NCBI GenBank assembly: GCA_024644235.1
Contig: JAHELJ010000007.1
Coordinates: forward strand, 89,249 to 153,248
Direction: 5' to 3'
Source: Lewinellaceae bacterium
GTDB lineage: Bacteria; Bacteroidota; Bacteroidia; Chitinophagales; Saprospiraceae
Length of the DNA: 64,000 nt
The position numbers and the translations under genes were made by a program. The notes below the pieces were generated by a model. That model did not search any database, was not told the origin of the DNA, and saw only the letters and a list, made by a program, of their open reading frames with translations. Below are positions 1-64,000 of the stretch, piece by piece (within the stretch, counting starts at the first letter, position 1; each line of letters opens with the position of its first letter).

Positions 1-72
1 TGCTATGCCTGTTACTTGTATGATACAGATCTATTAAACACTTAATCTCTAAACCTTTTAAACTTCAACATT

Positions 73-129
73 ATGACCCCTTTAGTAAAATCCAAATTAG
101 TCGGCATGCTATGCCTGTTACTTGTATGA
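73..129 (+). pseudogene. Truncated duplicate start of the cupredoxin-like lipoprotein gene, copy 1
   Basis: This 18-codon frame encodes MTPLVKSKLVGMLCLLLV and then stops where the repeat jumps back into leader sequence. It has the same leader and ATG as the intact gene at 284. It could be translated but would give only part of a signal peptide. Confidence 0.6.
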
Positions 130-178
130 TACAGATCTATTAAACACTTAATCTCTAAACCTTTTAAACTTCAACATT

Positions 179-235
179 ATGACCCCTTTAGTAAAATCCA
201 AATTAGTCGGCATGCTATGCCTGTTACCAGTATGA
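179..235 (+). pseudogene. Truncated duplicate start of the cupredoxin-like lipoprotein gene, copy 2
   Basis: This is the second 18-codon duplicate of the gene start. It ends in LLPV and a stop instead of LLLV, because the repeat junction has drifted toward the sequence of the intact third copy. Confidence 0.6.
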
Positions 236-283
236 TACAGATCTATTAAACACTTAATCTTTTAACCTTTTAAACTTAACATT

Positions 284-877
284 ATGACCCCTTTAGTAAA
301 ATCCAAATTGGTGGGCATGCTATGCCTGCTCCCCGCCCTCTTCCTCTCGCTTTCATGTGAAAAAACGATTGATTATGACAGCCTTGAAACTGCCGCTATG
401 GTGGAGCCAGGCAGTGAGGATGCGGTAAAAAACACGCAACGTGGCGTCGGCTCTGAAGCCTATGTACTTTTTGGCGATGAAGATGCCGGATCTCCTTTTC
501 CCCCACCGGATGGACACGACCAGTCTATTCACGCCAAGGACAAGATGGTGCCAAGAACCGTTGTTATATCAAGAGATGGAAGGGTTCACTACCAGATTGC
601 AGCTTTTCATCAGGTCGCCATTTACGAGCCTAGAACTAAGCCCAGTGACATTGATCTTACTCTATTAAAAAATCTTACGTTCCCTTTCTTCATCCCGAAC
701 TTTATTATTGACGATCCCAATAATCGGGTCGTTCTGTCGGATCCTTTGACGGTATTTGAGACGGAGTGGACTACTCCTGATGGCACCTTCGATGAGCCCG
801 GTCGCTACCTGGTGATCTGCACTACTCTACCGCATTTTGAAGAGGCGGATATGTTTGGATGGGTGATTGTCAAGTAA
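284..877 (+). CDS. Cupredoxin-like lipoprotein
   Basis: A 197-residue protein with a lipoprotein signal: basic start, hydrophobic stretch and lipobox LSLSC with Cys25, so it should be membrane-anchored outside the cytoplasm. The C-terminal half (about 90-197) resembles a cupredoxin sheet. His109 in AFHQVAIY and then Cys179, His184 and Met190 in CTTLPHFEEADMFGW occur in the order and rough spacing of a type 1 copper site (His, then Cys-His-Met near the C-terminus). Residues 30-85 are low complexity and probably a linker. An electron-transfer role is inferred. No partner oxidase is adjacent. The start is the third of three duplicated start codons. A bidirectional terminator follows. Confidence 0.65.
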   Translation: MTPLVKSKLVGMLCLLPALFLSLSCEKTIDYDSLETAAMVEPGSEDAVKNTQRGVGSEAYVLFGDEDAGSPFPPPDGHDQSIHAKDKMVPRTVVISRDGRVHYQIAAFHQVAIYEPRTKPSDIDLTLLKNLTFPFFIPNFIIDDPNNRVVLSDPLTVFETEWTTPDGTFDEPGRYLVICTTLPHFEEADMFGWVIVK

Positions 878-897
878 GATAACGTAGCAAAAAGAAG

Positions 898-934
898 GAG
901 GCATGTTGCTGTCACAACATGCCTCTACATTTTT
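898..934. terminator. Bidirectional intrinsic terminator between convergent genes
   Basis: A perfect 11-bp stem (GAGGCATGTTG, 898-908, with CAACATGCCTC, 915-925) encloses a 6-nt loop. A T-rich tail follows on the plus strand, and the AAAAAG stretch before the stem gives a T-run on the minus strand. It lies exactly between the convergent genes ending at 877 and 934. Confidence 0.85.
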
Positions 935-1242
935 CAGTTGGCCTGGGCGGCTGCATCCGCCCTTTGGCGCCCGAGCGCCCGGGTTTCTTCATCATCCAGC
1001 ACCGGGCTGATTTCACAATCAAGTATCCCGTTCCAATTCAATGCCCAATTGGCCATAGCTATTGGATCGTCGCATTCATAGATGGCTACACCAGTAAACT
1101 CAGCGATGTTGTGCCAGCGTCCAATCAATTTTACCGCACTACCCATGTCTGCGGCATCATCGGCGGCAGTCATCTGGGAAAAGGCGTGAAGGGCGTTATG
1201 ACGTTGTTCGTCATGGACCCTCCAGCTTAGCATAAATTTCAT
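934..1242 (-). CDS. DUF3303-family protein
   Basis: A small cytoplasmic protein of about 102 residues. It opens with MKFMLSWRVHDEQR and contains KLIGRWHNIAEFTGVAIYE followed by DDPIAMANWALNWNG, the pattern I recognise from DUF3303 (a dimeric alpha/beta-barrel-like fold of unknown function). The frame is open 16 codons further upstream, to 1290, but the family starts at MKFM, so I chose 1242. It is a single gene convergent with the cupredoxin lipoprotein and shares its terminator. The biochemical role is unknown. Confidence 0.7.
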   Translation of the reverse strand: MKFMLSWRVHDEQRHNALHAFSQMTAADDAADMGSAVKLIGRWHNIAEFTGVAIYECDDPIAMANWALNWNGILDCEISPVLDDEETRALGRQRADAAAQAN

Positions 1243-1318
1243 ACTACTAGATTTTTTGAGATTAAGAAATTGCTTGAGATCAATGGTCATGCATATAGGA
1301 CCAATAATCTATAATTTA

Positions 1319-1345
1319 CAAAAATAAAGGTACTCTATAAGAGTG
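1319..1345 (-). terminator. Possible weak terminator of the GH127 operon
   Basis: On the minus strand, downstream of the GH127-type gene, a short stem (ACTCT/AGAGT, 1332-1344) is followed by a T-rich stretch (the A-run at 1319-1327 on the plus strand). The stem is only 5-6 bp, so this is a weak candidate. Confidence 0.3.
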
Positions 1346-1399
1346 TCATGCCTGATATATACTCATACGGGCACAGGTCGATTAAAGGCAATCGAGCAA

Positions 1400-3535
1400 T
1401 CATTCTAGATCAGAAAACCATACCGTAGGGAACTCGGTAATGCGGAGGGTAGTGCACCCGTAAGGAATCAATTCAATCTCTTCCAACTCCCATCCTTCTC
1501 GGCTCACTCTTCGCGGACTCCAGGGCAACGGGCCCGGAACACCATCGTAAGATTTCCAATCCGGCATCAATGCCGCAGTTGCTTTAAACCGAATAGGAGC
1601 ACCCGCTTCCGTCCAGGGATATTTATCCAACTTCATTGTAGTCGCTTGGAAATGTGTATCCAAGTCATCGAGATGCTGCTCGATTAAGGCGTAGTTCCAA
1701 CGGCTCGCAGCAGTAACGTCAAAATAGTCACCATAGTGGTCTTCGTTTTCCACTAAAGTCTTTTGCCCTTTCACTTTCAAAGCATAGACCAACGGACCCT
1801 TTTCCAGTGCCACCGAGTAATCATACCACCGATGATATTTCAGTTTAGACGGAAGTATTAATGTGACTAAATCGCCGTTGGTCCATGTTCGCTCTACCTC
1901 GACAATCTGGCCGCCAGTATGATCCTCTGAGGGCTCATCATTTATCTGCAGTTCTGCTTCAGCACACCATGCTGGAATTCTCAAATGCAGGGGAAATGCC
2001 ACCTCCTCCTCCTCAATTCTCACTAAAAAGTGAATAGTATCACTAAAAGGATATTGGGTTCGCTCTTCAATCTCAATCTGCACGCTGTCGCCGACCAAGG
2101 CACGGACTTTGCAAGGTGCGAAGACTAATGCCGCCAAACCATTATCATTAGTGCCATGCCAGAGACTCTGAGTAAACTTGGGCCAACCCTGATGCATATT
2201 ACATGTACAGCAGGGATAACCGGTCAATACTCCATAGCAGATGTCAGTGCCGTCATGACCCACATCCTGATAGAAATTGCGATAGCCCCGGGAGATGTCG
2301 ATCTGATTAGCAGACTGCATATACTGCCTTGTTCCAAAATCGTCGGCGATCTGAGTCGACAAGGCATTGTAGGCGATTTTTTCCAGGTGATCCATAAATT
2401 CCACATCGCCGGTTATTGCCATCATCTTCTCTAATGAGTACATCAGTTCGACTACCGAGCACAGCTCCACTCCCTGGTTCGGATTCGGTCCGTGCAGTGG
2501 TTCATCTCCCCCATACATGCCCTGCGGCTGCCCATGATACTTTCGAATATCTCGAAATGCCGTTCTAACCGCATGAATCAGCTTTTCATCTCCGCTTTGC
2601 TGAAAATAGATCACCGGCTTCTTTATGCCCTGGGCCAGATTGACACAGTGAAAACCTCCCCATTGCTTCAAGCAGAGGTTGTCTAGTTGCTCTTGATCAT
2701 AGGGATACCTCTTGATTACCCGGCTGTAATGCCAAGGATCGTGCTGTTCCTGGTAGCAGTCTTCATTGAGAAATATGCGCTCCCAGGGAAAAGCCTGTTC
2801 CTGGATCAGTTCGGCGAGCTCCAGCAAGAAATCATCCCCAGTGATGTTATATAACCAATAGATGATCATCATGTTATCACCGGCTCGGCGGTTGCCCCAC
2901 AGAGACCAATGATCGATCGGAGTGTGAGGTAGCTCGCGAAGCTGGTATCGAAAATAGTTTGTCAATAATTGGAGGACACGGGGATCTTCTGTACCGGAAT
3001 AGTGTTGTTGCAGCACTTTGAGCATGACCATTTTAGGCCACCAGTCTCTCCTGGGTGTCTTCTGAATTCCGGGCTCAGGTTCCGGTTCTACTTCGAATGG
3101 CACTGGTCCGAAATATCCATCATCCGTTTGACTTGACAGCGTCCACTCAATCCAAGGCTCCACTTTTTCTTTCAGCACCTGGTCATCCAAAAGATAAGCC
3201 AGGGGCAGCAGACCATCAATCCAGTATGGTCCTCTCTCCCATCCATCACCATCGCCACCCAGCCAACCATTTCTGGATCCAACAACCTCAGGATAAACCT
3301 CATCGAGGCGACCTGTCAGTCCAGTCTTTTGCCTCATCAACTGCTCGAGAAGCCATCCCTTTGGCTTTATTGTACCGAGGGGTAATTCCAGATAAACTTT
3401 AGGCTGGAGAGGAGTACGGTTCTCAAGGTAATTCGATGTTCTGGACTCTAGTGGATCATCACCTTGACCAGAACCACAAGCAGCTGAAAGGCCAAGAAGT
3501 GGAAGCAGCAAGATAAAAACAGACTTCATCACCAA
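1400..3535 (-). CDS. GH127-type glycoside hydrolase lipoprotein (beta-L-arabinofuranosidase family)
   Basis: A 711-residue exported lipoprotein with lipobox LSAAC (Cys20). The (alpha/alpha) barrel region starts with YLELPLGTIKPKGWL and carries GDGDGWERGPYWIDGL, typical of the former DUF1680 family, now GH127. In that family a zinc-bound cysteine acts as nucleophile, held by a Glu-x-Cys pair and a later Cys-Cys. Here Glu357 and Cys359 (GVELCSVVEL) and Cys442-Cys443 (GYPCCTCNMHQGW) match, with an extra Cys445. The family removes beta-L-arabinofuranose or related sugars; the exact substrate here is not known. It is last in a minus-strand run with an isomerase-like protein, a metallopeptidase and a cytochrome c dehydrogenase. 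Met3 is an alternative start. Confidence 0.85.
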   Translation of the reverse strand: MVMKSVFILLLPLLGLSAACGSGQGDDPLESRTSNYLENRTPLQPKVYLELPLGTIKPKGWLLEQLMRQKTGLTGRLDEVYPEVVGSRNGWLGGDGDGWERGPYWIDGLLPLAYLLDDQVLKEKVEPWIEWTLSSQTDDGYFGPVPFEVEPEPEPGIQKTPRRDWWPKMVMLKVLQQHYSGTEDPRVLQLLTNYFRYQLRELPHTPIDHWSLWGNRRAGDNMMIIYWLYNITGDDFLLELAELIQEQAFPWERIFLNEDCYQEQHDPWHYSRVIKRYPYDQEQLDNLCLKQWGGFHCVNLAQGIKKPVIYFQQSGDEKLIHAVRTAFRDIRKYHGQPQGMYGGDEPLHGPNPNQGVELCSVVELMYSLEKMMAITGDVEFMDHLEKIAYNALSTQIADDFGTRQYMQSANQIDISRGYRNFYQDVGHDGTDICYGVLTGYPCCTCNMHQGWPKFTQSLWHGTNDNGLAALVFAPCKVRALVGDSVQIEIEERTQYPFSDTIHFLVRIEEEEVAFPLHLRIPAWCAEAELQINDEPSEDHTGGQIVEVERTWTNGDLVTLILPSKLKYHRWYDYSVALEKGPLVYALKVKGQKTLVENEDHYGDYFDVTAASRWNYALIEQHLDDLDTHFQATTMKLDKYPWTEAGAPIRFKATAALMPDWKSYDGVPGPLPWSPRRVSREGWELEEIELIPYGCTTLRITEFPTVWFSDLE

Positions 3536-3542
3536 ATGAAAT

Positions 3543-3566
3543 GAGTTTCTTCAAGATAAGAAACTC
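3543..3566. other. Perfect hairpin just upstream of the GH127-type start codon
   Basis: GAGTTTCTT (3543-3551) pairs with AAGAAACTC (3558-3566) around a 6-nt loop. In the minus-strand transcript it sits 7 nt before the ATG at 3535, so it could hide the ribosome-binding region or act as an mRNA processing site between the isomerase-like and GH127 genes. It has no T-tail, so it is not a standard terminator. Confidence 0.5.
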
Positions 3567-3621
3567 TCTCAGTGATCATGCCGATCATTAGATCTAGGTG
3601 TCAGCCAAAGGATCTACCCTT

Positions 3622-4506
3622 TCATGCAAACTTCAACGCCTTCAGGTAAGCTGCACCAGTCTTCGCGCTTTCCATCGGTGTGGAATTATCGTACCTCTCC
3701 TGCTCCATGATGTAGTACTTCATACCCTTATCAGCAGCTAGCTTGAGTATTTTCGGAAAGTCGATTGATCCCGTACCCAAATCACACGAAGCACTCCGCT
3801 CATCCGCTCCAGCAGACTTCAAACGGTCCTTCACATGGCATAACCTGAACCGGTTTGGATAACGGTCTAGGTAATCTACCGGATCTGCGCCACCGGTCAC
3901 CACCCAATAAATATCCATCTGGTGGTCGACCAAATCCGGATCGGTATTCTCCATAAGGAAATCCTGAGGAATCATCCCGGAAAATGAGCGGAATGTATAC
4001 TCGTGATTGTGGTAGGCAAAACGAATACCGTTGGCCTTACAGACCCTACCACATTCATTAAACAATTCAGTGACTTCCTTCCACTTCTCTACGCTATTCT
4101 GCGGTCCGATAAATGGACAAATCAGGTAGGACATACCCACTTCAGCAGCCTGCTCAGCCTTCTTCTCAAAGTCTTCGCGAATGTTGCAATGGCTGGAAAC
4201 CATTTCCAGTCCCTGGTCGTCAAGGAACATTTTGAAATCCTTATGAGGCATATCCCAGAACATGCCCTGACGGCCTTCAAAGCCTTCGATCTGCTCAAAT
4301 CCATAAGATGCCAATTGGCTAATTGTTCCTTTTGGATCGTCACCTATCACATCTCGAAGCGTATAGAGTTGGATACCGAATTTGTCCAAACTGCCGGCAC
4401 TGCCTGCAACCTTCTTGGATTGAGCACAGGCCAACTGCGGCGCCATCATTCCACCCGCTGCAACGAGGCTCAGTTTGTGGAGAAACGCGCGTCTGTTGCT
4501 GATCAT
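3622..4506 (-). CDS. Tat-exported sugar phosphate isomerase/epimerase-like protein (xylose isomerase-like TIM barrel)
   Basis: A 294-residue protein starting MISNRRAFLHKLSLVAAGG, a twin-arginine signal (RRAFL) with an AxA-like cleavage region at LACAQ. The mature part is an AP-endonuclease-2/xylose-isomerase-like TIM barrel: GIQLYTLRDVI near its start, then LICPFIGPQNS, FAYHNHEYTF, DIYWVVTGGADP, CHVKDR and DLGTGSIDFPKIL. The His, Glu and Asp residues in these strands are the usual metal ligands. The frame stays open to 4740, but that start would overlap the next gene and precede the Tat signal, so 4506 is preferred. Its operon neighbours suggest periplasmic sugar conversion. The substrate is unknown. 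Confidence 0.85.
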   Translation of the reverse strand: MISNRRAFLHKLSLVAAGGMMAPQLACAQSKKVAGSAGSLDKFGIQLYTLRDVIGDDPKGTISQLASYGFEQIEGFEGRQGMFWDMPHKDFKMFLDDQGLEMVSSHCNIREDFEKKAEQAAEVGMSYLICPFIGPQNSVEKWKEVTELFNECGRVCKANGIRFAYHNHEYTFRSFSGMIPQDFLMENTDPDLVDHQMDIYWVVTGGADPVDYLDRYPNRFRLCHVKDRLKSAGADERSASCDLGTGSIDFPKILKLAADKGMKYYIMEQERYDNSTPMESAKTGAAYLKALKFA

Positions 4507-4603
4507 ATTTTTTTGAATTTTTTTGTTGTGAAGGAAGAAAGCAAAGTTAAGAATTTGATTCAATGATCGGTGTAGAGACCATTCAAATTCTACTAGAAGG
4601 ACC

Positions 4604-5479
4604 TTAGTACTGGCAGTAGACGAACCAGGAAGTGTGTTCCCGAAATCTGCTGGCAAGAACCGACGCGTTTTCATATTGATTAAATCGATCCTGGAGCCAA
4701 CTCGACCACAGGGAATCAACTTTGCTAAGATTCTCACCAAGCGTCAAGCTCGCCATTTCTCGGGTCGGCTCTTCAGCACCATAGACCAGGTCAAGTAGTG
4801 TACCCCATCCGTATCGCTCATGAACGAACCGGCACCACGAGGCACGGAGCGCATAAGCCTGAATATTACAAGACTCATTCACGAAGTCATTATTCTCCCG
4901 GAGTGTATCTTGAGGAATGCCGGTTCCATCGACGACCATGGATCCTGCTACTATATCTTCGGGATGGCCATAAAACGGAAATCCAGTCTTTGCTGATTCC
5001 ACCAATTGAGCCAGATACTCAGCAAAAGCTTCATCATAGTAGGCGAATTGGGGCCACTTCCATGGCTCATATTCAATGTAGTATGGCTCTCTAAAAGCAT
5101 GGCCAAGTTCATGAGTGAGCAAAGCCAGATATCCATTCTCCTCTTGCGAATAACGGAAAAGATGTACTCCCTCCTGGTCGAAATAAGGTCCTTGTTCGAT
5201 AAAAGGGCCCTCTAAGAGAATAAAGATCTTTTGCTGTGGATCGAACCGATTACCTAACAAATCGGAGAAGCGAAGCCTCATCGATTCAGCATGTTGCAAC
5301 ACGGCCTGAGCTTCTTCCATTGAACTTTGGGGACTCGACCCAATCACGGTAAAATGGGAGCTTTCCAACCTGATCTCAGCTATTTTTTGTTTCGAACAGG
5401 TGGCCGAAAGCACAAGTATACTTATGGTGATTAAGGTCACCACTCTTATCGCATACACCAATTCAGCCACACTCTTCAT
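4604..5479 (-). CDS. Gluzincin-type metallopeptidase lipoprotein
   Basis: A 291-residue protein with an N-terminal hydrophobic segment and lipobox LSATC (Cys28). HELGH at 123-127 followed by YYDEAFAEYLA (about 148-157) gives the HExxH...E zinc signature of the peptidase MA (gluzincin) clan, in a domain of roughly 230 residues. I cannot name the family. It lies between the cytochrome c dehydrogenase gene and the isomerase-like gene, with gaps under 100 bp and the same direction, so co-transcription is likely. A peptidase in a sugar-degradation run could process glycoproteins, which is only a guess. Confidence 0.7.
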   Translation of the reverse strand: MKSVAELVYAIRVVTLITISILVLSATCSKQKIAEIRLESSHFTVIGSSPQSSMEEAQAVLQHAESMRLRFSDLLGNRFDPQQKIFILLEGPFIEQGPYFDQEGVHLFRYSQEENGYLALLTHELGHAFREPYYIEYEPWKWPQFAYYDEAFAEYLAQLVESAKTGFPFYGHPEDIVAGSMVVDGTGIPQDTLRENNDFVNESCNIQAYALRASWCRFVHERYGWGTLLDLVYGAEEPTREMASLTLGENLSKVDSLWSSWLQDRFNQYENASVLASRFREHTSWFVYCQY

Positions 5480-5560
5480 GAGGACGGGTAAGTTAAGAAC
5501 AGGAGAGATCTGATCATGTGATACCGGCTAATCCCGGTCGTGATAAGAATCATTACTATT

Positions 5561-8278
5561 CTACATCACACCGATGCCCTTTCCATAAATCTCCAGCGAT
5601 TCCATCTTCCAGGGTGCTTCTTCTGTGGTCACCGCTGTCTGGGTAATGCGAAGGAATTTCCCCTCAGTGGGTGGAAACATGAAGTGGCTATGCTCCTGAT
5701 CGCAATCACCCTCCTGTACCGGATCACGCCAATTTATTCCATCTCCTGAGATTTCAATTCGATAAGACTGGGGGTAGGTTGGAAGTGGAGGCGGTGCGTC
5801 TGGTCCCCAGCCGCGCCACATAGGGGGTGACCGAAACCGGATCTCCGTGAATTGTATGGGCTCTGGCAATTGTACTTGAAACCACATGTCCTTTGCTTGC
5901 GGCTCGCCTGAAGTCCATCCCTCATAGCTAAATGCCGATCGAGGTTCGCCGGTACCTCCTACCCTGGCCAGACCCGAATGACTGGCACTTACTCGCCATT
6001 CTTCAGAAGGAGCTAGCTGACGGGTTGCCAGTGTGAGGGCTTCTTCAAATTGGTACGGCTTATCTCCTTCCGATTCTGCCCGAATCTTCGCCACCTCTTC
6101 AGGAGTGACTACAGACGCATCGTTTCCAAGATTAGTTCTGAGAAAAGACGTGACTGAAGCAATCCATTCGTCGGATTCATGAGCATTAGGTGTCATGAAG
6201 CCACCGCTGAAGTCAGCTCCGTCCATTGGGCCGACCATACCCCGGAGGATAACCCTGACCATGTAATCGGGATGATCATTCAATCGAGGTGCATTGACCA
6301 GTGAAGGAGCTAGCAAGCCTCCCGCTGACTGTACCCCGGCTCCATCTGTACCGTGACAGGTGGCGCAGAGCTCCTGGAAGATTCGAGCACCTTCTTGAAT
6401 GAGGGCTTTTTCATCATCATTGTACTCACTCTGGATAGCAAAGAATCCCGGTCGATGGGTGGGGTTCAAGATCTCTTCACCCACCACCTGAATCGCTCTT
6501 TGGGGATATCTCTTCATGGCAGTACGAATGGCAATTTCCGCCCCCTGGACATCCAGGATATTTGCGGTCATCATGGCCTGAAGAACTACATTAAAATCTG
6601 GATCGACCATCATTTCTAAATAATCAGCTGCCAAAGATTCTTCACCACCCTTATAGAGCGTTTCACTGGCTCGCATCGCAATGATCTTTATGGTAGCGCT
6701 TGTGTCCTCAAAAAGTTCTTGTACAAGATTCCTATTGAGACCATCCAGGCCTTCCAACGTCCAAATCGCATGAATTCGTTCAACCTCGTTCTCGCTGTAT
6801 CGAGCAATGGAATCAAGAACGGGGACAACAACTGTGTCTTGTCGCACCACCAATTCTTGTTGGGCCATATCTCTCCACCATCCGTTAGGATGCGATAAAT
6901 GACGTAATAACTCAAGAGGCTGGTCTGCTCCCATCCGGGGTTGTAGGGTGTCTCGAGGAATAACCTCGTGCACCAAGCGCCAGATTCTACCGAGACTAAT
7001 GATCTTGTCCATCTGGTACTGCTCGATCTTTGCCCGGAGATATGAACCAGGTTGAGTCCATTGCCCTTCCTGGATGATTCCGTGGTACATGTCGACGACG
7101 TACATTGTTCCATCGGGTGCAGTGGCTATGTCCACTGGTCGAAAAAGTGGATCTGATGAACGTATGAACTCGGATTTGAAATCTTGATATTGATTGTGTA
7201 ATTGGGTAATCCCTTCGGTAACGATCGGATTCACCTGCCTGACAATCCTGGCCACGGGTTCTCCATAAAAATACTGTCCCACCAGCGCCTGCGGGAGTCG
7301 ATGTCCGCGGAATAGATCGTTGCCTGCTGCTCCGGTCACTTCATTGACTGATCCATCCGGTTGCCGCACCGCGCGCATACCAGGTTGTACATCCGCGAGG
7401 CCCATCGGCAGGCCCCATGGCACTTTAAAACCCTCCGCATATTGATCTTCAACAGTGAATGTGCCGTAGTAAATCGGAAACTGAAAATAGGATGGAACAC
7501 CACTGGCTCCCCCCTGAAACCAAAGTTTTCCATAGTCATCCTGAGTGATGCCCCATTGCGCCCAATTGAATCCGGTGTTCTCCCGAATCACCCCACCGGG
7601 GGTCCAACGAATACGGAATGCATTCACCGTGGAATAAAGCCAGTTGTCCATTCCATAGAAAAGTGAAGCCTGTTGGTGTTCTACATTTCCCGATCGACCA
7701 AATTCTCCGGTGAAGAATTCTTTGGTGTCAGCCCGTCCGTCTTCATCAGTATCAGTGTACTTATAAATGTTGTCCTGATTCGATTCCATCGAGAGTACAC
7801 TATTGGTGTCCCAGGGCAGTACAAATCGGGGAAAGATCAAACTGTCAACAAACACTGTACCCTCCTCATACACGCCATCGTTGTCTTTGTCTTCCCAACG
7901 TGAGATTACATTGGTCGGTTCCAGCTCATGGTCTGCGTCTGCAGTGAGCATGTAGCTGCGGAGTTCAAGCACATACATCCTTCCATTGGGATCGAATGCG
8001 ATTTGGGCCGGCTGCTGAATCTGCGGATCCGTCAACACCGGTTCCAACCGGTATCCTGGAGGTAGCTGAAAAGTAGCTAACTGCTCCTTTACTGATTTTG
8101 CCAGTACTGGAGGACTCGGTGTAAGGTCGATTCCTTTCCAGACAGAAGAAGTTGTATCTGCTGTTTCTGGAATAGTTATGACCGGATAAGAATCGGAAGG
8201 ATCGGGTCCAATGCAGCTGATCAAGCAAAGAAAAACAATGCATGTAAGGGTGCTCTCCCTGGAATTGATCATCAACAT
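5561..8278 (-). CDS. PVC-type heme-binding dehydrogenase: beta-propeller, HEAT-like, cytochrome c and F5/8 type C domains
   Basis: A 905-residue lipoprotein (lipobox LISC, Cys22). Residues about 65-435 form the membrane-bound-dehydrogenase beta-propeller that begins FQLPPGYRLEPVLTDP and ends at RIWRLVHE, with two calcium-loop-like stretches, DKDNDGVYEE and DTDEDGRAD. Residues about 450-600 look like alpha-helical HEAT repeats. A class I cytochrome c follows, with heme motif CATCH (638-642) and a likely distal Met in GGFMTP near 695. Residues 755-900 resemble a discoidin (F5/8 C) sugar-binding domain ending in SLEIYGKG. This architecture is known for proteins thought to oxidise sugars. It is first in the minus-strand run, so it probably heads the operon. 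Confidence 0.85.
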   Translation of the reverse strand: MLMINSRESTLTCIVFLCLISCIGPDPSDSYPVITIPETADTTSSVWKGIDLTPSPPVLAKSVKEQLATFQLPPGYRLEPVLTDPQIQQPAQIAFDPNGRMYVLELRSYMLTADADHELEPTNVISRWEDKDNDGVYEEGTVFVDSLIFPRFVLPWDTNSVLSMESNQDNIYKYTDTDEDGRADTKEFFTGEFGRSGNVEHQQASLFYGMDNWLYSTVNAFRIRWTPGGVIRENTGFNWAQWGITQDDYGKLWFQGGASGVPSYFQFPIYYGTFTVEDQYAEGFKVPWGLPMGLADVQPGMRAVRQPDGSVNEVTGAAGNDLFRGHRLPQALVGQYFYGEPVARIVRQVNPIVTEGITQLHNQYQDFKSEFIRSSDPLFRPVDIATAPDGTMYVVDMYHGIIQEGQWTQPGSYLRAKIEQYQMDKIISLGRIWRLVHEVIPRDTLQPRMGADQPLELLRHLSHPNGWWRDMAQQELVVRQDTVVVPVLDSIARYSENEVERIHAIWTLEGLDGLNRNLVQELFEDTSATIKIIAMRASETLYKGGEESLAADYLEMMVDPDFNVVLQAMMTANILDVQGAEIAIRTAMKRYPQRAIQVVGEEILNPTHRPGFFAIQSEYNDDEKALIQEGARIFQELCATCHGTDGAGVQSAGGLLAPSLVNAPRLNDHPDYMVRVILRGMVGPMDGADFSGGFMTPNAHESDEWIASVTSFLRTNLGNDASVVTPEEVAKIRAESEGDKPYQFEEALTLATRQLAPSEEWRVSASHSGLARVGGTGEPRSAFSYEGWTSGEPQAKDMWFQVQLPEPIQFTEIRFRSPPMWRGWGPDAPPPLPTYPQSYRIEISGDGINWRDPVQEGDCDQEHSHFMFPPTEGKFLRITQTAVTTEEAPWKMESLEIYGKGIGVM

Positions 8279-8383
8279 AGGATAAATTTATTAGTCCTAC
8301 TTAAAATAGTGGCACAGCAGAAGCGAAAAATTAGGCTATCCTTTTATTTCGTGCTGCAATGGAAGAAAATCCATTTTAAAAAT

Positions 8384-9802
8384 ATGTTGATCAAGAGGTT
8401 AAGAAAAAGCAGCTCCGATATTACATTCTGGATTGTCATTTTCTTTTTAGTAAGGCTTTTCGGCATTACTAATCCACCATTGGAAAAATCACATAATTGG
8501 AGACAGTCCACCGTAGCCATGGTGGCCAGAAACTTTGTCGAAGTCGATGCGAATATCTTCTATCCGAGAATCGATATTGCCGGGGATCGTTCCGGTATTA
8601 CCGGTATGGAATTCCCAGTCTTCAATTATCTGATTTATCTACTCTCTAAAGTCTTTGGTTATGATCACTGGTACGGTCGCCTAATCAATCTTTTTGTGAC
8701 TAGCATTGGGCTTGTATTTTTTTACAGGTTATTAGGTAGGCGATTTGACGAGAGAATTGCTTTCTATTCCACCTGGGTCCTTTTGTTCTCCATTTGGTTT
8801 TCGTTCTCTCGAAAAATAATGCCGGATACATTTTCTATGTCACTAATGATTGTGGGACTTTACTACCTTGATAGCTTTTTGCTGACCGATCGTTTCCAAA
8901 CTGCTCCCTTAATCGTTACATTTTTTCTAATCGCTTTGGCAACACTGTCAAAAATCCCTTCCGCCTATATCCTGATCTTGGTCATACCAATATTATTCGA
9001 TAAAAGCATTCGCCAAGGGAGGAAGCTAGGAGTACTCCTAGCCGTCTCAGTGGTTGGTATACTGGCTATGGCCTGGTATTTCCTTTGGGTACCTCATTTA
9101 AACAATACATATGGCTTCGAGCATTTTTTCATGGGAAAGAATTTGAGTTTGGGTTCAAGTGAAATCTTAGATCAGGCTGGTGAGGTCCTCAGCATGTTTT
9201 ATGAGAAGGCAATTAAATATGTTGCGTTTGCCCTTTTTCTATTAGGTCTCTACCGTATCGTGACAAACAGGCAAAATGTATTAAAGACTGTATTTCTTTT
9301 CGGGCTTTGTGGGTTCATCCTATTCATGTTTTCTGCAGGTGAATCATTCGTAAAACACGATTATTACATTATTCCCTTTGTTCCCTTGATGTCTCTTGTT
9401 GCAGGATACGGCCTGGCTTCGATTTCATCCCGACGTTTAGTGATGATCTTCCTTTTGTCAATTGCTGTGGAGGGTGTATTGAATCAATATCACGATGTTC
9501 TCATCGATGAAAAATCTTTACTACTTCTTGAGCTGGAAGAAGATCTGAATGCTTTTTCAGATCGCGACGATCTTGTCCTGATCAACAGTGGTGAATATCC
9601 CACACCAATGTATTTTGCCTCTCGAAAAGGATGGATCCTTACCAATGATGAAATCGTAGAAGATGAGATATTCACTGAATTACAAAAACGAGGATTGAAA
9701 TACGTCGTGATACTTAGACAGGTTTTCGGTTCAGATCTAGAATTGGATCTTCCAGTTGTGTTGGACAAGGAGGTGTATGTAATATATGCTTCGAGCTATT
9801 GA
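8384..9802 (+). CDS. GT39-like integral membrane glycosyltransferase
   Basis: About 472 residues with roughly a dozen hydrophobic segments. Near the N-terminus, after the first membrane segment, NPPLEKSHNWRQSTVAMVAR is followed by FPVFNYLIYLLSKVFG, a pattern I associate with ArnT/PMT-like (GT39 superfamily) transferases that use polyprenyl-phosphate sugar donors, with an acidic residue in the first periplasmic loop. The C-terminal 90 residues are soluble. The frame is open to 8309, but the ATG at 8384 (MLIKRLRKSS) sits better before the first membrane segment. It stands alone, divergent from the dehydrogenase operon. Acceptor and sugar are unknown. Confidence 0.75.
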   Translation: MLIKRLRKSSSDITFWIVIFFLVRLFGITNPPLEKSHNWRQSTVAMVARNFVEVDANIFYPRIDIAGDRSGITGMEFPVFNYLIYLLSKVFGYDHWYGRLINLFVTSIGLVFFYRLLGRRFDERIAFYSTWVLLFSIWFSFSRKIMPDTFSMSLMIVGLYYLDSFLLTDRFQTAPLIVTFFLIALATLSKIPSAYILILVIPILFDKSIRQGRKLGVLLAVSVVGILAMAWYFLWVPHLNNTYGFEHFFMGKNLSLGSSEILDQAGEVLSMFYEKAIKYVAFALFLLGLYRIVTNRQNVLKTVFLFGLCGFILFMFSAGESFVKHDYYIIPFVPLMSLVAGYGLASISSRRLVMIFLLSIAVEGVLNQYHDVLIDEKSLLLLELEEDLNAFSDRDDLVLINSGEYPTPMYFASRKGWILTNDEIVEDEIFTELQKRGLKYVVILRQVFGSDLELDLPVVLDKEVYVIYASSY

Positions 9803-10117
9803 ATTACTGACAAGAAAAACCATCGTTATCGCACCAGGGTGAATTGCTTCCTGCTCAAGAAACTTAGGTGATCTTCTGATGGCGCTAAATAGATATACAG
9901 ATACTCTGCTTGCCTTTGAAGAGAACCTGCAATCGGACCTAATCGCCTTAATAATAGTCTATTCGGAGCAGCTAGGGCTGCTCAACATTCGAAGGCTATA
10001 ACAGTGCTCGTCTATACTTCCAGAAGTTAATCGAAATGACCGTTGGATCCTCGAAACGAGCACCAGCCTCTGCAGTTCAGGCCATTCTGTTGGCTCATCA
10101 AAGCCTTTGAAGATTGA
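9803..10117. other. Intergenic region between convergent genes, with one hairpin
   Basis: No coding frame of interest. The only clear structure is a perfect 7-bp stem, GAGCAGC (9966-9972) with GCTGCTC (9977-9983) around TAGG. It has no T-tail, but it lies between the convergent genes ending at 9802 and 10118 and may help to end transcription. Confidence 0.5.
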
Positions 10118-12391
10118 TCAGACAAACTTATACCCATACTTCACCAAGGGAAGGGATCTCACTCTCTGACCCGTCGCAGTAAAAATGGCATTGGTAAGTG
10201 CTGGAGCGATGGGAGGCGTGCCAGGTTCCCCTATACCTCCCGGCAGTTCATCCACCTCCATAATTTCCACTTCGATCTCCGGACAGACATTCATCCGCAC
10301 CATTTCATACTGGGGAAAGTTCATCTGTTGCACTGCACCATTTGCCCAGGTGATCTCACCGTAAAGAGCTGCAGTTAATCCAAAAACCACTCCACCCTGA
10401 ATCTGAGCTTCGATGATGTCCGGATTGACATAGTTGCCACAATCCACGGCACAATAGACTTTGTCCAGCTTAAATTCCTTTTCTCCTATTTGCCTCAGTT
10501 CTGCTACTTCACCTACGATCGAACCGAAGGACTTTATCAAAGCAATCCCCAGATGTCTGCCGCCCTTATCAGACCAGTTGCTCATTTCCGCTACCTTATC
10601 CAAGACTGCTTCAAAGCGGGGATGATCTTTTAATTTGGATTTCCGGAAGAGATACGGATCAACTCCTGCTGAATGTGCGCATTCATCCATAAAGCTTTCA
10701 GCGAAAAATCCATTTTGGGAAAATCCCACACTTCGCCAAAAACCCACCTGTATGGGCAACTCCAAATTCCCAAAGGAAACCCGACGGTTTTTCATAGAGT
10801 AAACCATATCCTCTATTCCCTCCACCGTTGTCTCATCTTTTTCCGGAGGGGTTGCCATCGAGGGCATTATGCGCATCAATGAATTGTGTGCAGTGGACTG
10901 CAACACCGACATGCTGTCGAAAGCCTCCAACTCACCGGCAGGATTGACTTTAGCTTTTAGAACACATGAAGCCATTGGCCGGTACATATCGTTTTGCATA
11001 TCTTCCTCCCGAGTGAAAAAGGTCTGCACCGGGACGCCCGGCATCTCTTTAGCAGCAGATCCTGCAAATCGGACAAAATCCGGCTCTGCCCGTCTACCAA
11101 ATCCACCACCTAGATAAGTTGTGTGGATATGGATATTCTTCTTTTTCACGCCGGTGGCTTCCCTAAGCAAATTGTGAACAACCGAAGATGCCTGATGTCC
11201 CACCCAACACTCGCACCTGCCCTCATCAACAAGCACAGTGCAGTTCATCGGTTCCATGGTAGCATGCGCCAAATATGGAACATCATAGCGAGCTTCCAGA
11301 AGGGTACCTCCATCTGCCGACATTGCAGCATCAACATCACCCTCATCAATTCTTACCTCAATCGGATCCTCATTGAGTAGCTGTTCGATCTTAGTCTGAA
11401 TAGTAGTGGTGGACAGCTCTTTATTAACACCATCCTCTTCTAGGTCAAGTGCTTTGGCGGCCATGGAAGCGCGCCAGGTGTTGTCCGCTATGACGATAGC
11501 TGGTCCATATTCGGAAATGAATATTTTCTTCACACCCCGCATTCCCATGATGCGATCTTCATTGCGGATGCTCAATATCTTACCTCCAATCGTACTGGGA
11601 TGCTTCACCACGGCATACAGCATTCCATCCAGCCGGACATCCAAACCAAATTCTGCTGATCCATCAATTTTCTCTACTACATCCAGTCGTTGCACCGGTT
11701 TTCCGATGACCTTGAAATCTTTCCGGTCCTTGAGTTTGGGTAATTCTTTAATCTCAATAGTTGCAGCATCCTCTGCTAATTCACCATAGGTGAATCGCTC
11801 CTGATTCCCGGTGTTAATTACATGTCCGTTCTCTGCCCGGCAATTCTGTGGATCCACATTCCATCGATTCGCAGCAACCTGGATCAGTGCTTCTCGCGCC
11901 GTAGCTCCCGCATATCTCAGGTTGTACCAGGCATCGGCAACGGAAGTACTGCCGCCAGTAGCGACAATCGGCAGAAACGAATACATCGTCTCCATCACTG
12001 TGTAGCTCTTGTATATATTGGGCACCTCCTGAGTTAAAATGAAAGTATTTGAATAGGGTGATTCCGGTTGTGGATGCACCACTTTCAGAGCTGCCACCTC
12101 AACTTCGAGCTCCTCAGCAACGAGTTGTGGCAGCGAAGTATATACTCCTTGTCCCATTTCTGCCCTTGGGATGGCTAGAGTGATGGAATTGTCGGGAGCT
12201 ATCGTGATCCAGGCGTTCATGGTGTTCCCATCTCCCAAACCGTAGCCAGAATACTTTCGCACAGCTGACTTCATGTACATATATCCACCCACTCCTGCCA
12301 CCAGTCCGACACCAGCCAGGCCTCCTACGCCAATAAAAGCCCGTCTGCTCCATTTCTTGAGGGTCGACCTTTCTTTGTTGTCTTTTGCCAT
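10118..12391 (-). CDS. Molybdopterin-binding large subunit of a xanthine-dehydrogenase-family oxidase (isoquinoline 1-oxidoreductase beta-like)
   Basis: A 757-residue protein with a Tat signal (KKWSRRAFIGVGG) and a hydrophobic stretch. Domains follow the IorB-type order: a duplicated N-terminal region with MGQGVYTSLPQLVAEELEV, then GGGFGRRAEPDF and FTREEDMQNDMYRP, and near the C-terminus GGIGEPGTPPIAPALTNAIF, whose Glu is the likely catalytic base at the molybdenum. The electron-transfer subunit ends only 7 bp before the longest possible start (12421). I prefer the ATG at 12391, preceded by an A-rich leader and closer to the Tat motif. The family hydroxylates N-heterocycles or aldehydes; the substrate is unknown. 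Confidence 0.88.
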   Translation of the reverse strand: MAKDNKERSTLKKWSRRAFIGVGGLAGVGLVAGVGGYMYMKSAVRKYSGYGLGDGNTMNAWITIAPDNSITLAIPRAEMGQGVYTSLPQLVAEELEVEVAALKVVHPQPESPYSNTFILTQEVPNIYKSYTVMETMYSFLPIVATGGSTSVADAWYNLRYAGATAREALIQVAANRWNVDPQNCRAENGHVINTGNQERFTYGELAEDAATIEIKELPKLKDRKDFKVIGKPVQRLDVVEKIDGSAEFGLDVRLDGMLYAVVKHPSTIGGKILSIRNEDRIMGMRGVKKIFISEYGPAIVIADNTWRASMAAKALDLEEDGVNKELSTTTIQTKIEQLLNEDPIEVRIDEGDVDAAMSADGGTLLEARYDVPYLAHATMEPMNCTVLVDEGRCECWVGHQASSVVHNLLREATGVKKKNIHIHTTYLGGGFGRRAEPDFVRFAGSAAKEMPGVPVQTFFTREEDMQNDMYRPMASCVLKAKVNPAGELEAFDSMSVLQSTAHNSLMRIMPSMATPPEKDETTVEGIEDMVYSMKNRRVSFGNLELPIQVGFWRSVGFSQNGFFAESFMDECAHSAGVDPYLFRKSKLKDHPRFEAVLDKVAEMSNWSDKGGRHLGIALIKSFGSIVGEVAELRQIGEKEFKLDKVYCAVDCGNYVNPDIIEAQIQGGVVFGLTAALYGEITWANGAVQQMNFPQYEMVRMNVCPEIEVEIMEVDELPGGIGEPGTPPIAPALTNAIFTATGQRVRSLPLVKYGYKFV

Positions 12392-12428
12392 TTTAGTTTT
12401 CGATTGATTAAAAAGAACCAAACCACAG

Positions 12429-12902
12429 TCAGCCTATGACCGGACTGACATCCTCATCGTCCTTTGCCGCTGTATGTATGGCAGCACGAACCCGCTGATA
12501 GGTACCACACCGGCAAATGTTTGTAATCGCTTGATCGATGTCTTCATCTGTGGGATCAGGCTTCTCCCTAAGTAAAGCCTCAGCAGCCATGATCATTCCC
12601 GATTGGCAATAACCACATTGCGGTACCTGATGTGCTATCCAGGCACGTTGTATTGCGGAAATTTTACCATCTCGACTGATGCCTTCTACCGTGGTGATCT
12701 CCTTCCCTATAGAAGCTGAAGCCGGTAAGGTACAGGTCCGCACTGCCACTCCGTCCAGATGTACCGTGCACGATCCGCAGGATGCGACACCGCAGCCATA
12801 CTTGGTGCCAGTCAGATTTAGTTCGTCACGTAGAACCCAAAGGAGAGGCATATGCTCTTCCACCTCCACTTTGTAGATTCGTCCATTTATAGATAACTCC
12901 AT
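12429..12902 (-). CDS. (2Fe-2S) subunit of the molybdenum hydroxylase (isoquinoline 1-oxidoreductase alpha-like)
   Basis: A 157-residue protein with two iron-sulfur domains. The plant-ferredoxin-type site has Cys37, Cys42, Cys45 (CGVASCGSC) and Cys57. The second, alpha-helical site has Cys96, Cys99 (CGYCQSG), Cys130 and Cys132 (CRCG). It passes electrons from the molybdenum subunit encoded directly downstream, very probably in one transcript. It has no signal peptide, which fits co-export with its Tat-bearing partner, as known for this family. There is no third, cytochrome c subunit beside it. Confidence 0.92.
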
Positions 12903-13030
12903 TTGATAGATTCCTTCTAAGATTATTGGATTGTTCTTTAGCCGCTTTGATTATTTAGCTTTTTGGGGAGAGCGAGCTGTGACTTTAAAATTAAGACTTT
13001 TTTAAATGGGACCGTGAATGATGGAAAGTA

Positions 13031-13080
13031 AGGGTAAAGGACGAAAGGCAAAGGGCAAAGTGTGAAGTAGCAAGAGTAAG
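13031..13080. repeat. Seven-nucleotide-phased purine-rich tract
   Basis: Read in blocks of seven, the tract gives GGGTAAA, GGACGAA, AGGCAAA, GGGCAAA, GTGTGAA, GTAGCAA, GAGTAAG. The last two or three positions are nearly always A and the first position is usually G. It is a degenerate member of the same heptamer family seen at 43099-43210 and 58711-58785. Confidence 0.6.
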
Positions 13081-13376
13081 TGGTGCAGCAAACTGGGAAT
13101 AATCAGATGAAAACCACCCCTAGGGGTGAGGAAATCGCAGTGGATGGCAGTGATCTTTATGAAGATGTTACAATGAAAATCTAAAGAAAGATGAGGGAGC
13201 CATTGCGCTCCACTCACAATATTTGGTGCCAGGACAGACCAATGCAGTTGAACTATCGGGAGTTGGAATAATCGTATAGATTGGTAGTGATTTACTCTCC
13301 AGGGCTAGTCCATTTTTGAACTTAACTGATTTTTGATTATATTCTATTCTTCATGAACTGAATTTGGGTTTCTACA

Positions 13377-13466
13377 AGATGCACCTCCTTCGGTGCGTCT
13401 CTTCTGGTTTTTTCTCTGGAAGAGATTTGGCTATCATATGAGTAGTTACCTGGTAACCAAGCCAAA
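13377..13466 (+). promoter_or_regulatory. Structured leader with a terminator-like hairpin upstream of the radical SAM gene
   Basis: GATGCACC (13378-13385) pairs with GGTGCGTC (13392-13399, one G-U pair), and six T residues follow at 13408-13413. That is an intrinsic-terminator layout, yet no plus-strand gene lies upstream. TCTCTTC (13398-13404) can instead pair with GAAGAGA (13419-13425), which would take part of the terminator arm and loop out the T-run. A third element pairs TTGGCT (13427-13432) with AGCCAA (13460-13465) around the palindrome GTTACC-T-GGTAAC (13445-13457). The start codon follows at 13482. Attenuation or a small RNA end is inferred. Confidence 0.45.
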
Positions 13467-13481
13467 AACTAGAAGCCGTCT

Positions 13482-14852
13482 ATGCATAGTTATAAAGCAA
13501 TAACACTAAGAAATTTTACTTCAATTCCTCAAATCGCATTGAATCTCAGTGAAAGGGAAAAATTTGAGATAATGGTGGTTGGTCATGTATTGCCCTTCAA
13601 GACGAACCGATACATTATTGAGAACCTGATCGACTGGAATCAATTCAGAAATGATCCAATCTACGTGCTGAATTTCCCAAGAAAGGAATTGTTGTTAGAT
13701 CAACATTTCGAAGAAATGGCTCAAGCATTGACCTCCGGAGCGGGCAAAGCAGAATTAAGACTGGTTGCAAGTAAAATCCGTAGAGAGCTCAATCCAAATC
13801 CTGCAGGACAAATGGAAAAGAATGTGCCTCAGTTTGAAGAAGAAAAACTGACCGGAATTCAACACAAGTACCGGGAAACGATGCTTTTTTTCCCAAGTCA
13901 GGGGCAAACCTGCCACGCCTTCTGTACTTTCTGTTTTCGATGGCCACAGTTTACTGGCATTAAGGATTTAAAGTTCGGGATGAAGGATATTCAGCGTGCT
14001 ATTCGATATCTGTCTGCAAATCCGGATGTGACCGATATTCTCTTTACCGGAGGTGATCCTCTGATCATGCGTACAAAAATACTCTCCCAATATTTGAACG
14101 CACTGATAGCTGCGGATTTACCCGGCCTGCAGTCGATACGACTTGGTAGCAAGGCACTTTCCTACTGGCCACATCGCTTTGTCCATGATGAGGATGCCGA
14201 TGAGCTGTTACACCTCATGGAAAAGGTGGTAAAGTCAGGAATCAACCTTGCCTTGATGGCACATATAAATCATCCCAGGGAGCTGCAGACTGATATAGTC
14301 CAGGAAGCCTTCCGGAGAGTAATCGGCACAGGCACCGTCATTCGCACACAATCACCGATCATGCGGAATATTAACGATGACTCAGCTACTTGGGCCGAAC
14401 TGTGGCAGAAGCAGGTGCAACTTGGATGCATCCCATATTATATGTTCATTGCCAGAGATACGGGAGCACAACATTACTTTGCCGTAACTCTTGCTCGATC
14501 ATGGGAAATCTATAAAGAGGCTATCCAGCGAGTGAGTGGTTTAGCCAGAACTGCCAGAGGACCCAGTATGTCAGCTGATCCCGGTAAAGTCCAGGTTCTT
14601 GGTGTAACAAAAGTTCATGGAGAAAAAGTTTTTGTCTTGCAATTCCTGCAGGGAAGAAAGGCCAAGTGGGTACATCGACCATTTTTTGCAAAATTTGATC
14701 CGGCTGCAATCTGGTTAGATGATCTTTCACCCGCTTTTGATGATAAAACCTTCTTTTTCAAAAATGATCATCCTCTCACTCAAACAAATGTGCCACTAGA
14801 GGTTAATAGATCCTCGTCAGTAGATATTGATCTGTCCACAATCTACCACTAA
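13482..14852 (+). CDS. KamA-family radical SAM protein (lysine 2,3-aminomutase-like)
   Basis: A 456-residue protein with the radical SAM cluster motif CHAFCTFC (Cys144, Cys148, Cys151), then TDILFTGGDPLIM (the GGDP SAM-binding motif), QSIRLGSKALSYWPHR and LALMAHINHPRE, which match lysine aminomutases. In canonical KamA the PLP lysine sits in a glycine-rich PGGGGK motif. Here the equivalent region reads GPSMSADPGKVQVLG with Lys369, so the loop is shortened. The CxxxCxxC context (TFCFRWPQF) also differs from the usual RxCTR form. The enzyme probably moves an amino group on lysine or a related amino acid. An aminotransferase gene follows after a pseudogene. Confidence 0.8.
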   Translation: MHSYKAITLRNFTSIPQIALNLSEREKFEIMVVGHVLPFKTNRYIIENLIDWNQFRNDPIYVLNFPRKELLLDQHFEEMAQALTSGAGKAELRLVASKIRRELNPNPAGQMEKNVPQFEEEKLTGIQHKYRETMLFFPSQGQTCHAFCTFCFRWPQFTGIKDLKFGMKDIQRAIRYLSANPDVTDILFTGGDPLIMRTKILSQYLNALIAADLPGLQSIRLGSKALSYWPHRFVHDEDADELLHLMEKVVKSGINLALMAHINHPRELQTDIVQEAFRRVIGTGTVIRTQSPIMRNINDDSATWAELWQKQVQLGCIPYYMFIARDTGAQHYFAVTLARSWEIYKEAIQRVSGLARTARGPSMSADPGKVQVLGVTKVHGEKVFVLQFLQGRKAKWVHRPFFAKFDPAAIWLDDLSPAFDDKTFFFKNDHPLTQTNVPLEVNRSSSVDIDLSTIYH

Positions 14853-14956
14853 GGTCATCTAGTCAGAATGAAAATTAAGGTGCTGATCGAAACACTTTAC
14901 CAAAAGCTGAATTTCTGGATAATGTAAGGAAGATCACATGAGAACACAATTAGTTT

Positions 14957-15315
14957 GGAAAGGAGAAATTTATTGGCAAGGTTCTGGAATACCTTGAAAA
15001 ACGAGGCTATGGAGATATCAGAGCCAATATTGCTGAATTCGATAAACCGACTTCTTATACAAAGAAAGGAGATGATAAACCCTTTATCCCAGAATGTCAC
15101 CGGTAAGCTACGTGGAGTAAAGGACTATTTTGAGGTGGCATTGAAAACCGATACAACCCGACGGACCATAGCCAAGTGGAAGTTTACTAGGTACACTTGC
15201 TGGAATGAAGAATGTTAAACTGTACTTATTCGCTCCCTATGGTCACAAGGCTTTTGCGCAAAAGATTTTAGACGAGCACAAAATCAAGGCAATCTTGTTG
15301 CCCATTGAGCCATGA
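14957..15315 (+). pseudogene. Frameshifted remnant of a small conserved protein
   Basis: Protein-like sequence runs on only if the frame is changed twice. Frame one (14957-15091) reads KVLEYLEKRGYGDIRANI and then DKPTSYTKKGDDKPFIP. An extra base near 15092-15095 shifts to VTGKLRGVKDYFEVALKTD then RRTIAKWK (to about 15183). A second shift gives LLGTLAGMKNVKLYLFAPYG and HKAFAQKILDEHKIKAILLP to a stop at 15315. There is no in-frame ATG. The joined product would be about 118 residues and resembles short conserved hypothetical proteins I recall from Bacteroidota. It is either a decayed gene or contains two sequencing errors; the missing start favours decay. Confidence 0.75.
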
Positions 15316-15554
15316 GTAATTACCTCCAATCTGATTATCAACAATCTCCGTCGATTTGTCCAATTCATTCCAAATAAAAGGTTTCTCAGAATAGTTACAA
15401 AAGCTGTATTGAGCTCGAATATCAAGGGATTCGCTTGCCTCCAGTGCTCAATATTTCCCACCAATACACAATTAATTCGGCAGCCCTTCTCAGTCAGATA
15501 TAGTACATTGCTATAATATCTTAATTACCCCGGCCTATTGGAAGGCTTATTCAG

Positions 15555-16868
15555 ATGTTGAAAAAAAGTAAAATTCCAATCAACCTGAACCTTAATGTAC
15601 GCGGGCTGAAACAATCCGCGACCCTTGCGATCAACGAAAAATGTAATCAACTCGCAAGTGAGGGAAAGGAAGTTTTTCATTTTGGCTTCGGGCAATCCCC
15701 ATTTCCCATCCCTTTACCAGTAGTTGAATCACTACGACACCACGCTCATGAGAAAAACTACTTAGCTGTAAAAGGCTTATTTGAGCTCAGAGAATCCATA
15801 GCTGACTACTGGGACAGGCGGCAGGGTCTCAAGTATACGGCAGAAGACATCATGGTTAGCCCGGGTTCCAAAGAATTGCTTTTTCTTCTCCAATTGGTTT
15901 ACTATGGTGATCTAGTCATTCCGACTCCAAGCTGGGTCTCATATAGTCCTCAGGCCCTCATCATAGGCAGGCGTGTGAATTGGGTTAAAACACATCGGGA
16001 GAATGATTGGCGATTGACGCCTGATGAACTCGAGTCCCTTTGCATGAAGGATCCGAGCCGACCACGCATTGTCATTTTCAATTATCCATCTAATCCCACC
16101 GGTTCCACTTATAGAGTAGAACAATTAAAGAGAATTGCCGCTATTGCCAGGAGATACAACATCATCCTACTTTCTGATGAAATCTATGGTGAGTTACATC
16201 ACACTGGTCGTCACATCTCAGTAGCTCGCTATTATCCGGAAGGTACCATCATCAGCAGCGGGTTGTCCAAGTGGTGTGGAGCAGGTGGATGGCGCCTGGG
16301 AATGTTCACTTTTCCACCCGATTTGAGATGGCTCCTTGATGCCCTTTCTGTCGTAGCTAGTGAAACCTACACTTCAACCAGTGCTCCCATTCAATTCGCC
16401 TCAATAACTGCATTTCAGGAAAACGATGTTATTAATTACCAATTAAAACAATCCAGAAGAATCCTACGGGCAGTGGGTACTTACGTGCACACCCAACTAA
16501 CAGAAATGGGTATCCACACCCCAATACCTAAAGGAGGTTTTTACCTTTTTCCCGACTTCTCTGACTATAAACAAGAGCTAAGCCAGTACGGGATCCACAA
16601 CAGTGATCAACTGTGCTCCAAAATTCTCAGTGACACCGGTGTAGCACTCCTTCCCAGTTACGATTTTGGCCGACCAACGGAAGAACTAACTGCACGCCTG
16701 TCCTATGTAGATTTTGACGGAGCAGATGCCCTTAAGATCGCACATAGTGAGTATCACAACAAATCCCTTGACCAACAATTCATCGATCAATGTTGTCCCA
16801 GGATGGTCGAGGGTGTTCGTAGAATTCAACAGTGGTTGAGTGCAAAAAAACTAGAACATGTTCGCTGA
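15555..16868 (+). CDS. Class I/II PLP-dependent aminotransferase
   Basis: A 437-residue fold-type I aminotransferase. It shows Asn180-Pro-Thr-Gly (NYPSNPTG), Asp208 and Tyr211 (LLSDEIYGEL), and the PLP lysine Lys239 in SSGLSKWCGAGGWRLGM. These are the cofactor-binding positions of the aspartate-aminotransferase family. The length fits, and the N-terminus (GLKQSATLAINEKC) is normal for the class. The nearest intact gene upstream, in the same direction, encodes the aminomutase-like enzyme, so it may act on the same amino acid. That link is inferred and a 700-bp gap with a pseudogene separates them. Confidence 0.85.
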   Translation: MLKKSKIPINLNLNVRGLKQSATLAINEKCNQLASEGKEVFHFGFGQSPFPIPLPVVESLRHHAHEKNYLAVKGLFELRESIADYWDRRQGLKYTAEDIMVSPGSKELLFLLQLVYYGDLVIPTPSWVSYSPQALIIGRRVNWVKTHRENDWRLTPDELESLCMKDPSRPRIVIFNYPSNPTGSTYRVEQLKRIAAIARRYNIILLSDEIYGELHHTGRHISVARYYPEGTIISSGLSKWCGAGGWRLGMFTFPPDLRWLLDALSVVASETYTSTSAPIQFASITAFQENDVINYQLKQSRRILRAVGTYVHTQLTEMGIHTPIPKGGFYLFPDFSDYKQELSQYGIHNSDQLCSKILSDTGVALLPSYDFGRPTEELTARLSYVDFDGADALKIAHSEYHNKSLDQQFIDQCCPRMVEGVRRIQQWLSAKKLEHVR

Positions 16869-17018
16869 CGGATCGCCCTGCGACTAAGTTTTTAGGAGAT
16901 CAATACTATCACAGTCCCAACTTTGTAGGTAGTCTTGAAGCCTTCAGATGCTACGTTTAGAAGGACAATGGCAAAGAAGCTGAACCAAATCACGTATCCT
17001 AAGCCTGAATCCTGCTGG

Positions 17019-17357
17019 CTAAAGGCCCTGAAACCACTCTTGAAACTTCTCGCCAAGCACAGGTACCACTTTTTGCTCGCCTTCAATGGCTGCAACAATA
17101 CCAATTATCCAAAGGACCAGGGCCAGGATATAACAAAGAGCACCAGCGATCCAACCAAGGAATGGCACCACAAAGAAGAAACCTCCTACCACCCACATTA
17201 AGTTAATTCCAAGAGCCTGACGTAAGTGAAATGACGCCAGTTCGGTTCTTGGGCGATTGATCAAAAAGGCGATGATCCAGCCAATGAGGGCCAGGTAAGC
17301 AATGATGCTGACCACTTTAGGATTGTTCACACCACCGGTATGGTTACTGTCTTCCAT
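17019..17357 (-). CDS. DUF4870-like small membrane protein
   Basis: About 112 residues with three hydrophobic segments: VVSIIAYLALIGWIIAFLI, then LGINLMWVVGGFFFVVPFLG and IAGALCYILALVLWIIGI. ELASFHLRQALG between the first two is typical of the DUF4870/Tic20-like family of small membrane proteins with no settled function. The frame is open to 17402, but the ATG at 17357 (MEDSNHTGG) avoids an odd extension. It is a single gene, convergent with the aminotransferase. Confidence 0.7.
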   Translation of the reverse strand: MEDSNHTGGVNNPKVVSIIAYLALIGWIIAFLINRPRTELASFHLRQALGINLMWVVGGFFFVVPFLGWIAGALCYILALVLWIIGIVAAIEGEQKVVPVLGEKFQEWFQGL

Positions 17358-17791
17358 CTTTTGAGATTTTTCAGTTACTGTTCGAAGTAGAATATCTATC
17401 AATCTAATTAATGAAATGTGATCAAAGGCAGTTCCAGTGAAAGAGAAAATATCGACAAACGGTATGAGGTCAAAGCAAAAAACTTACCTGAAGTCCGGAA
17501 GGATCAAAGAGAGTGCCCTTGGTTAAGGAATGGGACAAAGTATTTTGGAATCGTGACGAAATAGTTAACCTGCATCATTGGTTGTGCATCATTTATCTGT
17601 TTATTGGAAAAGCCCAAGTTCATCAAACTGGTTGATTCAGTACAATCGGCAGGCCCAAAAAATCTGGTCCTAGTCCATGAAGAGGTACAAAGTGCACTCT
17701 GAACCTTGTAACTCGAATTTCGTATCTTAAGATACACCGGCCAAGAACCAAAGTTACTGAGAAGCTAGATTTGGGAAGACACCCACCACCA
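17358..17791. other. Intergenic region upstream of the AraC/TolB/TPR regulator
   Basis: About 430 bp between divergent genes. Apart from the 14-bp palindrome at 17722-17735 I see no coding sequence. The 77-codon minus-strand frame at 17504-17737 has no domain-like pattern and is rejected. Confidence 0.5.
17722..17735. promoter_or_regulatory. Perfect 14-bp palindrome, candidate operator
   Basis: GTATCTTAAGATAC is a perfect palindrome 57 bp upstream of the ATG of the AraC-type regulator gene. The position suits an operator for autoregulation, though AraC proteins more often bind direct repeats. No promoter box could be assigned with confidence. Confidence 0.35.
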
Positions 17792-19735
17792 ATGAATCAT
17801 TCAACAAGAGATCGGGAATTCCTTAACACATTAGAGCGCATTCTTGCCTCCAATTTTCACCGGGATGATTTTGGCGTACGAGAGTTTGCGAAGTTGTTAC
17901 ACATGAGCCGATCCCAACTTCACAGAAGGATGATCCAGGTATCGGGTATTTCACCTGGTGCATACATCAATGAATACCGGCTCAATAAAGCACTACCATT
18001 TCTACAACAAGGAACAATGACGGTTTCCGAAGTGGCCTTTGAGGTGGGCTTTAACAGTGCATCCTATTTTAGCACGGCGTTTAAGAAGTACTACTCAATT
18101 TCTCCTAAACAAGTGGAAATTCATCCTGCCAAGCCGGCAACTTCAGATACCAAGGTTGTCCATAGTGGATCGACCCCAGTGATTGAAATTGATTCCCGAC
18201 CATCTGATGATAAGAGGATTTTGAGTAGTGTCGCATTCTTGATAGTTCCTATTAGCCTCGTTGCCATACTTTTCGGATGGGAGCTTTTTTCTTCAAGATC
18301 TGAAATTAACAGCCCGCTTGCAACAAAAGACAAATCCCTTGCAGTGCTGCCATTTCAAAATTATAGCAATGATCAGTCATTGGATGTTTTTTGCGATGGA
18401 ATGACTGACGAGCTGATCTCAAAGCTTTCCCAGTTGGAAGATTTTGACCGGGTAATCTCTCGAACTTCCGCTTTCAAATTCAAGGATATGCAATTGACTG
18501 TTCCGGAAATTGCTTCAGAATTAGGAGTCTCTTTTATCCTTGAGGGCAACTTGCAGAAAACTGAGGAAGAAATAAGAATCAACGTACAATTGATCGATGC
18601 AGGCACCGATGATCATGTTTGGACTGATCAGTATACCGGTGAATGGGAGCCTGATAATATTTTCAATATGCAGGAAGAGATCACTTCATTTGTCGCTGGT
18701 CATATGAAGGTAGCTATCTCGATTGACGAGTCCGAACGAGTTCTGGCAATTACCAGACCAAATAAGGACGCTTACAACCGGTACCTGCAAGCCAAATTCC
18801 AGATGTATGGTAGTGATGAGGAAAGCATGAAAAATGCCAGGCAAATGCTTGAAGAATCTATCGAATTGGACTCTACTTTTTCAGCGGCCTACACGGAACT
18901 GGGATATATTTGGCTTGTAGGTGGATTGGCAGAAGGAATTAGAAATCAGAACATTGCCTGGCAAAAAGCAAAGTATTACCTGAGCAAAGCTCAGCATCTC
19001 GATCATTCTCCAATCAAAACTGAGTTTCATCTATTACAGGGGTACTTTTACTTTGATTGGGATTTCGTTCGGCTGGAAGAGTTCTATCACACCAAGTTTA
19101 CCCAATATACCTATGATCGAGAATCCTGTGGATTGATCGACTATGCTATTAAAACGGGCAGGTTTGAAAGTGCTCTTTCTGTCATCAACAATAGCATTGA
19201 AGCAGATCCTTTAGAAGCATCTCTTGTGTCCTTTAAAGCCCGCACGCTTTGGTTCTTAGGTAAGAAGAATGAAGCGATGGACCTTCTGATGAAGCTGGAC
19301 AGGCTAAACAAAAACGACTGGTTCTATCTGAGGGAAGCTGCACATACCTATTACATCATGGAGGAGTATGATCAGTCAGGCCGGGTACTTGATCTTGTTA
19401 TGGAAAGGTTTGAGGATAGAAGCCCCTTATTGATCTGGCTAAAACTATTCTATAGTCACCGACATCGCAACAATGCTCAGGTCAAGGCACTCGGGGATGA
19501 ACTTGAAAAAGCTTACCAGAATGGAGCATCCGGCAGTCCTGCCTGGTTTATGGCCCTGTATCATCTGGGCGTTAAGAAGGACGTCGATGCCGCATTCGAG
19601 TGGCTGGAGAATTCGTACGAAGCCAACGAGGTCGAGTTAACCTGGTTAAAGCAGGAACCTCTTCTAGCACCACACCGGCGCGATGAGCGCTATCAGTCCC
19701 TCTATCGAAGAATAGGTTTTGATCAGCTCAGATAA
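17792..19735 (+). CDS. Membrane-anchored AraC-type regulator with TolB/FlgO-like and TPR domains
   Basis: A 647-residue protein. Residues about 10-110 are an AraC-type double helix-turn-helix (VREFAKLLHMSRSQLHRRM; VSEVAFEVGFNSASYFSTAF). One membrane segment follows near 145-165 (FLIVPISLVAILFGW). Next, outside the membrane, is a TolB N-terminal/FlgO-like domain (LAVLPFQNYSNDQSLDVFCDG; LEGNLQKTEEEIRINVQLID) and then TPR-like helices to the end. The layout suggests a one-component sensor that passes an envelope signal straight to DNA. Its periplasmic half resembles that of the cyclase at 22411. The ATG at 17792 is preferred to a TTG seven codons earlier. Confidence 0.8.
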   Translation: MNHSTRDREFLNTLERILASNFHRDDFGVREFAKLLHMSRSQLHRRMIQVSGISPGAYINEYRLNKALPFLQQGTMTVSEVAFEVGFNSASYFSTAFKKYYSISPKQVEIHPAKPATSDTKVVHSGSTPVIEIDSRPSDDKRILSSVAFLIVPISLVAILFGWELFSSRSEINSPLATKDKSLAVLPFQNYSNDQSLDVFCDGMTDELISKLSQLEDFDRVISRTSAFKFKDMQLTVPEIASELGVSFILEGNLQKTEEEIRINVQLIDAGTDDHVWTDQYTGEWEPDNIFNMQEEITSFVAGHMKVAISIDESERVLAITRPNKDAYNRYLQAKFQMYGSDEESMKNARQMLEESIELDSTFSAAYTELGYIWLVGGLAEGIRNQNIAWQKAKYYLSKAQHLDHSPIKTEFHLLQGYFYFDWDFVRLEEFYHTKFTQYTYDRESCGLIDYAIKTGRFESALSVINNSIEADPLEASLVSFKARTLWFLGKKNEAMDLLMKLDRLNKNDWFYLREAAHTYYIMEEYDQSGRVLDLVMERFEDRSPLLIWLKLFYSHRHRNNAQVKALGDELEKAYQNGASGSPAWFMALYHLGVKKDVDAAFEWLENSYEANEVELTWLKQEPLLAPHRRDERYQSLYRRIGFDQLR

Positions 19736-19934
19736 GGTAAAACCCGAGTTTTATATCCTTGTTCTAATCCTTCTCTATTCAAGGAACTTTCCTTTGGATG
19801 GCGGTTCTTCAACGATGTGCATTATTCGAACAATTTCTCGATCTCTTAACTAATGTATCACGAGCGCAACATTAATTAAAGCATCTGCAACCAAATTAAA
19901 AGCATAGTGCAGCAATAGTTGCGACCTTCCTGGT

Positions 19935-19950
19935 ACTGGCAGATGCCAGT
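19935..19950. promoter_or_regulatory. Inverted repeat upstream of a small lipoprotein gene
   Basis: ACTGGCA (19935-19941) and TGCCAGT (19944-19950) are perfect inverted arms around GA, 42 bp before the start at 19992. This may be an operator or a short mRNA hairpin. The rest of the gap from 19736 shows nothing I can identify. Confidence 0.35.
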
Positions 19951-19991
19951 GTTCACTCCTATTTCACTAACAACTTTAAATGATTAACGAC

Positions 19992-20537
19992 ATGAAAACG
20001 AAACAAATTAAACTGATCGTCGGTTGCCTGGCCTTGCTCTTCTTGGGGTGCTCCCAAGATCATGAGCTGTTGCAGGTACAGAAAATTGACCAGAGTGCAG
20101 CGTTTAGCCCCTTTATCCAAGAGGCAAATAATGGTGCCACTCAAATATCCGGTCTGGGCGTTTTTGCTGAAGAACAATGCGATGTAGCTGCTGAAGGCGC
20201 AGATTTCGCTCTTTATCTCGAAGGAGATCTTCATGGCTGCCTGTATGTATATGTGGAAACTTCCGATTGCACACCCAGCGGTACCTATATTGAGACAGGA
20301 AGAGAGCATTTTATTGGTGAGTACAATGGTGAAATTGGTTCTTTCTGGACGAATTATCGATTTGAGGCCAAATATGAAGATTGTCCTGCCTTAATGGGTG
20401 AGATTTTTGGACGTTGTCAACATCCCATTGTAAATGGCAGTGGTGAAGGCGTCTTTGAAAGTGTAAGTGGCAGGATAGACTTCAAGGATGACATTGAAGC
20501 TGGAAATTTTCCTTATCGAGGACATCTGAGATACTAG
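19992..20537 (+). CDS. Small lipoprotein with a beta-barrel-like domain
   Basis: About 181 residues. A hydrophobic signal ends in lipobox FLGC, so the protein is lipid-anchored. The C-terminal GSGEGVFESVSGRIDFKDD and GNFPYRGHLRY match a pattern common in small secreted beta-barrel proteins of bacteria (GSGRF-x-G, then Y-RGHLR). Six cysteines in the mature part (in EEQCDVA, HGCLYVY, TSDCTPS, EDCPAL, GRCQHP) suggest disulfides. The function is unknown. A related GTGRF-type protein is encoded at 43337-43724. Met at 19980 is an alternative start, but 19992 (MKTKQIKL) gives the normal signal. Confidence 0.65.
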   Translation: MKTKQIKLIVGCLALLFLGCSQDHELLQVQKIDQSAAFSPFIQEANNGATQISGLGVFAEEQCDVAAEGADFALYLEGDLHGCLYVYVETSDCTPSGTYIETGREHFIGEYNGEIGSFWTNYRFEAKYEDCPALMGEIFGRCQHPIVNGSGEGVFESVSGRIDFKDDIEAGNFPYRGHLRY

Positions 20538-20606
20538 CTATTAACCTATCCGGAAGCCCACTGTGCAGTAAGTCGACCGAACTTCTAGCGGGCATCCTGA
20601 GACATT

Positions 20607-20650
20607 GATGAAAAGGACCAGCAGCCTCCCTCGCTGTTGATCCTTTTCAT
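20607..20650. terminator. Long hairpin after the small lipoprotein gene
   Basis: ATGAAAAGGA (20608-20617) pairs perfectly with TCCTTTTCAT (20641-20650), and an inner CAGC/GCTG extends the structure. There is no T-run, so it may be a transcript-end stabiliser or a Rho-associated end rather than a standard intrinsic terminator. Confidence 0.5.
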
Positions 20651-20667
20651 ACTCAGGCAAGTTCAAC

Positions 20668-20702
20668 CTTTTGCCATTTGCCATTAACCTTACTCCTCCC
20701 TT
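20668..20702. repeat. Short seven-nucleotide-phased tract
   Basis: The blocks CCTTTTG, CCATTTG, CCATTAA, CCTTACT, CCTCCCT repeat every seven bases with CC at the first two positions. It lies just before the promoter box of the WYL gene. Confidence 0.45.
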
Positions 20703-20721
20703 CCGTGCAAACGAATTGCAT

Positions 20722-20729
20722 TATATTTG
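20722..20729 (+). promoter_or_regulatory. Bacteroidota-type -7 box of the WYL regulator gene
   Basis: TATATTTG matches TAnnTTTG, the -7 element of the Bacteroidota housekeeping sigma factor. It lies 24 bp before the ATG at 20754, implying a very short leader. No good TTG-type -33 element is visible at the expected distance. Confidence 0.4.
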
Positions 20730-20753
20730 AGACATTAACAAATTGTTTCATAT

Positions 20754-21764
20754 ATGCCTACCAACCTGCATGCCCTGATTCGCTATCGCACCATCGACGA
20801 GTGTCTGAGCAAAAAGGGGAGAATCTGGACCTGGGAGGAATTGTCTTCTGCCTGCGCTGACAAAATATATGAGTACGAGGGAATTGATGTCCTCCCTTCC
20901 CGTCGCACCATCATGTACGATATCCAGCATATGCGAAGTGGAAAGCTGGGGTATCATGCACCGATAGCCTATGACCGGTTGAGGAAAAGCTATTTCTATG
21001 AAGATCCGGATTTCTCTATTCAGAAATTTCCTTTAAATCGTGATGATTTGTTTGAGCTGCAATACGCCCTGTCGATCCTCAAGAATTTTCAAGGCTTTGA
21101 AAATACCTCTGGCATCGAAAACATAATCACCAAGCTCGAACACACGGTCACCTTACAGGAACCTACTACTAAAGAAATCATCGCATTTGACCACAGCCTA
21201 AATGAGCCTGGTCAAAAGTGGTTGCACCAACTTTACGACTTTATCCAAAACGAAAACGTGTTGCGAATCAGGTATCAACCTTTCCATCTCGACAAGCCCT
21301 ATGAACGGATCATCAGCCCTTATCTTCTGAAAGAATACGACAACCGCTGGTTTCTGGTCTGTTGGGATCACGATCGGAATTCGATCCGCAATTTTGCCCT
21401 TGACCGTCTGTTAGCGGTACAGAAAGAACCGATTCGCTATTATCTCGATCCTAAATTTGATGCTGATGTATATTTCAAAAGTGTGATCGGAGTAACGGTA
21501 CCGCAGAAGACAAAACCGCAAAAGATTCTAATCCGGGTGGAAGCTACCGATGCCAAGTATCTGCTTACCAAACCGCTTCATCCCACCCAGCTAATGGTGA
21601 AAGAGAAAGATTCCTATTCCGATTTCTCTATTGAAGTAATCCCTAATTTTGAACTGGAGAGCGTCCTTCTATCCTTTGGTGAGCGACTAACTGTTATGAA
21701 GCCGGTAAGTCTACGCAGAAAATTGAGAGACCGGTTGGAACAACAAGTTTCAAAATATAACTAG
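20754..21764 (+). CDS. WYL-domain transcriptional regulator
   Basis: A 336-residue protein. The N-terminal 60 residues form a DeoR-like winged helix (RTIDECLSKKGRIWTWEELS; PSRRTIMYDIQHMRSG). From about 165 a WYL domain follows: VLRIRYQPF, then ISPYLLKEYDNRWFLVCWD and FALDRLLAV. WYL proteins sense ligands, often nucleic acids or nucleotides, and frequently control stress or defence genes. The target here is unknown. Its last 17 codons were duplicated into the downstream gap. Confidence 0.88.
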   Translation: MPTNLHALIRYRTIDECLSKKGRIWTWEELSSACADKIYEYEGIDVLPSRRTIMYDIQHMRSGKLGYHAPIAYDRLRKSYFYEDPDFSIQKFPLNRDDLFELQYALSILKNFQGFENTSGIENIITKLEHTVTLQEPTTKEIIAFDHSLNEPGQKWLHQLYDFIQNENVLRIRYQPFHLDKPYERIISPYLLKEYDNRWFLVCWDHDRNSIRNFALDRLLAVQKEPIRYYLDPKFDADVYFKSVIGVTVPQKTKPQKILIRVEATDAKYLLTKPLHPTQLMVKEKDSYSDFSIEVIPNFELESVLLSFGERLTVMKPVSLRRKLRDRLEQQVSKYN

Positions 21765-21985
21765 ATCGAAGCGGCTTAACTTTGTGAAGAATCATTTACT
21801 CCCCCATAAACTTTTAACTTTTAACCTCATAAACTCCCAAACATGCGCAAGAAATTGCAGAATCGACTGGAACCACTAGTTTTAAAGTACAACTAGATTC
21901 GAAAACGACTTATCTAATAAATTGGAATGATCTACTCACCTCATTTACACTTTTGAACTTCTAACCTCTTAAACTCCAAATCATG
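21714..21985. repeat. Imperfect tandem duplication of a gene end and the next gene's start
   Basis: Copy one (21714-21845) covers the last codons of the WYL gene, its stop and the gap up to an ATG. Copy two (21846-21985) repeats this order with many substitutions and ends at the ATG of the glyoxalase-like gene. Landmarks match in order: CGCA-GAAATTG-like start, the AACTAGAT stop region, the TTTTAAC/TTCTAACCTC tract, AAACTCC-AAA-CATGCGC. The divergence shows that this is an old duplication. Confidence 0.8.
21843..21896 (+). pseudogene. Duplicated 3' remnant of the WYL regulator gene
   Basis: The frame MRKKLQNRLEPLVLKYN and stop copies the C-terminus of the WYL protein (LRRKLRDRLEQQVSKYN). Because the duplicated unit ends in ATGCGC, the remnant has gained a start codon and could be translated as a 17-residue peptide. 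A function is not expected. Confidence 0.7.
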
Positions 21986-22351
21986 CGCTTCCAACAACCT
22001 ACTCCCATCCTGCGAATGTTTGACGAGGCCAAGGCGCGGGAGTTTTATGTCAAATTTCTAGAATTCAAAGTGGACTGGGAACATCGCTTTGCTCCGGATA
22101 TGCCTCTTTACATGCAGGTCTCAAAAGGAAACTGTATAATTCACCTGTCAGAACATCATGGCGATGCCTCACCGGGATCTGCCATCCGGATTCCAAGTGA
22201 AGACCTTGAGGAATACCACAAATTAATTTCATCAAAGAAATATAAGAATGCCCGGCCTGGTCTGAATGACCAACCCTGGCAATGTCGGGAAATGCAGGTC
22301 ACCGATCCTTTTCACAACCGGCTTGTGTTTTTCAGGAATCTTGATGAGTAA
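21983..22351 (+). CDS. VOC/glyoxalase-superfamily protein (bleomycin-resistance-like)
   Basis: A 122-residue protein with the paired beta-alpha-beta-beta-beta layout. ILRMFDEAKAREFYVKFLEF is the typical first helix, followed by CIIHLSEHHGD, and the second half ends EMQVTDPFHNRLVFFR. It resembles the bleomycin-resistance-like branch without glutathione chemistry. A substrate cannot be predicted. The start codon lies at the end of a tandem duplication. Confidence 0.8.
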   Translation: MRFQQPTPILRMFDEAKAREFYVKFLEFKVDWEHRFAPDMPLYMQVSKGNCIIHLSEHHGDASPGSAIRIPSEDLEEYHKLISSKKYKNARPGLNDQPWQCREMQVTDPFHNRLVFFRNLDE

Positions 22352-22410
22352 AGACCCCCAAACCCCGGTAATCATAAGACTTAGTAAATTAACATTGAAG
22401 AAACCTAGTA

Positions 22411-24705
22411 TTGACAGCTGAATCCAGAAGCCTAGCCACCATTCTATTTGCTGACATCGTCGGCTATACTGCCCTTATGCAAGCCGATGAGCCAAAAGCA
22501 GCTCAGCTTCGCCGAAAATTTCACCATTCTATTGAAACTCTGGTTGGCTCCTACGAAGGCCAGGTCTCCCAGTTCTATGGTGATGGCGCCCTGTGTCTTT
22601 TTCAAAATTCCCTCCAGGCGGTGCGATGTGCTATTGAACTTCAAGGAAGTTTTCGCCAGGATCCCTCAGTACCGGTGAGAGTTGGATTGCACCTTGGATC
22701 AGTGGTATTTGAAGATGGAAAAGTATTTGGTGATAGCATCAATATCGCTTCCCGTATCGAATCAATGGGAGTGCCTGGAGGTGTGCTGATCTCGAAAAAA
22801 GTTCGCGACGATGTCAAGAATCAACCGGACCTTCAATTTGCCGAGCTTGGGCGTTTTGATTTCAAAAATGTACAAGAGCCGATCGAGGTTTATGCTCTAG
22901 CAATGGAGGGTTTGCCAGTACCCGACCGCAGTGAGCTGAGTGGCAAATTCAAAGAGAAACCGGTGTCTGGAAGAAGCAGATGGATCCTGCCGGCTGTCAT
23001 TGCTGCAATAGCAATCCTTGCTATTGGTTACTGGCAGATCGGTAGTGCTTCTTCATCACCGCTCTCTGAAGAAGTGCGACAACAACGGCTTGCCGTTATG
23101 GTTTTCGAAAATCAAACGATGGACAGCGAGATGGAATCCTTTGGACGAATGATCTCTGACTGGCTGACCAAAGGATTGATGGAGACTGGCGAAGCCAATA
23201 TCATCAGCGCAGCCAATATTCAGCATGCAATTGATGCATCCCGAATCGGCAAAGGCCCCGATCCGGATTTCGTCAGCAATACCGGCATCAACATCATGCT
23301 GCAGGGAAGATATTACCGTCAAGAGGATCAACTGATTATTCACGCAAATATCGTGGATGTGCAGAGTGGTCAGGTGATCCATCCCGTGGAAAAGCGTGGA
23401 TCTCGAGATCAGATGTTGCAGCTCTTAGATGACTTCACAGAGGAGATACTAGGATATTGGGCGGTTCGGGATCAAAAACGATTCGCTCAAGATCCTCCGA
23501 ATTATCGGGCTTATCGCGAGTATATAAAGGCTCTCCCCTTGCAAATTTCTGATCCTGCTCAAACCGAGCAACACTGCCTTAATGCTTATGAAATTGACTC
23601 CACATTCTACGCTCCGCTGTTTACCATTTTGAGTCTGCAGTATCAAAGGGGTCATGGTGAACAAATGCGTGATTTACTCGACTTCCTTGAGGAAAGACAA
23701 GAGAACTTCGGCAAATGGGAATCTTTGCGATATCGAGAATGGGCAGCCATCTATGAATTGGATTGGCTAAGAGTTGCCCAGCTGGTAGAACAACGGTATG
23801 AAATGGATTCCAGCGATTACACCGCTGCCAGGAATGCATCTGTGATCTATAGCGGTCAGAATCGTCCAGTTGCTGCCCTCGCCGTACTTTCATCTTTCGA
23901 CATGCGGCTCTCTGGCCTGCAAGATGCGGAAATCAGCTGGCATCCAGCTATGCTGGCCTTCCCTCATTATTTGTTAAGTAACTATGCCGCCATTGATAGT
24001 CTTGCCACCAACTACGACTTGCCTAAGTTTCCCGATGCACTGGCAGTAATGCACATGCAAGCGTTGGTGAAGCTGGATAGTCTGAAGCGGCTAGATCATT
24101 ACTATCAGATTTACAGAGAAAAAGAGGTTCTCAGCAATGTGGGCCAACCTACACCCTTCGACCAGATTACGGGAATGGTGTGCGATGCTTTGTTGCTTGC
24201 GGGGAAAAAAGAGTATTTGATAAAGTACAGCAATATGCTAAGAAACGAAGTAATTGATCAACCTGAGCACCCTAACTATTATCGGATCATCGGACATGCT
24301 GACTTTTATGAGGGTGATTATACCAAGGCCCTTGCTGCCTGGCAAAATGAAGTGGTCAGACCTGAGGATTGGCCCGGCTGGATGCATCATTCGTTGGGAA
24401 GCGATCTCGCCAGCCGTATCGGCGTTTGCTACGCTTATCTGGGCGAATATGATCAGGCTAACAAACAGCTACAACAAATTGCATCAGTGCCGGACGTTCA
24501 TGCTTCTATACGTGGGATCCGCAATTACTACAGTGCCCGGATTCTTGCTGCACTGGGCAAAGATGAGGAAGCGATTGCATTTCTGGAGAAAGCCTTTGCG
24601 GAAGGATTCGAATTCTTTGGACCCATCAGATACATCTATGATCCTTTTCTTTTCCCTCTTTTTGATCACCCTGGATTTCAGGAGTTTGTGCGGCCAAAAG
24701 GTTGA
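22411..24705 (+). CDS. Class III adenylate/guanylate cyclase with TolB/FlgO-like and TPR domains
   Basis: A 764-residue protein that starts with TTG; no ATG fits. Residues about 8-170 are a class III cyclase domain: ILFADIVGYT with metal-binding Asp15, FYGDGALCLF with Asp58, and INIASRIESMG with the transition-state Asn and Arg. One membrane segment lies near 191-209 (WILPAVIAAIAILAIGYWQ). Beyond it is a TolB/FlgO-like domain (LAVMVFENQTMDSEMESFG) and TPR helices to the C-terminus. It probably makes cyclic nucleotide in the cytoplasm in response to an external signal. The extracytoplasmic half parallels the AraC-type protein at 17792. Confidence 0.85.
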   Translation: MTAESRSLATILFADIVGYTALMQADEPKAAQLRRKFHHSIETLVGSYEGQVSQFYGDGALCLFQNSLQAVRCAIELQGSFRQDPSVPVRVGLHLGSVVFEDGKVFGDSINIASRIESMGVPGGVLISKKVRDDVKNQPDLQFAELGRFDFKNVQEPIEVYALAMEGLPVPDRSELSGKFKEKPVSGRSRWILPAVIAAIAILAIGYWQIGSASSSPLSEEVRQQRLAVMVFENQTMDSEMESFGRMISDWLTKGLMETGEANIISAANIQHAIDASRIGKGPDPDFVSNTGINIMLQGRYYRQEDQLIIHANIVDVQSGQVIHPVEKRGSRDQMLQLLDDFTEEILGYWAVRDQKRFAQDPPNYRAYREYIKALPLQISDPAQTEQHCLNAYEIDSTFYAPLFTILSLQYQRGHGEQMRDLLDFLEERQENFGKWESLRYREWAAIYELDWLRVAQLVEQRYEMDSSDYTAARNASVIYSGQNRPVAALAVLSSFDMRLSGLQDAEISWHPAMLAFPHYLLSNYAAIDSLATNYDLPKFPDALAVMHMQALVKLDSLKRLDHYYQIYREKEVLSNVGQPTPFDQITGMVCDALLLAGKKEYLIKYSNMLRNEVIDQPEHPNYYRIIGHADFYEGDYTKALAAWQNEVVRPEDWPGWMHHSLGSDLASRIGVCYAYLGEYDQANKQLQQIASVPDVHASIRGIRNYYSARILAALGKDEEAIAFLEKAFAEGFEFFGPIRYIYDPFLFPLFDHPGFQEFVRPKG

Positions 24706-24726
24706 GCGGGGAAATAATCCTAAAAT

Positions 24727-25197
24727 ATGAACTCAGTCATCGAACAGTTCTATGAGGCATTTCAACAATTGGATGCGGAGAAGATGGTTGCTTGCTATCA
24801 CAATGATATAACATTTTCGGATCCTGCTTTTGGAATCCTCCGAGGTGATGAGGCATGCAACATGTGGCGTATGCTATGCCGTTCACAGAAGAACAAGAAT
24901 TTTGACTTGAGTTATTCAAATATTGTTGTGGATGGAATTCGTGGATCGGCCGATTGGGAAGCTATCTACACATTTAGTAAAACCGACCGGACCATTCACA
25001 ATAACATACACGCAGAATTTACATTTCGAGATGGTAAAATCTATACGCATGCCGATCAGTTCAATCTCTACATATGGGCCAGACAGGCTCTCGGGCCTAC
25101 AGGGTGGCTGATTGGCTGGACCCCATTGTTTAGAAGATCTATTCAACATAAAACCAGACAAATGTTGAACAAATTTTCAGTCAGTCAATCCGAATAA
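24727..25197 (+). CDS. NTF2-like (SnoaL-type) protein
   Basis: A 156-residue protein that starts 21 bp after the cyclase gene in the same direction, so probably in the same transcript. VIEQFYEAFQQLDAEKMVAC and YHNDITFSDPAFGILRGDEA are the first helices and strand of the NTF2-like cone fold, and IHAEFTFRDGKIYTHADQF the central sheet. Members are either small enzymes or binding proteins. No clear catalytic dyad can be named. Confidence 0.8.
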   Translation: MNSVIEQFYEAFQQLDAEKMVACYHNDITFSDPAFGILRGDEACNMWRMLCRSQKNKNFDLSYSNIVVDGIRGSADWEAIYTFSKTDRTIHNNIHAEFTFRDGKIYTHADQFNLYIWARQALGPTGWLIGWTPLFRRSIQHKTRQMLNKFSVSQSE

Positions 25198-25286
25198 AGC
25201 TGCACTCTTCAGTCTATAGACGGCTGTCAGGCTATCAGGAAAACGTCGTACATTGCCGCAACGATGAAATTCAAATCAAGTGAAAT

Positions 25287-26312
25287 ATGAGTAAAGAAAA
25301 ATACGGAGTCGGTGTAATCGGTACCGGTTGGGTGGCAGGAGCCCACATCGATAATTTTTCTGCCATTGAAGGGTGCGAAGTGGTGGCTGTATCTTCCCGA
25401 TCAAAAGAAAAAGCAGCTGCCAAAATCTCAAATCACAATCTAGAAAATGCCACTCCATATGACAATCTCCAGGAGTTCCTCAAGCATCCCGGATTGGATA
25501 TTGTAGTCATTTGCACCCCCCACCCCAACCATCCGGACGAAACAATAGCCGCAGCCGAAGCTGGAAAACATATCGTCATCGAAAAACCGGTGGCTCTCAA
25601 TAGACAAGATCTCCATCGTATGTATGAAGCCGTCGAAAAAGCTGGTGTCACCACCAGTGTTTGCTTCGAGGTGCGATGGATAGGATCGATTATCAATGCC
25701 AAGAAATTCATCGAGCAAGGCCTCATTGGTGATCCCTTCTTCGGCTCTTGCAGTTATTTTCATGGCATCGGACCCTGGTACGGTCAGTGGGGATGGAACA
25801 TCAAAAAAGATATGGGTGGCGACGCACTCCTAACGGCCGGATGCCATGCCCTTGACGCCCTGATCTGGCTGATGGGTTCTCGCGTGAAAGAGGTGGCAGC
25901 CTTTGGACAAACCTCCAAAGGGAATCCGCTCAAATATGAATACGATCCTAATATTGTATCCATACTGCGATTTGAAAATGGAGCCATCGGCAATGTATCT
26001 ACCAGCATCGAATGCCGCCAGCCCTACGAGTTCCCGGTGTTGATCCAGGGAACAAGGGGATCCATTAAAGACAACCAACTTTCCTCTCTAGAATTTGAGT
26101 CAGACAGCTGGATAGATTTTCCCACCTCGGTACCGGATTCCGGAGATGTGGCAGACCATTCCTATCCCGGACAACTTCGACACTTTGTCGACTGCTTACT
26201 CAATGGAACCAGACCGATAAATGATCTCAAAGCAACGATGCATGTACACGAGGTGATGTTTGCCATGGCAGAATCGAGAGAGACCGGGGAGGTGGTGCAG
26301 GTGCCGAGGTAA
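25287..26312 (+). CDS. Gfo/Idh/MocA-family oxidoreductase (cytoplasmic)
   Basis: A 341-residue protein with an N-terminal Rossmann fold (GVIGTGWVAGAH), the family motif EKP at 99-101 (IVIEKPVAL) and a C-terminal domain with MGGDALLTAGCHALDALIWL, which carries the catalytic Asp/His region. It has no signal peptide, unlike the homologue at 28433. It oxidises or isomerises a sugar or cyclitol with NAD(P). The genes for a deacetylase and a NagB-like protein lie nearby on the other strand. Confidence 0.9.
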   Translation: MSKEKYGVGVIGTGWVAGAHIDNFSAIEGCEVVAVSSRSKEKAAAKISNHNLENATPYDNLQEFLKHPGLDIVVICTPHPNHPDETIAAAEAGKHIVIEKPVALNRQDLHRMYEAVEKAGVTTSVCFEVRWIGSIINAKKFIEQGLIGDPFFGSCSYFHGIGPWYGQWGWNIKKDMGGDALLTAGCHALDALIWLMGSRVKEVAAFGQTSKGNPLKYEYDPNIVSILRFENGAIGNVSTSIECRQPYEFPVLIQGTRGSIKDNQLSSLEFESDSWIDFPTSVPDSGDVADHSYPGQLRHFVDCLLNGTRPINDLKATMHVHEVMFAMAESRETGEVVQVPR

Positions 26313-26622
26313 AGGGCTTATTAGTTTATAAGTTAAAGAAGCTGTTAAGAGAGTTGAGAAGTCTATGGTCTAAAATCTAAAAGACCTCGATCATTTTCTT
26401 GAATCGGTATACCCAGGAATTTTACCTTTTTTACTTGCTTCGACCCATTTGCCGCCATAGGATACAGGATCCAGGATTCAGGATCTAGGGGGAACAACGG
26501 AAAGTCTCAATCAACAAGCTTTTGGCAGGGATGCCAAGAGCAACGCAAAACTTGTGGGATAATATCACCTTACCTTTCACCTTTGACCCTTAATCAAATC
26601 TCGAGCGTTGATCCCTGATCGT
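26313..26622. other. Repeat-rich gap between convergent genes
   Basis: 310 bp with no credible gene. It holds a heptamer tract at 26461-26488 and a second, weaker phased stretch at about 26566-26593 (CACCTTA, CCTTTCA, CCTTTGA, CCCTTAA). I see no clear terminator. Confidence 0.5.
26461..26488. repeat. Four heptamer repeats GATNYAG
   Basis: GATACAG, GATCCAG, GATTCAG, GATCTAG follow each other without gaps. Each unit differs from the next at one or two positions, so the period of seven is kept although the units have diverged. Confidence 0.7.
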
Positions 26623-27420
26623 TTATCGTTGTTCACTTGCGGTAGAACCAGGCATTAGTACAAACTCCCCAAGTGCCTCTTCTAATGGACTAAATTCTTC
26701 GGAACCGAAGCCATAGTGCAATCTCTTTCTCCAACCCTCTGCGTATTGGAAGTTCCCTGACATCCTTCCCACCTCTAGGGAAAGGGTTTGCATGGAATGC
26801 AAATAGCTGTCCATTCCCTGACTACGATCCAGCCAGGTTTTCTGGCTTTGATGACAAGCCAACATCTTAGTCTTCAGGTCGATGACCGAGGTAATGTCGA
26901 CAAAAATGTTGGGCACTATTTTGTCTCCCAAAATATCTTGGTTGCCATGAGGCTGTGCATGATAAACAGCAATTGGCTGTTCTACCGCTTCTCGCTCAGG
27001 ATCTGTCTGAAAATTGAGCATGCCCATAGTGAAGGCTGCTGTGGCACCCAGCCGCGCCGAATTCTGGTGATCCTCCATATAGTCTTGCGGTGAATGTAAC
27101 AACAGAATTTCTGGTGATACTTCGCGCATGATCGCAGCGACCCTGGCCAATAGCGCCGGCTCATAGAAGATGGCGATGTCATCTACCAGGGGCTCATGAT
27201 ATACCGCGCCAATCAGGTGAGCTGATTCCATCGCCTCCTCTCTTCTGATTTCAGTGATCAAGTTTTTGGAATGAACGGCGGTACCGCAGCTTCCATTGGC
27301 AATGTTCATATAGTGGATTTCATATCCTGCTCGTTTCAGCAGGATTAGTGTTCCTGCCTTTAGGAACTCAATGTCATCCGGATGGGCTGCTACTGCAAAT
27401 GCGCGTAAAGAGTCACTCAT
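26623..27420 (-). CDS. PIG-L family deacetylase (LmbE-like)
   Basis: A 265-residue protein with AHPDDIEF near the N-terminus (His13, Asp15, Asp16), the zinc-binding AHPDDE-type motif, and HSPQDYMEDHQNSARLG, which supplies the second metal-binding His. The family removes acetyl groups from N-acetylglucosamine-containing molecules. Its stop is followed by the convergent gap. The NagB-like gene lies immediately upstream, 3 bp away, so the two are co-transcribed. No signal peptide is seen. Confidence 0.88.
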   Translation of the reverse strand: MSDSLRAFAVAAHPDDIEFLKAGTLILLKRAGYEIHYMNIANGSCGTAVHSKNLITEIRREEAMESAHLIGAVYHEPLVDDIAIFYEPALLARVAAIMREVSPEILLLHSPQDYMEDHQNSARLGATAAFTMGMLNFQTDPEREAVEQPIAVYHAQPHGNQDILGDKIVPNIFVDITSVIDLKTKMLACHQSQKTWLDRSQGMDSYLHSMQTLSLEVGRMSGNFQYAEGWRKRLHYGFGSEEFSPLEEALGEFVLMPGSTASEQR

Positions 27421-27423
27421 TGA

Positions 27424-28350
27424 TTAATGCATTTCAGCGTCGCACGTACCAATCCCAGGTCGATAGAAATTGAACTGTACATTGGGATGATCGGCCAATA
27501 GAGACATCGGTACAGAACTATCCGCAATGCCCTTTGAGATCATATAAGTGGTGAGCCTCATCCCAAAGGGATTGTCATGCATACCCGCATGCCAGATGGA
27601 GACTTTCTCAGACTTCCAGGTTTCATGCGGACCCACGGTGAGCGCCCGGGTCGGCACGTTCTGCACCACTCCCCCACCTGAGGTCCGTGCGTTCTGGATA
27701 AGGGTAATCGGATGCAGCTCTACTTCCCTCGTCTTGAATTGGCGATAATCGTCTGGTGATGGTGGAGCATCCGCATATTTTCCTTCCCTGCGCAAGGGAT
27801 CGTTGAATGCCCAGTGCTTCACTTCCCCTTGCCCACCCTGCATAACCAGGCAGCGGGCTTGGTCCCAGCTTTTATGAAAAGAATTCAGATCTGCCTTGGG
27901 GAAATGCAGGTTTTCTTCTGGCATTCGAAGATCCGGTCTTATGCGATCGAAGCACAGGTACCGGTTCGCACGTTGAAAGCTTAGTGGATGATCTTGAGAA
28001 ACCTCTTTCCCGTTGACTACCCATTCATCCATCGCCCAAAAATGAGCATGGCGAAGATCAACGTTTAGCTCATTGACCAGCCTGGCTACCAATGGCAATT
28101 GTTCGGTAGGTCCAATAGGCCCGCAGATTCCTACCGGATTCTCCTCGCTAGCCTGTGCCCAGGTGGTCACATATTCCAACGCCTCGGCCAGATAAAAATC
28201 TTCCAATGTCTCGTAAAACTTCACCTGAAATCCTGGCCGCGAAAGAGTCAGCAGATTATCAGCCGACAAGGCTGCTGCTGCATCAAGAATTTCCCGGTCC
28301 AAGGTGGTATAGTCCCACCAATCCGGTGCTATTGTGCTAAGTGGTCGCAT
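27424..28350 (-). CDS. Divergent glucosamine-6-phosphate isomerase/deaminase-like protein
   Basis: A 308-residue NagB-superfamily protein. [19 protein letters not shown] corresponds to the phosphate-binding loop, AMDEWV (107-111) to the LDEY motif and DHPLSF to the HPxSY region. The catalytic loop reads [14 protein letters not shown] (172-185) instead of GxGxDGHIAFNEP. The His is kept (His179), but the position of the catalytic Asp is Val177 and the Glu is Asp184. It may use a changed mechanism or substrate, or be a binding protein. The C-terminus lies 3 bp from the PIG-L gene, which points to amino-sugar metabolism. Confidence 0.75.
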
Positions 28351-28384
28351 TTGATATCCCGATTATCTGCTTTCAACTGAATCC

Positions 28385-28441
28385 TTTAGTGTTTAGTGTT
28401 TAGATAAACTCTCAACTCTAAACCCTCAACTTTCAACTCTC
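28385..28441. repeat. Seven-nucleotide-phased tract between operon genes
   Basis: The blocks TTTAGTG, TTTAGTG, TTTAGAT, AAACTCT, CAACTCT, AAACCCT, CAACTTT, CAACTCT repeat with period seven. The 3' edge runs into the end of the minus-strand oxidoreductase gene at 28433. Confidence 0.65.
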
Positions 28442-29866
28442 CATTTCCCACCCCGGTCGCACCTCCTCTTTGATGAACTTATCTGCTTCAGGCATTCCCT
28501 CTGCCTTCATGTTATCGGCATGCCATGTGATCTTCTTACCTCCCAGACGAAGTGATAGTACTCCCAGCAAAGTAATTTCGGTGAGATGAGCAGCATATTC
28601 GAAATTAGAACTTGGCGAAGGACCACCTTTTATGGCTTCAATCCAATCGGCATGATGACCATTAGTTTCGGGCAATGTTGGATTTGAAAGGTCAACGGAT
28701 TCTAGCAGGCCTTCCGGAAAAACTTTTGGCGCTCTACCTCTCCCTTCGTACAACATGACTCCTTTGTCTCCAACATATAATGCTCCGCGAGACGATAAAT
28801 TCAGATCCTTTGGGATCAAAGGCGGGCGCTCCGGTCGCAAGCCGCCTGAGTACCAGGTAACTTTCAGCTCTTCCTGATCTTTAGAAGGAAATCGGTAATA
28901 GCCAATCTCGCCATGAGGGGCGATATCTTCATCATTATAGCCCGCGGGAAAAAGCTCAACACTCGCCGGAGATGGCAAATCCAACCCCCAAACGGCAGCA
29001 TCCAGATCATGGCAGCCAAAGTCACCCATTGCTCCACAACCAAAGTCCCAGAAATCGCGCCAGGTAACCGGGGTGTACACTTCATTGAACGGACGCATTG
29101 CCCTTGGTCCCAGCCAAATGTCCCAATCGAATCCATCAGGAACTGATGAACTTGAGTCGGGTAAGCCTTGCAGTCCTGCTGTCCAACGTGACGCCGGCAC
29201 CCAGGCATGAACCTCTTTGACGGTGCCGATCACTCCCGCTCGAAGATACTCCACGGTCTGCCGGATTCCCTCCACGCTGTGCAACTGGTTACCCATCTGG
29301 GTCGCTAACCCGGTTTGGCGAGCTAGGGCACTGACCTTTCTGGCCTCCCAAATGTTGTGGGTCAGTGGTTTTTCGCAATACACGTGCTTTCCAGCTTCCA
29401 TGGACTTGATGGAAACATAGGCATGGGTGTGATCCGGAGTGGCGCAAAGTACAGCGTCTATCTCACTCCGTTCATCGAGCATCTTCCGGAAATCAGTGTA
29501 TTCCGCAAGGCGATAAGTTGGTATCTGTTTCTGATAGTGCGATTCGACCATTTCTTTGACTGGACCTCGACCAGCCTCCGACCGGTAATAGAATCGCTGC
29601 AGATTCCAGTACTGCGCAGGATCGGCAATGGCAGATACCTGGACTTCATCTAGTTTGAAGAGATCCTGGATGTTCTGTTTTCCTCGTCCACCAACACCAA
29701 CTACCCCTACATTCACACGGTCACTTGGAGCAGTATAACCTTTGCCTCCCAAGATGTGTCTTGGCATGATTGTGAACAAACTGGCCGTAGCTAATCCAGC
29801 TCGTTTGACAAACCTTCTACGCGAATCCCGGCTCATACCAATATTATTCCCTTTCAATGATTTCAT
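28433..29866 (-). CDS. Tat-exported Gfo/Idh/MocA-family oxidoreductase
   Basis: A 477-residue protein with a twin-arginine signal (DSRRRFVKRAGLATASLF) and then the NAD(P) Rossmann motif GVVGVGGRGKQN. CEKPLTH carries the family lysine, and GAMGDFGCHDLDAAVWGLDL the catalytic His/Asp region. Such exported members act on sugars in the periplasm with a tightly bound cofactor. Met11 (29836) is an equally possible start. It lies upstream of the NagB-like and PIG-L genes in the same direction and divergent from the FG-GAP lipoprotein gene. Confidence 0.9.
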   Translation of the reverse strand: MKSLKGNNIGMSRDSRRRFVKRAGLATASLFTIMPRHILGGKGYTAPSDRVNVGVVGVGGRGKQNIQDLFKLDEVQVSAIADPAQYWNLQRFYYRSEAGRGPVKEMVESHYQKQIPTYRLAEYTDFRKMLDERSEIDAVLCATPDHTHAYVSIKSMEAGKHVYCEKPLTHNIWEARKVSALARQTGLATQMGNQLHSVEGIRQTVEYLRAGVIGTVKEVHAWVPASRWTAGLQGLPDSSSSVPDGFDWDIWLGPRAMRPFNEVYTPVTWRDFWDFGCGAMGDFGCHDLDAAVWGLDLPSPASVELFPAGYNDEDIAPHGEIGYYRFPSKDQEELKVTWYSGGLRPERPPLIPKDLNLSSRGALYVGDKGVMLYEGRGRAPKVFPEGLLESVDLSNPTLPETNGHHADWIEAIKGGPSPSSNFEYAAHLTEITLLGVLSLRLGGKKITWHADNMKAEGMPEADKFIKEEVRPGWEMES

Positions 29867-29943
29867 AATGTTGCCATCTTCAAGTCAAAATATACAAAAC
29901 GATCCGCTTCAAATTGGTGAGAAATCACCACATTTGAAACATC

Positions 29944-31419
29944 ATGATCAGATGGTTCCCTGGATTCGTAATAGCTTGTCTCGTTTTGTCGTGCTCGAAA
30001 GAAAAAACACAAACCCTATGGATATCAGCTCTGCCTCACCTTGGTGCTTATGCCTCTCCCCGAACCTGCGATCTTAATAATGACGGTATTCTAGATATCG
30101 TTATGGGTACCGGTCGAAATGAGTTCCAACCCAGCGATTCTGCTGTAATTGCCCTAAACGGGGCAACCGGTGAAGTCCTCTGGCATGCCTCCGCAACTGA
30201 TCAAATCGTAGGTTCCGCTACCTTCCTTGACATCAATAGCGATGGAATCAAGGATGTAATTATCGGTGGCAGGGGAGCTAACCTGATGGCTCTGCAAGGC
30301 CATAATGGAGCAGTCATATGGCGGTATCAAACCCAGGATACCGTTGTGAATTCTCGTGGGTATGCTCGTTTCAACTTCTATAATACACAGATTATTCCTG
30401 ACCAGAATGGCGATGGCATTCCTGATCTTTTGGCAGCGAATGGTGGCAACGTGCATGCGCCACCTCATTCTGAAAAACTCAGGTATCCTGGTGTGCTCTT
30501 GGTCATCAACTCGGCAAATGGACGGGTCATCGCCGCTGACATCATGCCTGATGGAAAAGAAACTTATATGTCGCCAGTGATTCACGATTTCGATGGAGAT
30601 GGTAATATGTCCATTCTATTCGGTACTGGTGGCGAAACGGTCGGAGGCAACTTGTATATGATCGATCTGCAATCATTCATGGCCGAAGACATTTCATCTG
30701 CTGAGCTTCTGATTGAGGGTCAAGACCATGGTTTTATTGCTCCTCCAACCCTGGCCGATATCAATGGAGACCGGGTGCACGATATCATTGTCAACTATCA
30801 TGGTGGAACAACATATGCCATAGATGGGGTAGATCATTCAATACTCTGGTCCATCAGTTTTGAAGGTCTCGAATCCAGCAGCTCCGTCATACCAGGCTAT
30901 TTCAACGAAGATGGGACACCAGATTTCTTCACTTATTTCTGTAAAGGGGAATGGCCTGATAACACCGGTCTGGAACGAATTATGATCGATGGGAAAAACG
31001 GCAAGGTCTTGTACCGTGCCTCTGCAGATTGTGGTGGCATCCATAGTGGCATCAGTGTTGATTTAAATGGAGATAAGATCGATGAAGTCATTGTCAACTA
31101 CAATTCATTCGATTGTAACCAGCCACAGTTTCAAAAAATTGTCCATCATCTGGAGCTGATCGACTTTACCCGGAATTCAACGGAAGTGCTGATCCCCAGA
31201 ATATTTTCAAAGAGCATAGCTTCTACACCGTGGATCGGATATCTCGCAAATGACGGGCTTCTCGACATCATTTTCGTGCGTATGACAAATACTTCAGCGT
31301 TATACGATGCCAATGGATTGCAGATTGAGAGACATGCGATCACTACTCATTCAAAGGCAGAGCCCACCTGGGGATCATACATGGGTTCAGATTATTCCGG
31401 AATTCTTTCAGGCAAATGA
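29944..31419 (+). CDS. FG-GAP/VCBS-repeat beta-propeller lipoprotein
   Basis: A 491-residue lipoprotein (lipobox LVLSC, Cys17). At least six calcium-loop repeats of the form D-x-N-x-D-G-x-x-D occur: DLNNDGILD, DINSDGIKD, DQNGDGIPD, DFDGDGNMS, DINGDRVHD and DLNGDKIDE, each before a short blade strand. ALNGATGEVLWHA also recalls PQQ-like propellers. It is probably a surface-exposed binding protein. It is divergent from the exported oxidoreductase, so the two may share control sequences in the 77-bp gap. Confidence 0.8.
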   Translation: MIRWFPGFVIACLVLSCSKEKTQTLWISALPHLGAYASPRTCDLNNDGILDIVMGTGRNEFQPSDSAVIALNGATGEVLWHASATDQIVGSATFLDINSDGIKDVIIGGRGANLMALQGHNGAVIWRYQTQDTVVNSRGYARFNFYNTQIIPDQNGDGIPDLLAANGGNVHAPPHSEKLRYPGVLLVINSANGRVIAADIMPDGKETYMSPVIHDFDGDGNMSILFGTGGETVGGNLYMIDLQSFMAEDISSAELLIEGQDHGFIAPPTLADINGDRVHDIIVNYHGGTTYAIDGVDHSILWSISFEGLESSSSVIPGYFNEDGTPDFFTYFCKGEWPDNTGLERIMIDGKNGKVLYRASADCGGIHSGISVDLNGDKIDEVIVNYNSFDCNQPQFQKIVHHLELIDFTRNSTEVLIPRIFSKSIASTPWIGYLANDGLLDIIFVRMTNTSALYDANGLQIERHAITTHSKAEPTWGSYMGSDYSGILSGK

Positions 31420-31500
31420 GAGGAATGAGCAAAAGTCTATAAATCAATTGTCGGAAATTATATCGCTTTCGTTTTGACATTTTTTAAGAAATTCATCGGG

Positions 31501-31934
31501 ATGTGCTCATACCTTAGTTTTTACTTGGCTATTGCTCTGGTACTCTGTTCCTGTTGTAAGATTACAGATCCAGGGGAAGCGGCTGACTTGACTGACCAAT
31601 GTATTCGATATCATGATCCCGACGATTTATGGTTTGACTTTGCCTATCGGCTTTTTTCGAGACTGACATTGCCGGTGGATCAGAGGTCGAGACCACGATT
31701 GAAATAGATATTGGCAGGAACTACTTCAGGTATATTCAAGAGGAAGCAGGTACAGACATGGACATTGTAGGATATTCCTGTTTCGAACCTAATAGTGATT
31801 CATCAAATTGCGAGCGAATCCGTCGAAAACATGACTATTGGGTGTATTTGTATAGACTGCCAATGGATGAGGAAAAACAAGTGGGAGAAAGACTGATAAG
31901 AAGCGGTGAAGTAGATGTGGGCGTAATTGCATGA
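31501..31934 (+). pseudogene. Frameshifted small lipoprotein gene
   Basis: The frame from the ATG at 31501 encodes a lipoprotein signal (LVLCSCC) and runs to WFDFAYRLF at a run of six T residues (31652-31657). There it shifts and soon stops. One more T would join it to a second open frame that reads ETDIAGGSEVETTIEIDIGR, then FRYIQEEAGTDMDIVGYSCF and on to a stop at 31932-31934, giving about 144 residues. The homopolymer site makes a sequencing error as likely as a true frameshift or phase variation. The product is of unknown function. Confidence 0.75.
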
Positions 31935-31988
31935 ACCTACTTATCTTGCCACCGATCATCTTGTGAAATTTGAACCACTCAATAGAAA

Positions 31989-33455
31989 ATGAAAACCCTA
32001 CTGCAATTTGTCTGCTATTTCTTACTCTTTATGGGCTTAGCCTGTAAAGCCCCTTTAATTAGTCCTTTTGATCAAGACTTTGTTGATGCCACCCTGCGAA
32101 TAGATTATTTCCATGAAGGTGATGCACAATCAGAAAGTGTGGCCGTAGATAAGACCTACCGATATGAGGGATGGGCAGGTAGCCAAGTCAACCTTATTGA
32201 TTCTCTTAATTACGGTGCCTATTATCACAAAGTTTACAATCAGTCTTCCGGACGATTGATATACTCCAGGGGATTCGACAGTTATTTTAAGGAATATCAG
32301 GTGAGCACTCCCGCACTAGAGGGTGAGGTCAAAGAGTTTCATGAATCAGCCATTGTTCCCATGCCCCAAAATCAAATTGTCTTTGCCCTCGATAAACGAG
32401 CTAAAACAGGAGAGCTGGAAGAAATATTCAGAATCGAGATTGATCCGAATCAGGCTGATTCCATTGCAACAGACCCGGAAGTAAGAGTATTTACCAGTCT
32501 AGAAAATGGCGACCCACACACCCATGCTGACATTGCCATCATCGGAGATGGATATTCCAGCGAGGAAATACAAAAGTTTGAGAATGACCTAAACCGATTC
32601 ACAGAAATCTTCTTTCGAGCTGATCCTTGCAAGACCTATCAAGACCGCTTCAATATCCGAGGTGTATTGAAACCTTCTCAAGATAGTGGCATTGATGAAC
32701 CCCGTGCTGGCATTGATAAGAATACTGCTGTCAATTGCACCTTCAATTCGATGGGTTCGGAAAGATACGTTCTCACTGAAGATAACAAATCGCTTCGGGA
32801 TATCGCTGGTCACGCACCCTACGATGCCCTGTATATCATGGTGAATCATTCGCGCTACGGGGGTGGTGGCATCTACAATTTCTACTGTGTATATACATCT
32901 GACAACATCGATAGCGACTACCTAATGGTTCACGAATTTGGACACTCATTCTTTGGCCTGGCTGATGAATATTATACATCATCTACCGCCTACAATGACT
33001 TCTACTCCTCCGATTTCGAACCCACCGAGCCAAATATCACTGCCTTGCACGATCCCGAAAATATCAAATGGAAGCATCTGTTGACTCCCGGCATCAAACT
33101 ACCCACTCCCTGGGGCAAGACCTTATATGATAGTCTTGATTTGATATGGCAAGCACAAAGAGCAGAAATGAACGACCGCATTGCTGAACTTCAAAAAAAT
33201 GAGGCCCCGGAAGAGGAGGTAATATTGGCAAAGGCGGAGTATGACAAACGAAGCATCGAGCGGGACATCCAAGTCCAGGAGTATCTGGAAAAAGAGAAGC
33301 ATGCTCATGAAGTAGGAGCTTTTGAAGGAGCCGGTTACATGTCAACCGGACTTTATCGCCCTTCGGTAAATTGCATTATGTTCACCCGGACCGAATACTT
33401 CTGTGCTGTGTGCCAGGATGCAATGATTGGAATCATCGGATCGTATTCAAAATAG
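31989..33455 (+). CDS. M64-family (IgA peptidase-like) metallopeptidase lipoprotein
   Basis: A 488-residue protein with lipobox MGLAC (Cys19). The N-terminal 150 residues form a beta-rich domain. The catalytic domain has ADIAIIGDGYS, the zinc motif HEFGHSFFGLADEYY (HEFGH 315-319, third ligand Asp/Glu at 326-327) and, near the end, NCIMFTRTEYFCAVCQDAM, all hallmarks of M64 peptidases. A helical insert of about 60 residues, charged and coiled-coil-like (EMNDRIAELQKNEAPEEEV), lies between. It is likely secreted or surface-bound. Confidence 0.9.
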   Translation: MKTLLQFVCYFLLFMGLACKAPLISPFDQDFVDATLRIDYFHEGDAQSESVAVDKTYRYEGWAGSQVNLIDSLNYGAYYHKVYNQSSGRLIYSRGFDSYFKEYQVSTPALEGEVKEFHESAIVPMPQNQIVFALDKRAKTGELEEIFRIEIDPNQADSIATDPEVRVFTSLENGDPHTHADIAIIGDGYSSEEIQKFENDLNRFTEIFFRADPCKTYQDRFNIRGVLKPSQDSGIDEPRAGIDKNTAVNCTFNSMGSERYVLTEDNKSLRDIAGHAPYDALYIMVNHSRYGGGGIYNFYCVYTSDNIDSDYLMVHEFGHSFFGLADEYYTSSTAYNDFYSSDFEPTEPNITALHDPENIKWKHLLTPGIKLPTPWGKTLYDSLDLIWQAQRAEMNDRIAELQKNEAPEEEVILAKAEYDKRSIERDIQVQEYLEKEKHAHEVGAFEGAGYMSTGLYRPSVNCIMFTRTEYFCAVCQDAMIGIIGSYSK

Positions 33456-33903
33456 CACCACAAAGGGTTGTGCCGTTTGGTACTTTAAGCAGGTGGAAAA
33501 GTGGATTCCTTATTTGCTTGGTAGTGTTCAGGTATTCGTGGCAGTCGGTGCCCTGCCCGCAGGTCTCATGATGATATGGGATCCCACAGGCAGCTCTCTG
33601 GGATTGTCATTGGAAGCGTTATCCAACTCACCTTTTGACAATTACCTTATTCCGGGCATTACGCTCTTTTTAGTGAACGGCATCGCTCAACTAGGGGGAG
33701 CTATTCTCTGTTTTCGGAAACACCCCCTGTATGGGAAGTTGGGTTTATTGTTGGGAATATTATTAATGGGATGGATATTGATGCAGCTCTATCTACTTGG
33801 CCTGGTCAGCAGCTTACAAGTTGCTTTCTTTGTAATTGGTCTTCTGGAAGTTCGGCTGTCGTTGTATACATACCGTTCCCAGCACACCGGGGTAAATCAA
33901 TAA
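33427..33903 (+). CDS. Small membrane protein of unknown function
   Basis: The frame encodes about 136-158 residues with four hydrophobic segments, starting IPYLLGSVQVFVAVGALPAG and including IPGITLFLVNGIAQLGGAIL. The first possible start (33427) overlaps the M64 gene by 29 bp. A GTG at 33493, just before EKWIPYLLG, gives a more natural protein. It ends 3 bp before the methyltransferase gene, so the two are probably translated together. I do not recognise the family. Confidence 0.65.
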   Translation: MESSDRIQNSTTKGCAVWYFKQVEKWIPYLLGSVQVFVAVGALPAGLMMIWDPTGSSLGLSLEALSNSPFDNYLIPGITLFLVNGIAQLGGAILCFRKHPLYGKLGLLLGILLMGWILMQLYLLGLVSSLQVAFFVIGLLEVRLSLYTYRSQHTGVNQ

Positions 33904-33906
33904 TTA

Positions 33907-34380
33907 ATGAATATCATCGGAAAACCCAGCATCAATCCATTGGTGTTTTTCTCCGGAAAGATTGCCGGCTATGTCATTTGGGTATTATTATTCTTTGAAA
34001 TTTTTCGCAGCATTTCATCCGAGCAACTTATCGCAGATTGGAAGCAGATCGTTGCTGTAATTCTGACGGCAGCCGGCATAGTAATCAGTACCGTTGGGTT
34101 ACTAAATCTAGGTGATTCTACCCGAGCTGGATTGCCTCTTGAGGAGACCAAATTGAAGACTCATGGAATCTACCGGCTCAGCAGGAATCCGATATATCTC
34201 GGATTCAATTTCTTGTCATTGGCGGCAATGTTGCTAATACCTACCCCATTCGTCATTATTCTTGGGATCTTCAATTTGATCACCCACCACCTCATCATTC
34301 TGGCCGAGGAAAGATTTCTTAAGAACCGGTTTGACACAGCTTATCTTCATTACATGGATCAAGTGAGGAGGTATATTTAG
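33907..34380 (+). CDS. Isoprenylcysteine carboxyl methyltransferase-like (PEMT/ICMT) membrane protein
   Basis: A 157-residue protein with four hydrophobic segments. HGIYRLSRNPIYLGFNFLS and the C-terminal EERFLKNRFDTAYLHYMDQV are the SAM-binding signatures of the ICMT/phospholipid methyltransferase superfamily. In bacteria these small proteins methylate lipids or unknown isoprenoid or thiol substrates. It is co-directional with the preceding membrane protein. Confidence 0.85.
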   Translation: MNIIGKPSINPLVFFSGKIAGYVIWVLLFFEIFRSISSEQLIADWKQIVAVILTAAGIVISTVGLLNLGDSTRAGLPLEETKLKTHGIYRLSRNPIYLGFNFLSLAAMLLIPTPFVIILGIFNLITHHLIILAEERFLKNRFDTAYLHYMDQVRRYI

Positions 34381-34480
34381 TCACCATATGTAGCAATCAC
34401 ATAGTAGAGACCATGGTCCGATATTGACTCAATTCTCACTATCTTAAATGAAATCAGACATTATCTCAGAAGATCAGCAC

Positions 34481-35503
34481 ATGAAAACTTTTTTCTTCCT
34501 AGCAGGAATACTTTGGTGCCATATTGGTTGGTGCCAGGACGATACCAATAGACTGCCCATCATTGATATGCACCTTCATGCCTTGCCAGGGAATTTTTTT
34601 GGTCCGGGACCGTTAGCATTCTGCCTCCCCACTAACCAATGGCCAACGAAAGAGCACGGCATTCCTTATCGTCAAACATTCAAAAGATGGGAAAAGGATC
34701 CCACAACAGTGGACTCAACTTGCCTCAATCCCATATGGTCTTCAACAGATAGTGACACCATCATGGTAAAGACTTTGGAGATTTTGGAGCGTCGAAACAT
34801 TATTGGCATAACTAGTGGTCCTCTTGTCCATCGCTATTTTGAAATGAATCCACAAAGAATCATCAAGGGGTTGATGTTCAATCTGGCTTTTAATGCCCCT
34901 CCAATTGATTCCTTGAGGCGCTGGTTTGTAAAGGGAGACTACCAGATCTTGGGAGAAGTCACTAATCAATATTCCGGCATAGCCCCTGGCGACCCCGATT
35001 TCGAACCTTATCTGGCTTTGGCAGAAGAACTAGAAATTCCGGTAGGTATTCATATGGGCCCGGGGCCACCCGGTGTGGCATATGTAAATAGTCCAGGATA
35101 CCGAGGCCGTCTACATGACCCATTATTGTTGGAAGAAACCCTTCTCAAATACCCCGACCTAAGGATTTATATCTGTCATGCCGGATGGCCGATGATTGAT
35201 AATTTATTAGCGCTGATGTGGGCACATCCTCAGGTATATGTCGATCTCGGTATCATTTCCTATGCTTTACCAGTGAAGGAGTTTCACCGCTTCTTACGTC
35301 GAATTGTGGAAGCAGGTTTTGGAAATCGAATCATGTTTGGATCAGATCAGATGGTTTGGCCGGAAACAATAGAGGTAGCTATTTCGAACATTGAGAGCGC
35401 TGATTTTCTGACGCAAGACCAGAAGCGCGATATTCTTTATAACAATGCGGCACGGTTTCTTCAATTCTCTAGAGAGGAGATCGAAGGTCATCACAGTTGG
35501 TAA
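34481..35503 (+). CDS. Exported amidohydrolase-family metal-dependent hydrolase
   Basis: About 340 residues. The start at 34481 (MKTFFFLAGILWCHIGWCQ) gives a clean signal peptide; the frame is also open from 34448. The TIM barrel shows IIDMHLHALPG (first metal HxH), GIHMGPGPPGV, YICHAGWPMIDN and MFGSDQMVWPE, which supply the remaining His and Asp ligands as in TatD-like and decarboxylase-like amidohydrolases. The end is 3 bp from the M19 dipeptidase gene, so they are co-expressed. The substrate is unknown. Confidence 0.85.
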   Translation: MKTFFFLAGILWCHIGWCQDDTNRLPIIDMHLHALPGNFFGPGPLAFCLPTNQWPTKEHGIPYRQTFKRWEKDPTTVDSTCLNPIWSSTDSDTIMVKTLEILERRNIIGITSGPLVHRYFEMNPQRIIKGLMFNLAFNAPPIDSLRRWFVKGDYQILGEVTNQYSGIAPGDPDFEPYLALAEELEIPVGIHMGPGPPGVAYVNSPGYRGRLHDPLLLEETLLKYPDLRIYICHAGWPMIDNLLALMWAHPQVYVDLGIISYALPVKEFHRFLRRIVEAGFGNRIMFGSDQMVWPETIEVAISNIESADFLTQDQKRDILYNNAARFLQFSREEIEGHHSW

Positions 35504-35506
35504 GAA

Positions 35507-36553
35507 ATGATTAGGCGAGAATTCAACAGGACTGCTGCAGGTTTTCTCGGGAGCCTTGCACTCGGAATAGCAAAACTAGCTTCACAAGGAGCAATAGAAT
35601 CTTTTTCGGTTTTTGATCTCCACAGCCATCCGGCCCTCTTCTTCTTGAAAGGATCGGAGCGATACCCTGGCGATGAGGCATTCGCCGACCGCTTGCAGGA
35701 CATGAAAAAGCATGGGGTGGCAGCGGCATTCTTTAGTTTGGTTGCAGACTGGCCATTGCTGCAGATCACAGAAACCGGGATCATCCCGACCGGCAGATTC
35801 ACGGAAGAAGAAGGCTGGAAGGTCTTCACCGATCAGTTAACGATTCTGAAGGATCTGCTTGAGCTCAGCAAAATTCCCATTGCTATATCTCCTGCCGATC
35901 TGAGAGGTGAATCCGGGCTAACGGCTCTTATAGCCTGTGAAGGGGGTGATTTCCTGGGTGGGAACATTGATAACGTTGCTCGGTCCTACGACCTCGGTGT
36001 ACGTTCCATCCAACTTGTACACTATGCTCCAAACGATCTCGGTGACTTGCAAACATGGAAAGCCGAACATAACGGACTTTCGGAATTTGGACGAGAGGTG
36101 GTTGCAGAAATGAATACGGTCGGCATGCTCATAGATGTTGCCCATGCCTCCGCTAAGACTGTTAAGGATACGGTTGAACTTTCCAGCGCTCCGGTGCTCT
36201 TGTCACACAGCATCTTGAAGACAGAGTCTAATCGACCGATTTCTGCCAGAGCCATCAGTGAAGGACACGCAAGATTGGTTGCCGACAATGGAGGACTGAT
36301 TGGAATGTGGCCTTCAGGCTTTTCCAAATCATTGGAAGAATTTGCGCACCATACCATCAGAATGATCGATGTTGCAGGAGTCGATCATGTTGGTATCGGA
36401 ACGGATATGGATGGAAATTTTCAACCGGTCGTGTCAAATTACCAAGACGTTCTATCCTGGATAGAACTTCTGGAGAAAACAGGGCTCAAGGAGAACGAAA
36501 TTGAAAAAATCACTGCTGAGAATGCACAACGCATTCTTGACGAGGTGCTTTGA
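35507..36553 (+). CDS. Membrane dipeptidase (peptidase M19 family)
   Basis: A 348-residue protein with an N-terminal signal-like stretch after MIRREF. The binuclear zinc site of renal-dipeptidase-like enzymes is visible in order: FDLHSHPALF (HxH), IACEGGD (bridging Glu), IDVAHAS (His), LLSHSIL (His) and GIGTDMDGNF (Asp). Length and order are normal for M19. It cleaves dipeptides, possibly including D-amino-acid or beta-lactam-like substrates. It is coupled to the amidohydrolase upstream. Confidence 0.9.
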   Translation: MIRREFNRTAAGFLGSLALGIAKLASQGAIESFSVFDLHSHPALFFLKGSERYPGDEAFADRLQDMKKHGVAAAFFSLVADWPLLQITETGIIPTGRFTEEEGWKVFTDQLTILKDLLELSKIPIAISPADLRGESGLTALIACEGGDFLGGNIDNVARSYDLGVRSIQLVHYAPNDLGDLQTWKAEHNGLSEFGREVVAEMNTVGMLIDVAHASAKTVKDTVELSSAPVLLSHSILKTESNRPISARAISEGHARLVADNGGLIGMWPSGFSKSLEEFAHHTIRMIDVAGVDHVGIGTDMDGNFQPVVSNYQDVLSWIELLEKTGLKENEIEKITAENAQRILDEVL

Positions 36554-36585
36554 TCTACTTTGAATAATCATGAGGTGGGTTTGCA

Positions 36586-37071
36586 ATGAAAAATAAAATC
36601 CTGGCTGTAATCGCCGGTTGGTTGATTTTTATCGGAATAGATTTTGTATTTCATGGTTCTCTATTTGCTCACTTATGGCGAGAAGAGATCGATGCTTTCA
36701 AATCTCTGGAAAACCTCGCCCTGCTGATTCCGGCTGGATATCTGAGTTTCCTTTTACTTACTATTTTACAGGGATATATTTATTTCCAACTCTTCTCTAC
36801 TCACGTGGAACGAAAAGCATTGTGGAAATTCTCTCTCACATTCTCATTCCTATACAGCCTTAGCGGATTCCTCGGCATGTACTCGTTCTTAGCCATTCCA
36901 ATCAAACATCTCCTGGTCTTTAATTCTATCTATTTCATAGAGTTGCTGTCGGTTCCCTTCGTCATTGATCATGTGGCCCACTCCGCAAGCGCACTCAAGA
37001 TCTTTGGAAGAATCGTTCTTCTATTCTTCCTGCTGATCATCATTGGAATATTATTTCAGAACATGATGTAG
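36586..37071 (+). CDS. Hypothetical membrane protein with about four TM segments
   Basis: A 161-residue protein with hydrophobic segments at about 5-22, 45-65, 85-105 and 140-160 and a short loop (FHGSLFAHLWREEIDAF) after the first. I do not recognise a family. It lies 32 bp after the dipeptidase gene in the same direction. Confidence 0.6.
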   Translation: MKNKILAVIAGWLIFIGIDFVFHGSLFAHLWREEIDAFKSLENLALLIPAGYLSFLLLTILQGYIYFQLFSTHVERKALWKFSLTFSFLYSLSGFLGMYSFLAIPIKHLLVFNSIYFIELLSVPFVIDHVAHSASALKIFGRIVLLFFLLIIIGILFQNMM

Positions 37072-37238
37072 GGATCATAGCTTACACCAAAGGATTCTTA
37101 AGTCAGATGCTAGTAATTGATCCCCACAGAGTGGGATTTGTTTGCTCCTTCGTCGAAAAACTCAAGATGTTCAGCCTTCTAACTATGCCATGATGGCAAG
37201 AAGAGCTATCTAAAAGGGTAAACTCAGACTGTATATTT

Positions 37239-38336
37239 ATGAAGCGCCGATCTTTTAACAAATCGATGATAGCAGCGGCGATATCTGCTTCACTACCATC
37301 ATTCTGGTCATGCTCCTCTAACAGGGAAATTCGGGCCTTGGTTCTCGGTGGTACCAACTTTGTGGGACCCGCCATTGTCAATGCTTTGCAAAATGCCGAA
37401 GTGAACCTCACCTTGTTCAACCGCGGGATTACGAATCCCAACCTGTTTGCTGATGTACCGTTGATAAGGGGGGATCGCGAAAAGGGAGTAGCGGGGTATG
37501 ATCAATTGGGAGAGACAGAATGGGATGTGATAGTTGATGTTTGGCCCGAAAAATCAAAATTGGTTGACGAGGCTACCTCCCGGCTGGCACTACAAACTCA
37601 GCACTATATTTTCATTTCCAGCATCGCGGTGTACAATGATTTTCAGGAAGTGGGTCTACACGAGGATTCAGAAGTCGTTCTACCTCGGGCAGATCGCACG
37701 GTGTGGGACTACGCCGAAGAAAAAATCACGGCAGAGAACCTGGTTCGTGAACGCTTCCCGGACAACCATACGATTGTGCGTGCCGGTGCCATTAAAGGGT
37801 GGCGAGATCCGGCCATGGACTTACTCTATTGGGGTCTAAAGCTTAGACAAAATGAAGATATACTGGCTCCTGGATCTGGGCTTGATCCATTGCAATTCAT
37901 CGACGTAAGGGATGTCGGAAGGCTGGTTGAAACTGGGGTGACAAAGGGCTTGGTCGGCACCTATAATTGTGTTGGACCGTCCCATGAACGACTGCTTTGG
38001 AAAGATTTTCTACAAGAAGCGAAAAACCATTTGAATTCGACGTCACATCTGTATTGGGCTCCCGAGAAGTTCCTTCGGGCGAATGAAGTGTATTCATTTT
38101 CGGATCTACCCCTATGGGCTCCTATTAGTGAAGACCCTGGATTCATGCAGATCAGTAACGACCGGCTGGTGAGTACTGGATACCAATTCACTCCCTGGAC
38201 AGAAACACTTGATGACTGCCTGAATTGGTTCGACGAACAAATAATGGAGATACCAAAATTTGGTTCGGAGGCTTTGGGGTTGGGACTGGACCCTGAGAAG
38301 GAAAGTAATTTAATTGCCTCACTACATAAAGGATAG
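37239..38336 (+). CDS. Exported NAD-dependent epimerase/dehydratase-family protein (extended SDR)
   Basis: A 365-residue protein beginning MKRRSFNKSMIAAAIS, a Tat-like signal ending near a Cys (SFWSCSS), so possibly also lipidated. The SDR core has VLGGTNFVGPAIV (NAD(P) loop), FISSIAVYND (Ser) and the YxxxK pair in WDYAEEKITAE. Extended SDRs modify nucleotide or free sugars; periplasmic members are unusual but known in Bacteroidota beside other exported sugar enzymes. Its last 23 bases are shared with the longest possible reading of the next gene. Confidence 0.85.
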   Translation: MKRRSFNKSMIAAAISASLPSFWSCSSNREIRALVLGGTNFVGPAIVNALQNAEVNLTLFNRGITNPNLFADVPLIRGDREKGVAGYDQLGETEWDVIVDVWPEKSKLVDEATSRLALQTQHYIFISSIAVYNDFQEVGLHEDSEVVLPRADRTVWDYAEEKITAENLVRERFPDNHTIVRAGAIKGWRDPAMDLLYWGLKLRQNEDILAPGSGLDPLQFIDVRDVGRLVETGVTKGLVGTYNCVGPSHERLLWKDFLQEAKNHLNSTSHLYWAPEKFLRANEVYSFSDLPLWAPISEDPGFMQISNDRLVSTGYQFTPWTETLDDCLNWFDEQIMEIPKFGSEALGLGLDPEKESNLIASLHKG

Positions 38337-38397
38337 AGTGAAGAGCATTTACTGGCTTAAGGGTCTATCAGATACCTATCATTGGTGCGGTACTTTG

Positions 38398-39510
38398 ATG
38401 ATATCAATACTCGTGCTGACGAGCGCTTCTTCAAATGGTTTGTTCGGCCAATCTCCTTATGAAAAATTGGTTTTCGGATCATACTCCGTCGGTTTACAAG
38501 TGATTTATGAAATGGATGTAACCCGACCCTATCAAAGCATTGATCGACAGCAGTATGGCAGGCCTTTGCAGATCTGTGTCTGGTATCCCTCAACCGATTC
38601 TTCCTCAACCCAATCACTCTCTCTTTACGATTATCTGAAACTAAAATCTCAAGAACCAGGAGTTGGCTATACTGATATCAGTCAAGCCAAATCGGATTAT
38701 TTTTCCTGGGCCGTTTCTGAAGGAGGAAGCAGAGAGCAAGCAACCCAATTTGACCTGAGTTCTATCAAAATGCGTGCTCGGCATTCCCTTACTCCCGCGC
38801 CGGTCGACGCACCTGTTTTTCTGCTTATGCATGGTTCTGCAATCGATTTCTGCTTCATGGCGGAATATCTGGCAAGCTACGGATTCATTGTTGTGGTAGT
38901 TCCTTCGAAGGGATATTTGAATAAAGCTTTTGATGTCGATGGCAAAGGCTTGGAATCTCAAATTAGAGACTATGAGTTTGCATTGAATGTGGTAAAGTCT
39001 CGCTTTCAAGATGCCAGGAGCGATACGGTCTGTGTCGCAGGATTTAGCTTTGGAGGGCAATCAGCCTTGGGATTTGCCATTCGTCAACCATCCGTTTCAG
39101 CTGTGGTCAGTCTTGACGGCGGCATTGGTTCTTCCTGGGGATCTCGACTCCTGTCCAGTAGCCCTTTCTATGCCTTGGAGATGATCGATCGACCCATTTT
39201 ACATCTTTACAATCCTGCTGACCCATATACAGATTTGAATCCAGTTAAAGGATATGTATTCTCAGATCGACTTCTCGCAGGATTGAGAGATTGTACACAT
39301 TGGCATTTTACATCATTCGGTCTCTTGAATCACCTTATACCCGGACTTTTTGGTCAGGAAAATTCTTCACTTCCCTTTGAAGCTATCCTATACCTGACCA
39401 AAAATTTTCTTGAAGATCCAAGCCTTCCACCCGAACGATTAACAGAGCAATCCTGGGTCTCTGATGTATTGGCAACCCTTGAAAAGTTTAGAGGGTTGAC
39501 CAAAGATTGA
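38398..39510 (+). CDS. Exported alpha/beta hydrolase (dienelactone hydrolase/PAF-acetylhydrolase-like)
   Basis: About 370 residues. The ATG at 38398 gives a signal peptide (MISILVLTSASSNGLFGQ); upstream starts (TTG 38314, GTG 38338) remain possible. LQICVWYPSTDSS and FLLMHGSAIDFCFMAEYLAS are the early strand and oxyanion region, VAGFSFGGQSALGFA the nucleophile elbow (GxSxG), and NPADPYTD with THWHFTSFG the likely acid and His region. The substrate is unknown. It follows the SDR gene in the same direction. Confidence 0.8.
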   Translation: MISILVLTSASSNGLFGQSPYEKLVFGSYSVGLQVIYEMDVTRPYQSIDRQQYGRPLQICVWYPSTDSSSTQSLSLYDYLKLKSQEPGVGYTDISQAKSDYFSWAVSEGGSREQATQFDLSSIKMRARHSLTPAPVDAPVFLLMHGSAIDFCFMAEYLASYGFIVVVVPSKGYLNKAFDVDGKGLESQIRDYEFALNVVKSRFQDARSDTVCVAGFSFGGQSALGFAIRQPSVSAVVSLDGGIGSSWGSRLLSSSPFYALEMIDRPILHLYNPADPYTDLNPVKGYVFSDRLLAGLRDCTHWHFTSFGLLNHLIPGLFGQENSSLPFEAILYLTKNFLEDPSLPPERLTEQSWVSDVLATLEKFRGLTKD

Positions 39511-39522
39511 ACCTTTAATCAT

Positions 39523-39544
39523 CATTCAACTATTTAGTTGAATG
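39523..39544. promoter_or_regulatory. Perfect 22-bp palindrome, probable ArsR-type operator
   Basis: Arms CATTCAACTA and TAGTTGAATG are exact reverse complements around a central TT. The site lies 57 bp before the first gene of the operon that encodes an ArsR-family repressor and overlaps the proposed -33 element. ArsR repressors bind such inverted repeats, so autoregulation is the simplest reading. Confidence 0.7.
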
Positions 39545-39568
39545 TTCGAATGATTTGGTTTACTTTAG
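39538..39568 (+). promoter_or_regulatory. Bacteroidota-type promoter of the ArsR-SRPBCC operon
   Basis: TTG (39538-39540) and TACTTTAG (39561-39568, seven of eight matches to TAnnTTTG) are separated by 20 nt, as expected for Bacteroidota. The TTG lies inside the palindrome, so a bound repressor would block the polymerase. Confidence 0.45.
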
Positions 39569-39600
39569 AGGTCTTTCTTTTAATCCAAAATAATGTAGCA

Positions 39601-39909
39601 ATGAAAGCGGTAAAAGTGGAATACACGGTAAAGCCTGAATATGTGGAACAAAACAAAGCCAACATCCGAAGGGTGATGGAGGCCTTGAAAGACAATCCAA
39701 TTGATGGCATGCAATACTCTACCTATACCGATGCGGAGCATCCAAACTCCTTCATTCATATCAATATGTGTCGTGATGAGGCCACGATGGCTAAGCTGCA
39801 AGATTTGCAAGAGTTCAATGCCTTTCGAATGGCACTCAAAGCAAGTCAGCCCTTATCACCTCCGAAGCAAACCACCCTGTCACTAGTTGGTGCTGGTTTT
39901 GAACTATAA
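39601..39909 (+). CDS. Small dimeric alpha/beta-barrel protein (ABM-like)
   Basis: A 102-residue protein from the ATG at 39601; the frame is open to 39538 but that would cover the promoter. VKVEYTVKPEYVEQNKANIR and DGMQYSTYTD-x-x-HPNSFIHI match the ferredoxin-like dimeric barrel seen in antibiotic biosynthesis monooxygenase-type proteins. It overlaps the start of the ArsR gene, so the three genes form one translationally coupled operon. The function is unknown. Confidence 0.75.
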   Translation: MKAVKVEYTVKPEYVEQNKANIRRVMEALKDNPIDGMQYSTYTDAEHPNSFIHINMCRDEATMAKLQDLQEFNAFRMALKASQPLSPPKQTTLSLVGAGFEL

Positions 39910-40222
39910 AACCGAGGACAAGGTTTTCTCAGCTTTAGCTGATTACAACCGTCGAAAAATTATCGAATTACTCCAGGAAGGAGATTCATCTCTCTTGGAG
40001 CTTGCGAAGCACTTTTCTATTTCATTTCAGGCGCTGAGCAAGCACATCAAAATTCTCGAGGAGGCGGGAGTTGTAACCAAGATTCAGATGGGGAAATTTC
40101 GGATCATTTCTTTGAACCGCGATGCTACAAAGCCACTAATGAAGTGGATATCTCATCACTTCAATTTTTGGAACGAATCCTTTGATAGGCTTTCACAATC
40201 GATTGACAACGCTGAGAAATGA
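39887..40222 (+). CDS. ArsR-family winged-helix repressor
   Basis: About 107-111 residues. The start is a TTG at 39887, with GTG at 39890 and TTG at 39899 as alternatives; all overlap the preceding gene. KVFSALADYNRRKIIELLQE, LLELAKHFSISFQALSKHIK and ILEEAGVVTKIQMGKFRI are the helix-turn-helix and wing of the ArsR family. No metal-binding cysteines are present, so it belongs to the metal-free branch often paired with SRPBCC proteins. The stop overlaps the next start (ATGA). Confidence 0.88.
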   Translation: MVLVLNYKTEDKVFSALADYNRRKIIELLQEGDSSLLELAKHFSISFQALSKHIKILEEAGVVTKIQMGKFRIISLNRDATKPLMKWISHHFNFWNESFDRLSQSIDNAEK

Positions 40223-40665
40223 AAACGGCGACAAGTGTTTACGTCACACGCGACTTTCATTGCCCAGCAGAGGATTTATTCCGGTGGTTGATAGAACCTG
40301 GTCGTATTATTCAATGGTTTGGACCAAAGCATTTATCTGTCACAAAAGCTCACGTTGACTTAATAGCAATGGGCGGATTTTCCTTTAAGATGCGTAAACC
40401 CGATGGTCATACTTTTTTTATCGAAGGCACCTACCTCCAAGTGGATCATTCTCAGCAACTCGTCTTCACCTTGTGTTATCAGGGTCTTGGTACCTCCACT
40501 CCACCGGACAGCGTGGTCTCCATCACCCTTCAAGCAATCGAACCACAATTAACCAGGCTATCCCTGATACAAAAGTTTGAGATCATACCACCGGACATCG
40601 ATTTGCGAACTGAAGCCTGGAAATATATGTTGATTAAACTTGGTCAAAATGTGAAGAACTGTTGA
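40219..40665 (+). CDS. SRPBCC/AHSA1-type protein
   Basis: A 148-residue protein overlapping the repressor gene by four bases. DFHCPAEDLFRWLIEPGRII and QWFGPKHLSVTKAHVDL, GGFSFKMRKPDGHTFFIEGT and a final helix form the helix-grip fold of AHSA1-like proteins. These bind hydrophobic ligands. With an ArsR repressor upstream it is likely the regulated effector. The ligand is unknown. Confidence 0.88.
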   Translation: MKTATSVYVTRDFHCPAEDLFRWLIEPGRIIQWFGPKHLSVTKAHVDLIAMGGFSFKMRKPDGHTFFIEGTYLQVDHSQQLVFTLCYQGLGTSTPPDSVVSITLQAIEPQLTRLSLIQKFEIIPPDIDLRTEAWKYMLIKLGQNVKNC

Positions 40666-40830
40666 TTTCAGCAGGCATGGCAGAGGCTGAGAAAGCCCTT
40701 TGTCGACTACAATAATCTGCCCCTGATCTCTGGTCTAAGTTTCAACGTTTCTCTTTATGAGTTCGTCGAAAATCCCTTGACGTATCCCCTCCGATTATTG
40801 TACATTGAAGTAACTAAAACAAAAAAGACC

Positions 40831-41379
40831 ATGTTCTTGATTCTAATTGCCTTTATAGTAATTATTTCCATTTACGGTGTTGGTGTCTACAATAAACTGG
40901 TTCGAAAGCGATCGATGATGGAGGAAGGGTGGAGTGGCATTGATGTCCAGCTTAAGAAAAGGTATGACCTTATCCCAAATCTGATTGAAACAGTTAAGGG
41001 CTATGCTAAACATGAGCAGGAGACCCTTAATCAAGTAATCGAAGCCCGAAACACGGCATTGAAAGCTGAAGGGATTAAGGCTCAAACCAATGCTGAAAAT
41101 CAACTCAACTCAGCTTTGGCAAATGTTTTTGCTTTAAGCGAAGCTTATCCAGACCTGAAAGCCAATACCAATTTCATCCAGCTACAGGACCAACTATCTG
41201 CCATTGAAGGTGACATCGAAAAATCGAGACGATATTATAATGCTACCGTGCGCGAGAATAACATCATGGTGGAATCCTTTCCGAGCAATATTGTAGCCAA
41301 CATCGCTGGCTTTAACCTGGGTGAATTCTTCGAGATTGAAGAGGCAAGTCAACGCGCTACACCGCAGGTAAAGTTTTAA
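40831..41379 (+). CDS. LemA family protein
   Basis: About 182 residues from the ATG at 40831 (MFLILIAFIVIISIYGVG), one N-terminal membrane segment, then the long helical bundle of LemA: NKLVRKRSMMEEGWSGIDVQ and LKKRYDLIPNLIETVKGYAK, with FNLGEFFEIEE at the end. An upstream extension to 40777 is open but unlikely. LemA is commonly encoded next to DUF2207 or TPM proteins, as here (4 bp apart). Its molecular role is not settled. Confidence 0.9.
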   Translation: MFLILIAFIVIISIYGVGVYNKLVRKRSMMEEGWSGIDVQLKKRYDLIPNLIETVKGYAKHEQETLNQVIEARNTALKAEGIKAQTNAENQLNSALANVFALSEAYPDLKANTNFIQLQDQLSAIEGDIEKSRRYYNATVRENNIMVESFPSNIVANIAGFNLGEFFEIEEASQRATPQVKF

Positions 41380-41383
41380 TCTC

Positions 41384-43075
41384 ATGCGGAAGTTTTTTGT
41401 TCCGCTTCTTTGGCTCGTTCTTTCCAGTTTCAGTCTTCGGGCTCAGCAAGAAAGAATTCTGAATTATGATGTCCAGATCGAAGTAAACCGAGATCGAAGC
41501 ATTATGGTTACTGAATTCATCGAAGTGCAAGTGACCGGCGATGTCATTAAGAGGGGTATTACCCGCAATCTCCCCACCCAAAGGGATCTAAACGGGCAGC
41601 AGGTCGGAGTACGCTATAGTATTAGGGAAGTGGCCAAAAACGGGGAGAAGGAGTCTTATCATACCGAATCGGGAAACGGACAGATGGTCCTTTATCTCGG
41701 TGAAAGAGATGTGTATCTTGATCCAGGGGTCTACACCTACAAAATCCGCTACCGGGTTCCCAACCAGATCGAATTTTATGACGAGTATGATGAAATCTAT
41801 TGGAATGTCATTGGACATGATGTTCAATTTCCTATCGAACAGGCCTCTGCCCGGGTACGTCCACCGCAAGGTGCTACCGTAATCCAGGAGGCTGGATATA
41901 CGGGGTTTTATGGAGACCAGGGAAAGGACTTCCGAGTCACTCAAGAGGGAGAATTCGTCGACTACCGCACCACCCGTACCTTGCAACCCAATGAGGGCTT
42001 TTCGGTAGCGGTAGGCTTCGAAAAAGGATTCGTATCTCAGCCGGGTTTGCTGCAGAGGTTCGGCACATTGATTATCATCTTGCTGGGTCTCACATTCCTA
42101 CTCCCCTACTATTTTATCACTTGGATGCGTTACGGTCAGGATCCGCCCACTCCTCCTTCCTACCCTTTGTGGGATGCCCCGGAAGGTCTTTCTCCTGCTT
42201 CCGTAAATTATGTCCTAAAAGGTACATATGATGTAAAGAGCTTCACGGCATCCGTGATCAGCTTAGCCATAAAGGGCTATCTCCGCATTGAAGAGGTCGT
42301 AAAGAAAGGATTTCTATCAAAGAAGAAACACTTTGACCTGGTGCTGGAGAAAGAAGCAGATGCTGATCTCCCTCCGGAAGAAAAACAACTGCTGGAAAAA
42401 ATATTCCGGCATCAGGATCGAGTAAGCATTGCAGGAAAGTATGATTCCAATATTGAAAACACCTATACCATGCACAAAGGGAGTCTTTCGGCGCAGCACA
42501 GATCATTTCTGCGAAAAGGCGACAACACCCGCTTGCTTTGGATTCCCATTTTGGTGACAATCGTGGTCGGTGCATTTGCAGTCTTCCTCAGTACCCGTGG
42601 AGCGTATATGGAAGGAATCAACATGAGGACCCTCCTCATGTTTATCCCAGCAGCAGCCGGAGGCATTTTCCTGTATGCCTATCTGATAAAACGACCCAGC
42701 GAGGAAAAACTTGATCTGCGCTCTCGCATCAAAGGATTGCAGATGTATCTGGAGCTTACCGAAAAAGATCGGCTCAATCTTTTCAATCCTCCCGAGATGA
42801 CCCCCGAACACTTCGAAAAGGAACTTCCTTATGCTTTCGCTCTGGGAGTCGAACACAAGTGGTCGGAAAAATTCGAGAACATTCTGAAACAAGCTCAATA
42901 TCAACCGAGGTGGCACAACAGCCGGAGCCCGGTCTATTTCTCTAACCACTTTGGCAGGGACTTTTCCAAGAACCTCAGCAGCGCCGCAACCAAGCCCTCA
43001 AAGAGCGGCAGCGGAAGCGGCGGAGGTGGATTCTCTGGTGGCGGTGGCGGCGGCGGCGGCGTCGGGGGATGGTAA
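41384..43075 (+). CDS. DUF2207-family membrane protein
   Basis: A 563-residue protein with a signal peptide ending near LRAQQ, an extracytoplasmic beta domain (LNYDVQIEVNRDRSIMVTEF to about 215), one membrane segment near 227-245, a cytoplasmic region, then two further membrane segments near 385-405 and 413-430. The C-terminus is a Ser/Gly-rich tail typical of the family (residues about 540-563). It partners LemA. The function is unknown. A heptamer repeat array follows directly. Confidence 0.88.
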   Translation: MRKFFVPLLWLVLSSFSLRAQQERILNYDVQIEVNRDRSIMVTEFIEVQVTGDVIKRGITRNLPTQRDLNGQQVGVRYSIREVAKNGEKESYHTESGNGQMVLYLGERDVYLDPGVYTYKIRYRVPNQIEFYDEYDEIYWNVIGHDVQFPIEQASARVRPPQGATVIQEAGYTGFYGDQGKDFRVTQEGEFVDYRTTRTLQPNEGFSVAVGFEKGFVSQPGLLQRFGTLIIILLGLTFLLPYYFITWMRYGQDPPTPPSYPLWDAPEGLSPASVNYVLKGTYDVKSFTASVISLAIKGYLRIEEVVKKGFLSKKKHFDLVLEKEADADLPPEEKQLLEKIFRHQDRVSIAGKYDSNIENTYTMHKGSLSAQHRSFLRKGDNTRLLWIPILVTIVVGAFAVFLSTRGAYMEGINMRTLLMFIPAAAGGIFLYAYLIKRPSEEKLDLRSRIKGLQMYLELTEKDRLNLFNPPEMTPEHFEKELPYAFALGVEHKWSEKFENILKQAQYQPRWHNSRSPVYFSNHFGRDFSKNLSSAATKPSKSGSGSGGGGFSGGGGGGGGVGGW

Positions 43076-43098
43076 TAGACCTACGGTAAATCTGTGAA

Positions 43099-43210
43099 GG
43101 GTGAACGGTCAAGGGTGAACGGTCAAGGGTGAACGGTCAAGGGTGAACGGTCAAGGGTGAACGGTCAAGGGTGAACGGTCAAGGGTGAACGGTCAAGGGT
43201 GAACGGTTAA
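43099..43210. repeat. Eight-unit 14-bp tandem repeat built of two heptamers
   Basis: The unit GGGTGAACGGTCAA is present eight times without gaps. Units one to seven are exact; the last reads GGGTGAACGGTTAA. Each unit is two heptamers, GGGTGAA and CGGTCAA, so the underlying period is seven (consensus GGTSAAN). The reverse complement of this consensus (NTTSACC) forms the tract at 58711-58785. The exactness of seven copies suggests recent expansion, and copy number may vary. Confidence 0.95.
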
Positions 43211-43336
43211 TGGTTTAACAGACAAGAGTGAAGGGTTTATATGACGTATAAACTGTTAGACTTTTCAACCTTAGACTATGCAAACTCGTGACCTTTTACA
43301 CTCTCATCCGGCTGCTGATCCAAACAATCTAGCTAC

Positions 43337-43724
43337 ATGATCTTGATCATTGTACTCTTCGTACTTCCGTGCTAACAGGCCTTTCAAAGGCTACTCCAAT
43401 GGCGTGCTTTATTTCACCGAAGTTGGTTGCTTGATGGGTGAGGGATCCGGCAACAATACCCACCTGGGTAAATTTACTATTGTTATTGAGATCTGCCCCG
43501 ACACACCTCCCGGGGGCACCCTTACAGCCGCAAATGGTGACAATATCAAGGTCGGCTTTCACTATGATGAAGAAGGAGGCCTTCACGCAACAATTACCGG
43601 GGGCACAGGAAGATTCATTAACGCCGAAGGAGAATGGGCCCTATATGGTCCCACAGTGCTTCCAAATGAGCAAAACCAAGGTGGCTTTTTTAAGCACGAA
43701 AGTGACGGATGGATTAAGTACTAG
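43337..43724 (+). pseudogene. Small lipoprotein gene frameshifted just after its lipobox
   Basis: The ATG at 43337 opens MILIIVLFVLPC, a short signal with lipobox-like LPC, but then reaches TAA. The shifted frame, open from 43350, continues with NRPFKGYSNGVLYFTEVGCL, then THLGKFTIVIEICPDT and TITGGTGRFINAEGEWALYG to 43724. Joined, it would be a typical small Bacteroidota lipoprotein of about 125 residues with a GTGRF-type barrel, like the one at 19992. It is either a frameshift mutant or a sequencing error. The downstream frame has no ATG where one would be expected. Confidence 0.65.
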
Positions 43725-44122
43725 GATTTGCTTGTCATCAAGGAAAGATGGGAAGGGTATATCTTGTGGGCTCTTCCAATCTGTTGGTTTGGTATATCTT
43801 CCTTCTTATTTTTGATCAGAATTGCAGAGACCTATTTCTGCTCGTTCCCACCACATTCGTCGATTATGTTTAATGAAGTTCAAGCAAAAAGAAAGAGATC
43901 TTTTTGAGGACCTACCAATTCAATAGATGATTAATAAACTTATAGTAATTTTCTCGTGGATCAAGCAACCCATTTCAAGAATGAGACTTGACGGACAAGA
44001 ATTATGGAATTACAAGGATATCAATGACTAACTACACATCACTATTCTTCTTTCTCTGATAATCATTCTAGGTCCTCGCCGTTCAAAGGGAGCTATTAAC
44101 TCGAAGCACATTACAACGGAAA
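43725..44122. other. Intergenic region, about 400 bp
   Basis: No gene is clearly supported. A 34-codon frame at 43927-44031 begins MINKLIVIFSWIKQPISRM and ends WNYKDIND. I cannot tell whether it is a remnant. No repeats or clear promoter boxes are visible. Confidence 0.4.
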
Positions 44123-44680
44123 GTGAAAGAACTATTTCCAAAATCGATTCCACTGCTAATTTGCCTTATGGCGATCGCAATATTTCTCTGGGCCTCGATT
44201 ACGCTGACATCCGTTCTTGTTTTTGTACCTGGGGTAATTGTTTCGTACCTGGCTTTTCTTCAAATTAGCAAGAGAGAATTGGATTCACATCGCATTTTAC
44301 CATTGTATCTCGTTGCTCTGGCTGTTCAACTTCTTCATTTCACAGAAGAGTATCTTACTGATTTCGTGACGAAACTACCGGAACTCTTCAACCAGCCCCC
44401 CTATCCAGTAAATTTTTGGATCGTATTCAACATGATTGCATATGCAATCTTCATTCTTGGTGCGATTTCACTATTCCAAAACAAGAAGGAATTTTACGTC
44501 GTTCCACTCTTTTTCATACTTATTGGTGTCGTATTCAATGGCATCGCTCATGTGCTTCTTGCAGCGTTCGTTGGCGGCTACTTCCCTGGACTTTTCACAG
44601 CACTTGCATATCTCATCATTGGTCCCATGTTGCTGCGCTTAGTCTTTCAACAAAAGGCATCAATCACGATCTACCAATAG
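44123..44680 (+). CDS. HXXEE-domain membrane protein
   Basis: A 185-residue protein starting at GTG, with about five hydrophobic segments. LLHFTEEYLTDF contains the His-x-x-Glu-Glu motif, and NGIAHVLLAAFVGGYFPG with ALAYLIIGPMLL the second conserved region of the HXXEE family. These residues could bind a metal in the membrane, but no activity is known. It is a single gene. Confidence 0.75.
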   Translation: MKELFPKSIPLLICLMAIAIFLWASITLTSVLVFVPGVIVSYLAFLQISKRELDSHRILPLYLVALAVQLLHFTEEYLTDFVTKLPELFNQPPYPVNFWIVFNMIAYAIFILGAISLFQNKKEFYVVPLFFILIGVVFNGIAHVLLAAFVGGYFPGLFTALAYLIIGPMLLRLVFQQKASITIYQ

Positions 44681-44996
44681 TTCGAATGGTAAACTAGTTA
44701 TCTTCTGTGGATTTCCCCACCATAGACATCTCTCCAATCTAGCTCTTAATAGAAAAACCGCCCAATCGACTTCGAAACAGGTCTTAAATACCTTCCGCAG
44801 CATCATCAAGTGTGAGCGATTTGAAAAATTCGATCAAGCTCACCAATTTAGATCTCTACTTCACTTCTGATCGAGTAGCGCCTTCCAAATGAATTTGTAA
44901 TTTGTCAGTAATACGATAAAGGATCATTTCGCAGCCACCAAGTTTCAAAATACCTTCGCACAAAAGAAATCAAGTCAACCACCAGAAACTCAATTT
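44681..44996. other. Intergenic region, about 316 bp
   Basis: No coding sequence or strong structure seen. It probably includes the promoter of the lipoprotein gene at 44997, but only a degenerate TAATTTG box near 44895-44901 can be pointed to. Confidence 0.3.
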
Positions 44997-45815
44997 ATGC
45001 AACACTATTGGGCCATATTAATTGCCATCTTGATTGTCGTACTCTCTTGCTCACCCGTTCAAAACGAGCTCTGGCTTGAATCCGATGGCAGCGGCAAGAT
45101 GGAAGTGACTTTTGACTTACAGGGAATGCTGGAAATGATGGGACCTATGATCGGCGAGATCGTTACCGATTCATCCAGTGGCAATGCCAATCCGATGGAC
45201 ATGTTTTCGAGCGGGGAACAAGTAGACACTACCGTTTCTTTTTATGATATCACTCCGGATTCGCTGAAGGAGGACTATTCTGACGCCGAGCTCTTGAAGA
45301 AGATGCAGATCTATATGAAGATCGATAGCACTGAGCAAGTGGCTATGATGAAGATGATAATTTCTTTTTCCAGCCCTGAAGAACTTAGTCAGATTATGCG
45401 GGCAGTTGATAACCTGGAAGGCCAATCTGAAAATCCCCTGCAAGGCTTTGGAGCGGATCAGAACATGGACTCTTATGTGATTCAATACGAACTGGATCTC
45501 GCAAATGGTCTGATCCGGTTACCGGCCTTTAACCTTGATGAAGAAATGAAAAAGGATTCCAGCCTGATCGACTTCAAACCAATGCTGGATTCCCTGGATC
45601 AACTCTCGGAGGACTCAGAGGAAATGGCGCTGATAAGTATGATCTTTGGAAGTGAGTTCACGACAATCGTGCATGCGCCTGGCAAAATCACTGCAGTTAA
45701 CGTTGACAACGCAACAATTAATGAAAACACAGTCACCTTTCAAATGAATATTTTGGAGGAATTAAAAAAAGAGAAAAACGAAGATGTGATTATCCGGTTT
45801 AATCCTGATAAATAG
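44997..45815 (+). CDS. Methionine-rich lipoprotein of unknown function
   Basis: A 272-residue protein with lipobox VLSC (Cys18). The mature part begins ELWLESDGSGKMEVTFDL, a pattern seen in LppM-like or YceI-unrelated beta proteins, and is unusually rich in Met, Asp and Glu (LQGMLEMMGPMIGEIV; VAMMKMIISFSS). The C-terminal half has TTIVHAPGKITAVNVDNATI, a likely beta domain, and ends EDVIIRFNPDK. I do not recognise a function. The acidic, Met-rich segments could bind metal, but this is speculation. Confidence 0.6.
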   Translation: MQHYWAILIAILIVVLSCSPVQNELWLESDGSGKMEVTFDLQGMLEMMGPMIGEIVTDSSSGNANPMDMFSSGEQVDTTVSFYDITPDSLKEDYSDAELLKKMQIYMKIDSTEQVAMMKMIISFSSPEELSQIMRAVDNLEGQSENPLQGFGADQNMDSYVIQYELDLANGLIRLPAFNLDEEMKKDSSLIDFKPMLDSLDQLSEDSEEMALISMIFGSEFTTIVHAPGKITAVNVDNATINENTVTFQMNILEELKKEKNEDVIIRFNPDK

Positions 45816-45859
45816 GTCAAAGTGATTGAATTCGAATGATCAATTGTCCGCAATCAAAA

Positions 45860-45867
45860 TACATTTG
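45860..45867 (+). promoter_or_regulatory. Bacteroidota-type -7 box upstream of the alcohol dehydrogenase gene
   Basis: TACATTTG is an exact match to TAnnTTTG and lies 23 bp before the ATG at 45891. A well-placed -33 TTG is not evident. Confidence 0.4.
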
Positions 45868-45890
45868 AAGCAAAATGACAGATTAGAACG

Positions 45891-46898
45891 ATGAAAGTAA
45901 ATGCCTTCGCTGCCTTTGAAAAATCGGGAAAACTAGAACCCTTCTCCTACGAACTGAGTACACTGGGAGCAGAAGAGGTGGATATCAAAGTCCATTACTG
46001 TGGAATCTGTCATTCCGATATTAGTATGATCGACGATGCCTGGGGAATGACCCAATTTCCGATAGTGCCTGGTCACGAAATCGTCGGAGAAGTTGTGGCT
46101 ACGGGACCCAGTATAAAGAACCTAAATGTGGGTGATAAGGTGGGACTAGGATGGTTTTCAGCTTCTTGTATGACCTGCTACCAGTGCATGGATGGGGAGC
46201 ATCATCTATGCGCCTCGGCAGAATCAACTATCGTGGGCAGGCATGGAGGTTTTGCCAATCATGTAAGAGGCCATTGGTCATGGGCCATTCCTCTGCCCCC
46301 TGATATTGATCTCAGAAAAGCAGGACCACTGCTCTGCGGTGGCATCACCGTTTTTAATCCCATTATTCTGGCAGAGGTGAAGCCAACTGATACCGTAGGA
46401 GTCATCGGCATCGGAGGTCTTGGACATATGGCTTTGATGTTCTTAAAGCATTGGGGGTGTGAAGTGATCGCTTTTAGTTCCAATCCTGCTAAGAAGGAGG
46501 AAATCTTGAAAATGGGCGCCACTAAAATCATTGATTCGAAATCACCGGAGGATCTAGAAGGCATCAGAGGACAACTCGATTTCATTCTCAATACTACAAA
46601 CGTCACACTGGAGTGGAGCTCCTACTTAACCACCCTTGCTCCAAAGGGAAAGTTTCATACGGTGGGTGCCGTACTGGAGCCCATGGCCATTCCCGCCTTC
46701 AATCTCATTGGCGGGCAAAAATCGGTGAGCGGCAGCCCACTCGGGAGCCCCGCCCTCAACCGTACTATGCTCGACTTTTGCGTAAGACACGACATCTATC
46801 CGATTGTAGAGGAATACCCATTAGCTAAAGTTAATTACGCCCTGCAACACCTCAGAGATGGAAAAGCACGTTACCGGATCGTTTTAGAGGCGGGCTAA
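45891..46898 (+). CDS. Zinc-dependent alcohol dehydrogenase (YahK/CAD-like)
   Basis: A 335-residue MDR-superfamily protein. The catalytic zinc ligands lie in YCGICHSDI (Cys), PGHEIVG (His-Glu) and later Cys. The structural zinc is bound by Cys residues in SASCMTCYQCMDGEHHLC. GVIGIGGLGHMALMFLK is the NAD(P) loop, and SSNPAKKEE after the second strand suggests NADP preference. It resembles the broad-range aldehyde reductases of the cinnamyl-alcohol dehydrogenase branch. Confidence 0.9.
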   Translation: MKVNAFAAFEKSGKLEPFSYELSTLGAEEVDIKVHYCGICHSDISMIDDAWGMTQFPIVPGHEIVGEVVATGPSIKNLNVGDKVGLGWFSASCMTCYQCMDGEHHLCASAESTIVGRHGGFANHVRGHWSWAIPLPPDIDLRKAGPLLCGGITVFNPIILAEVKPTDTVGVIGIGGLGHMALMFLKHWGCEVIAFSSNPAKKEEILKMGATKIIDSKSPEDLEGIRGQLDFILNTTNVTLEWSSYLTTLAPKGKFHTVGAVLEPMAIPAFNLIGGQKSVSGSPLGSPALNRTMLDFCVRHDIYPIVEEYPLAKVNYALQHLRDGKARYRIVLEAG

Positions 46899-47112
46899 TT
46901 GGAGGGTAAGTTGGCGGGTACGCTTATGAGTTTAAAAGTTGAAAAGAGCCTTTTACCCTTTTAACATTTTCGCCCCTGGGCCAGGCCCTGTTATATCATG
47001 TAACTGTGGAACTGTTGATTGTTGATTGTGGAGCATTTAAGTTTTAGAAATTGTTTCACAAACGGTTTTGAACGCTGCATTTTCTATTTTCAGATGATTA
47101 AGTGCCATCACA

Positions 47113-48663
47113 ATGGTCAGATGTCTTCTCTCTTTTGTCTTCTTTACCAATATCACTGTGCTCTTGACAGGTCAGCCGGTGATCGATGACTTCGAGCAAG
47201 CAAACATCGACGCGTGGCAAATCATCGATGGCAGCGCAGAAATATCGGATATCTATGCCTATGCTGATAATTATTCGGTCCGGGTATATAAATCATCTAA
47301 CACCGATAGTCTGCCTGGAATGATTAAACACAGAAGCTTTGATGATAGCTACGGCAAGTACCGTACGAAGTGTTACGTCTTGGGAGCAGATGCAGAAGCA
47401 AGAATCCGCTTTCATTATGAGAATGAGAGTAACCACTATGAGGTCATCTCAAGACCTTTGGGCACCAATCAGCCGGGATTGCTCTTGTTCCGGACCAAGA
47501 ACGGTGAGCGAGAGTTACTCAGCAGTGTTCCTTCCCTCATTCATTTGGATACCTGGTACCAGATTACCATTCATCGCACTTGCTCTGGAGAGATCTTTGT
47601 CTACGTCAACGATGTACTTCGTATAGTCAGTACTGATGATGGACTGCGACAATCAGGTTCAATCGGACTAGGTGCACAAGGGGGTTCTACCTATTACGAC
47701 GACGTTACTTTCGAACTCGACCAAGGCAATATCATTGTTGACATTGACACTACCATCTGCATTGGAGATTTGCTAATCATTGGGAGCAAAACCTACTCTC
47801 AGGCGGGCGTCTACCAAGACACCGTACCAGTTGGACTGCATTGCGATAGTCTGCTCTTCGTCACATTAGCACTTCAACAACCTTACGAAATCCATTTGAT
47901 TGACACCATTTGCTCGAATGAAGTCCTAAAGTTTGGTGAAGATACGCTGCGAGAAAGCGGTACTTACCAACAAAGCCTATCAGCTCAAAATGGATGCGAT
48001 AGTATAATTACATTGACCCTGTGGGTCTTAAATGGAGATACCATTTCACTTCAGGAAAATATTTGTCAGGGTGATACCTACTGGTTCGGTGATCGCGAGC
48101 TTGAAAGCCCTGGCATCTACTTCGACATACTTAGTAATGAATCAGGTTGCTTCGCTATCCGCTCATTGAGCCTGCAGGTGATTGAAGATATCTCCTTCCT
48201 TGGGCAGGATACCTCTCTTTGCTTTTCGATGCAGCCCCGGTTTACTCTCATTCATGATTTGTATTCCGACATCCAGTGGTCTGATGGCAGCTCCGGACCA
48301 TCCTTGACCATCAATGATCCCGGCACCTACTGGGGCGAAGTAAACCTGGGATCTTGCACCTGGCGAGATAGCATCACTTTTGACAATCAGTGTGATACTA
48401 CAATAAGCATCTATATTCCAACAGCTTTTAGCCCCAATGGCGATGGAATCAATGATATCTTCAAGCCACTACCTTCGATTATTCCACGACAATTTACCCT
48501 CCGGATATTTGATCGACTAGGACGGCTGGTCTTCACCTCCTCTGATCCGGTTCAAGGTTGGGATGGAAATGTTGATGGCCGTCGCACCCAGGAGGGAACC
48601 TATGTCTACTGGCTGCAGGCAGATGAGAAGCAATACAGTGGATCAGTAACTCTACTTCGTTGA
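47113..48663 (+). CDS. Secreted multidomain protein with a T9SS (gliding motility) C-terminal sorting domain
   Basis: A 516-residue protein with a signal peptide ending near LLTGQ. Residues about 22-200 look like a concanavalin-type lectin domain (VIDDFEQANIDAWQIIDGSA; WYQITIHRTCSGEIFVYVND). Three Cys-containing repeats follow (DTTICIGDLLIIGSKTY; DTICSNEVLKFGEDTL; ENICQGDTYWFGDREL), each with a G-x-Y and a later Cys, then a short PKD-like segment. The C-terminus, IPTAFSPNGDGINDIFKPL to the end, is the type B sorting signal of the type IX secretion system. It should be exported and attached to the surface. Confidence 0.88.
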   Translation: MVRCLLSFVFFTNITVLLTGQPVIDDFEQANIDAWQIIDGSAEISDIYAYADNYSVRVYKSSNTDSLPGMIKHRSFDDSYGKYRTKCYVLGADAEARIRFHYENESNHYEVISRPLGTNQPGLLLFRTKNGERELLSSVPSLIHLDTWYQITIHRTCSGEIFVYVNDVLRIVSTDDGLRQSGSIGLGAQGGSTYYDDVTFELDQGNIIVDIDTTICIGDLLIIGSKTYSQAGVYQDTVPVGLHCDSLLFVTLALQQPYEIHLIDTICSNEVLKFGEDTLRESGTYQQSLSAQNGCDSIITLTLWVLNGDTISLQENICQGDTYWFGDRELESPGIYFDILSNESGCFAIRSLSLQVIEDISFLGQDTSLCFSMQPRFTLIHDLYSDIQWSDGSSGPSLTINDPGTYWGEVNLGSCTWRDSITFDNQCDTTISIYIPTAFSPNGDGINDIFKPLPSIIPRQFTLRIFDRLGRLVFTSSDPVQGWDGNVDGRRTQEGTYVYWLQADEKQYSGSVTLLR

Positions 48664-48831
48664 TACTGGCCGAGCCAGTCAGATTATGATAACGGCTGTC
48701 TTCTAGTGTTACACTCCTATTCCATCTCCGACATCTTAAGATCTATTGATATATTCTCAATGCGTCTTTTAACCTTTTCACCTTATGACCTTTTCCACTC
48801 GACACCGATATCTCACCCTACTCACCATTCA

Positions 48832-49002
48832 CTACTCCCTAATACCACTCTTCGGTTCCTTCCAACGCTTTGCTTTCTTTAATGACTGTGAGATCATCCA
48901 TTCCAACTGACCATTTACACTGCGGAACTCGTCGGCAGCCCATTTTTCCACGGCCTTCATAGTCGATTCCTCTATCCTTAGTACGAACTTCTTCTTTGGC
49001 AT
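48832..49002 (-). CDS. Arc-like ribbon-helix-helix DNA-binding protein (56 aa)
   Basis: A 56-residue gene. The frame starts at the ATG at 49002 with MPKKKFVLRIEESTMKAVEK and continues WAADEFRSVNGQLEWMISQS to a stop at 48832. KKKFVLRI is the DNA-contacting ribbon, and helix one plus WAADEFRSVNGQLEWMI fit the Arc-type fold. It starts 12 bp after the SPFH gene stop on the same strand, so it is in that operon. In Bacteroidota, SPFH genes are often followed by this kind of small protein. It probably represses its own operon through the tandem palindromes at 49884-49902. Confidence 0.8.
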   Translation of the reverse strand: MPKKKFVLRIEESTMKAVEKWAADEFRSVNGQLEWMISQSLKKAKRWKEPKSGIRE

Positions 49003-49013
49003 AGACTATCTCT

Positions 49014-49868
49014 CTACGCATTTAAGGTGCCTGTATTCAGTACTGGAGTAGCCTCTTTATCTGAACACAAGATCACCATGAGATTGCTCACCATCGATGC
49101 TTTCTTCTCCTCATCTAGATCGACGATCTGTTTCTCCAACAGATCCGCCAAAGCCATTTCTACCATGCTCACGGCACCTTCGACAATTTTAAACCTGGCC
49201 GCAACGATAGCCGTCGCTTGCTGTCGTTTCAACATAGCGTTGGCGATCTCAGGAGCATAAGCTAAGTAACCCACTCTGGCCTCCATGACCTCAATTCCTG
49301 CAATGGCCAACCTTTCGGTTAGCTCCCTCTCTAGTTCATCATTTACCTTCTGCACCCCTGATCGCAAGGTGATCTCCTTCTGATCATCATCAAAGTTGTC
49401 ATAGGAGAACATGCTTGCCAGCTTTCGCACGGCGGCATCAGACTGGACCTTTACAAAACTCTCATATTGATCTACCTCAAACGCAGCTTTGAAAGTATCC
49501 CTAACCCTCCAAACCAAAATCACACTAATGAGGATCGGATTACCAAGTTTGTCATTCACCTTTACTCGCTCGCTATCAAAATTACGGGCTCGCAAACTGA
49601 TACTCTTCAGCATGTAAAAAGGATTCGTCCAAAAGAGTCCATTCTCCTTCACTGTCCCCCGGTAGGCTCCAAATAAGGTAAGCACCTTCGAACCATTTGG
49701 ATAGATCAGATAGAACCCCTTGATCACCAGCATCATGATGACAAACAATACGAGGGCCCAGACTGCCGACTCCACAACCAGGGCCTCATAAAGGATGGCT
49801 GCAAGGAGGAGCAAAACGACTATGATCATAATATAGCCGTTGATCGGTTTGATAGTTTTTTCTTCCAT
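49014..49868 (-). CDS. SPFH/Band 7 domain membrane protein
   Basis: A 284-residue protein. Two hydrophobic segments (about 11-30 and 34-52) anchor it, followed by the SPFH domain: ENGLFWTNPFYMLKSISLRA, DKLGNPILISVILVWRVRDT and LAIAGIEVMEARVGYLAYAP, then a helical C-terminal part. It belongs to the prokaryotic stomatin/flotillin-like group that forms membrane oligomers. It is the first gene of a two-gene operon with the ribbon-helix-helix protein. Confidence 0.88.
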   Translation of the reverse strand: MEEKTIKPINGYIMIIVVLLLLAAILYEALVVESAVWALVLFVIMMLVIKGFYLIYPNGSKVLTLFGAYRGTVKENGLFWTNPFYMLKSISLRARNFDSERVKVNDKLGNPILISVILVWRVRDTFKAAFEVDQYESFVKVQSDAAVRKLASMFSYDNFDDDQKEITLRSGVQKVNDELERELTERLAIAGIEVMEARVGYLAYAPEIANAMLKRQQATAIVAARFKIVEGAVSMVEMALADLLEKQIVDLDEEKKASMVSNLMVILCSDKEATPVLNTGTLNA

Positions 49869-49883
49869 TGTGTTCTAGATTTG

Positions 49884-49902
49884 TGATATCATTTTGATAT
49901 CA
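49884..49902. promoter_or_regulatory. Two tandem 8-bp palindromes upstream of the SPFH operon
   Basis: TGATATCA occurs at 49884-49891 and 49895-49902, separated by TTT. Each is a perfect palindrome and the centres are 11 bp apart. The site is 16 bp upstream of the SPFH start codon on the minus strand. Tandem short palindromes at about one helical turn are the known operator layout for ribbon-helix-helix repressors such as Arc and MetJ, and the operon encodes such a protein. Confidence 0.6.
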
Positions 49903-50066
49903 TAATAATACTAATATTCTCGACTGGATTGGAATATTTTTCGATGAACAGATCTTTAAGATCGATGTGGTTATCACTACTGTGTTTCGCTGTATGTCCA
50001 TCACCGGATCCGATCTACAAATTGTTTCCTGACATCTTTTCCCTTTTTGCTTTAATTTGAAATGAC

Positions 50067-50387
50067 ATGATCTATCGAGTAAGAGCCAGATTTCGTAAAG
50101 AAAAAGCACTGGAATTCTATCAGAAGCTGACCAATGGAACGATCAACAATCAGCAGCCCGATGGCCGCGAGATGGTTGCATCGATGCAACGGGCGAAAAT
50201 AACTGCGAGTGGCGAAGTCGAGTGGTATGAAATGTGCTTTTGCAGTACCCCTCTCGCTCATGAGCGTACCACCGTGTACAATCACTATTTTGAAGATCTT
50301 ACAACGGAACCTGCAATAGACTACGGGGAGGTTAAGGGAGACTCTTTCTGGACATGGCTTTCCTTGGCAATTGATAAACCTGTTTGA
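50067..50387 (+). CDS. Conserved hypothetical protein coupled to a phosphoesterase gene
   Basis: A 106-residue cytoplasmic protein with alternating strands and helices (MIYRVRARFRKEKALEFYQK; GEVEWYEMCFCSTPLAHERT). I do not recognise the family. Its stop overlaps the start region of the phosphoesterase gene, so the two are translationally coupled and may act together. Confidence 0.65.
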   Translation: MIYRVRARFRKEKALEFYQKLTNGTINNQQPDGREMVASMQRAKITASGEVEWYEMCFCSTPLAHERTTVYNHYFEDLTTEPAIDYGEVKGDSFWTWLSLAIDKPV

Positions 50388-50389
50388 CC

Positions 50390-51136
50390 GTGACGATAGC
50401 TGCCCTTTATGACATCCATGGAAATCTGCCTGCGTTGGAAGCTGTTCTCGCAGAACTCGAAAAATTTAATGCCGATCAGTTGGTGATCGGAGGCGATGTG
50501 GTGCTGGGTCCTATGCCAGGTGCGTGCATCGACCGTCTCATGAAGATCGACCTGCCCATGCATTTTGTGAGAGGAAATTGTGAGACGGCAGTGCTAAGAG
50601 CAGTCGAAAACAGACCCAACGACTCCTTTCCACCCGCGGTGCAAGAAGCCATTCAATGGATCGCCGAAAACTCAAGTGATGAGCATCTTGACATCATCGC
50701 GAGCTGGCAAGAACAAGTGGCTATAACCACTCCAAGTCTTGGTGAATTACTGTTTTGTCACGCTACGCCCAGGGATGAAAACGAGATCTTCACCATCCAA
50801 ACCAAGGATGAGAAGCTTCTACCCATTTTTGACAATGTTGAAGCCGATATAGTTATATGTGGTCACACCCATATGCAATTTGACCGCATGATCGGCAACA
50901 CGCGCGTGATCAATGCCGGCAGCGTGGGAATGCCCTTCGGAGGCACCGGAGCTTTCTGGCTCTTGATCGATGAAGATCCAAAACTTCAACACACCAGTTA
51001 CAATCTGGCTAAGGCTGCCGATGAGATTGTTCAAACAAGGTATCCCCTTGCTACTGAATTTGCCGAGCAGAATGTGTTGAGGTCGCCCGGAAGTAAGAAA
51101 ATGTTGGAGGTGCTGAACAAGCGGGAACTAGCTTAG
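50390..51136 (+). CDS. Metallophosphoesterase (YfcE-like calcineurin superfamily)
   Basis: About 248 residues. The start is GTG at 50390; a TTG at 50384 is also possible and both overlap the upstream stop. The five metal-site motifs are in order: ALYDIHGN, VIGGDVVLGP, VRGNCE, LFCHATP and ICGHTHMQFD. The rest matches small bacterial phosphodiesterases of this superfamily, which cleave diverse phosphoesters. The substrate is unknown. Confidence 0.88.
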   Translation: MTIAALYDIHGNLPALEAVLAELEKFNADQLVIGGDVVLGPMPGACIDRLMKIDLPMHFVRGNCETAVLRAVENRPNDSFPPAVQEAIQWIAENSSDEHLDIIASWQEQVAITTPSLGELLFCHATPRDENEIFTIQTKDEKLLPIFDNVEADIVICGHTHMQFDRMIGNTRVINAGSVGMPFGGTGAFWLLIDEDPKLQHTSYNLAKAADEIVQTRYPLATEFAEQNVLRSPGSKKMLEVLNKRELA

Positions 51137-51189
51137 ATCAGAATATCCCAAGATCAGTAGCTTAGCTTCACCCCCCTAAATGAATCTAC

Positions 51190-51220
51190 TTGCATCTATA
51201 AGAGGGTAACAATATACTTG
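51190..51220 (+). promoter_or_regulatory. Candidate promoter of the Septu-like operon
   Basis: TTG (51190-51192) and TATACTTG (51213-51220, seven of eight matches to TAnnTTTG) are 20 nt apart, the spacing expected for Bacteroidota. The implied leader to the ATG at 51268 is about 40 nt. Confidence 0.4.
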
Positions 51221-51267
51221 TGTAAGCAGACTAATAAGCGTATTGCCCTCACCACAATTAAAGCCAA

Positions 51268-53454
51268 ATGATCAAACACCAACGATCTCCAACTCCCGCT
51301 TTCTTCAATGAAGACATCATATTCAAGCTCAGGGATCAAGAGTCTCAGTTCTACCGAGAAGAACAGAATGAACGAATGCAAAAACGCTCTCGAACCTTGG
51401 AAGAAAATGTTTCGGTCGAAGAGGAGCTTACCCGAATCCTATTAGACGAATTTCATGGAAAATGTGCCATCTGTGAACAAGATCTCGGTCGCGAGGATTT
51501 AGTTGCAATCACCCATCGATTTCGACCCCGCCGGTCAGCCACCAACCTGGATGGCACTATCGATATGGATCATTACAACTGGTATACTTATCAATGGGAG
51601 AACCTATACATCGCTTGTCAATTCTGCAACGAACATAAATCGACCTTGTTTCCAGTAAAAGGAATCCGGGCGGAGTCAACTGTGCCAATTTCTGAGGTTG
51701 ATTCAAATGAAAAAAGACTAATTATCGATCCCTGCGACGATGATCCGGAGGATCATTTTTATTACGATCAACAAGGTCGAATTCACAGCCCAACTATCAC
51801 CGGTCAGCACACGATAGAAGTCTACCAGCTAAACAGACCTCACCTGCTGACCCGACGAAGAGAAATCATCGAGAGCAGTGAGCTGATCAAGGCCAAAACC
51901 CGAACTAAGGATGGAGTCAAAACCATCGAATTTCTCGTTAACAAGGATGGCTTGGATAAATCGAATGAGTTTCTCGGTTTGAAACGATACCTGATCAAGC
52001 TTCGGTCTCGCAATGAACCTGACTTGTTGATCGGTTTTAACGAGGAAGAAAAAGAAGAGCTTCTGAACTTGGAGGTTTTTGTAGAGCCTACTTCAGAAGA
52101 GGCTGTGATAGATGCACCGCATGACCCCAGCACATCAGAGGAATCGATTGTCCAGAGGAAGGTGGAATTTGTAGAATTACTTTCGATCGATATAAAGAAT
52201 TTCAAGAACATCACCGATCTCTACTTTGAATTTCCTAAGACCCATCCCACCAAAGGAAACTGGACGTTCTTCCTTGGTGAAAACGGATCCGGAAAGAGCA
52301 GCATCCTTCAGGCTATTGCCCTTTGTCTGATCGGCCAACCGACCAGGAACGAACTCAAGCTTGAACCAAAGGATTTTCTGCAGCGGGGAAAGAGAAAATG
52401 TGAAGTTCAGCTTCAAACAAACGAAGGAAAATATGAAATCACAATTACAAAAGACTCAATCACTGGCACCGAAGCTGCTACTTCCACTTTCCTATTGGCT
52501 TACGGCTCTACCAGGCTCATGGCCCAGCAAGGAGTACCTGAACAGGATCATACAAAAAGAACAAAGCCTGGCAACTTGTTCGATCCTACGGCAGGACTAG
52601 TCAACGCTAAGAAATGGCTTTTGGCCCTTGATAAGAATTCCTTCAACATGATGGCAGTAGTGCTCAAAGAGGTTTTGAATCTCTCCCGGGAGCAGACTGA
52701 AAAGGTGCAGGAAGGCAGCATAACCCGTAAGGGCGGTGAGATATTTTTCACCGAGCCGGACAAAGTCCGGCAGGAGTTGCATACACTGAGCGACGGATAT
52801 AAGATCCTCATCGCTCTGGTATGTGACATTTGCCGCTCCATCAGTGAAGTGCTTAGTTCACAGCAGAAAGATCGCAAATATCCCCATCAGGACTTTGAAG
52901 AAGTTCATGGCATAATAATCATCGATGAGTTAGGCACCCATTTGCATCCGCGCTGGAAAATGAGAATAGTTTCAGCGCTGCGCAAAGCCTTTCGCAGAAT
53001 GCGATTTATTGTAAGCTCCCATGAACCACTCTGCCTCAGAGGCCTCGAGGACGGAGAAGTAATGGTGGTGGAATACGAGAACAAGGATGTTCAAATGCTC
53101 GAAAATCTCCCTGATCCTTCAAAATATCGCATCGACCAGATTCTCACTTCACCCTTCTTCGGTCTCTACTCAGTGGTCGACCCTAAAGAGGGTCAGGTGT
53201 TCTACGACTATTACCGACTACTCCGCAAAGGAGATGATCTCAGCCCTGCCGAAGCTGAACAACTGGCTTCGCTGTCGCAACAAGTACGTAATTATAACAT
53301 CATGGGCAACAGCTTACGTGAAGAACTGGCCTACTACGCAGTCGATAAAATTCTGGCAGAGCAAGCTGACAAACAAATTCGTTGGGATGAGCTTAAAGAA
53401 CATACCAAGAAAGCAGTGGAGAAGCTGTGGGAGGAGTATGAGTCCGATCTCTAA
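51268..53454 (+). CDS. Septu-like fusion protein: N-terminal PtuB-type HNH nuclease plus PtuA-type AAA/ABC ATPase
   Basis: A 728-residue protein. Residues 60-200 form an HNH module: CxxC at 66-69 (CAICE), His83 (ITHRFRPR), Asn112 (YQWENLYIAC), CxxC at 117-120 (CQFCN), then RLIIDPCDDDPEDH (150-163). This order is the PtuB signature. Residues about 300-600 are an SMC/RecF-like ATPase as in PtuA: Walker A GENGSGKS (337-344), signature LSDG (507-510), Walker B IIIIDELGTHLHP (549-561) and switch His in VSSHEPL (585). In Septu, PtuA and PtuB are normally separate proteins that degrade phage DNA together. Here a nuclease domain is fused to the ATPase, and another PtuB-like gene follows 12 bp later. 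Confidence 0.85.
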   Translation: MIKHQRSPTPAFFNEDIIFKLRDQESQFYREEQNERMQKRSRTLEENVSVEEELTRILLDEFHGKCAICEQDLGREDLVAITHRFRPRRSATNLDGTIDMDHYNWYTYQWENLYIACQFCNEHKSTLFPVKGIRAESTVPISEVDSNEKRLIIDPCDDDPEDHFYYDQQGRIHSPTITGQHTIEVYQLNRPHLLTRRREIIESSELIKAKTRTKDGVKTIEFLVNKDGLDKSNEFLGLKRYLIKLRSRNEPDLLIGFNEEEKEELLNLEVFVEPTSEEAVIDAPHDPSTSEESIVQRKVEFVELLSIDIKNFKNITDLYFEFPKTHPTKGNWTFFLGENGSGKSSILQAIALCLIGQPTRNELKLEPKDFLQRGKRKCEVQLQTNEGKYEITITKDSITGTEAATSTFLLAYGSTRLMAQQGVPEQDHTKRTKPGNLFDPTAGLVNAKKWLLALDKNSFNMMAVVLKEVLNLSREQTEKVQEGSITRKGGEIFFTEPDKVRQELHTLSDGYKILIALVCDICRSISEVLSSQQKDRKYPHQDFEEVHGIIIIDELGTHLHPRWKMRIVSALRKAFRRMRFIVSSHEPLCLRGLEDGEVMVVEYENKDVQMLENLPDPSKYRIDQILTSPFFGLYSVVDPKEGQVFYDYYRLLRKGDDLSPAEAEQLASLSQQVRNYNIMGNSLREELAYYAVDKILAEQADKQIRWDELKEHTKKAVEKLWEEYESDL

Positions 53455-53466
53455 AATCTAATAGTC

Positions 53467-54441
53467 ATGATCAAGCTCAATCGAATCAAGAAACCAGATT
53501 ACCTGGATGATCAAAAGGTCCTAGACGAAACAGAGGAAGCAAAAAAGCTATTTGATCCGGCAGTCAACGAAACAACTTCACTTAAGGATAAAAAGAAGAA
53601 GTTTAAGTACAGCCGCTATCGCGACGACCGGGTGAAGGATGCCTTAAAGGAAATGTGCAACAATAAATGTGCCTACTGCGAAAGCACATTCTTACATGTT
53701 TATTATGGTGACATTGAACATTTTCGACCCAAAAAATTTGTTGGCACCAAGAGCGATCCTAGGGTCCCCGGTTATTACTGGCTGGCAAACGACTGGGATA
53801 ATCTCCTTCTTTCCTGTCTTTTTTGCAATCAGGCAAAAAAGAATGAGGTGGTGCAAAATGGACAATTGGTGGAGATCACAATCGGGAAGCAAAATCAATT
53901 TCCTTTGAACAATCAGGCGCTTTACGATACTCCTCGTGCACATCAGACCTGGAGTAATGGAGGGAGTACAGCAGACGAGGGTGCCAGGCTTATCATCGAC
54001 CCATGTAAAGACGATCCTGAGAAGCATCTTCAGTATCACAAGGAAGGCATGGTCCTACCCAAAAAAATAAAACAGCCAGGTCAGGACATTGATGATCCCA
54101 AAGGCGCTAAATCTATCGAGGTATTTGCCCTGCAACGTATCTACCTGGTTCAGGAAAGGAAGAAACGATTGATTGATCTCGAGCTGCAGCTCACCACAAC
54201 CCGTGAAGTATTTAAGAAACTAAATGAGACGAACTTCAATAGCAATCCGGTGATTTCAAGCTATTACACTGACAGATTGAAAGTAGAGGTAGATAAACTT
54301 TTCTATTTCACCCACCGATTAATGAACTACAGTGCGATGTGCAGGCAATTTGTCTATGCTTTCCTCGAGGATGAACTCAACAAAACTAAAGCAGCCATCC
54401 GCAATGCGGAAAAAAAGGTACATGAAAAAATGGATGCGTGA
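53467..54441 (+). CDS. PtuB-like HNH endonuclease of the Septu-like operon
   Basis: A 324-residue protein, second gene of the operon. Cys68-Cys71 (CAYCE), His85 (GDIEHFRPKKF), Asn112 (NDWDNLLLSC) and Cys117-Cys120 with Asn121 (CLFCNQAKK) make a complete zinc-supported HNH site. RLIIDPCKDDPEKH (174-187) matches the block in the fused nuclease upstream. The C-terminal 110 residues are helical and charged and probably contact the ATPase. The key residues have nearly the same spacing as in the fusion protein, which points to an old duplication. No frameshift or lost residue is seen, so both nucleases look active. Confidence 0.85.
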   Translation: MIKLNRIKKPDYLDDQKVLDETEEAKKLFDPAVNETTSLKDKKKKFKYSRYRDDRVKDALKEMCNNKCAYCESTFLHVYYGDIEHFRPKKFVGTKSDPRVPGYYWLANDWDNLLLSCLFCNQAKKNEVVQNGQLVEITIGKQNQFPLNNQALYDTPRAHQTWSNGGSTADEGARLIIDPCKDDPEKHLQYHKEGMVLPKKIKQPGQDIDDPKGAKSIEVFALQRIYLVQERKKRLIDLELQLTTTREVFKKLNETNFNSNPVISSYYTDRLKVEVDKLFYFTHRLMNYSAMCRQFVYAFLEDELNKTKAAIRNAEKKVHEKMDA

Positions 54442-54521
54442 CTTTTAAGTTCAATTGGTGAGGAAGTATGACAGCTTGGTGAAAGCTGGCGAATTGATAT
54501 TGGCAGGTTTTTTGGTGGCCT

Positions 54522-54565
54522 GGTGTTACGGTGTTTTGGTGCTTTGGTGTTTTGGTGCTTTGGTC
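54522..54565. repeat. Eight-nucleotide tandem repeat downstream of the Septu-like operon
   Basis: GGTGTTAC, GGTGTTTT, GGTGCTTT, GGTGTTTT, GGTGCTTT and a final GGTC follow without gaps, so the period is eight (16 for the exact alternation). It lies in the 178-bp gap between the convergent nuclease and symporter genes. Confidence 0.9.
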
Positions 54566-54619
54566 AAAATCTTGCTATTCTTTCTAGGGGATTAGGGGTC
54601 CTAATACATATTGTCCCTA

Positions 54620-56272
54620 TCACTTTTTACTTGCTAGCCTTCTTGACGAGCTTCTCCACAGCAACCAGGAGACCAGCATCACACCTATCCCAATCGACAT
54701 AGATAGGACTCGTCCCAAGTCAGCCCTGGCACCGAGAAATACGATCACAGCTCCGGTCACCGCCAGGGAAATACCGATAACTCGCATGGCGAAATAGTTC
54801 TCAGATGTAGGTCCAGGAGGTGCCTGCGGGTATGCTTCCATCTCATAGGCAACAATAGTCGGACTGCTGCCCTTGAGATGATGGATCAACTCAAACAGAG
54901 CTAGTACACCTAGTGGCACCAGTACCCCCACTAACATTTCGTTGGCTCGATTCAGCGAAATATCAAATAGCCATGGACTGATAAATTTGAAAAAGAGATT
55001 AATGGCCAGGCTGAATAGCGTGGTGAAAAGGATAGCCAAACGATCAATTCGCCGGGAAAACAGTGCCCAGATCGGGGGTGCAAACAAGGGAGCGCCGGTG
55101 ATGGCACCCACACTCAATACTACTTCTACGATCCCTCCCATGGACGGAATCATAAGCGCAACACCGATGGTGATGAGGCCAAAAACTATGGTCGAAATCC
55201 GGGCTACCCGCATCAACTCATCATTTTTTACCCCGGCCCGGAGGGGTTTATAGAGATCATTGGTAAGCACAGCGGCCGACATGTTTAAGGTGGTATTCAC
55301 CGAGCTGGCAGTGGCAAAGATCATCCCTCCCAGCATCAAGCCTAGCAACCCCACCGGCAAGACCTCCTTGCACATCAAAAGAAAAGCACCTTCATTCTCA
55401 AGACCACCCAAGTCGGGATTCACACTGCGGTATATCATGGCAGGCAACATCCAGAGAACAGGACTAATAAAGTATAAAGCCCCAAAGAGCCAACCCACCT
55501 TGCGAGCATCTTGCGGAGAACTAACACTAGTGTACCTCTGGACATAAGCCCAATTGCCCCCGATGAAAATAGTATTGTAAAAGAGGAAAGCGAACAGGAA
55601 GCCAGCGGAATATTCCCCGGCAATAAGGTCGAAAAATTGATCCGGTGATTGGTTCAAAAAAACCTGGGTTCCTCCTACATGTTGTATCGCCAATGGCACC
55701 ACAATCAAAACCGCAGCGAATAAGATCACGAACTGCAATACATCGGTCACGATGACCGCCCAAAGACCACCTGCCGCGGTGTATGCAATCACTAAGAGAC
55801 CTAAAATCAGGATCGATGCTTCAATAGAGAACCCAGTGGAGACATTAAATATCTTTGCTACCGGGTAGAGGAAGGCGCCGGTCGTTACAAAACTCAGTAT
55901 CAGAAAGATGTAGCTGTAGAATTTCTTCAGGGAAGGTCCAAAACGGTTTCCGATATATGATCCCACGGTGAGAACATTAGCTTTTCTCCACCTGGGTGCA
56001 ATGAAGAAACCAATAAGGAGTCCGCTGATGCCCATCATCCATTGAATACTCACCGCCACCCATCCATGTTCATAGGCAATCGAACCCCATACCACGAATG
56101 TACCTGCCGAAAAAAAACTCATAAATAGCGACAGGCCGCTGAGCCACCAGGGCAACCTGCCTCCGGCTGCAAAGAATGACTTCATGTTAGTGCCTGTACG
56201 AGTAAAAGACAACCCTGCCAGAAGCACCATTATGGCAAAGCCTATAACCACCAAATAATCTATCAGTGGCAT
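54620..56272 (-). CDS. Sodium:solute symporter family transporter
   Basis: A 550-residue protein with about 13 hydrophobic segments. The N-terminus (LIDYLVVIGFAIMVLLAGL), then GRLPWWLSGLSLFMSFFSAG and AYTAAGGLWAVIVTDVLQF, are typical SSS-family motifs, including the Thr/Ala-rich fifth helix and the conserved WxVxxTDxxQ-like stretch. It takes up an organic solute with sodium. It starts 6 bp after the FAD oxidoreductase gene, so the two are co-expressed and may handle the same compound. The start has no better alternative. Confidence 0.92.
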   Translation of the reverse strand: MPLIDYLVVIGFAIMVLLAGLSFTRTGTNMKSFFAAGGRLPWWLSGLSLFMSFFSAGTFVVWGSIAYEHGWVAVSIQWMMGISGLLIGFFIAPRWRKANVLTVGSYIGNRFGPSLKKFYSYIFLILSFVTTGAFLYPVAKIFNVSTGFSIEASILILGLLVIAYTAAGGLWAVIVTDVLQFVILFAAVLIVVPLAIQHVGGTQVFLNQSPDQFFDLIAGEYSAGFLFAFLFYNTIFIGGNWAYVQRYTSVSSPQDARKVGWLFGALYFISPVLWMLPAMIYRSVNPDLGGLENEGAFLLMCKEVLPVGLLGLMLGGMIFATASSVNTTLNMSAAVLTNDLYKPLRAGVKNDELMRVARISTIVFGLITIGVALMIPSMGGIVEVVLSVGAITGAPLFAPPIWALFSRRIDRLAILFTTLFSLAINLFFKFISPWLFDISLNRANEMLVGVLVPLGVLALFELIHHLKGSSPTIVAYEMEAYPQAPPGPTSENYFAMRVIGISLAVTGAVIVFLGARADLGRVLSMSIGIGVMLVSWLLWRSSSRRLASKK

Positions 56273-56278
56273 GCTCGG

Positions 56279-58582
56279 TTATCCTGATTCGGTGGGATAG
56301 ATACTGATTCCATACAACGCGGCAGGTACATCTTTGGAGGGATGACTAAATTCAATCCTCAGCTTTTTAGTGACAAATGGCTCATCGAATACGATTGTAT
56401 TGCGAGACTGGAAGTTGCCCTTGACCTTTTGAACGCATTCCTTGTTCTCACCATAGATCTCATAATCGCGCACCACAAAAGGCACGGTCCGCTCGCTGTG
56501 TCCAAGCAAGGATGATTCCATGGCGTGATCCCAATCGGTGTCAAAGCGCAGGACGATCCTACCAATTCGCTGAGGTTGAGACCATGTAAACGACAGCGTG
56601 GGCAGAGGATCATTCAAATCTGCCACCCAGGCGTTTGGCTGCAAATAGGGGCGATGAAAACCGTTCGTCAGGTTCTCGACTCCGAAGCAGGACAAGGCGG
56701 GCTTGATGGTCAAAGCAAAATTGTGACCTTGCGGACGTCGAACCGGCACCCAAAATTCGAAGCTCTCAAACCCCAATCCGGGATCAGGATCTTGCCGGCC
56801 GTAGTTAGAGACAGCAGGACTCTGCTTGTTAAAAACACTGAGCAATCCGGTGGTCCTTTGGTTTGTCGACCGGATCCAAATCTCTTCGTTCTGATGAAAA
56901 CAGAGAAAAACGTAAGTATCTCCAGGCAGAGTCACATCGAATGTAACATCAAGCCTCTGCGCTCCGGCTTTAAGTTCAAAGCTCCTCGTTTCTAAAATGA
57001 TGTCAGGTGTAAAATTATATAGCTTACTGCTTCGGCGAAGGCTGACGGTCAGTGTGGTATCTGCCATAGCTTTGGCTGATATTTCAAAGCTTGGTGCCTC
57101 ACCTGCCTTCAATGGCAGCAATTGAGCTGATCCAAACTCCAGTTGCTTCCATACGCCATCAAAGGGAAATTCGGACAGCTTTAAGGTACTGCTCGGTTCT
57201 ATCTGGCACCCATTGCTTTCCAAGGTCAAGCTGCCCTCATCCTGAAAGACCTTATGAGGAATGTGTTGGCCCGTAGCCAGCAATCTTTGCTGAAGCTCGC
57301 TCAGCAAGTCACCCTTGATCAGTTCTTTGGGAGCCATTTTTTTTTGGATAGAAATAGCTGCCGCCATCCCTGCCGCCTGCGCAGCATGAGCACAGGTGGC
57401 CATCACCCGCGTCGATCCCATGGCCACATGCGAACAGCTAATGATTCGCCCGGCCAGTAGAAGATTCTCAATATTTCTGCTGACCATACAGCGGAAGGGG
57501 ATCTCATATACTCCTTTACTATGCCATTGATTGCAACTTGGTTTCTCACTAAAGACGCCATCGGCAGGATGCAGGTCAATCGCCCAGCCTCCATGGGCAA
57601 CCGCGTCCTCGAAGTGAACCTGCTGCACGATATCTGACTGCTTCAAGATGTAGTGGCCCTCAAACCGGCGGCTCTCCCGTTTTCCCGGTATTTGCCCCAC
57701 CCACTCCAGGGTTAGATTCTGGGCTTCAGGGAAATTGCCGGAGTTTTTGATGTAATCCCATACGCCATATACCACCTTCCACAACTCCCACTTGATCTCC
57801 TCTGTCTGGTATACCGTATCGAGCCGGCCTCCATACTCTATCCACCAGAGCCAACAGCCATGTTCCTTCACATTAAAGCGGCGATAATGAGGGATCTTGG
57901 TAATATCCTTCAGCGCATAAGCCGGAGCGACATATTTCACCGGTTTACCAATGTCTTTGCTCATAAAATAAATGGAATGACCAAGAAGCTCCCCGTACTC
58001 TTTCGTTGGCGCAAAAGGTTCAGTGAACTCTTCTGAACTTTCCGCTCCCATCCGAAACGCCGCTCCCGCCTGAAAACCAACGACTCCATCGCCCGAAGCA
58101 TCGCAAAACAAGGGAGCATCGAGATGGTACCGGGTTGAGTTCTGACTGCAGAAGGCAGTCACGCCCTCAATTCGATCTGCGGAAGATTTCCGCACCTCGT
58201 ACACAGCTGTATTCAACAACAGGGTAATGTTGCTGTTCTCCCAGACCTTTTCCAGAAGGATCGTGTCGAAGATGATCGTATTACCTTCCGGATTGCGGTA
58301 CATATTCTCCACAAGGATCTCGTCGATCACTCCCCCTTCTCTGGCCCAGCGATTGTTGTTCCCCATGTGAGAAGTAGCCCCCAATATCCAAAGCCTTACT
58401 TCACTCGAAGCATTCCCACCCAGTACCGGTCGATCTTGTACCAACACTACTTTGATTCCCGCTCTCGCTGCAGTGATCGCACAGCAGGTACCAGCCATGC
58501 CACCACCCACCACCATCAGATCGGAACTGATCTTAATAGTTTTGACATCACGTCTATCGCTAGGTCCCTCCATATGCATCAT
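56279..58582 (-). CDS. FAD-dependent oxidoreductase with a C-terminal beta-sandwich
   Basis: A 767-residue protein. SSDLMVVGGGMAGTCCAITA and VLVQDRPVLGGNASSEVRLW are the FAD-binding fold and second loop of the FAD_oxidored family, with CDASGDGVVGFQAGA and GRIISCSHVAMGSTRVM completing the cofactor site. Residues about 600-767 look like a galactose-binding-type sandwich (RIGRIVLRFDTDWDH). It has no signal peptide. Met3 or Met4 are other possible starts. Coupled to the symporter, it probably oxidises an imported sugar-like compound. Confidence 0.88.
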   Translation of the reverse strand: MMHMEGPSDRRDVKTIKISSDLMVVGGGMAGTCCAITAARAGIKVVLVQDRPVLGGNASSEVRLWILGATSHMGNNNRWAREGGVIDEILVENMYRNPEGNTIIFDTILLEKVWENSNITLLLNTAVYEVRKSSADRIEGVTAFCSQNSTRYHLDAPLFCDASGDGVVGFQAGAAFRMGAESSEEFTEPFAPTKEYGELLGHSIYFMSKDIGKPVKYVAPAYALKDITKIPHYRRFNVKEHGCWLWWIEYGGRLDTVYQTEEIKWELWKVVYGVWDYIKNSGNFPEAQNLTLEWVGQIPGKRESRRFEGHYILKQSDIVQQVHFEDAVAHGGWAIDLHPADGVFSEKPSCNQWHSKGVYEIPFRCMVSRNIENLLLAGRIISCSHVAMGSTRVMATCAHAAQAAGMAAAISIQKKMAPKELIKGDLLSELQQRLLATGQHIPHKVFQDEGSLTLESNGCQIEPSSTLKLSEFPFDGVWKQLEFGSAQLLPLKAGEAPSFEISAKAMADTTLTVSLRRSSKLYNFTPDIILETRSFELKAGAQRLDVTFDVTLPGDTYVFLCFHQNEEIWIRSTNQRTTGLLSVFNKQSPAVSNYGRQDPDPGLGFESFEFWVPVRRPQGHNFALTIKPALSCFGVENLTNGFHRPYLQPNAWVADLNDPLPTLSFTWSQPQRIGRIVLRFDTDWDHAMESSLLGHSERTVPFVVRDYEIYGENKECVQKVKGNFQSRNTIVFDEPFVTKKLRIEFSHPSKDVPAALYGISIYPTESG

Positions 58583-58710
58583 GATCGAAAGATAAGCGAA
58601 GAATACAGTAAAAAAGCTGCCATAACTTATTTACAACAAGTCGTCTTCTCTCAGCACATCGAGAAATTGTTTCAGCGGACACCACGGAAAATACATTCAT
58701 TCCCGAAAGT

Positions 58711-58785
58711 GTTGACCTTTGACCCTTGACTGACCGTTCACCCTTGACCGTTGACCTTTGACCCTTGACCGTTCACCCTTGACCT
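58711..58785. repeat. Heptamer-phased tract, consensus NTTSACC
   Basis: Blocks GTTGACC, TTTGACC, then (after a four-base interruption) GTTCACC, CTTGACC, GTTGACC, TTTGACC, CTTGACC, GTTCACC, CTTGACC repeat every seven bases. The reverse complement is GGTSAAN, the unit of the array at 43099-43210. It fills the gap between the FAD oxidoreductase and the DUF5916 gene. Confidence 0.85.
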
Positions 58786-58792
58786 CTACGAT

Positions 58793-60988
58793 CTACATTC
58801 TAAAATTATACCGCACCTTCGCCAGCAGCTGGTTGCCTAAGAACTGGCGCTCGCCAGGATTGTAGAAGGTGTTGTGGTTATACACCAGGAAGAAATCGCC
58901 TTGCGGATCGAAGATCCAGTGGATCCGTGCGTTCACTCCTAGCTCCCGACTGTCAGTATCGTATTGGAAAAAACTATTGAGTTGCAGATCGGGTGTCACG
59001 TTGAATCGAACCCGGGTGCCAACCAGAGTCTGATCAAAATCGCCAAATGGCAGCCGGCCAATATTGTGCTCGGCCGTAAACTCAAAGGTAAGCAGGGCTG
59101 TCGGATTCCAATTTGTTCGAGCTTGCAACTCATGCAGCTGGCCTTCGTAGAAAGATCCAAACTGCCACCGCAATCTGCCGCTGAATTTACGCTTAGCAGC
59201 CAAATCTGCTTCAAAACCGAATCGGGTAAAATGATAGGTCCCAGCGGGAATAATTACTCCATCTGCAATCTCGAAAGGCTCCTCTAACTGTTCTCCTTCC
59301 AGATTCAGTTGAAACTCCACCCGGTCTCCACTTTCCAGACGCCAGTTGAGAGGAGCACTGAAAATGCTGTACGATTCCCATTCACCCTGCAGGTCTGTGT
59401 AGAGGGTAAAAAATAGCTGGTTTCGCATTTGTCTTAGCCAGGTCCATTTCGGTCGTGGTGAATACATGGTACCCAACCGCATGAAGTGCACTCCCGGTCG
59501 CGAAACAAAACCGAGTGAAGGATTAAATTGTTCCCCGATACGCATATACGTGAGCGATATATCCCAAAGGTCGTTTGGATAATCCACTTTGAGGCCGTAC
59601 GAATACTGCGGACTGCTGATGTCTTGCCGGTCGGTGCGTAGACCCCACACTCCGGCAATCAGATTCTTGTCCCCGCGAAATCGAGTGGTTTGAAAAGTGA
59701 AATCTGCCCCTCCGCTGTAGCTACCGGTTCTTCCTTCCGGATCGCCAAACATGCCAATGACTCCAAAGGAAGATTCACCCATCACATTTTGACGTAGTCG
59801 CACCAGGCCCATAGTCGAAGCACCATATTCATTCTCCTCCGAGCTGAAGCCACCGGTACGAGCCACCAGTCCGCCGAAGCCCGTGTCTCCTACCCTGCCG
59901 TTCAACTTGGCCCCCACCCTTATAGGCACCTGCTCTCCTTCATGCAGACCGATGCGCCGGCTGAAGAATGGCACGAGTTGTCGAGATCTTCTTCCCGAAA
60001 GTCCTACGCCAAACTCAAAGATATCCGCACCTTCCAGAAAGAAGGCCCGCTTCTCGGGGAAGAACAACGGAAACCGGGTCAGGTTGGTCTGGCGGCTATC
60101 CACCTCGGTTTCGGCAAAGTCGGTATTCACCGTAACGGTGGCTTGTACGTTTGGTGAAAGCCGCATGCCGACATCCAAGCTGGGATCTATGGAGATATTG
60201 CGATCTTCCCTACCCTCCTTATCGGCGTTGAAAATCAGTGATGGCCGAACGTTCAGGCCCAGGCCATAATCAAACACCGGCAGGTTGGTCAGAAACCCCG
60301 CTCTTGAGGTCTGAATAAACCACTGATCGACCTTGGCATTTGCCCACCGCACTGTTTCCTGATTGCTCTGAATTCGACGCTCGATATTAAATGCCCAACG
60401 GTCTATTCCTTTCTTATAATTGATGCTTTGAATAGGGATCATGATCTCAAGTGACCAACCCTGCGCATGCCGGCTGGTCGCGGCCTCCCACACGGCATCC
60501 CATTCATCATTCTCCGATTCACCGCGGTTCGATACCAGGGCATCGTACCGGGCACCGCTGGCATTTACCGCGAAGATGTATCCGGATTGGCCGTCGAGAA
60601 AGGGATCGATCACTACCCGGATATGATCTTCATCCTCCAGGTCGATGTCCCGCAATTTGGAATAGCTGACAATTTGCCTTGGATCTTCATACAGGCAGTC
60701 TACCCCGATGATGAGTGCTTTCGGACTGGCTAGTACTTTCACCCGGGTCTCCCCGGATGGTAGCGCTCCCTCCACCGGTTCGGTAGCCCTCAGGTCAGTT
60801 AATGCTGGCACCGTTTCCCAGGCGGCCTCGTTCAGCAGCCCATCGATTTGAAGGGCTTCGCTGATCTGGCCCACCTCCATCTCCGGACTCTCCCCTTCCT
60901 GAGAAAAAAGATGTGGGACACACGCTGCCAACAGGGCAACCATCAAGGCCTTGCTGCGTAGCGAGCAAAATGTCTGACAAATCTTCAT
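58793..60988 (-). CDS. DUF5916 outer-membrane protein with N-terminal CBM9-like domain
   Basis: About 731 residues from the ATG at 60988 (MKICQTFCSLRSKAL), which gives a signal peptide ending near LFSQ; the frame is open to 61030. Residues about 45-230 match a carbohydrate-binding family 9-like domain (ALQIDGLLNEAAWETVPAL; DEDHIRVVIDPFLDG). The rest, with TVTVNTDFAETEVDSRQTNL and TRFPLFFPEKRAFFLEG, is DUF5916, predicted to form an outer-membrane beta-barrel ending in an aromatic-type terminus (VRYNFRM). A role in binding or transport of glycans is plausible but not shown. Confidence 0.88.
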   Translation of the reverse strand: MKICQTFCSLRSKALMVALLAACVPHLFSQEGESPEMEVGQISEALQIDGLLNEAAWETVPALTDLRATEPVEGALPSGETRVKVLASPKALIIGVDCLYEDPRQIVSYSKLRDIDLEDEDHIRVVIDPFLDGQSGYIFAVNASGARYDALVSNRGESENDEWDAVWEAATSRHAQGWSLEIMIPIQSINYKKGIDRWAFNIERRIQSNQETVRWANAKVDQWFIQTSRAGFLTNLPVFDYGLGLNVRPSLIFNADKEGREDRNISIDPSLDVGMRLSPNVQATVTVNTDFAETEVDSRQTNLTRFPLFFPEKRAFFLEGADIFEFGVGLSGRRSRQLVPFFSRRIGLHEGEQVPIRVGAKLNGRVGDTGFGGLVARTGGFSSEENEYGASTMGLVRLRQNVMGESSFGVIGMFGDPEGRTGSYSGGADFTFQTTRFRGDKNLIAGVWGLRTDRQDISSPQYSYGLKVDYPNDLWDISLTYMRIGEQFNPSLGFVSRPGVHFMRLGTMYSPRPKWTWLRQMRNQLFFTLYTDLQGEWESYSIFSAPLNWRLESGDRVEFQLNLEGEQLEEPFEIADGVIIPAGTYHFTRFGFEADLAAKRKFSGRLRWQFGSFYEGQLHELQARTNWNPTALLTFEFTAEHNIGRLPFGDFDQTLVGTRVRFNVTPDLQLNSFFQYDTDSRELGVNARIHWIFDPQGDFFLVYNHNTFYNPGERQFLGNQLLAKVRYNFRM

Positions 60989-61513
60989 AGAGGTTTGCAG
61001 GTTGTACTGGTAGATCCAACATGATTCCAATCCATTTGCTAAGGTAAGGCATCAATCTAAAGCAAATTTGAAGATGTAGTTCGAAAACGAAGATCCGCTC
61101 TTTGATAAAGCACCAGCGATCATACGATTTGCAACTACCATTCTAACCTTGTCTCTGCATCTGGATGGATCATCATGCATGCAAAGTAAGAAGCTGCCAG
61201 GGGGCATCTCAGGTAAAACAGTGTTAGCCATGATAGCATGGCTGTCTCTATAATTACCTATCTTTACCCTCTAAGTCTGTCTATACCTCCCAGAAATACC
61301 TTCGCAGGGATACATCCTTATAATTTGAATCTAGGCAACTAGCAATCGCGCCCTTTATCTCATTACAGAAATTCGACTTATACGAAAAGAGAGCGAAGGT
61401 ATCCCATAATCCTGGTTAGAAACCGTATTATCTCCGCTTTGGCTAAAAACCAAAACAGGCGCGACCTACTAAGGAAATAATACAGGATCACCAGGTTCGA
61501 GCAACTTTGTCTT
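60989..61513. other. Intergenic region between divergent genes, with one hairpin
   Basis: About 525 bp with no credible gene. AGCCATG (61226-61232) and CATGGCT (61237-61243) form a perfect stem around ATAG. A near match to the -7 box, TATAATTTG, lies at 61318-61326, too far from the GabT start to be convincing. Both divergent promoters should be here. Confidence 0.45.
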
Positions 61514-62848
61514 ATGAAAAAAGAAACTTTCACAACAATGGAAGAATTAACTAGATCGGATCAACTCTTAAACCGGAGAAAAGAAGTGATAGCAAACGGT
61601 GTTGGGGTCTTTAATACCGCAACGGTACAGGATGCCAAGGGGGCGATCATTATTGATGCTGATGGGCGGGAACTAATCGATTTTGCCGGAGGGATCGGAG
61701 TTGTCAATGCCGGTCATTGCCCGGAACCTGTTGTTGCAGCAATAAGGGAACAAGCAGGAAAGTTTCTTCATACCAGTTTTAATGTAGTCACCTATGAGCC
61801 CTACATTGAATTATGTGAGGAATTGATCAAGATTCTACCTCACGGTAACAAGACCAAAGCCATGCTTGTAAGTACAGGGGCAGAGGCGGTTGAGAATGCT
61901 ATAAAAATTGCGAGACAAGCAACCAAACGTCCGGCGATAATTTGCTATACAGGAGCCTATCACGGGCGCACCATGATGGCAATGTCTTTGACCAGCAAGG
62001 TAAGCTACAAATATAATTGTGGCCCTTTTGCTCCCGAAGTCTACCGGCTTCCTTTTCCCAATATTTACCGCTACCGGGGCGCCCGGGATGAAGCCACCTT
62101 TGTCAAGGATGAACTTAAGCGCCTGCGCGAAAGCGCTCTTAATTTGGTCGATATCAACAGTGTGGCCGCTATTATTCTGGAACCTATCCAGGGAGAAGGT
62201 GGATTCAATCCGATACCTCAGAAGTATTTGGAAGGACTAAGAGCCTTCTGTGACGACCACGGTATTATGCTCATTATGGACGAAGTGCAAAGCGGTTTCT
62301 GCAGAACAGGTCATTGGGCCAGTTGGCAACATTATGGTGTGCAGCCCGATCTAAGCACCTATGCTAAGTCTATGGGGTCCGGACTTCCCATTGCGGCGGT
62401 CTTAGGACGTGCCGAAGTAATGGATGCAGCCGCTGCTGGTTCTATCGGTGGTACCTATATCGGCAGTCCGGTGTGTTGTGCTGCCGCTTTGGCGACTATA
62501 AAATATATGAAAGAGGTTGATCTCAATCAACGGGCCAAAGAAGTAGGGGCAACCATTATGAGTCGCCTAAAAAATTTGATGCAGGTGTGTCCCGAAATTG
62601 GAGATGTCAGGGGCATTGGCGCTATGATCGGTGTCGAATTTGTTCTGAATGGCGATCCCAGACAGCCACATGCAGAGATATGTGCCAAAATAGTAAAGGG
62701 TTGTGCGGAAAACGGACTGATCATGTTGAGTGCCGGAACCCATAAGAATATTATCAGAATACTTTCTCCTTTGGTCATAACCCAGGAACAATTGGACAAG
62801 GGATTGTCAATCCTGGAAAACGAAATAAAAAAAGCTTCAAACAGATAA
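61514..62848 (+). CDS. gabT: Class III aminotransferase, 4-aminobutyrate aminotransferase-like
   Basis: A 444-residue protein. The ATG at 61514 is the first possible start and a Met nine codons later is an alternative. LVSTGAEAVENAIKIAR and TGAYHGRTMMAMSLT hold the PLP phosphate and ring contacts. Asp256 in IMDEVQSGF and Lys285 in TYAKSMGSGLP are the catalytic pair, and EPIQGEGGF is the family's Glu-containing loop. The pattern fits GabT. It uses 4-aminobutyrate or another omega-amino acid. The nitrilase-family gene starts 2 bp after its stop. Confidence 0.85.
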   Translation: MKKETFTTMEELTRSDQLLNRRKEVIANGVGVFNTATVQDAKGAIIIDADGRELIDFAGGIGVVNAGHCPEPVVAAIREQAGKFLHTSFNVVTYEPYIELCEELIKILPHGNKTKAMLVSTGAEAVENAIKIARQATKRPAIICYTGAYHGRTMMAMSLTSKVSYKYNCGPFAPEVYRLPFPNIYRYRGARDEATFVKDELKRLRESALNLVDINSVAAIILEPIQGEGGFNPIPQKYLEGLRAFCDDHGIMLIMDEVQSGFCRTGHWASWQHYGVQPDLSTYAKSMGSGLPIAAVLGRAEVMDAAAAGSIGGTYIGSPVCCAAALATIKYMKEVDLNQRAKEVGATIMSRLKNLMQVCPEIGDVRGIGAMIGVEFVLNGDPRQPHAEICAKIVKGCAENGLIMLSAGTHKNIIRILSPLVITQEQLDKGLSILENEIKKASNR

Positions 62849-62850
62849 AT

Positions 62851-63804
62851 ATGAAACCATTTGCAATTGCAGGAATACAAATGAAAGTATCGGCGATCAC
62901 TCCCAACTTGGAAATGATGAAGCTGAAACTAGATATCACCATGAATCTCTACCCATGGATCGAAATGGTTATGTTTAGCGAGCTGTGCGGATATGGCCCA
63001 TTGACCTATACTGCTCAGGAATTTCCCAATGACTTTGAAGCCCAAATGCAGGCCTTGGCCAAAAAGTATGGGATTTGGTTGTTACCCGGTTCAATCTTCG
63101 AAAAAAGTGGCGACAAGATCTACAATACCGCCACCGTTATCAATCCCTCAGGGGAAATCGTAACCCGTTATCGCAAAATGTTTCCCTTTTATCCATATGA
63201 GACGGGGGTAACACCCGGAAAAGAATTTTGCGTATTTGATGTACCCGAGGTAGGAAGATTTGGAGTGTCGATTTGTTACGACATGTGGTTTCCCGAAACC
63301 ATTCGCACGCTGGCAGTTATGGGGGCGGAAGTCATATTGCACCCTACCATGTCCGGCACCATAGATCGCGATATTGAGTTATCCATAGTCAGGGCAATGG
63401 CCTCGATAAACCAATGTTTTTTCTTTGATGTCAATGGTTTGGATAGTGGAGGATGCGGCCGATCGATCGTCTGTGGTCCGGATGGGCGTGTCCTGCATCA
63501 GTCTGAAGGTACCGAGGAGATCATACCCCTTGAATTAGATATTAAGAGAGTAAAAAGAAGTCGTGAGTTGGGGATTCTTCGCCTGGGGCAACCCCTTAAA
63601 AGTTTCCGTGACCACATTGGCCAATTTGGAATTTATCAAGCCAATGCGTCCACACCTTATCTGGATTCCTTAGGGCCGTTGATCAAGCCGTCAAAACTTG
63701 AGCAACTCACAGAACTCAAGATCAAGGAAAGTGCTTTGGAACAGCAAGGCTCGCGTGTCCAAAGCAAGGGGATGGATCAGCTTCAATCAAAAAAAATGGG
63801 TTGA
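62851..63804 (+). CDS. Carbon-nitrogen hydrolase (nitrilase/amidase family)
   Basis: A 317-residue protein with the family triad Glu44 (MFSELCGYGP), Lys109 (TRYRKMFPF) and Cys142 (SICYDMWFPE). The length is slightly above the average and the last 40 residues are polar and probably disordered. It is translationally linked to the GabT-like aminotransferase, so it may release an omega-amino acid from an amide or carbamoyl compound, as in polyamine or pyrimidine breakdown. No further gene is visible to the end of the window, 196 bp away. Confidence 0.88.
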   Translation: MKPFAIAGIQMKVSAITPNLEMMKLKLDITMNLYPWIEMVMFSELCGYGPLTYTAQEFPNDFEAQMQALAKKYGIWLLPGSIFEKSGDKIYNTATVINPSGEIVTRYRKMFPFYPYETGVTPGKEFCVFDVPEVGRFGVSICYDMWFPETIRTLAVMGAEVILHPTMSGTIDRDIELSIVRAMASINQCFFFDVNGLDSGGCGRSIVCGPDGRVLHQSEGTEEIIPLELDIKRVKRSRELGILRLGQPLKSFRDHIGQFGIYQANASTPYLDSLGPLIKPSKLEQLTELKIKESALEQQGSRVQSKGMDQLQSKKMG

Positions 63805-64000
63805 GTCCGATCGATAATTAGAAGCTTGATGGCAATGCAAGTTCATGAGTGTTTGGTTTGACAGTATTGCCAACGCTTTTATGCTATCATCGGTGGGACC
63901 CTGCAGCTAAATAATTAGTGAGATACACATCAGAGATGAAACCGGCGGATCGGTCATATTGACTTAGAAGGAAACAAGAGCACTTACGTTCAAAAAAATA

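What the first reader, a model, noticed from the sequence alone, without database searches (positions are those of the whole stretch)
51190..54441. Septu-like defence operon with two PtuB-type nucleases, one fused to the ATPase
The first protein (728 aa) has a PtuB-type HNH domain (CxxC 66-69, His83, Asn112, CxxC 117-120, IIDPCxDDPExH) in front of a PtuA-type ATPase with intact Walker A, LSDG signature, Walker B and switch His. The second protein is a complete stand-alone PtuB-like nuclease whose motifs have nearly the same spacing. Known Septu systems, as I recall them, pair a PtuA ATPase with one separate PtuB nuclease. The fusion plus extra nuclease suggests a variant in which two different HNH modules act on one ATPase scaffold, perhaps as a heteromeric nuclease or with one domain in a control role. 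A candidate promoter precedes the operon.
Basis: partly seen in the sequence, partly recalled or inferred. Interest (0 to 1): 0.85.

Follow-up and report, generated by a model that had tools for sequence, protein, structure and literature searches.

The report
Septu variant with a dead nuclease
This looks like a two-gene bacterial anti-virus system of the Septu kind in which the motor protein carries its own extra copy of the nuclease, a copy that appears to have lost its cutting residue here and in more than half of the relatives examined yet keeps its shape-forming residues, which points to a built-in structural or control part rather than a second blade.

Summary
The two genes are real. ORF1 (51268-53454, 728 aa) is an HNH domain fused to a PtuA-type ATPase; ORF2 (53467-54441, 324 aa) is a stand-alone PtuB nuclease. 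The fusion is no accident: PADLOC's PtuA1 model PDLC00292 spans it end to end. I collected 48 distinct fusions, window included, with hosts in Bacteroidota, Pseudomonadota and Bacillota; 47 have a PtuB directly downstream. Their ATPases separate from 26 canonical PtuAs on one branch.

In four alignments His83 falls in the acidic column and Arg84 in the catalytic-His column of [D/E]-H-F-R-P (two others shift it by a one-residue insertion). All 47 partner PtuBs and all 72 canonical PtuBs compared keep that His; only 20 of 48 fused domains do, 14 with [D/E]H. Yet all 48 keep the four Cys and the Asn. The tree needs at least 10 changes of this state, and in His-less Rhizobium copies dN/dS is 0.07-0.10.

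Best reading: a Septu variant in which ORF2 cuts and the fused HNH is a pseudonuclease serving assembly, substrate binding or restraint. Phage defence is untested. I found no description of this architecture in the open-licence papers searched.

The parts
51268..53454 (+). ORF1, HNH-PtuA fusion protein, 728 aa
   Evidence: (PDLC00292 PtuA1, E 5.5e-181, full length)
51268..51891 (+). Fused PtuB-like HNH domain (residues 1-208), predicted pseudonuclease: four Cys and N112 kept, catalytic His replaced by R84
   Evidence: searches align the site differently
51517..51519 (+). Codon of R84, the position that holds His in 47 of 47 partner and 72 of 72 canonical PtuBs
   Evidence: read
51892..52167 (+). 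Low-confidence linker between the HNH and the ATPase (residues 209-300)
   Evidence: pLDDT under 50 at 207-228, 260-263 and 267-299
52168..53451 (+). PtuA-type ABC/RecF-like ATPase domain (residues 301-728)
52276..52299 (+). Walker A, GENGSGKS (residues 337-344)
   Evidence: K343 in 48 of 48
52786..52797 (+). ABC signature LSDG (residues 507-510)
52909..52935 (+). Walker B region GIIIIDELG (residues 548-556)
   Evidence: D553 and E554 each in 47 of 48
53020..53022 (+). Switch histidine H585
   Evidence: 47 of 48
53467..54441 (+). ORF2, stand-alone PtuB HNH nuclease, 324 aa, the predicted cutting subunit
   Evidence: PDLC00319, 1e-80; TIGR02646, 58.4 bits over the cut-off 52.15
53716..53721 (+). 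Catalytic E84-H85 of ORF2
   Evidence: read
51190..51220 (+). Possible Bacteroidota-type promoter, TTG-N20-TATACTTG; unverified
   Evidence: read; consensus recalled, not tested; the sigma-70 scan gives no support

Best explanation
A Septu-type two-gene system. The PtuA-like ATPase of ORF1 assembles into a dimer-based oligomer and, on a phage-induced signal, licenses the one competent HNH nuclease, ORF2 (PtuB), to cleave nucleic acid (phage DNA or host tRNA; the target is unknown here). The second, PtuB-derived HNH domain fused in front of each ATPase is a pseudonuclease in this operon. It keeps the Cys4 zinc-ribbon residues and the PtuB-type LNRxxLxxxR segment but has lost the metal-site acid and the general-base His. 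It most likely serves as a built-in PtuB-like subunit that fixes stoichiometry, holds or presents substrate, or restrains ORF2. Shown: the homologies, the conserved gene order, loss of the catalytic residue on most alignments, purifying selection on His-less copies in Rhizobium, PtuA- and PtuB-like predicted folds. Inferred: oligomer, trigger, target, zinc binding, and the exact role of the pseudonuclease.
For: PtuA and PtuB profile matches. Foldseek: the ORF2 model's 8 PDB matches with E <= 0.001 are PtuB-sized chains of retron I-A complexes; the 50 listed of the ORF1 model's 398 such matches are chains of PtuA, PtuAB or retron I-A entries. Gene order: 47 of 48 fusions have an adjacent PtuB (L032 read). 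Catalytic His: 20 of 48 fused (21 if the window is aligned as), 47 of 47 partners, 72 of 72 canonical PtuBs; [D/E]H 14 of 48 fused; with N121 as well 7 of 48. Four Cys and N112 in 48 of 48, so also in 28 of 28 His-less rows. At least 10 state changes on the ATPase tree, 6 forced by well-supported branches. dN/dS of the His-less fused HNH 0.07-0.10 in three Rhizobium pairs, against 0.05-0.07 for the ATPase and 0.08-0.12 for the partner. Solved Ec78 PtuB has EHFRP at the aligned site. In Septu EcB88 H75 and N91 of PtuB are needed for defence (passages of PMC13096335).
Against: No assay; inactivity is read from sequence. 20 of 48 fused domains keep the His, so inactivity is not a family-wide rule. 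Two alignments place the window's H83 in the His column by a one-residue insertion. The ORF1 model is only moderate (pLDDT 73.3, pTM 0.48; query TM-scores to PtuA 0.30-0.40), no coordinates were available to check the site, and no complex could be predicted. In the pair L082/L083 the fused HNH evolves faster (dN/dS 0.31), as does the partner (0.47). Some fused copies are broken: L009, L017 and L200 are split between frames, L023 keeps only the last part of the HNH behind an IS630 transposase, L210's ATPase is cut short.
Confidence: 0.66

Rival explanations
1. Both HNH domains cut: the fused domain is an active nuclease, perhaps with H83 as base and a shifted loop, and works with ORF2 as a heteromeric nuclease that makes paired nicks.
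For: 14 of 48 relatives keep [D/E]H and 7 also keep N121; N112 and the four Cys are invariant; two alignments put H83 in the His column.
Against: Four alignments put R84 there. Six other fusions have H in the acid column followed by R or L before F-R-P (three of them are near-copies). From Cys69 to Phe85 the window aligns with the intact L004 without any gap. 28 of 48 lack the His, with R, Q, L, N, Y, F or T in its place. Even with H83 as base the residue before it is Thr, not Asp/Glu.
Confidence: 0.15
2. The fused HNH is a decaying leftover of a gene fusion with no function.
For: Repeated loss of the catalytic residue. One locus, L023, keeps the ATPase frame and PtuB but has lost roughly the first 146 residues of the HNH behind a transposase gene; L009, L017 and L200 are split between frames.
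Against: dN/dS 0.07-0.10 in the His-less Rhizobium copies; four Cys, N112, P155, L188 and R197 invariant in 28 of 28 His-less rows. Caveat: my filter for fusions required an HNH match, so a clean in-frame loss would have been filed as canonical PtuA; the 26 of 72 canonical PtuAs put in the tree fall on the other side of one branch.
Confidence: 0.07
3. The pair is the effector of a retron (Septu type II / retron I-A).
For: Closest solved relatives by sequence include retron Ec78/Ec83 PtuAB. Two fusion relatives have a reverse-transcriptase gene nearby on the other strand: L012 (Priestia plasmid) and L202 (Rhizobium plasmid, beyond a transposase).
Against: The only RVT_1 match found in the window's genome lies on contig C23, not C203; NCBIfam retron PtuA/PtuB equivalog cut-offs are missed (ORF1 96.2 of 500; ORF2 65.8 of 150).
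Confidence: 0.04
4. A function other than phage defence, for instance plasmid restriction or a housekeeping role.
For: No experiment here; relatives occur on plasmids.
Against: Sparse distribution (3 of 395 sampled genomes of the window's phylum hold a full-length fusion), occurrence on plasmids and on contigs of the viral collection (L082-L085), homology to tested Septu and retron effectors.
Confidence: 0.08

Closest known systems
Septu type I (PtuA + PtuB), e.g. E. coli PtuAB (8eea, 8ee4)
   Same: ABC-type PtuA ATPase next to an HNH PtuB; ATPase motifs and the H-N-H of the stand-alone PtuB intact; the ORF1 model matches solved PtuA, the ORF2 model solved retron PtuB.
   Different: Canonical PtuA has no HNH; here each ATPase carries a PtuB-like domain, so two HNH copies occur per operon and one is degenerate. 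The reported E. coli stoichiometry is PtuA:PtuB 6:2 (table in PMC12948488, passage); that of the fusion is unknown.
PADLOC PtuA1 models PDLC00292, PDLC00288, PDLC00291
   Same: Profiles 726-773 positions long that match ORF1 end to end: the fusion is already in the database under 'PtuA1'.
   Different: The printed model descriptions say 'AAA ATPase domain' and name neither the HNH nor its degeneracy.
Retron I-A effector PtuAB (Ec78, Ec83; Septu type II)
   Same: PtuA/PtuB folds; PDB titles give PtuA:PtuB 2:1 and 4:2.
   Different: Works with a reverse transcriptase and msDNA; no reverse transcriptase lies beside the window operon.
ptuXYZ operon (PMC11980606)
   Same: A PtuA-like ATPase in another multi-gene defence arrangement (passages).
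   Different: Its presumed nuclease PtuX has a DUF262 domain and is said not to resemble PtuB.

Membership tests
Septu type I | PtuA-type ATPase with Walker A, signature, Walker B and switch His | tested here: met
   (E 5.5e-181); PtuA folds
Septu type I | Adjacent PtuB HNH nuclease with intact H and N | tested here: met
   ORF2: PDLC00319 1e-80; E84, H85, N112, N121 present; partner profile aligned to solved Ec78 PtuB at EHFRP
Septu type I | PtuA as a separate ATPase without nuclease domain (textbook architecture; PADLOC's PtuA1 models do not require it) | tested here: not met
   N-terminal HNH fused in ORF1; hence a variant, not a plain member
Septu type I | PtuA:PtuB oligomer (6:2 in E. coli) | not testable with these tools
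   no complex prediction available
Septu type I | Protection against phage | not testable with these tools
   needs an assay
Septu type II / retron I-A | Reverse transcriptase gene next to ptuA/ptuB | tested here: not met
   neighbours; the only RVT_1 match found is on another contig
NCBIfam retron PtuA NF041760 / PtuB NF041761 | score over the curated cut-off | tested here: not met
   ORF1 96.2 of 500; ORF2 65.8 of 150
TIGR02646 HNH subfamily | score over 52.15 bits | tested here: met
   ORF2 58.4 bits; ORF1 fails at 35.5
Catalytic HNH (His-Me) nuclease, applied to the fused domain | general-base His preceded by Asp/Glu | tested here: not met
   H83-R84 where partners have E-H; searches align H83 as the His, but then Thr82 stands in the acid's place
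Catalytic HNH (His-Me) nuclease, applied to the fused domain | zinc-ribbon Cys and middle Asn | tested here: met
   C66, C69, C117, C120, N112

The most novel reading that the evidence does not exclude
A separately evolving Septu subtype, spread over at least three phyla, in which every ATPase carries a covalently attached PtuB pseudonuclease that occupies the PtuB site left empty in the asymmetric PtuA2:PtuB1 unit. It sets the nuclease dose or gates the one live PtuB: a pseudoenzyme-regulated nuclease machine whose regulator has lost catalysis independently many times.
Probability: 0.3. Interest if true: 0.72.

Novelty: new variant of a known kind. Interest (0 to 1): 0.52.

Why it matters
Why PtuA and PtuB assemble with fewer nucleases than ATPases, and what keeps PtuB silent before infection, are open points for Septu and retron-Septu (my judgement; the main structure papers were not readable here). 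A natural subtype that welds a seemingly dead PtuB to every ATPase is a ready tool: structures and domain deletions would show whether the second PtuB copy is structural, substrate-binding or inhibitory. It also warns that labels such as 'PtuA' or 'AAA family ATPase' hide a second HNH domain, and that motif reading alone can mistake a pseudonuclease for a nuclease.

Tried and rejected
Retron membership was considered and rejected. A one-off fusion or assembly artefact was rejected because 48 distinct fusions exist, in 44 clusters at 70% identity. Neutral decay of the fused HNH was judged unlikely but some copies are broken. Monophyly of the fused HNH domains on the short HNH tree is unresolved: the free tree needs 2 changes, and one clade is not rejected (AU p 0.645). 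Papers: 8 searches answered listed no description that I could recognise of an HNH-PtuA fusion with a separate PtuB; this covers open-licence PMC text only, and most listed papers were seen as listings. Passages seen: PMC13096335, PMC8565338, PMC11555353, PMC12948488, PMC12198126, PMC11980606, PMC12137116, PMC10440598, PMC12345164. Li 2024 and Wang 2025 on PtuAB structure were not held and were not read.

Rows dropped: of 58 fused ORFs found, 49 were distinct, and L017 was left out because its frame is interrupted, leaving 48. L210 stays in although its ATPase is cut short; it is the one row without a partner. L009, L023 and L204 never entered as fusions because their ATPase ORF has no HNH match, and L200 is the same split as L017; one search shows HNH pieces in other frames or truncated for L009, L017, L200 and L023, and none for L204. 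From the canonical set I took out by hand 13 loci that are pieces or broken copies of fused loci, or cut by the record end (L002, L003, L009, L017, L023, L183, L189, L195-L198, L200, L204), leaving 72 pairs; 26 of these (E <= 1e-40) went into the ATPase tree. Canonical PtuBs had to match my HNH profile, which may favour intact motifs. The HNH tree leaves out near-copies. A script failed part-way and was rerun. In one search the two site residues were read leftwards from the F-R-P anchor, which makes the window H-R; one search repeats the columns without that anchoring.
Full report
What is there. ORF1 (51268-53454, 728 aa) and ORF2 (53467-54441, 324 aa) lie 12 bp apart on the + strand. Upstream are a calcineurin-like phosphoesterase, a 106-aa protein without Pfam match, and an SPFH protein on the other strand; downstream, on the other strand, is a membrane protein that reads like a sodium:solute symporter (recalled, not searched). 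ORF1 matches PADLOC PtuA1 model PDLC00292 end to end (E 5.5e-181) and, at its N-terminus, PtuB1 models (2.2e-33); ORF2 matches PtuB1 PDLC00319 (1e-80). Pfam sees AAA_21/AAA_23 in ORF1 and HNH in ORF2. ORF2 passes TIGR02646 (58.4 against 52.15 bits) while ORF1 does not (35.5).

Fold. AlphaFold2 models (ORF2 pLDDT 80.6, pTM 0.80; ORF1 pLDDT 73.3, pTM 0.48) were compared with the PDB by Foldseek. ORF2 has 8 matches at E <= 0.001, all PtuB-sized chains of retron I-A complexes. Of ORF1's 398 such matches the 50 listed are all chains of PtuA, PtuAB or retron I-A entries, with query TM-scores of 0.30-0.40. A profile of 15 fusions also matches, by sequence, PtuA chains (up to 139 bits) and PtuB chains (up to about 50 bits). 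The linker (residues 209-300) is modelled with low confidence, and the three long C-terminal helices of ORF2 (225-323) have no equivalent of that length in the fused domain.

The arrangement is conserved. tblastn in plasmids gave 89 records, 29 covering at least 80% of ORF1; phages gave 7 partial matches, none covering 80%. These 48 include the window and fall into 44 clusters at 70% identity. Of the 48, 47 have a PtuB ORF next downstream; L210, the exception, has an ATPase cut short. Named hosts include Rhizobium, Sinorhizobium, Gluconobacter, Klebsiella, Janthinobacterium and Priestia, Kordia, Pedobacter, Pseudomonas, Pseudoalteromonas and Neobacillus, that is Pseudomonadota, Bacillota and Bacteroidota (taxonomy lines). 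It is sparse: a full-length fusion in 3 of 395 sampled genomes of the window's phylum, own genome included; 2 of 248 in its order; 5 of 349 in the phylum of a Pseudomonas genome, counting the seed genome and the cut-short L210; 3 of 195 and 8 of 249 in two families. These draws overlap and used different E-value limits.

One lineage. In a quick tree (SH-aLRT only) of 48 fused ATPase domains and 26 canonical PtuA proteins (those with E <= 1e-40 among 72 canonical pairs), fused and canonical are separated by a single branch with support 99. On the shorter HNH tree (110 rows, 42 fused) the fused domains need 2 changes, and a single clade is not rejected (AU p 0.645).

The catalytic site. In stand-alone PtuB of these operons the motif is E-H-[FYW]-R-P. 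E84 and H85 (ORF2 numbering) are present in 47 of 47 partner PtuBs (48 aligned, less the L017 copy, which appears frame-shifted); H85 is present in 72 of 72 canonical PtuBs with E in 69 and D in 3. Retron Ec78 PtuB aligns with EHFRP at the same place, and in Septu EcB88 substitutions of H75 or N91 of PtuB abolished immunity (passages of PMC13096335). In the fused domain the His column holds H 20, R 15, Q 6, L 2, N 2, Y 1, F 1, T 1 (n = 48); the acid column holds D or E in 26; [D/E]H occurs in 14 and [D/E]H plus N121 in 7. The window copy reads T82-H83-R84-F85-R86-P87. Alignments put H83 in the acid column and R84 in the His column. Those put H83 in the His column by opening an insertion at R84; then 21 of 48 would keep the His, with Thr82 in place of the acid. 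I prefer the first: six other fusions show H then R or L before F-R-P without any insertion (three are near-copies), the window and L004 align without a gap from Cys69 to Phe85, and the predicted strand ends at R84 in the fused domain as it ends at H85 in ORF2.

Dead but kept. The four Cys, N112, P155, L188 and R197 are present in 48 of 48 fused domains, hence in 28 of 28 His-less ones. The tree needs at least 10 changes between His and no-His, 6 forced by well-supported branches; since partners and canonical PtuBs all have the His, repeated loss is the simplest reading, although change counts alone cannot tell gain from loss. In the three Rhizobium copies that lack the His, dN/dS of the fused HNH is 0.072, 0.101 and 0.100, against 0.063, 0.068 and 0.049 for the ATPase and 0.093, 0.117 and 0.078 for the partner. 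Another His-less pair, L029/L214, gives 0.14, 0.11 and 0.18 with near-saturated dS; L011/L199 is saturated in the HNH; L082/L083 is looser (0.31 fused HNH, 0.47 partner). Against a firm constraint: broken copies exist. L009, L017 and L200 have the HNH and ATPase in different frames, and L023 keeps only the last part of the HNH next to an IS630 transposase gene.

Mechanism. Shown: the homologies, the gene order, loss of catalytic residues in many copies and selection to keep the domain in the pairs tested. From the literature: E. coli PtuA:PtuB is 6:2 (table in PMC12948488, passage), and PDB titles for retron PtuAB give 2:1 and 4:2, so PtuB is outnumbered by PtuA. Targets differ between systems: nicked phage DNA, or tRNA-Tyr (passages). 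Inferred: here ORF2 is the blade and the fused pseudonuclease is a fixed PtuB-like subunit that shapes assembly, holds substrate or restrains ORF2. Which of these three cannot be told from sequence; frequent replacement of His by Arg (15 of 28) would fit retained phosphate binding, a weak hint only.

Novelty. The fusion is already inside PADLOC's PtuA1 models, so the genes are not new to databases. The two-HNH architecture, its separate clade and the recurrent loss of the catalytic His in the fused copy were not described in the papers I could search (open-licence PMC only, mostly seen as listings). Hence a new variant of a known kind.

Noticed in passing
L004:164-1504, L005:161-1504, L213:3723-5063, L216:167-1504, L030:3152-4504: In 5 of 48 fusion loci (upstream flanks of many are short) a gene of about 446 aa overlaps the start of the fusion by 4 bp; the five are homologues, and one of two scanned reaches Pfam NurA at 20.9 bits, just under the cut-off of 21. 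Possibly a third component, a nuclease; four are from the window's class, one from Pedobacter.
   Followed up: partly
L013:6760-8571, L015:6602-8308, L201:5958-7664, L205:6105-7811: A gene annotated as patatin-like phospholipase follows PtuB within 13-34 bp in three alphaproteobacterial loci and an unannotated look-alike in L201; L200 has one too beside a split version. Possibly an added effector.
   Followed up: partly
L012:6455-7468; L202:7208-8079: A reverse transcriptase gene lies on the opposite strand beyond the fusion and PtuB on a Priestia plasmid (retron St85 family by annotation) and on a Rhizobium plasmid.
   Followed up: no
L009, L017, L023, L200: Broken plasmid copies: HNH and ATPase in different frames (L009, L017, L200) or most of the HNH missing next to an IS630 transposase (L023); L017's nuclease also appears frame-shifted.
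   Followed up: partly
G000:C23:1007-1633 (L219): The only reverse-transcriptase match found in the window's genome, near the start of another contig.
   Followed up: no
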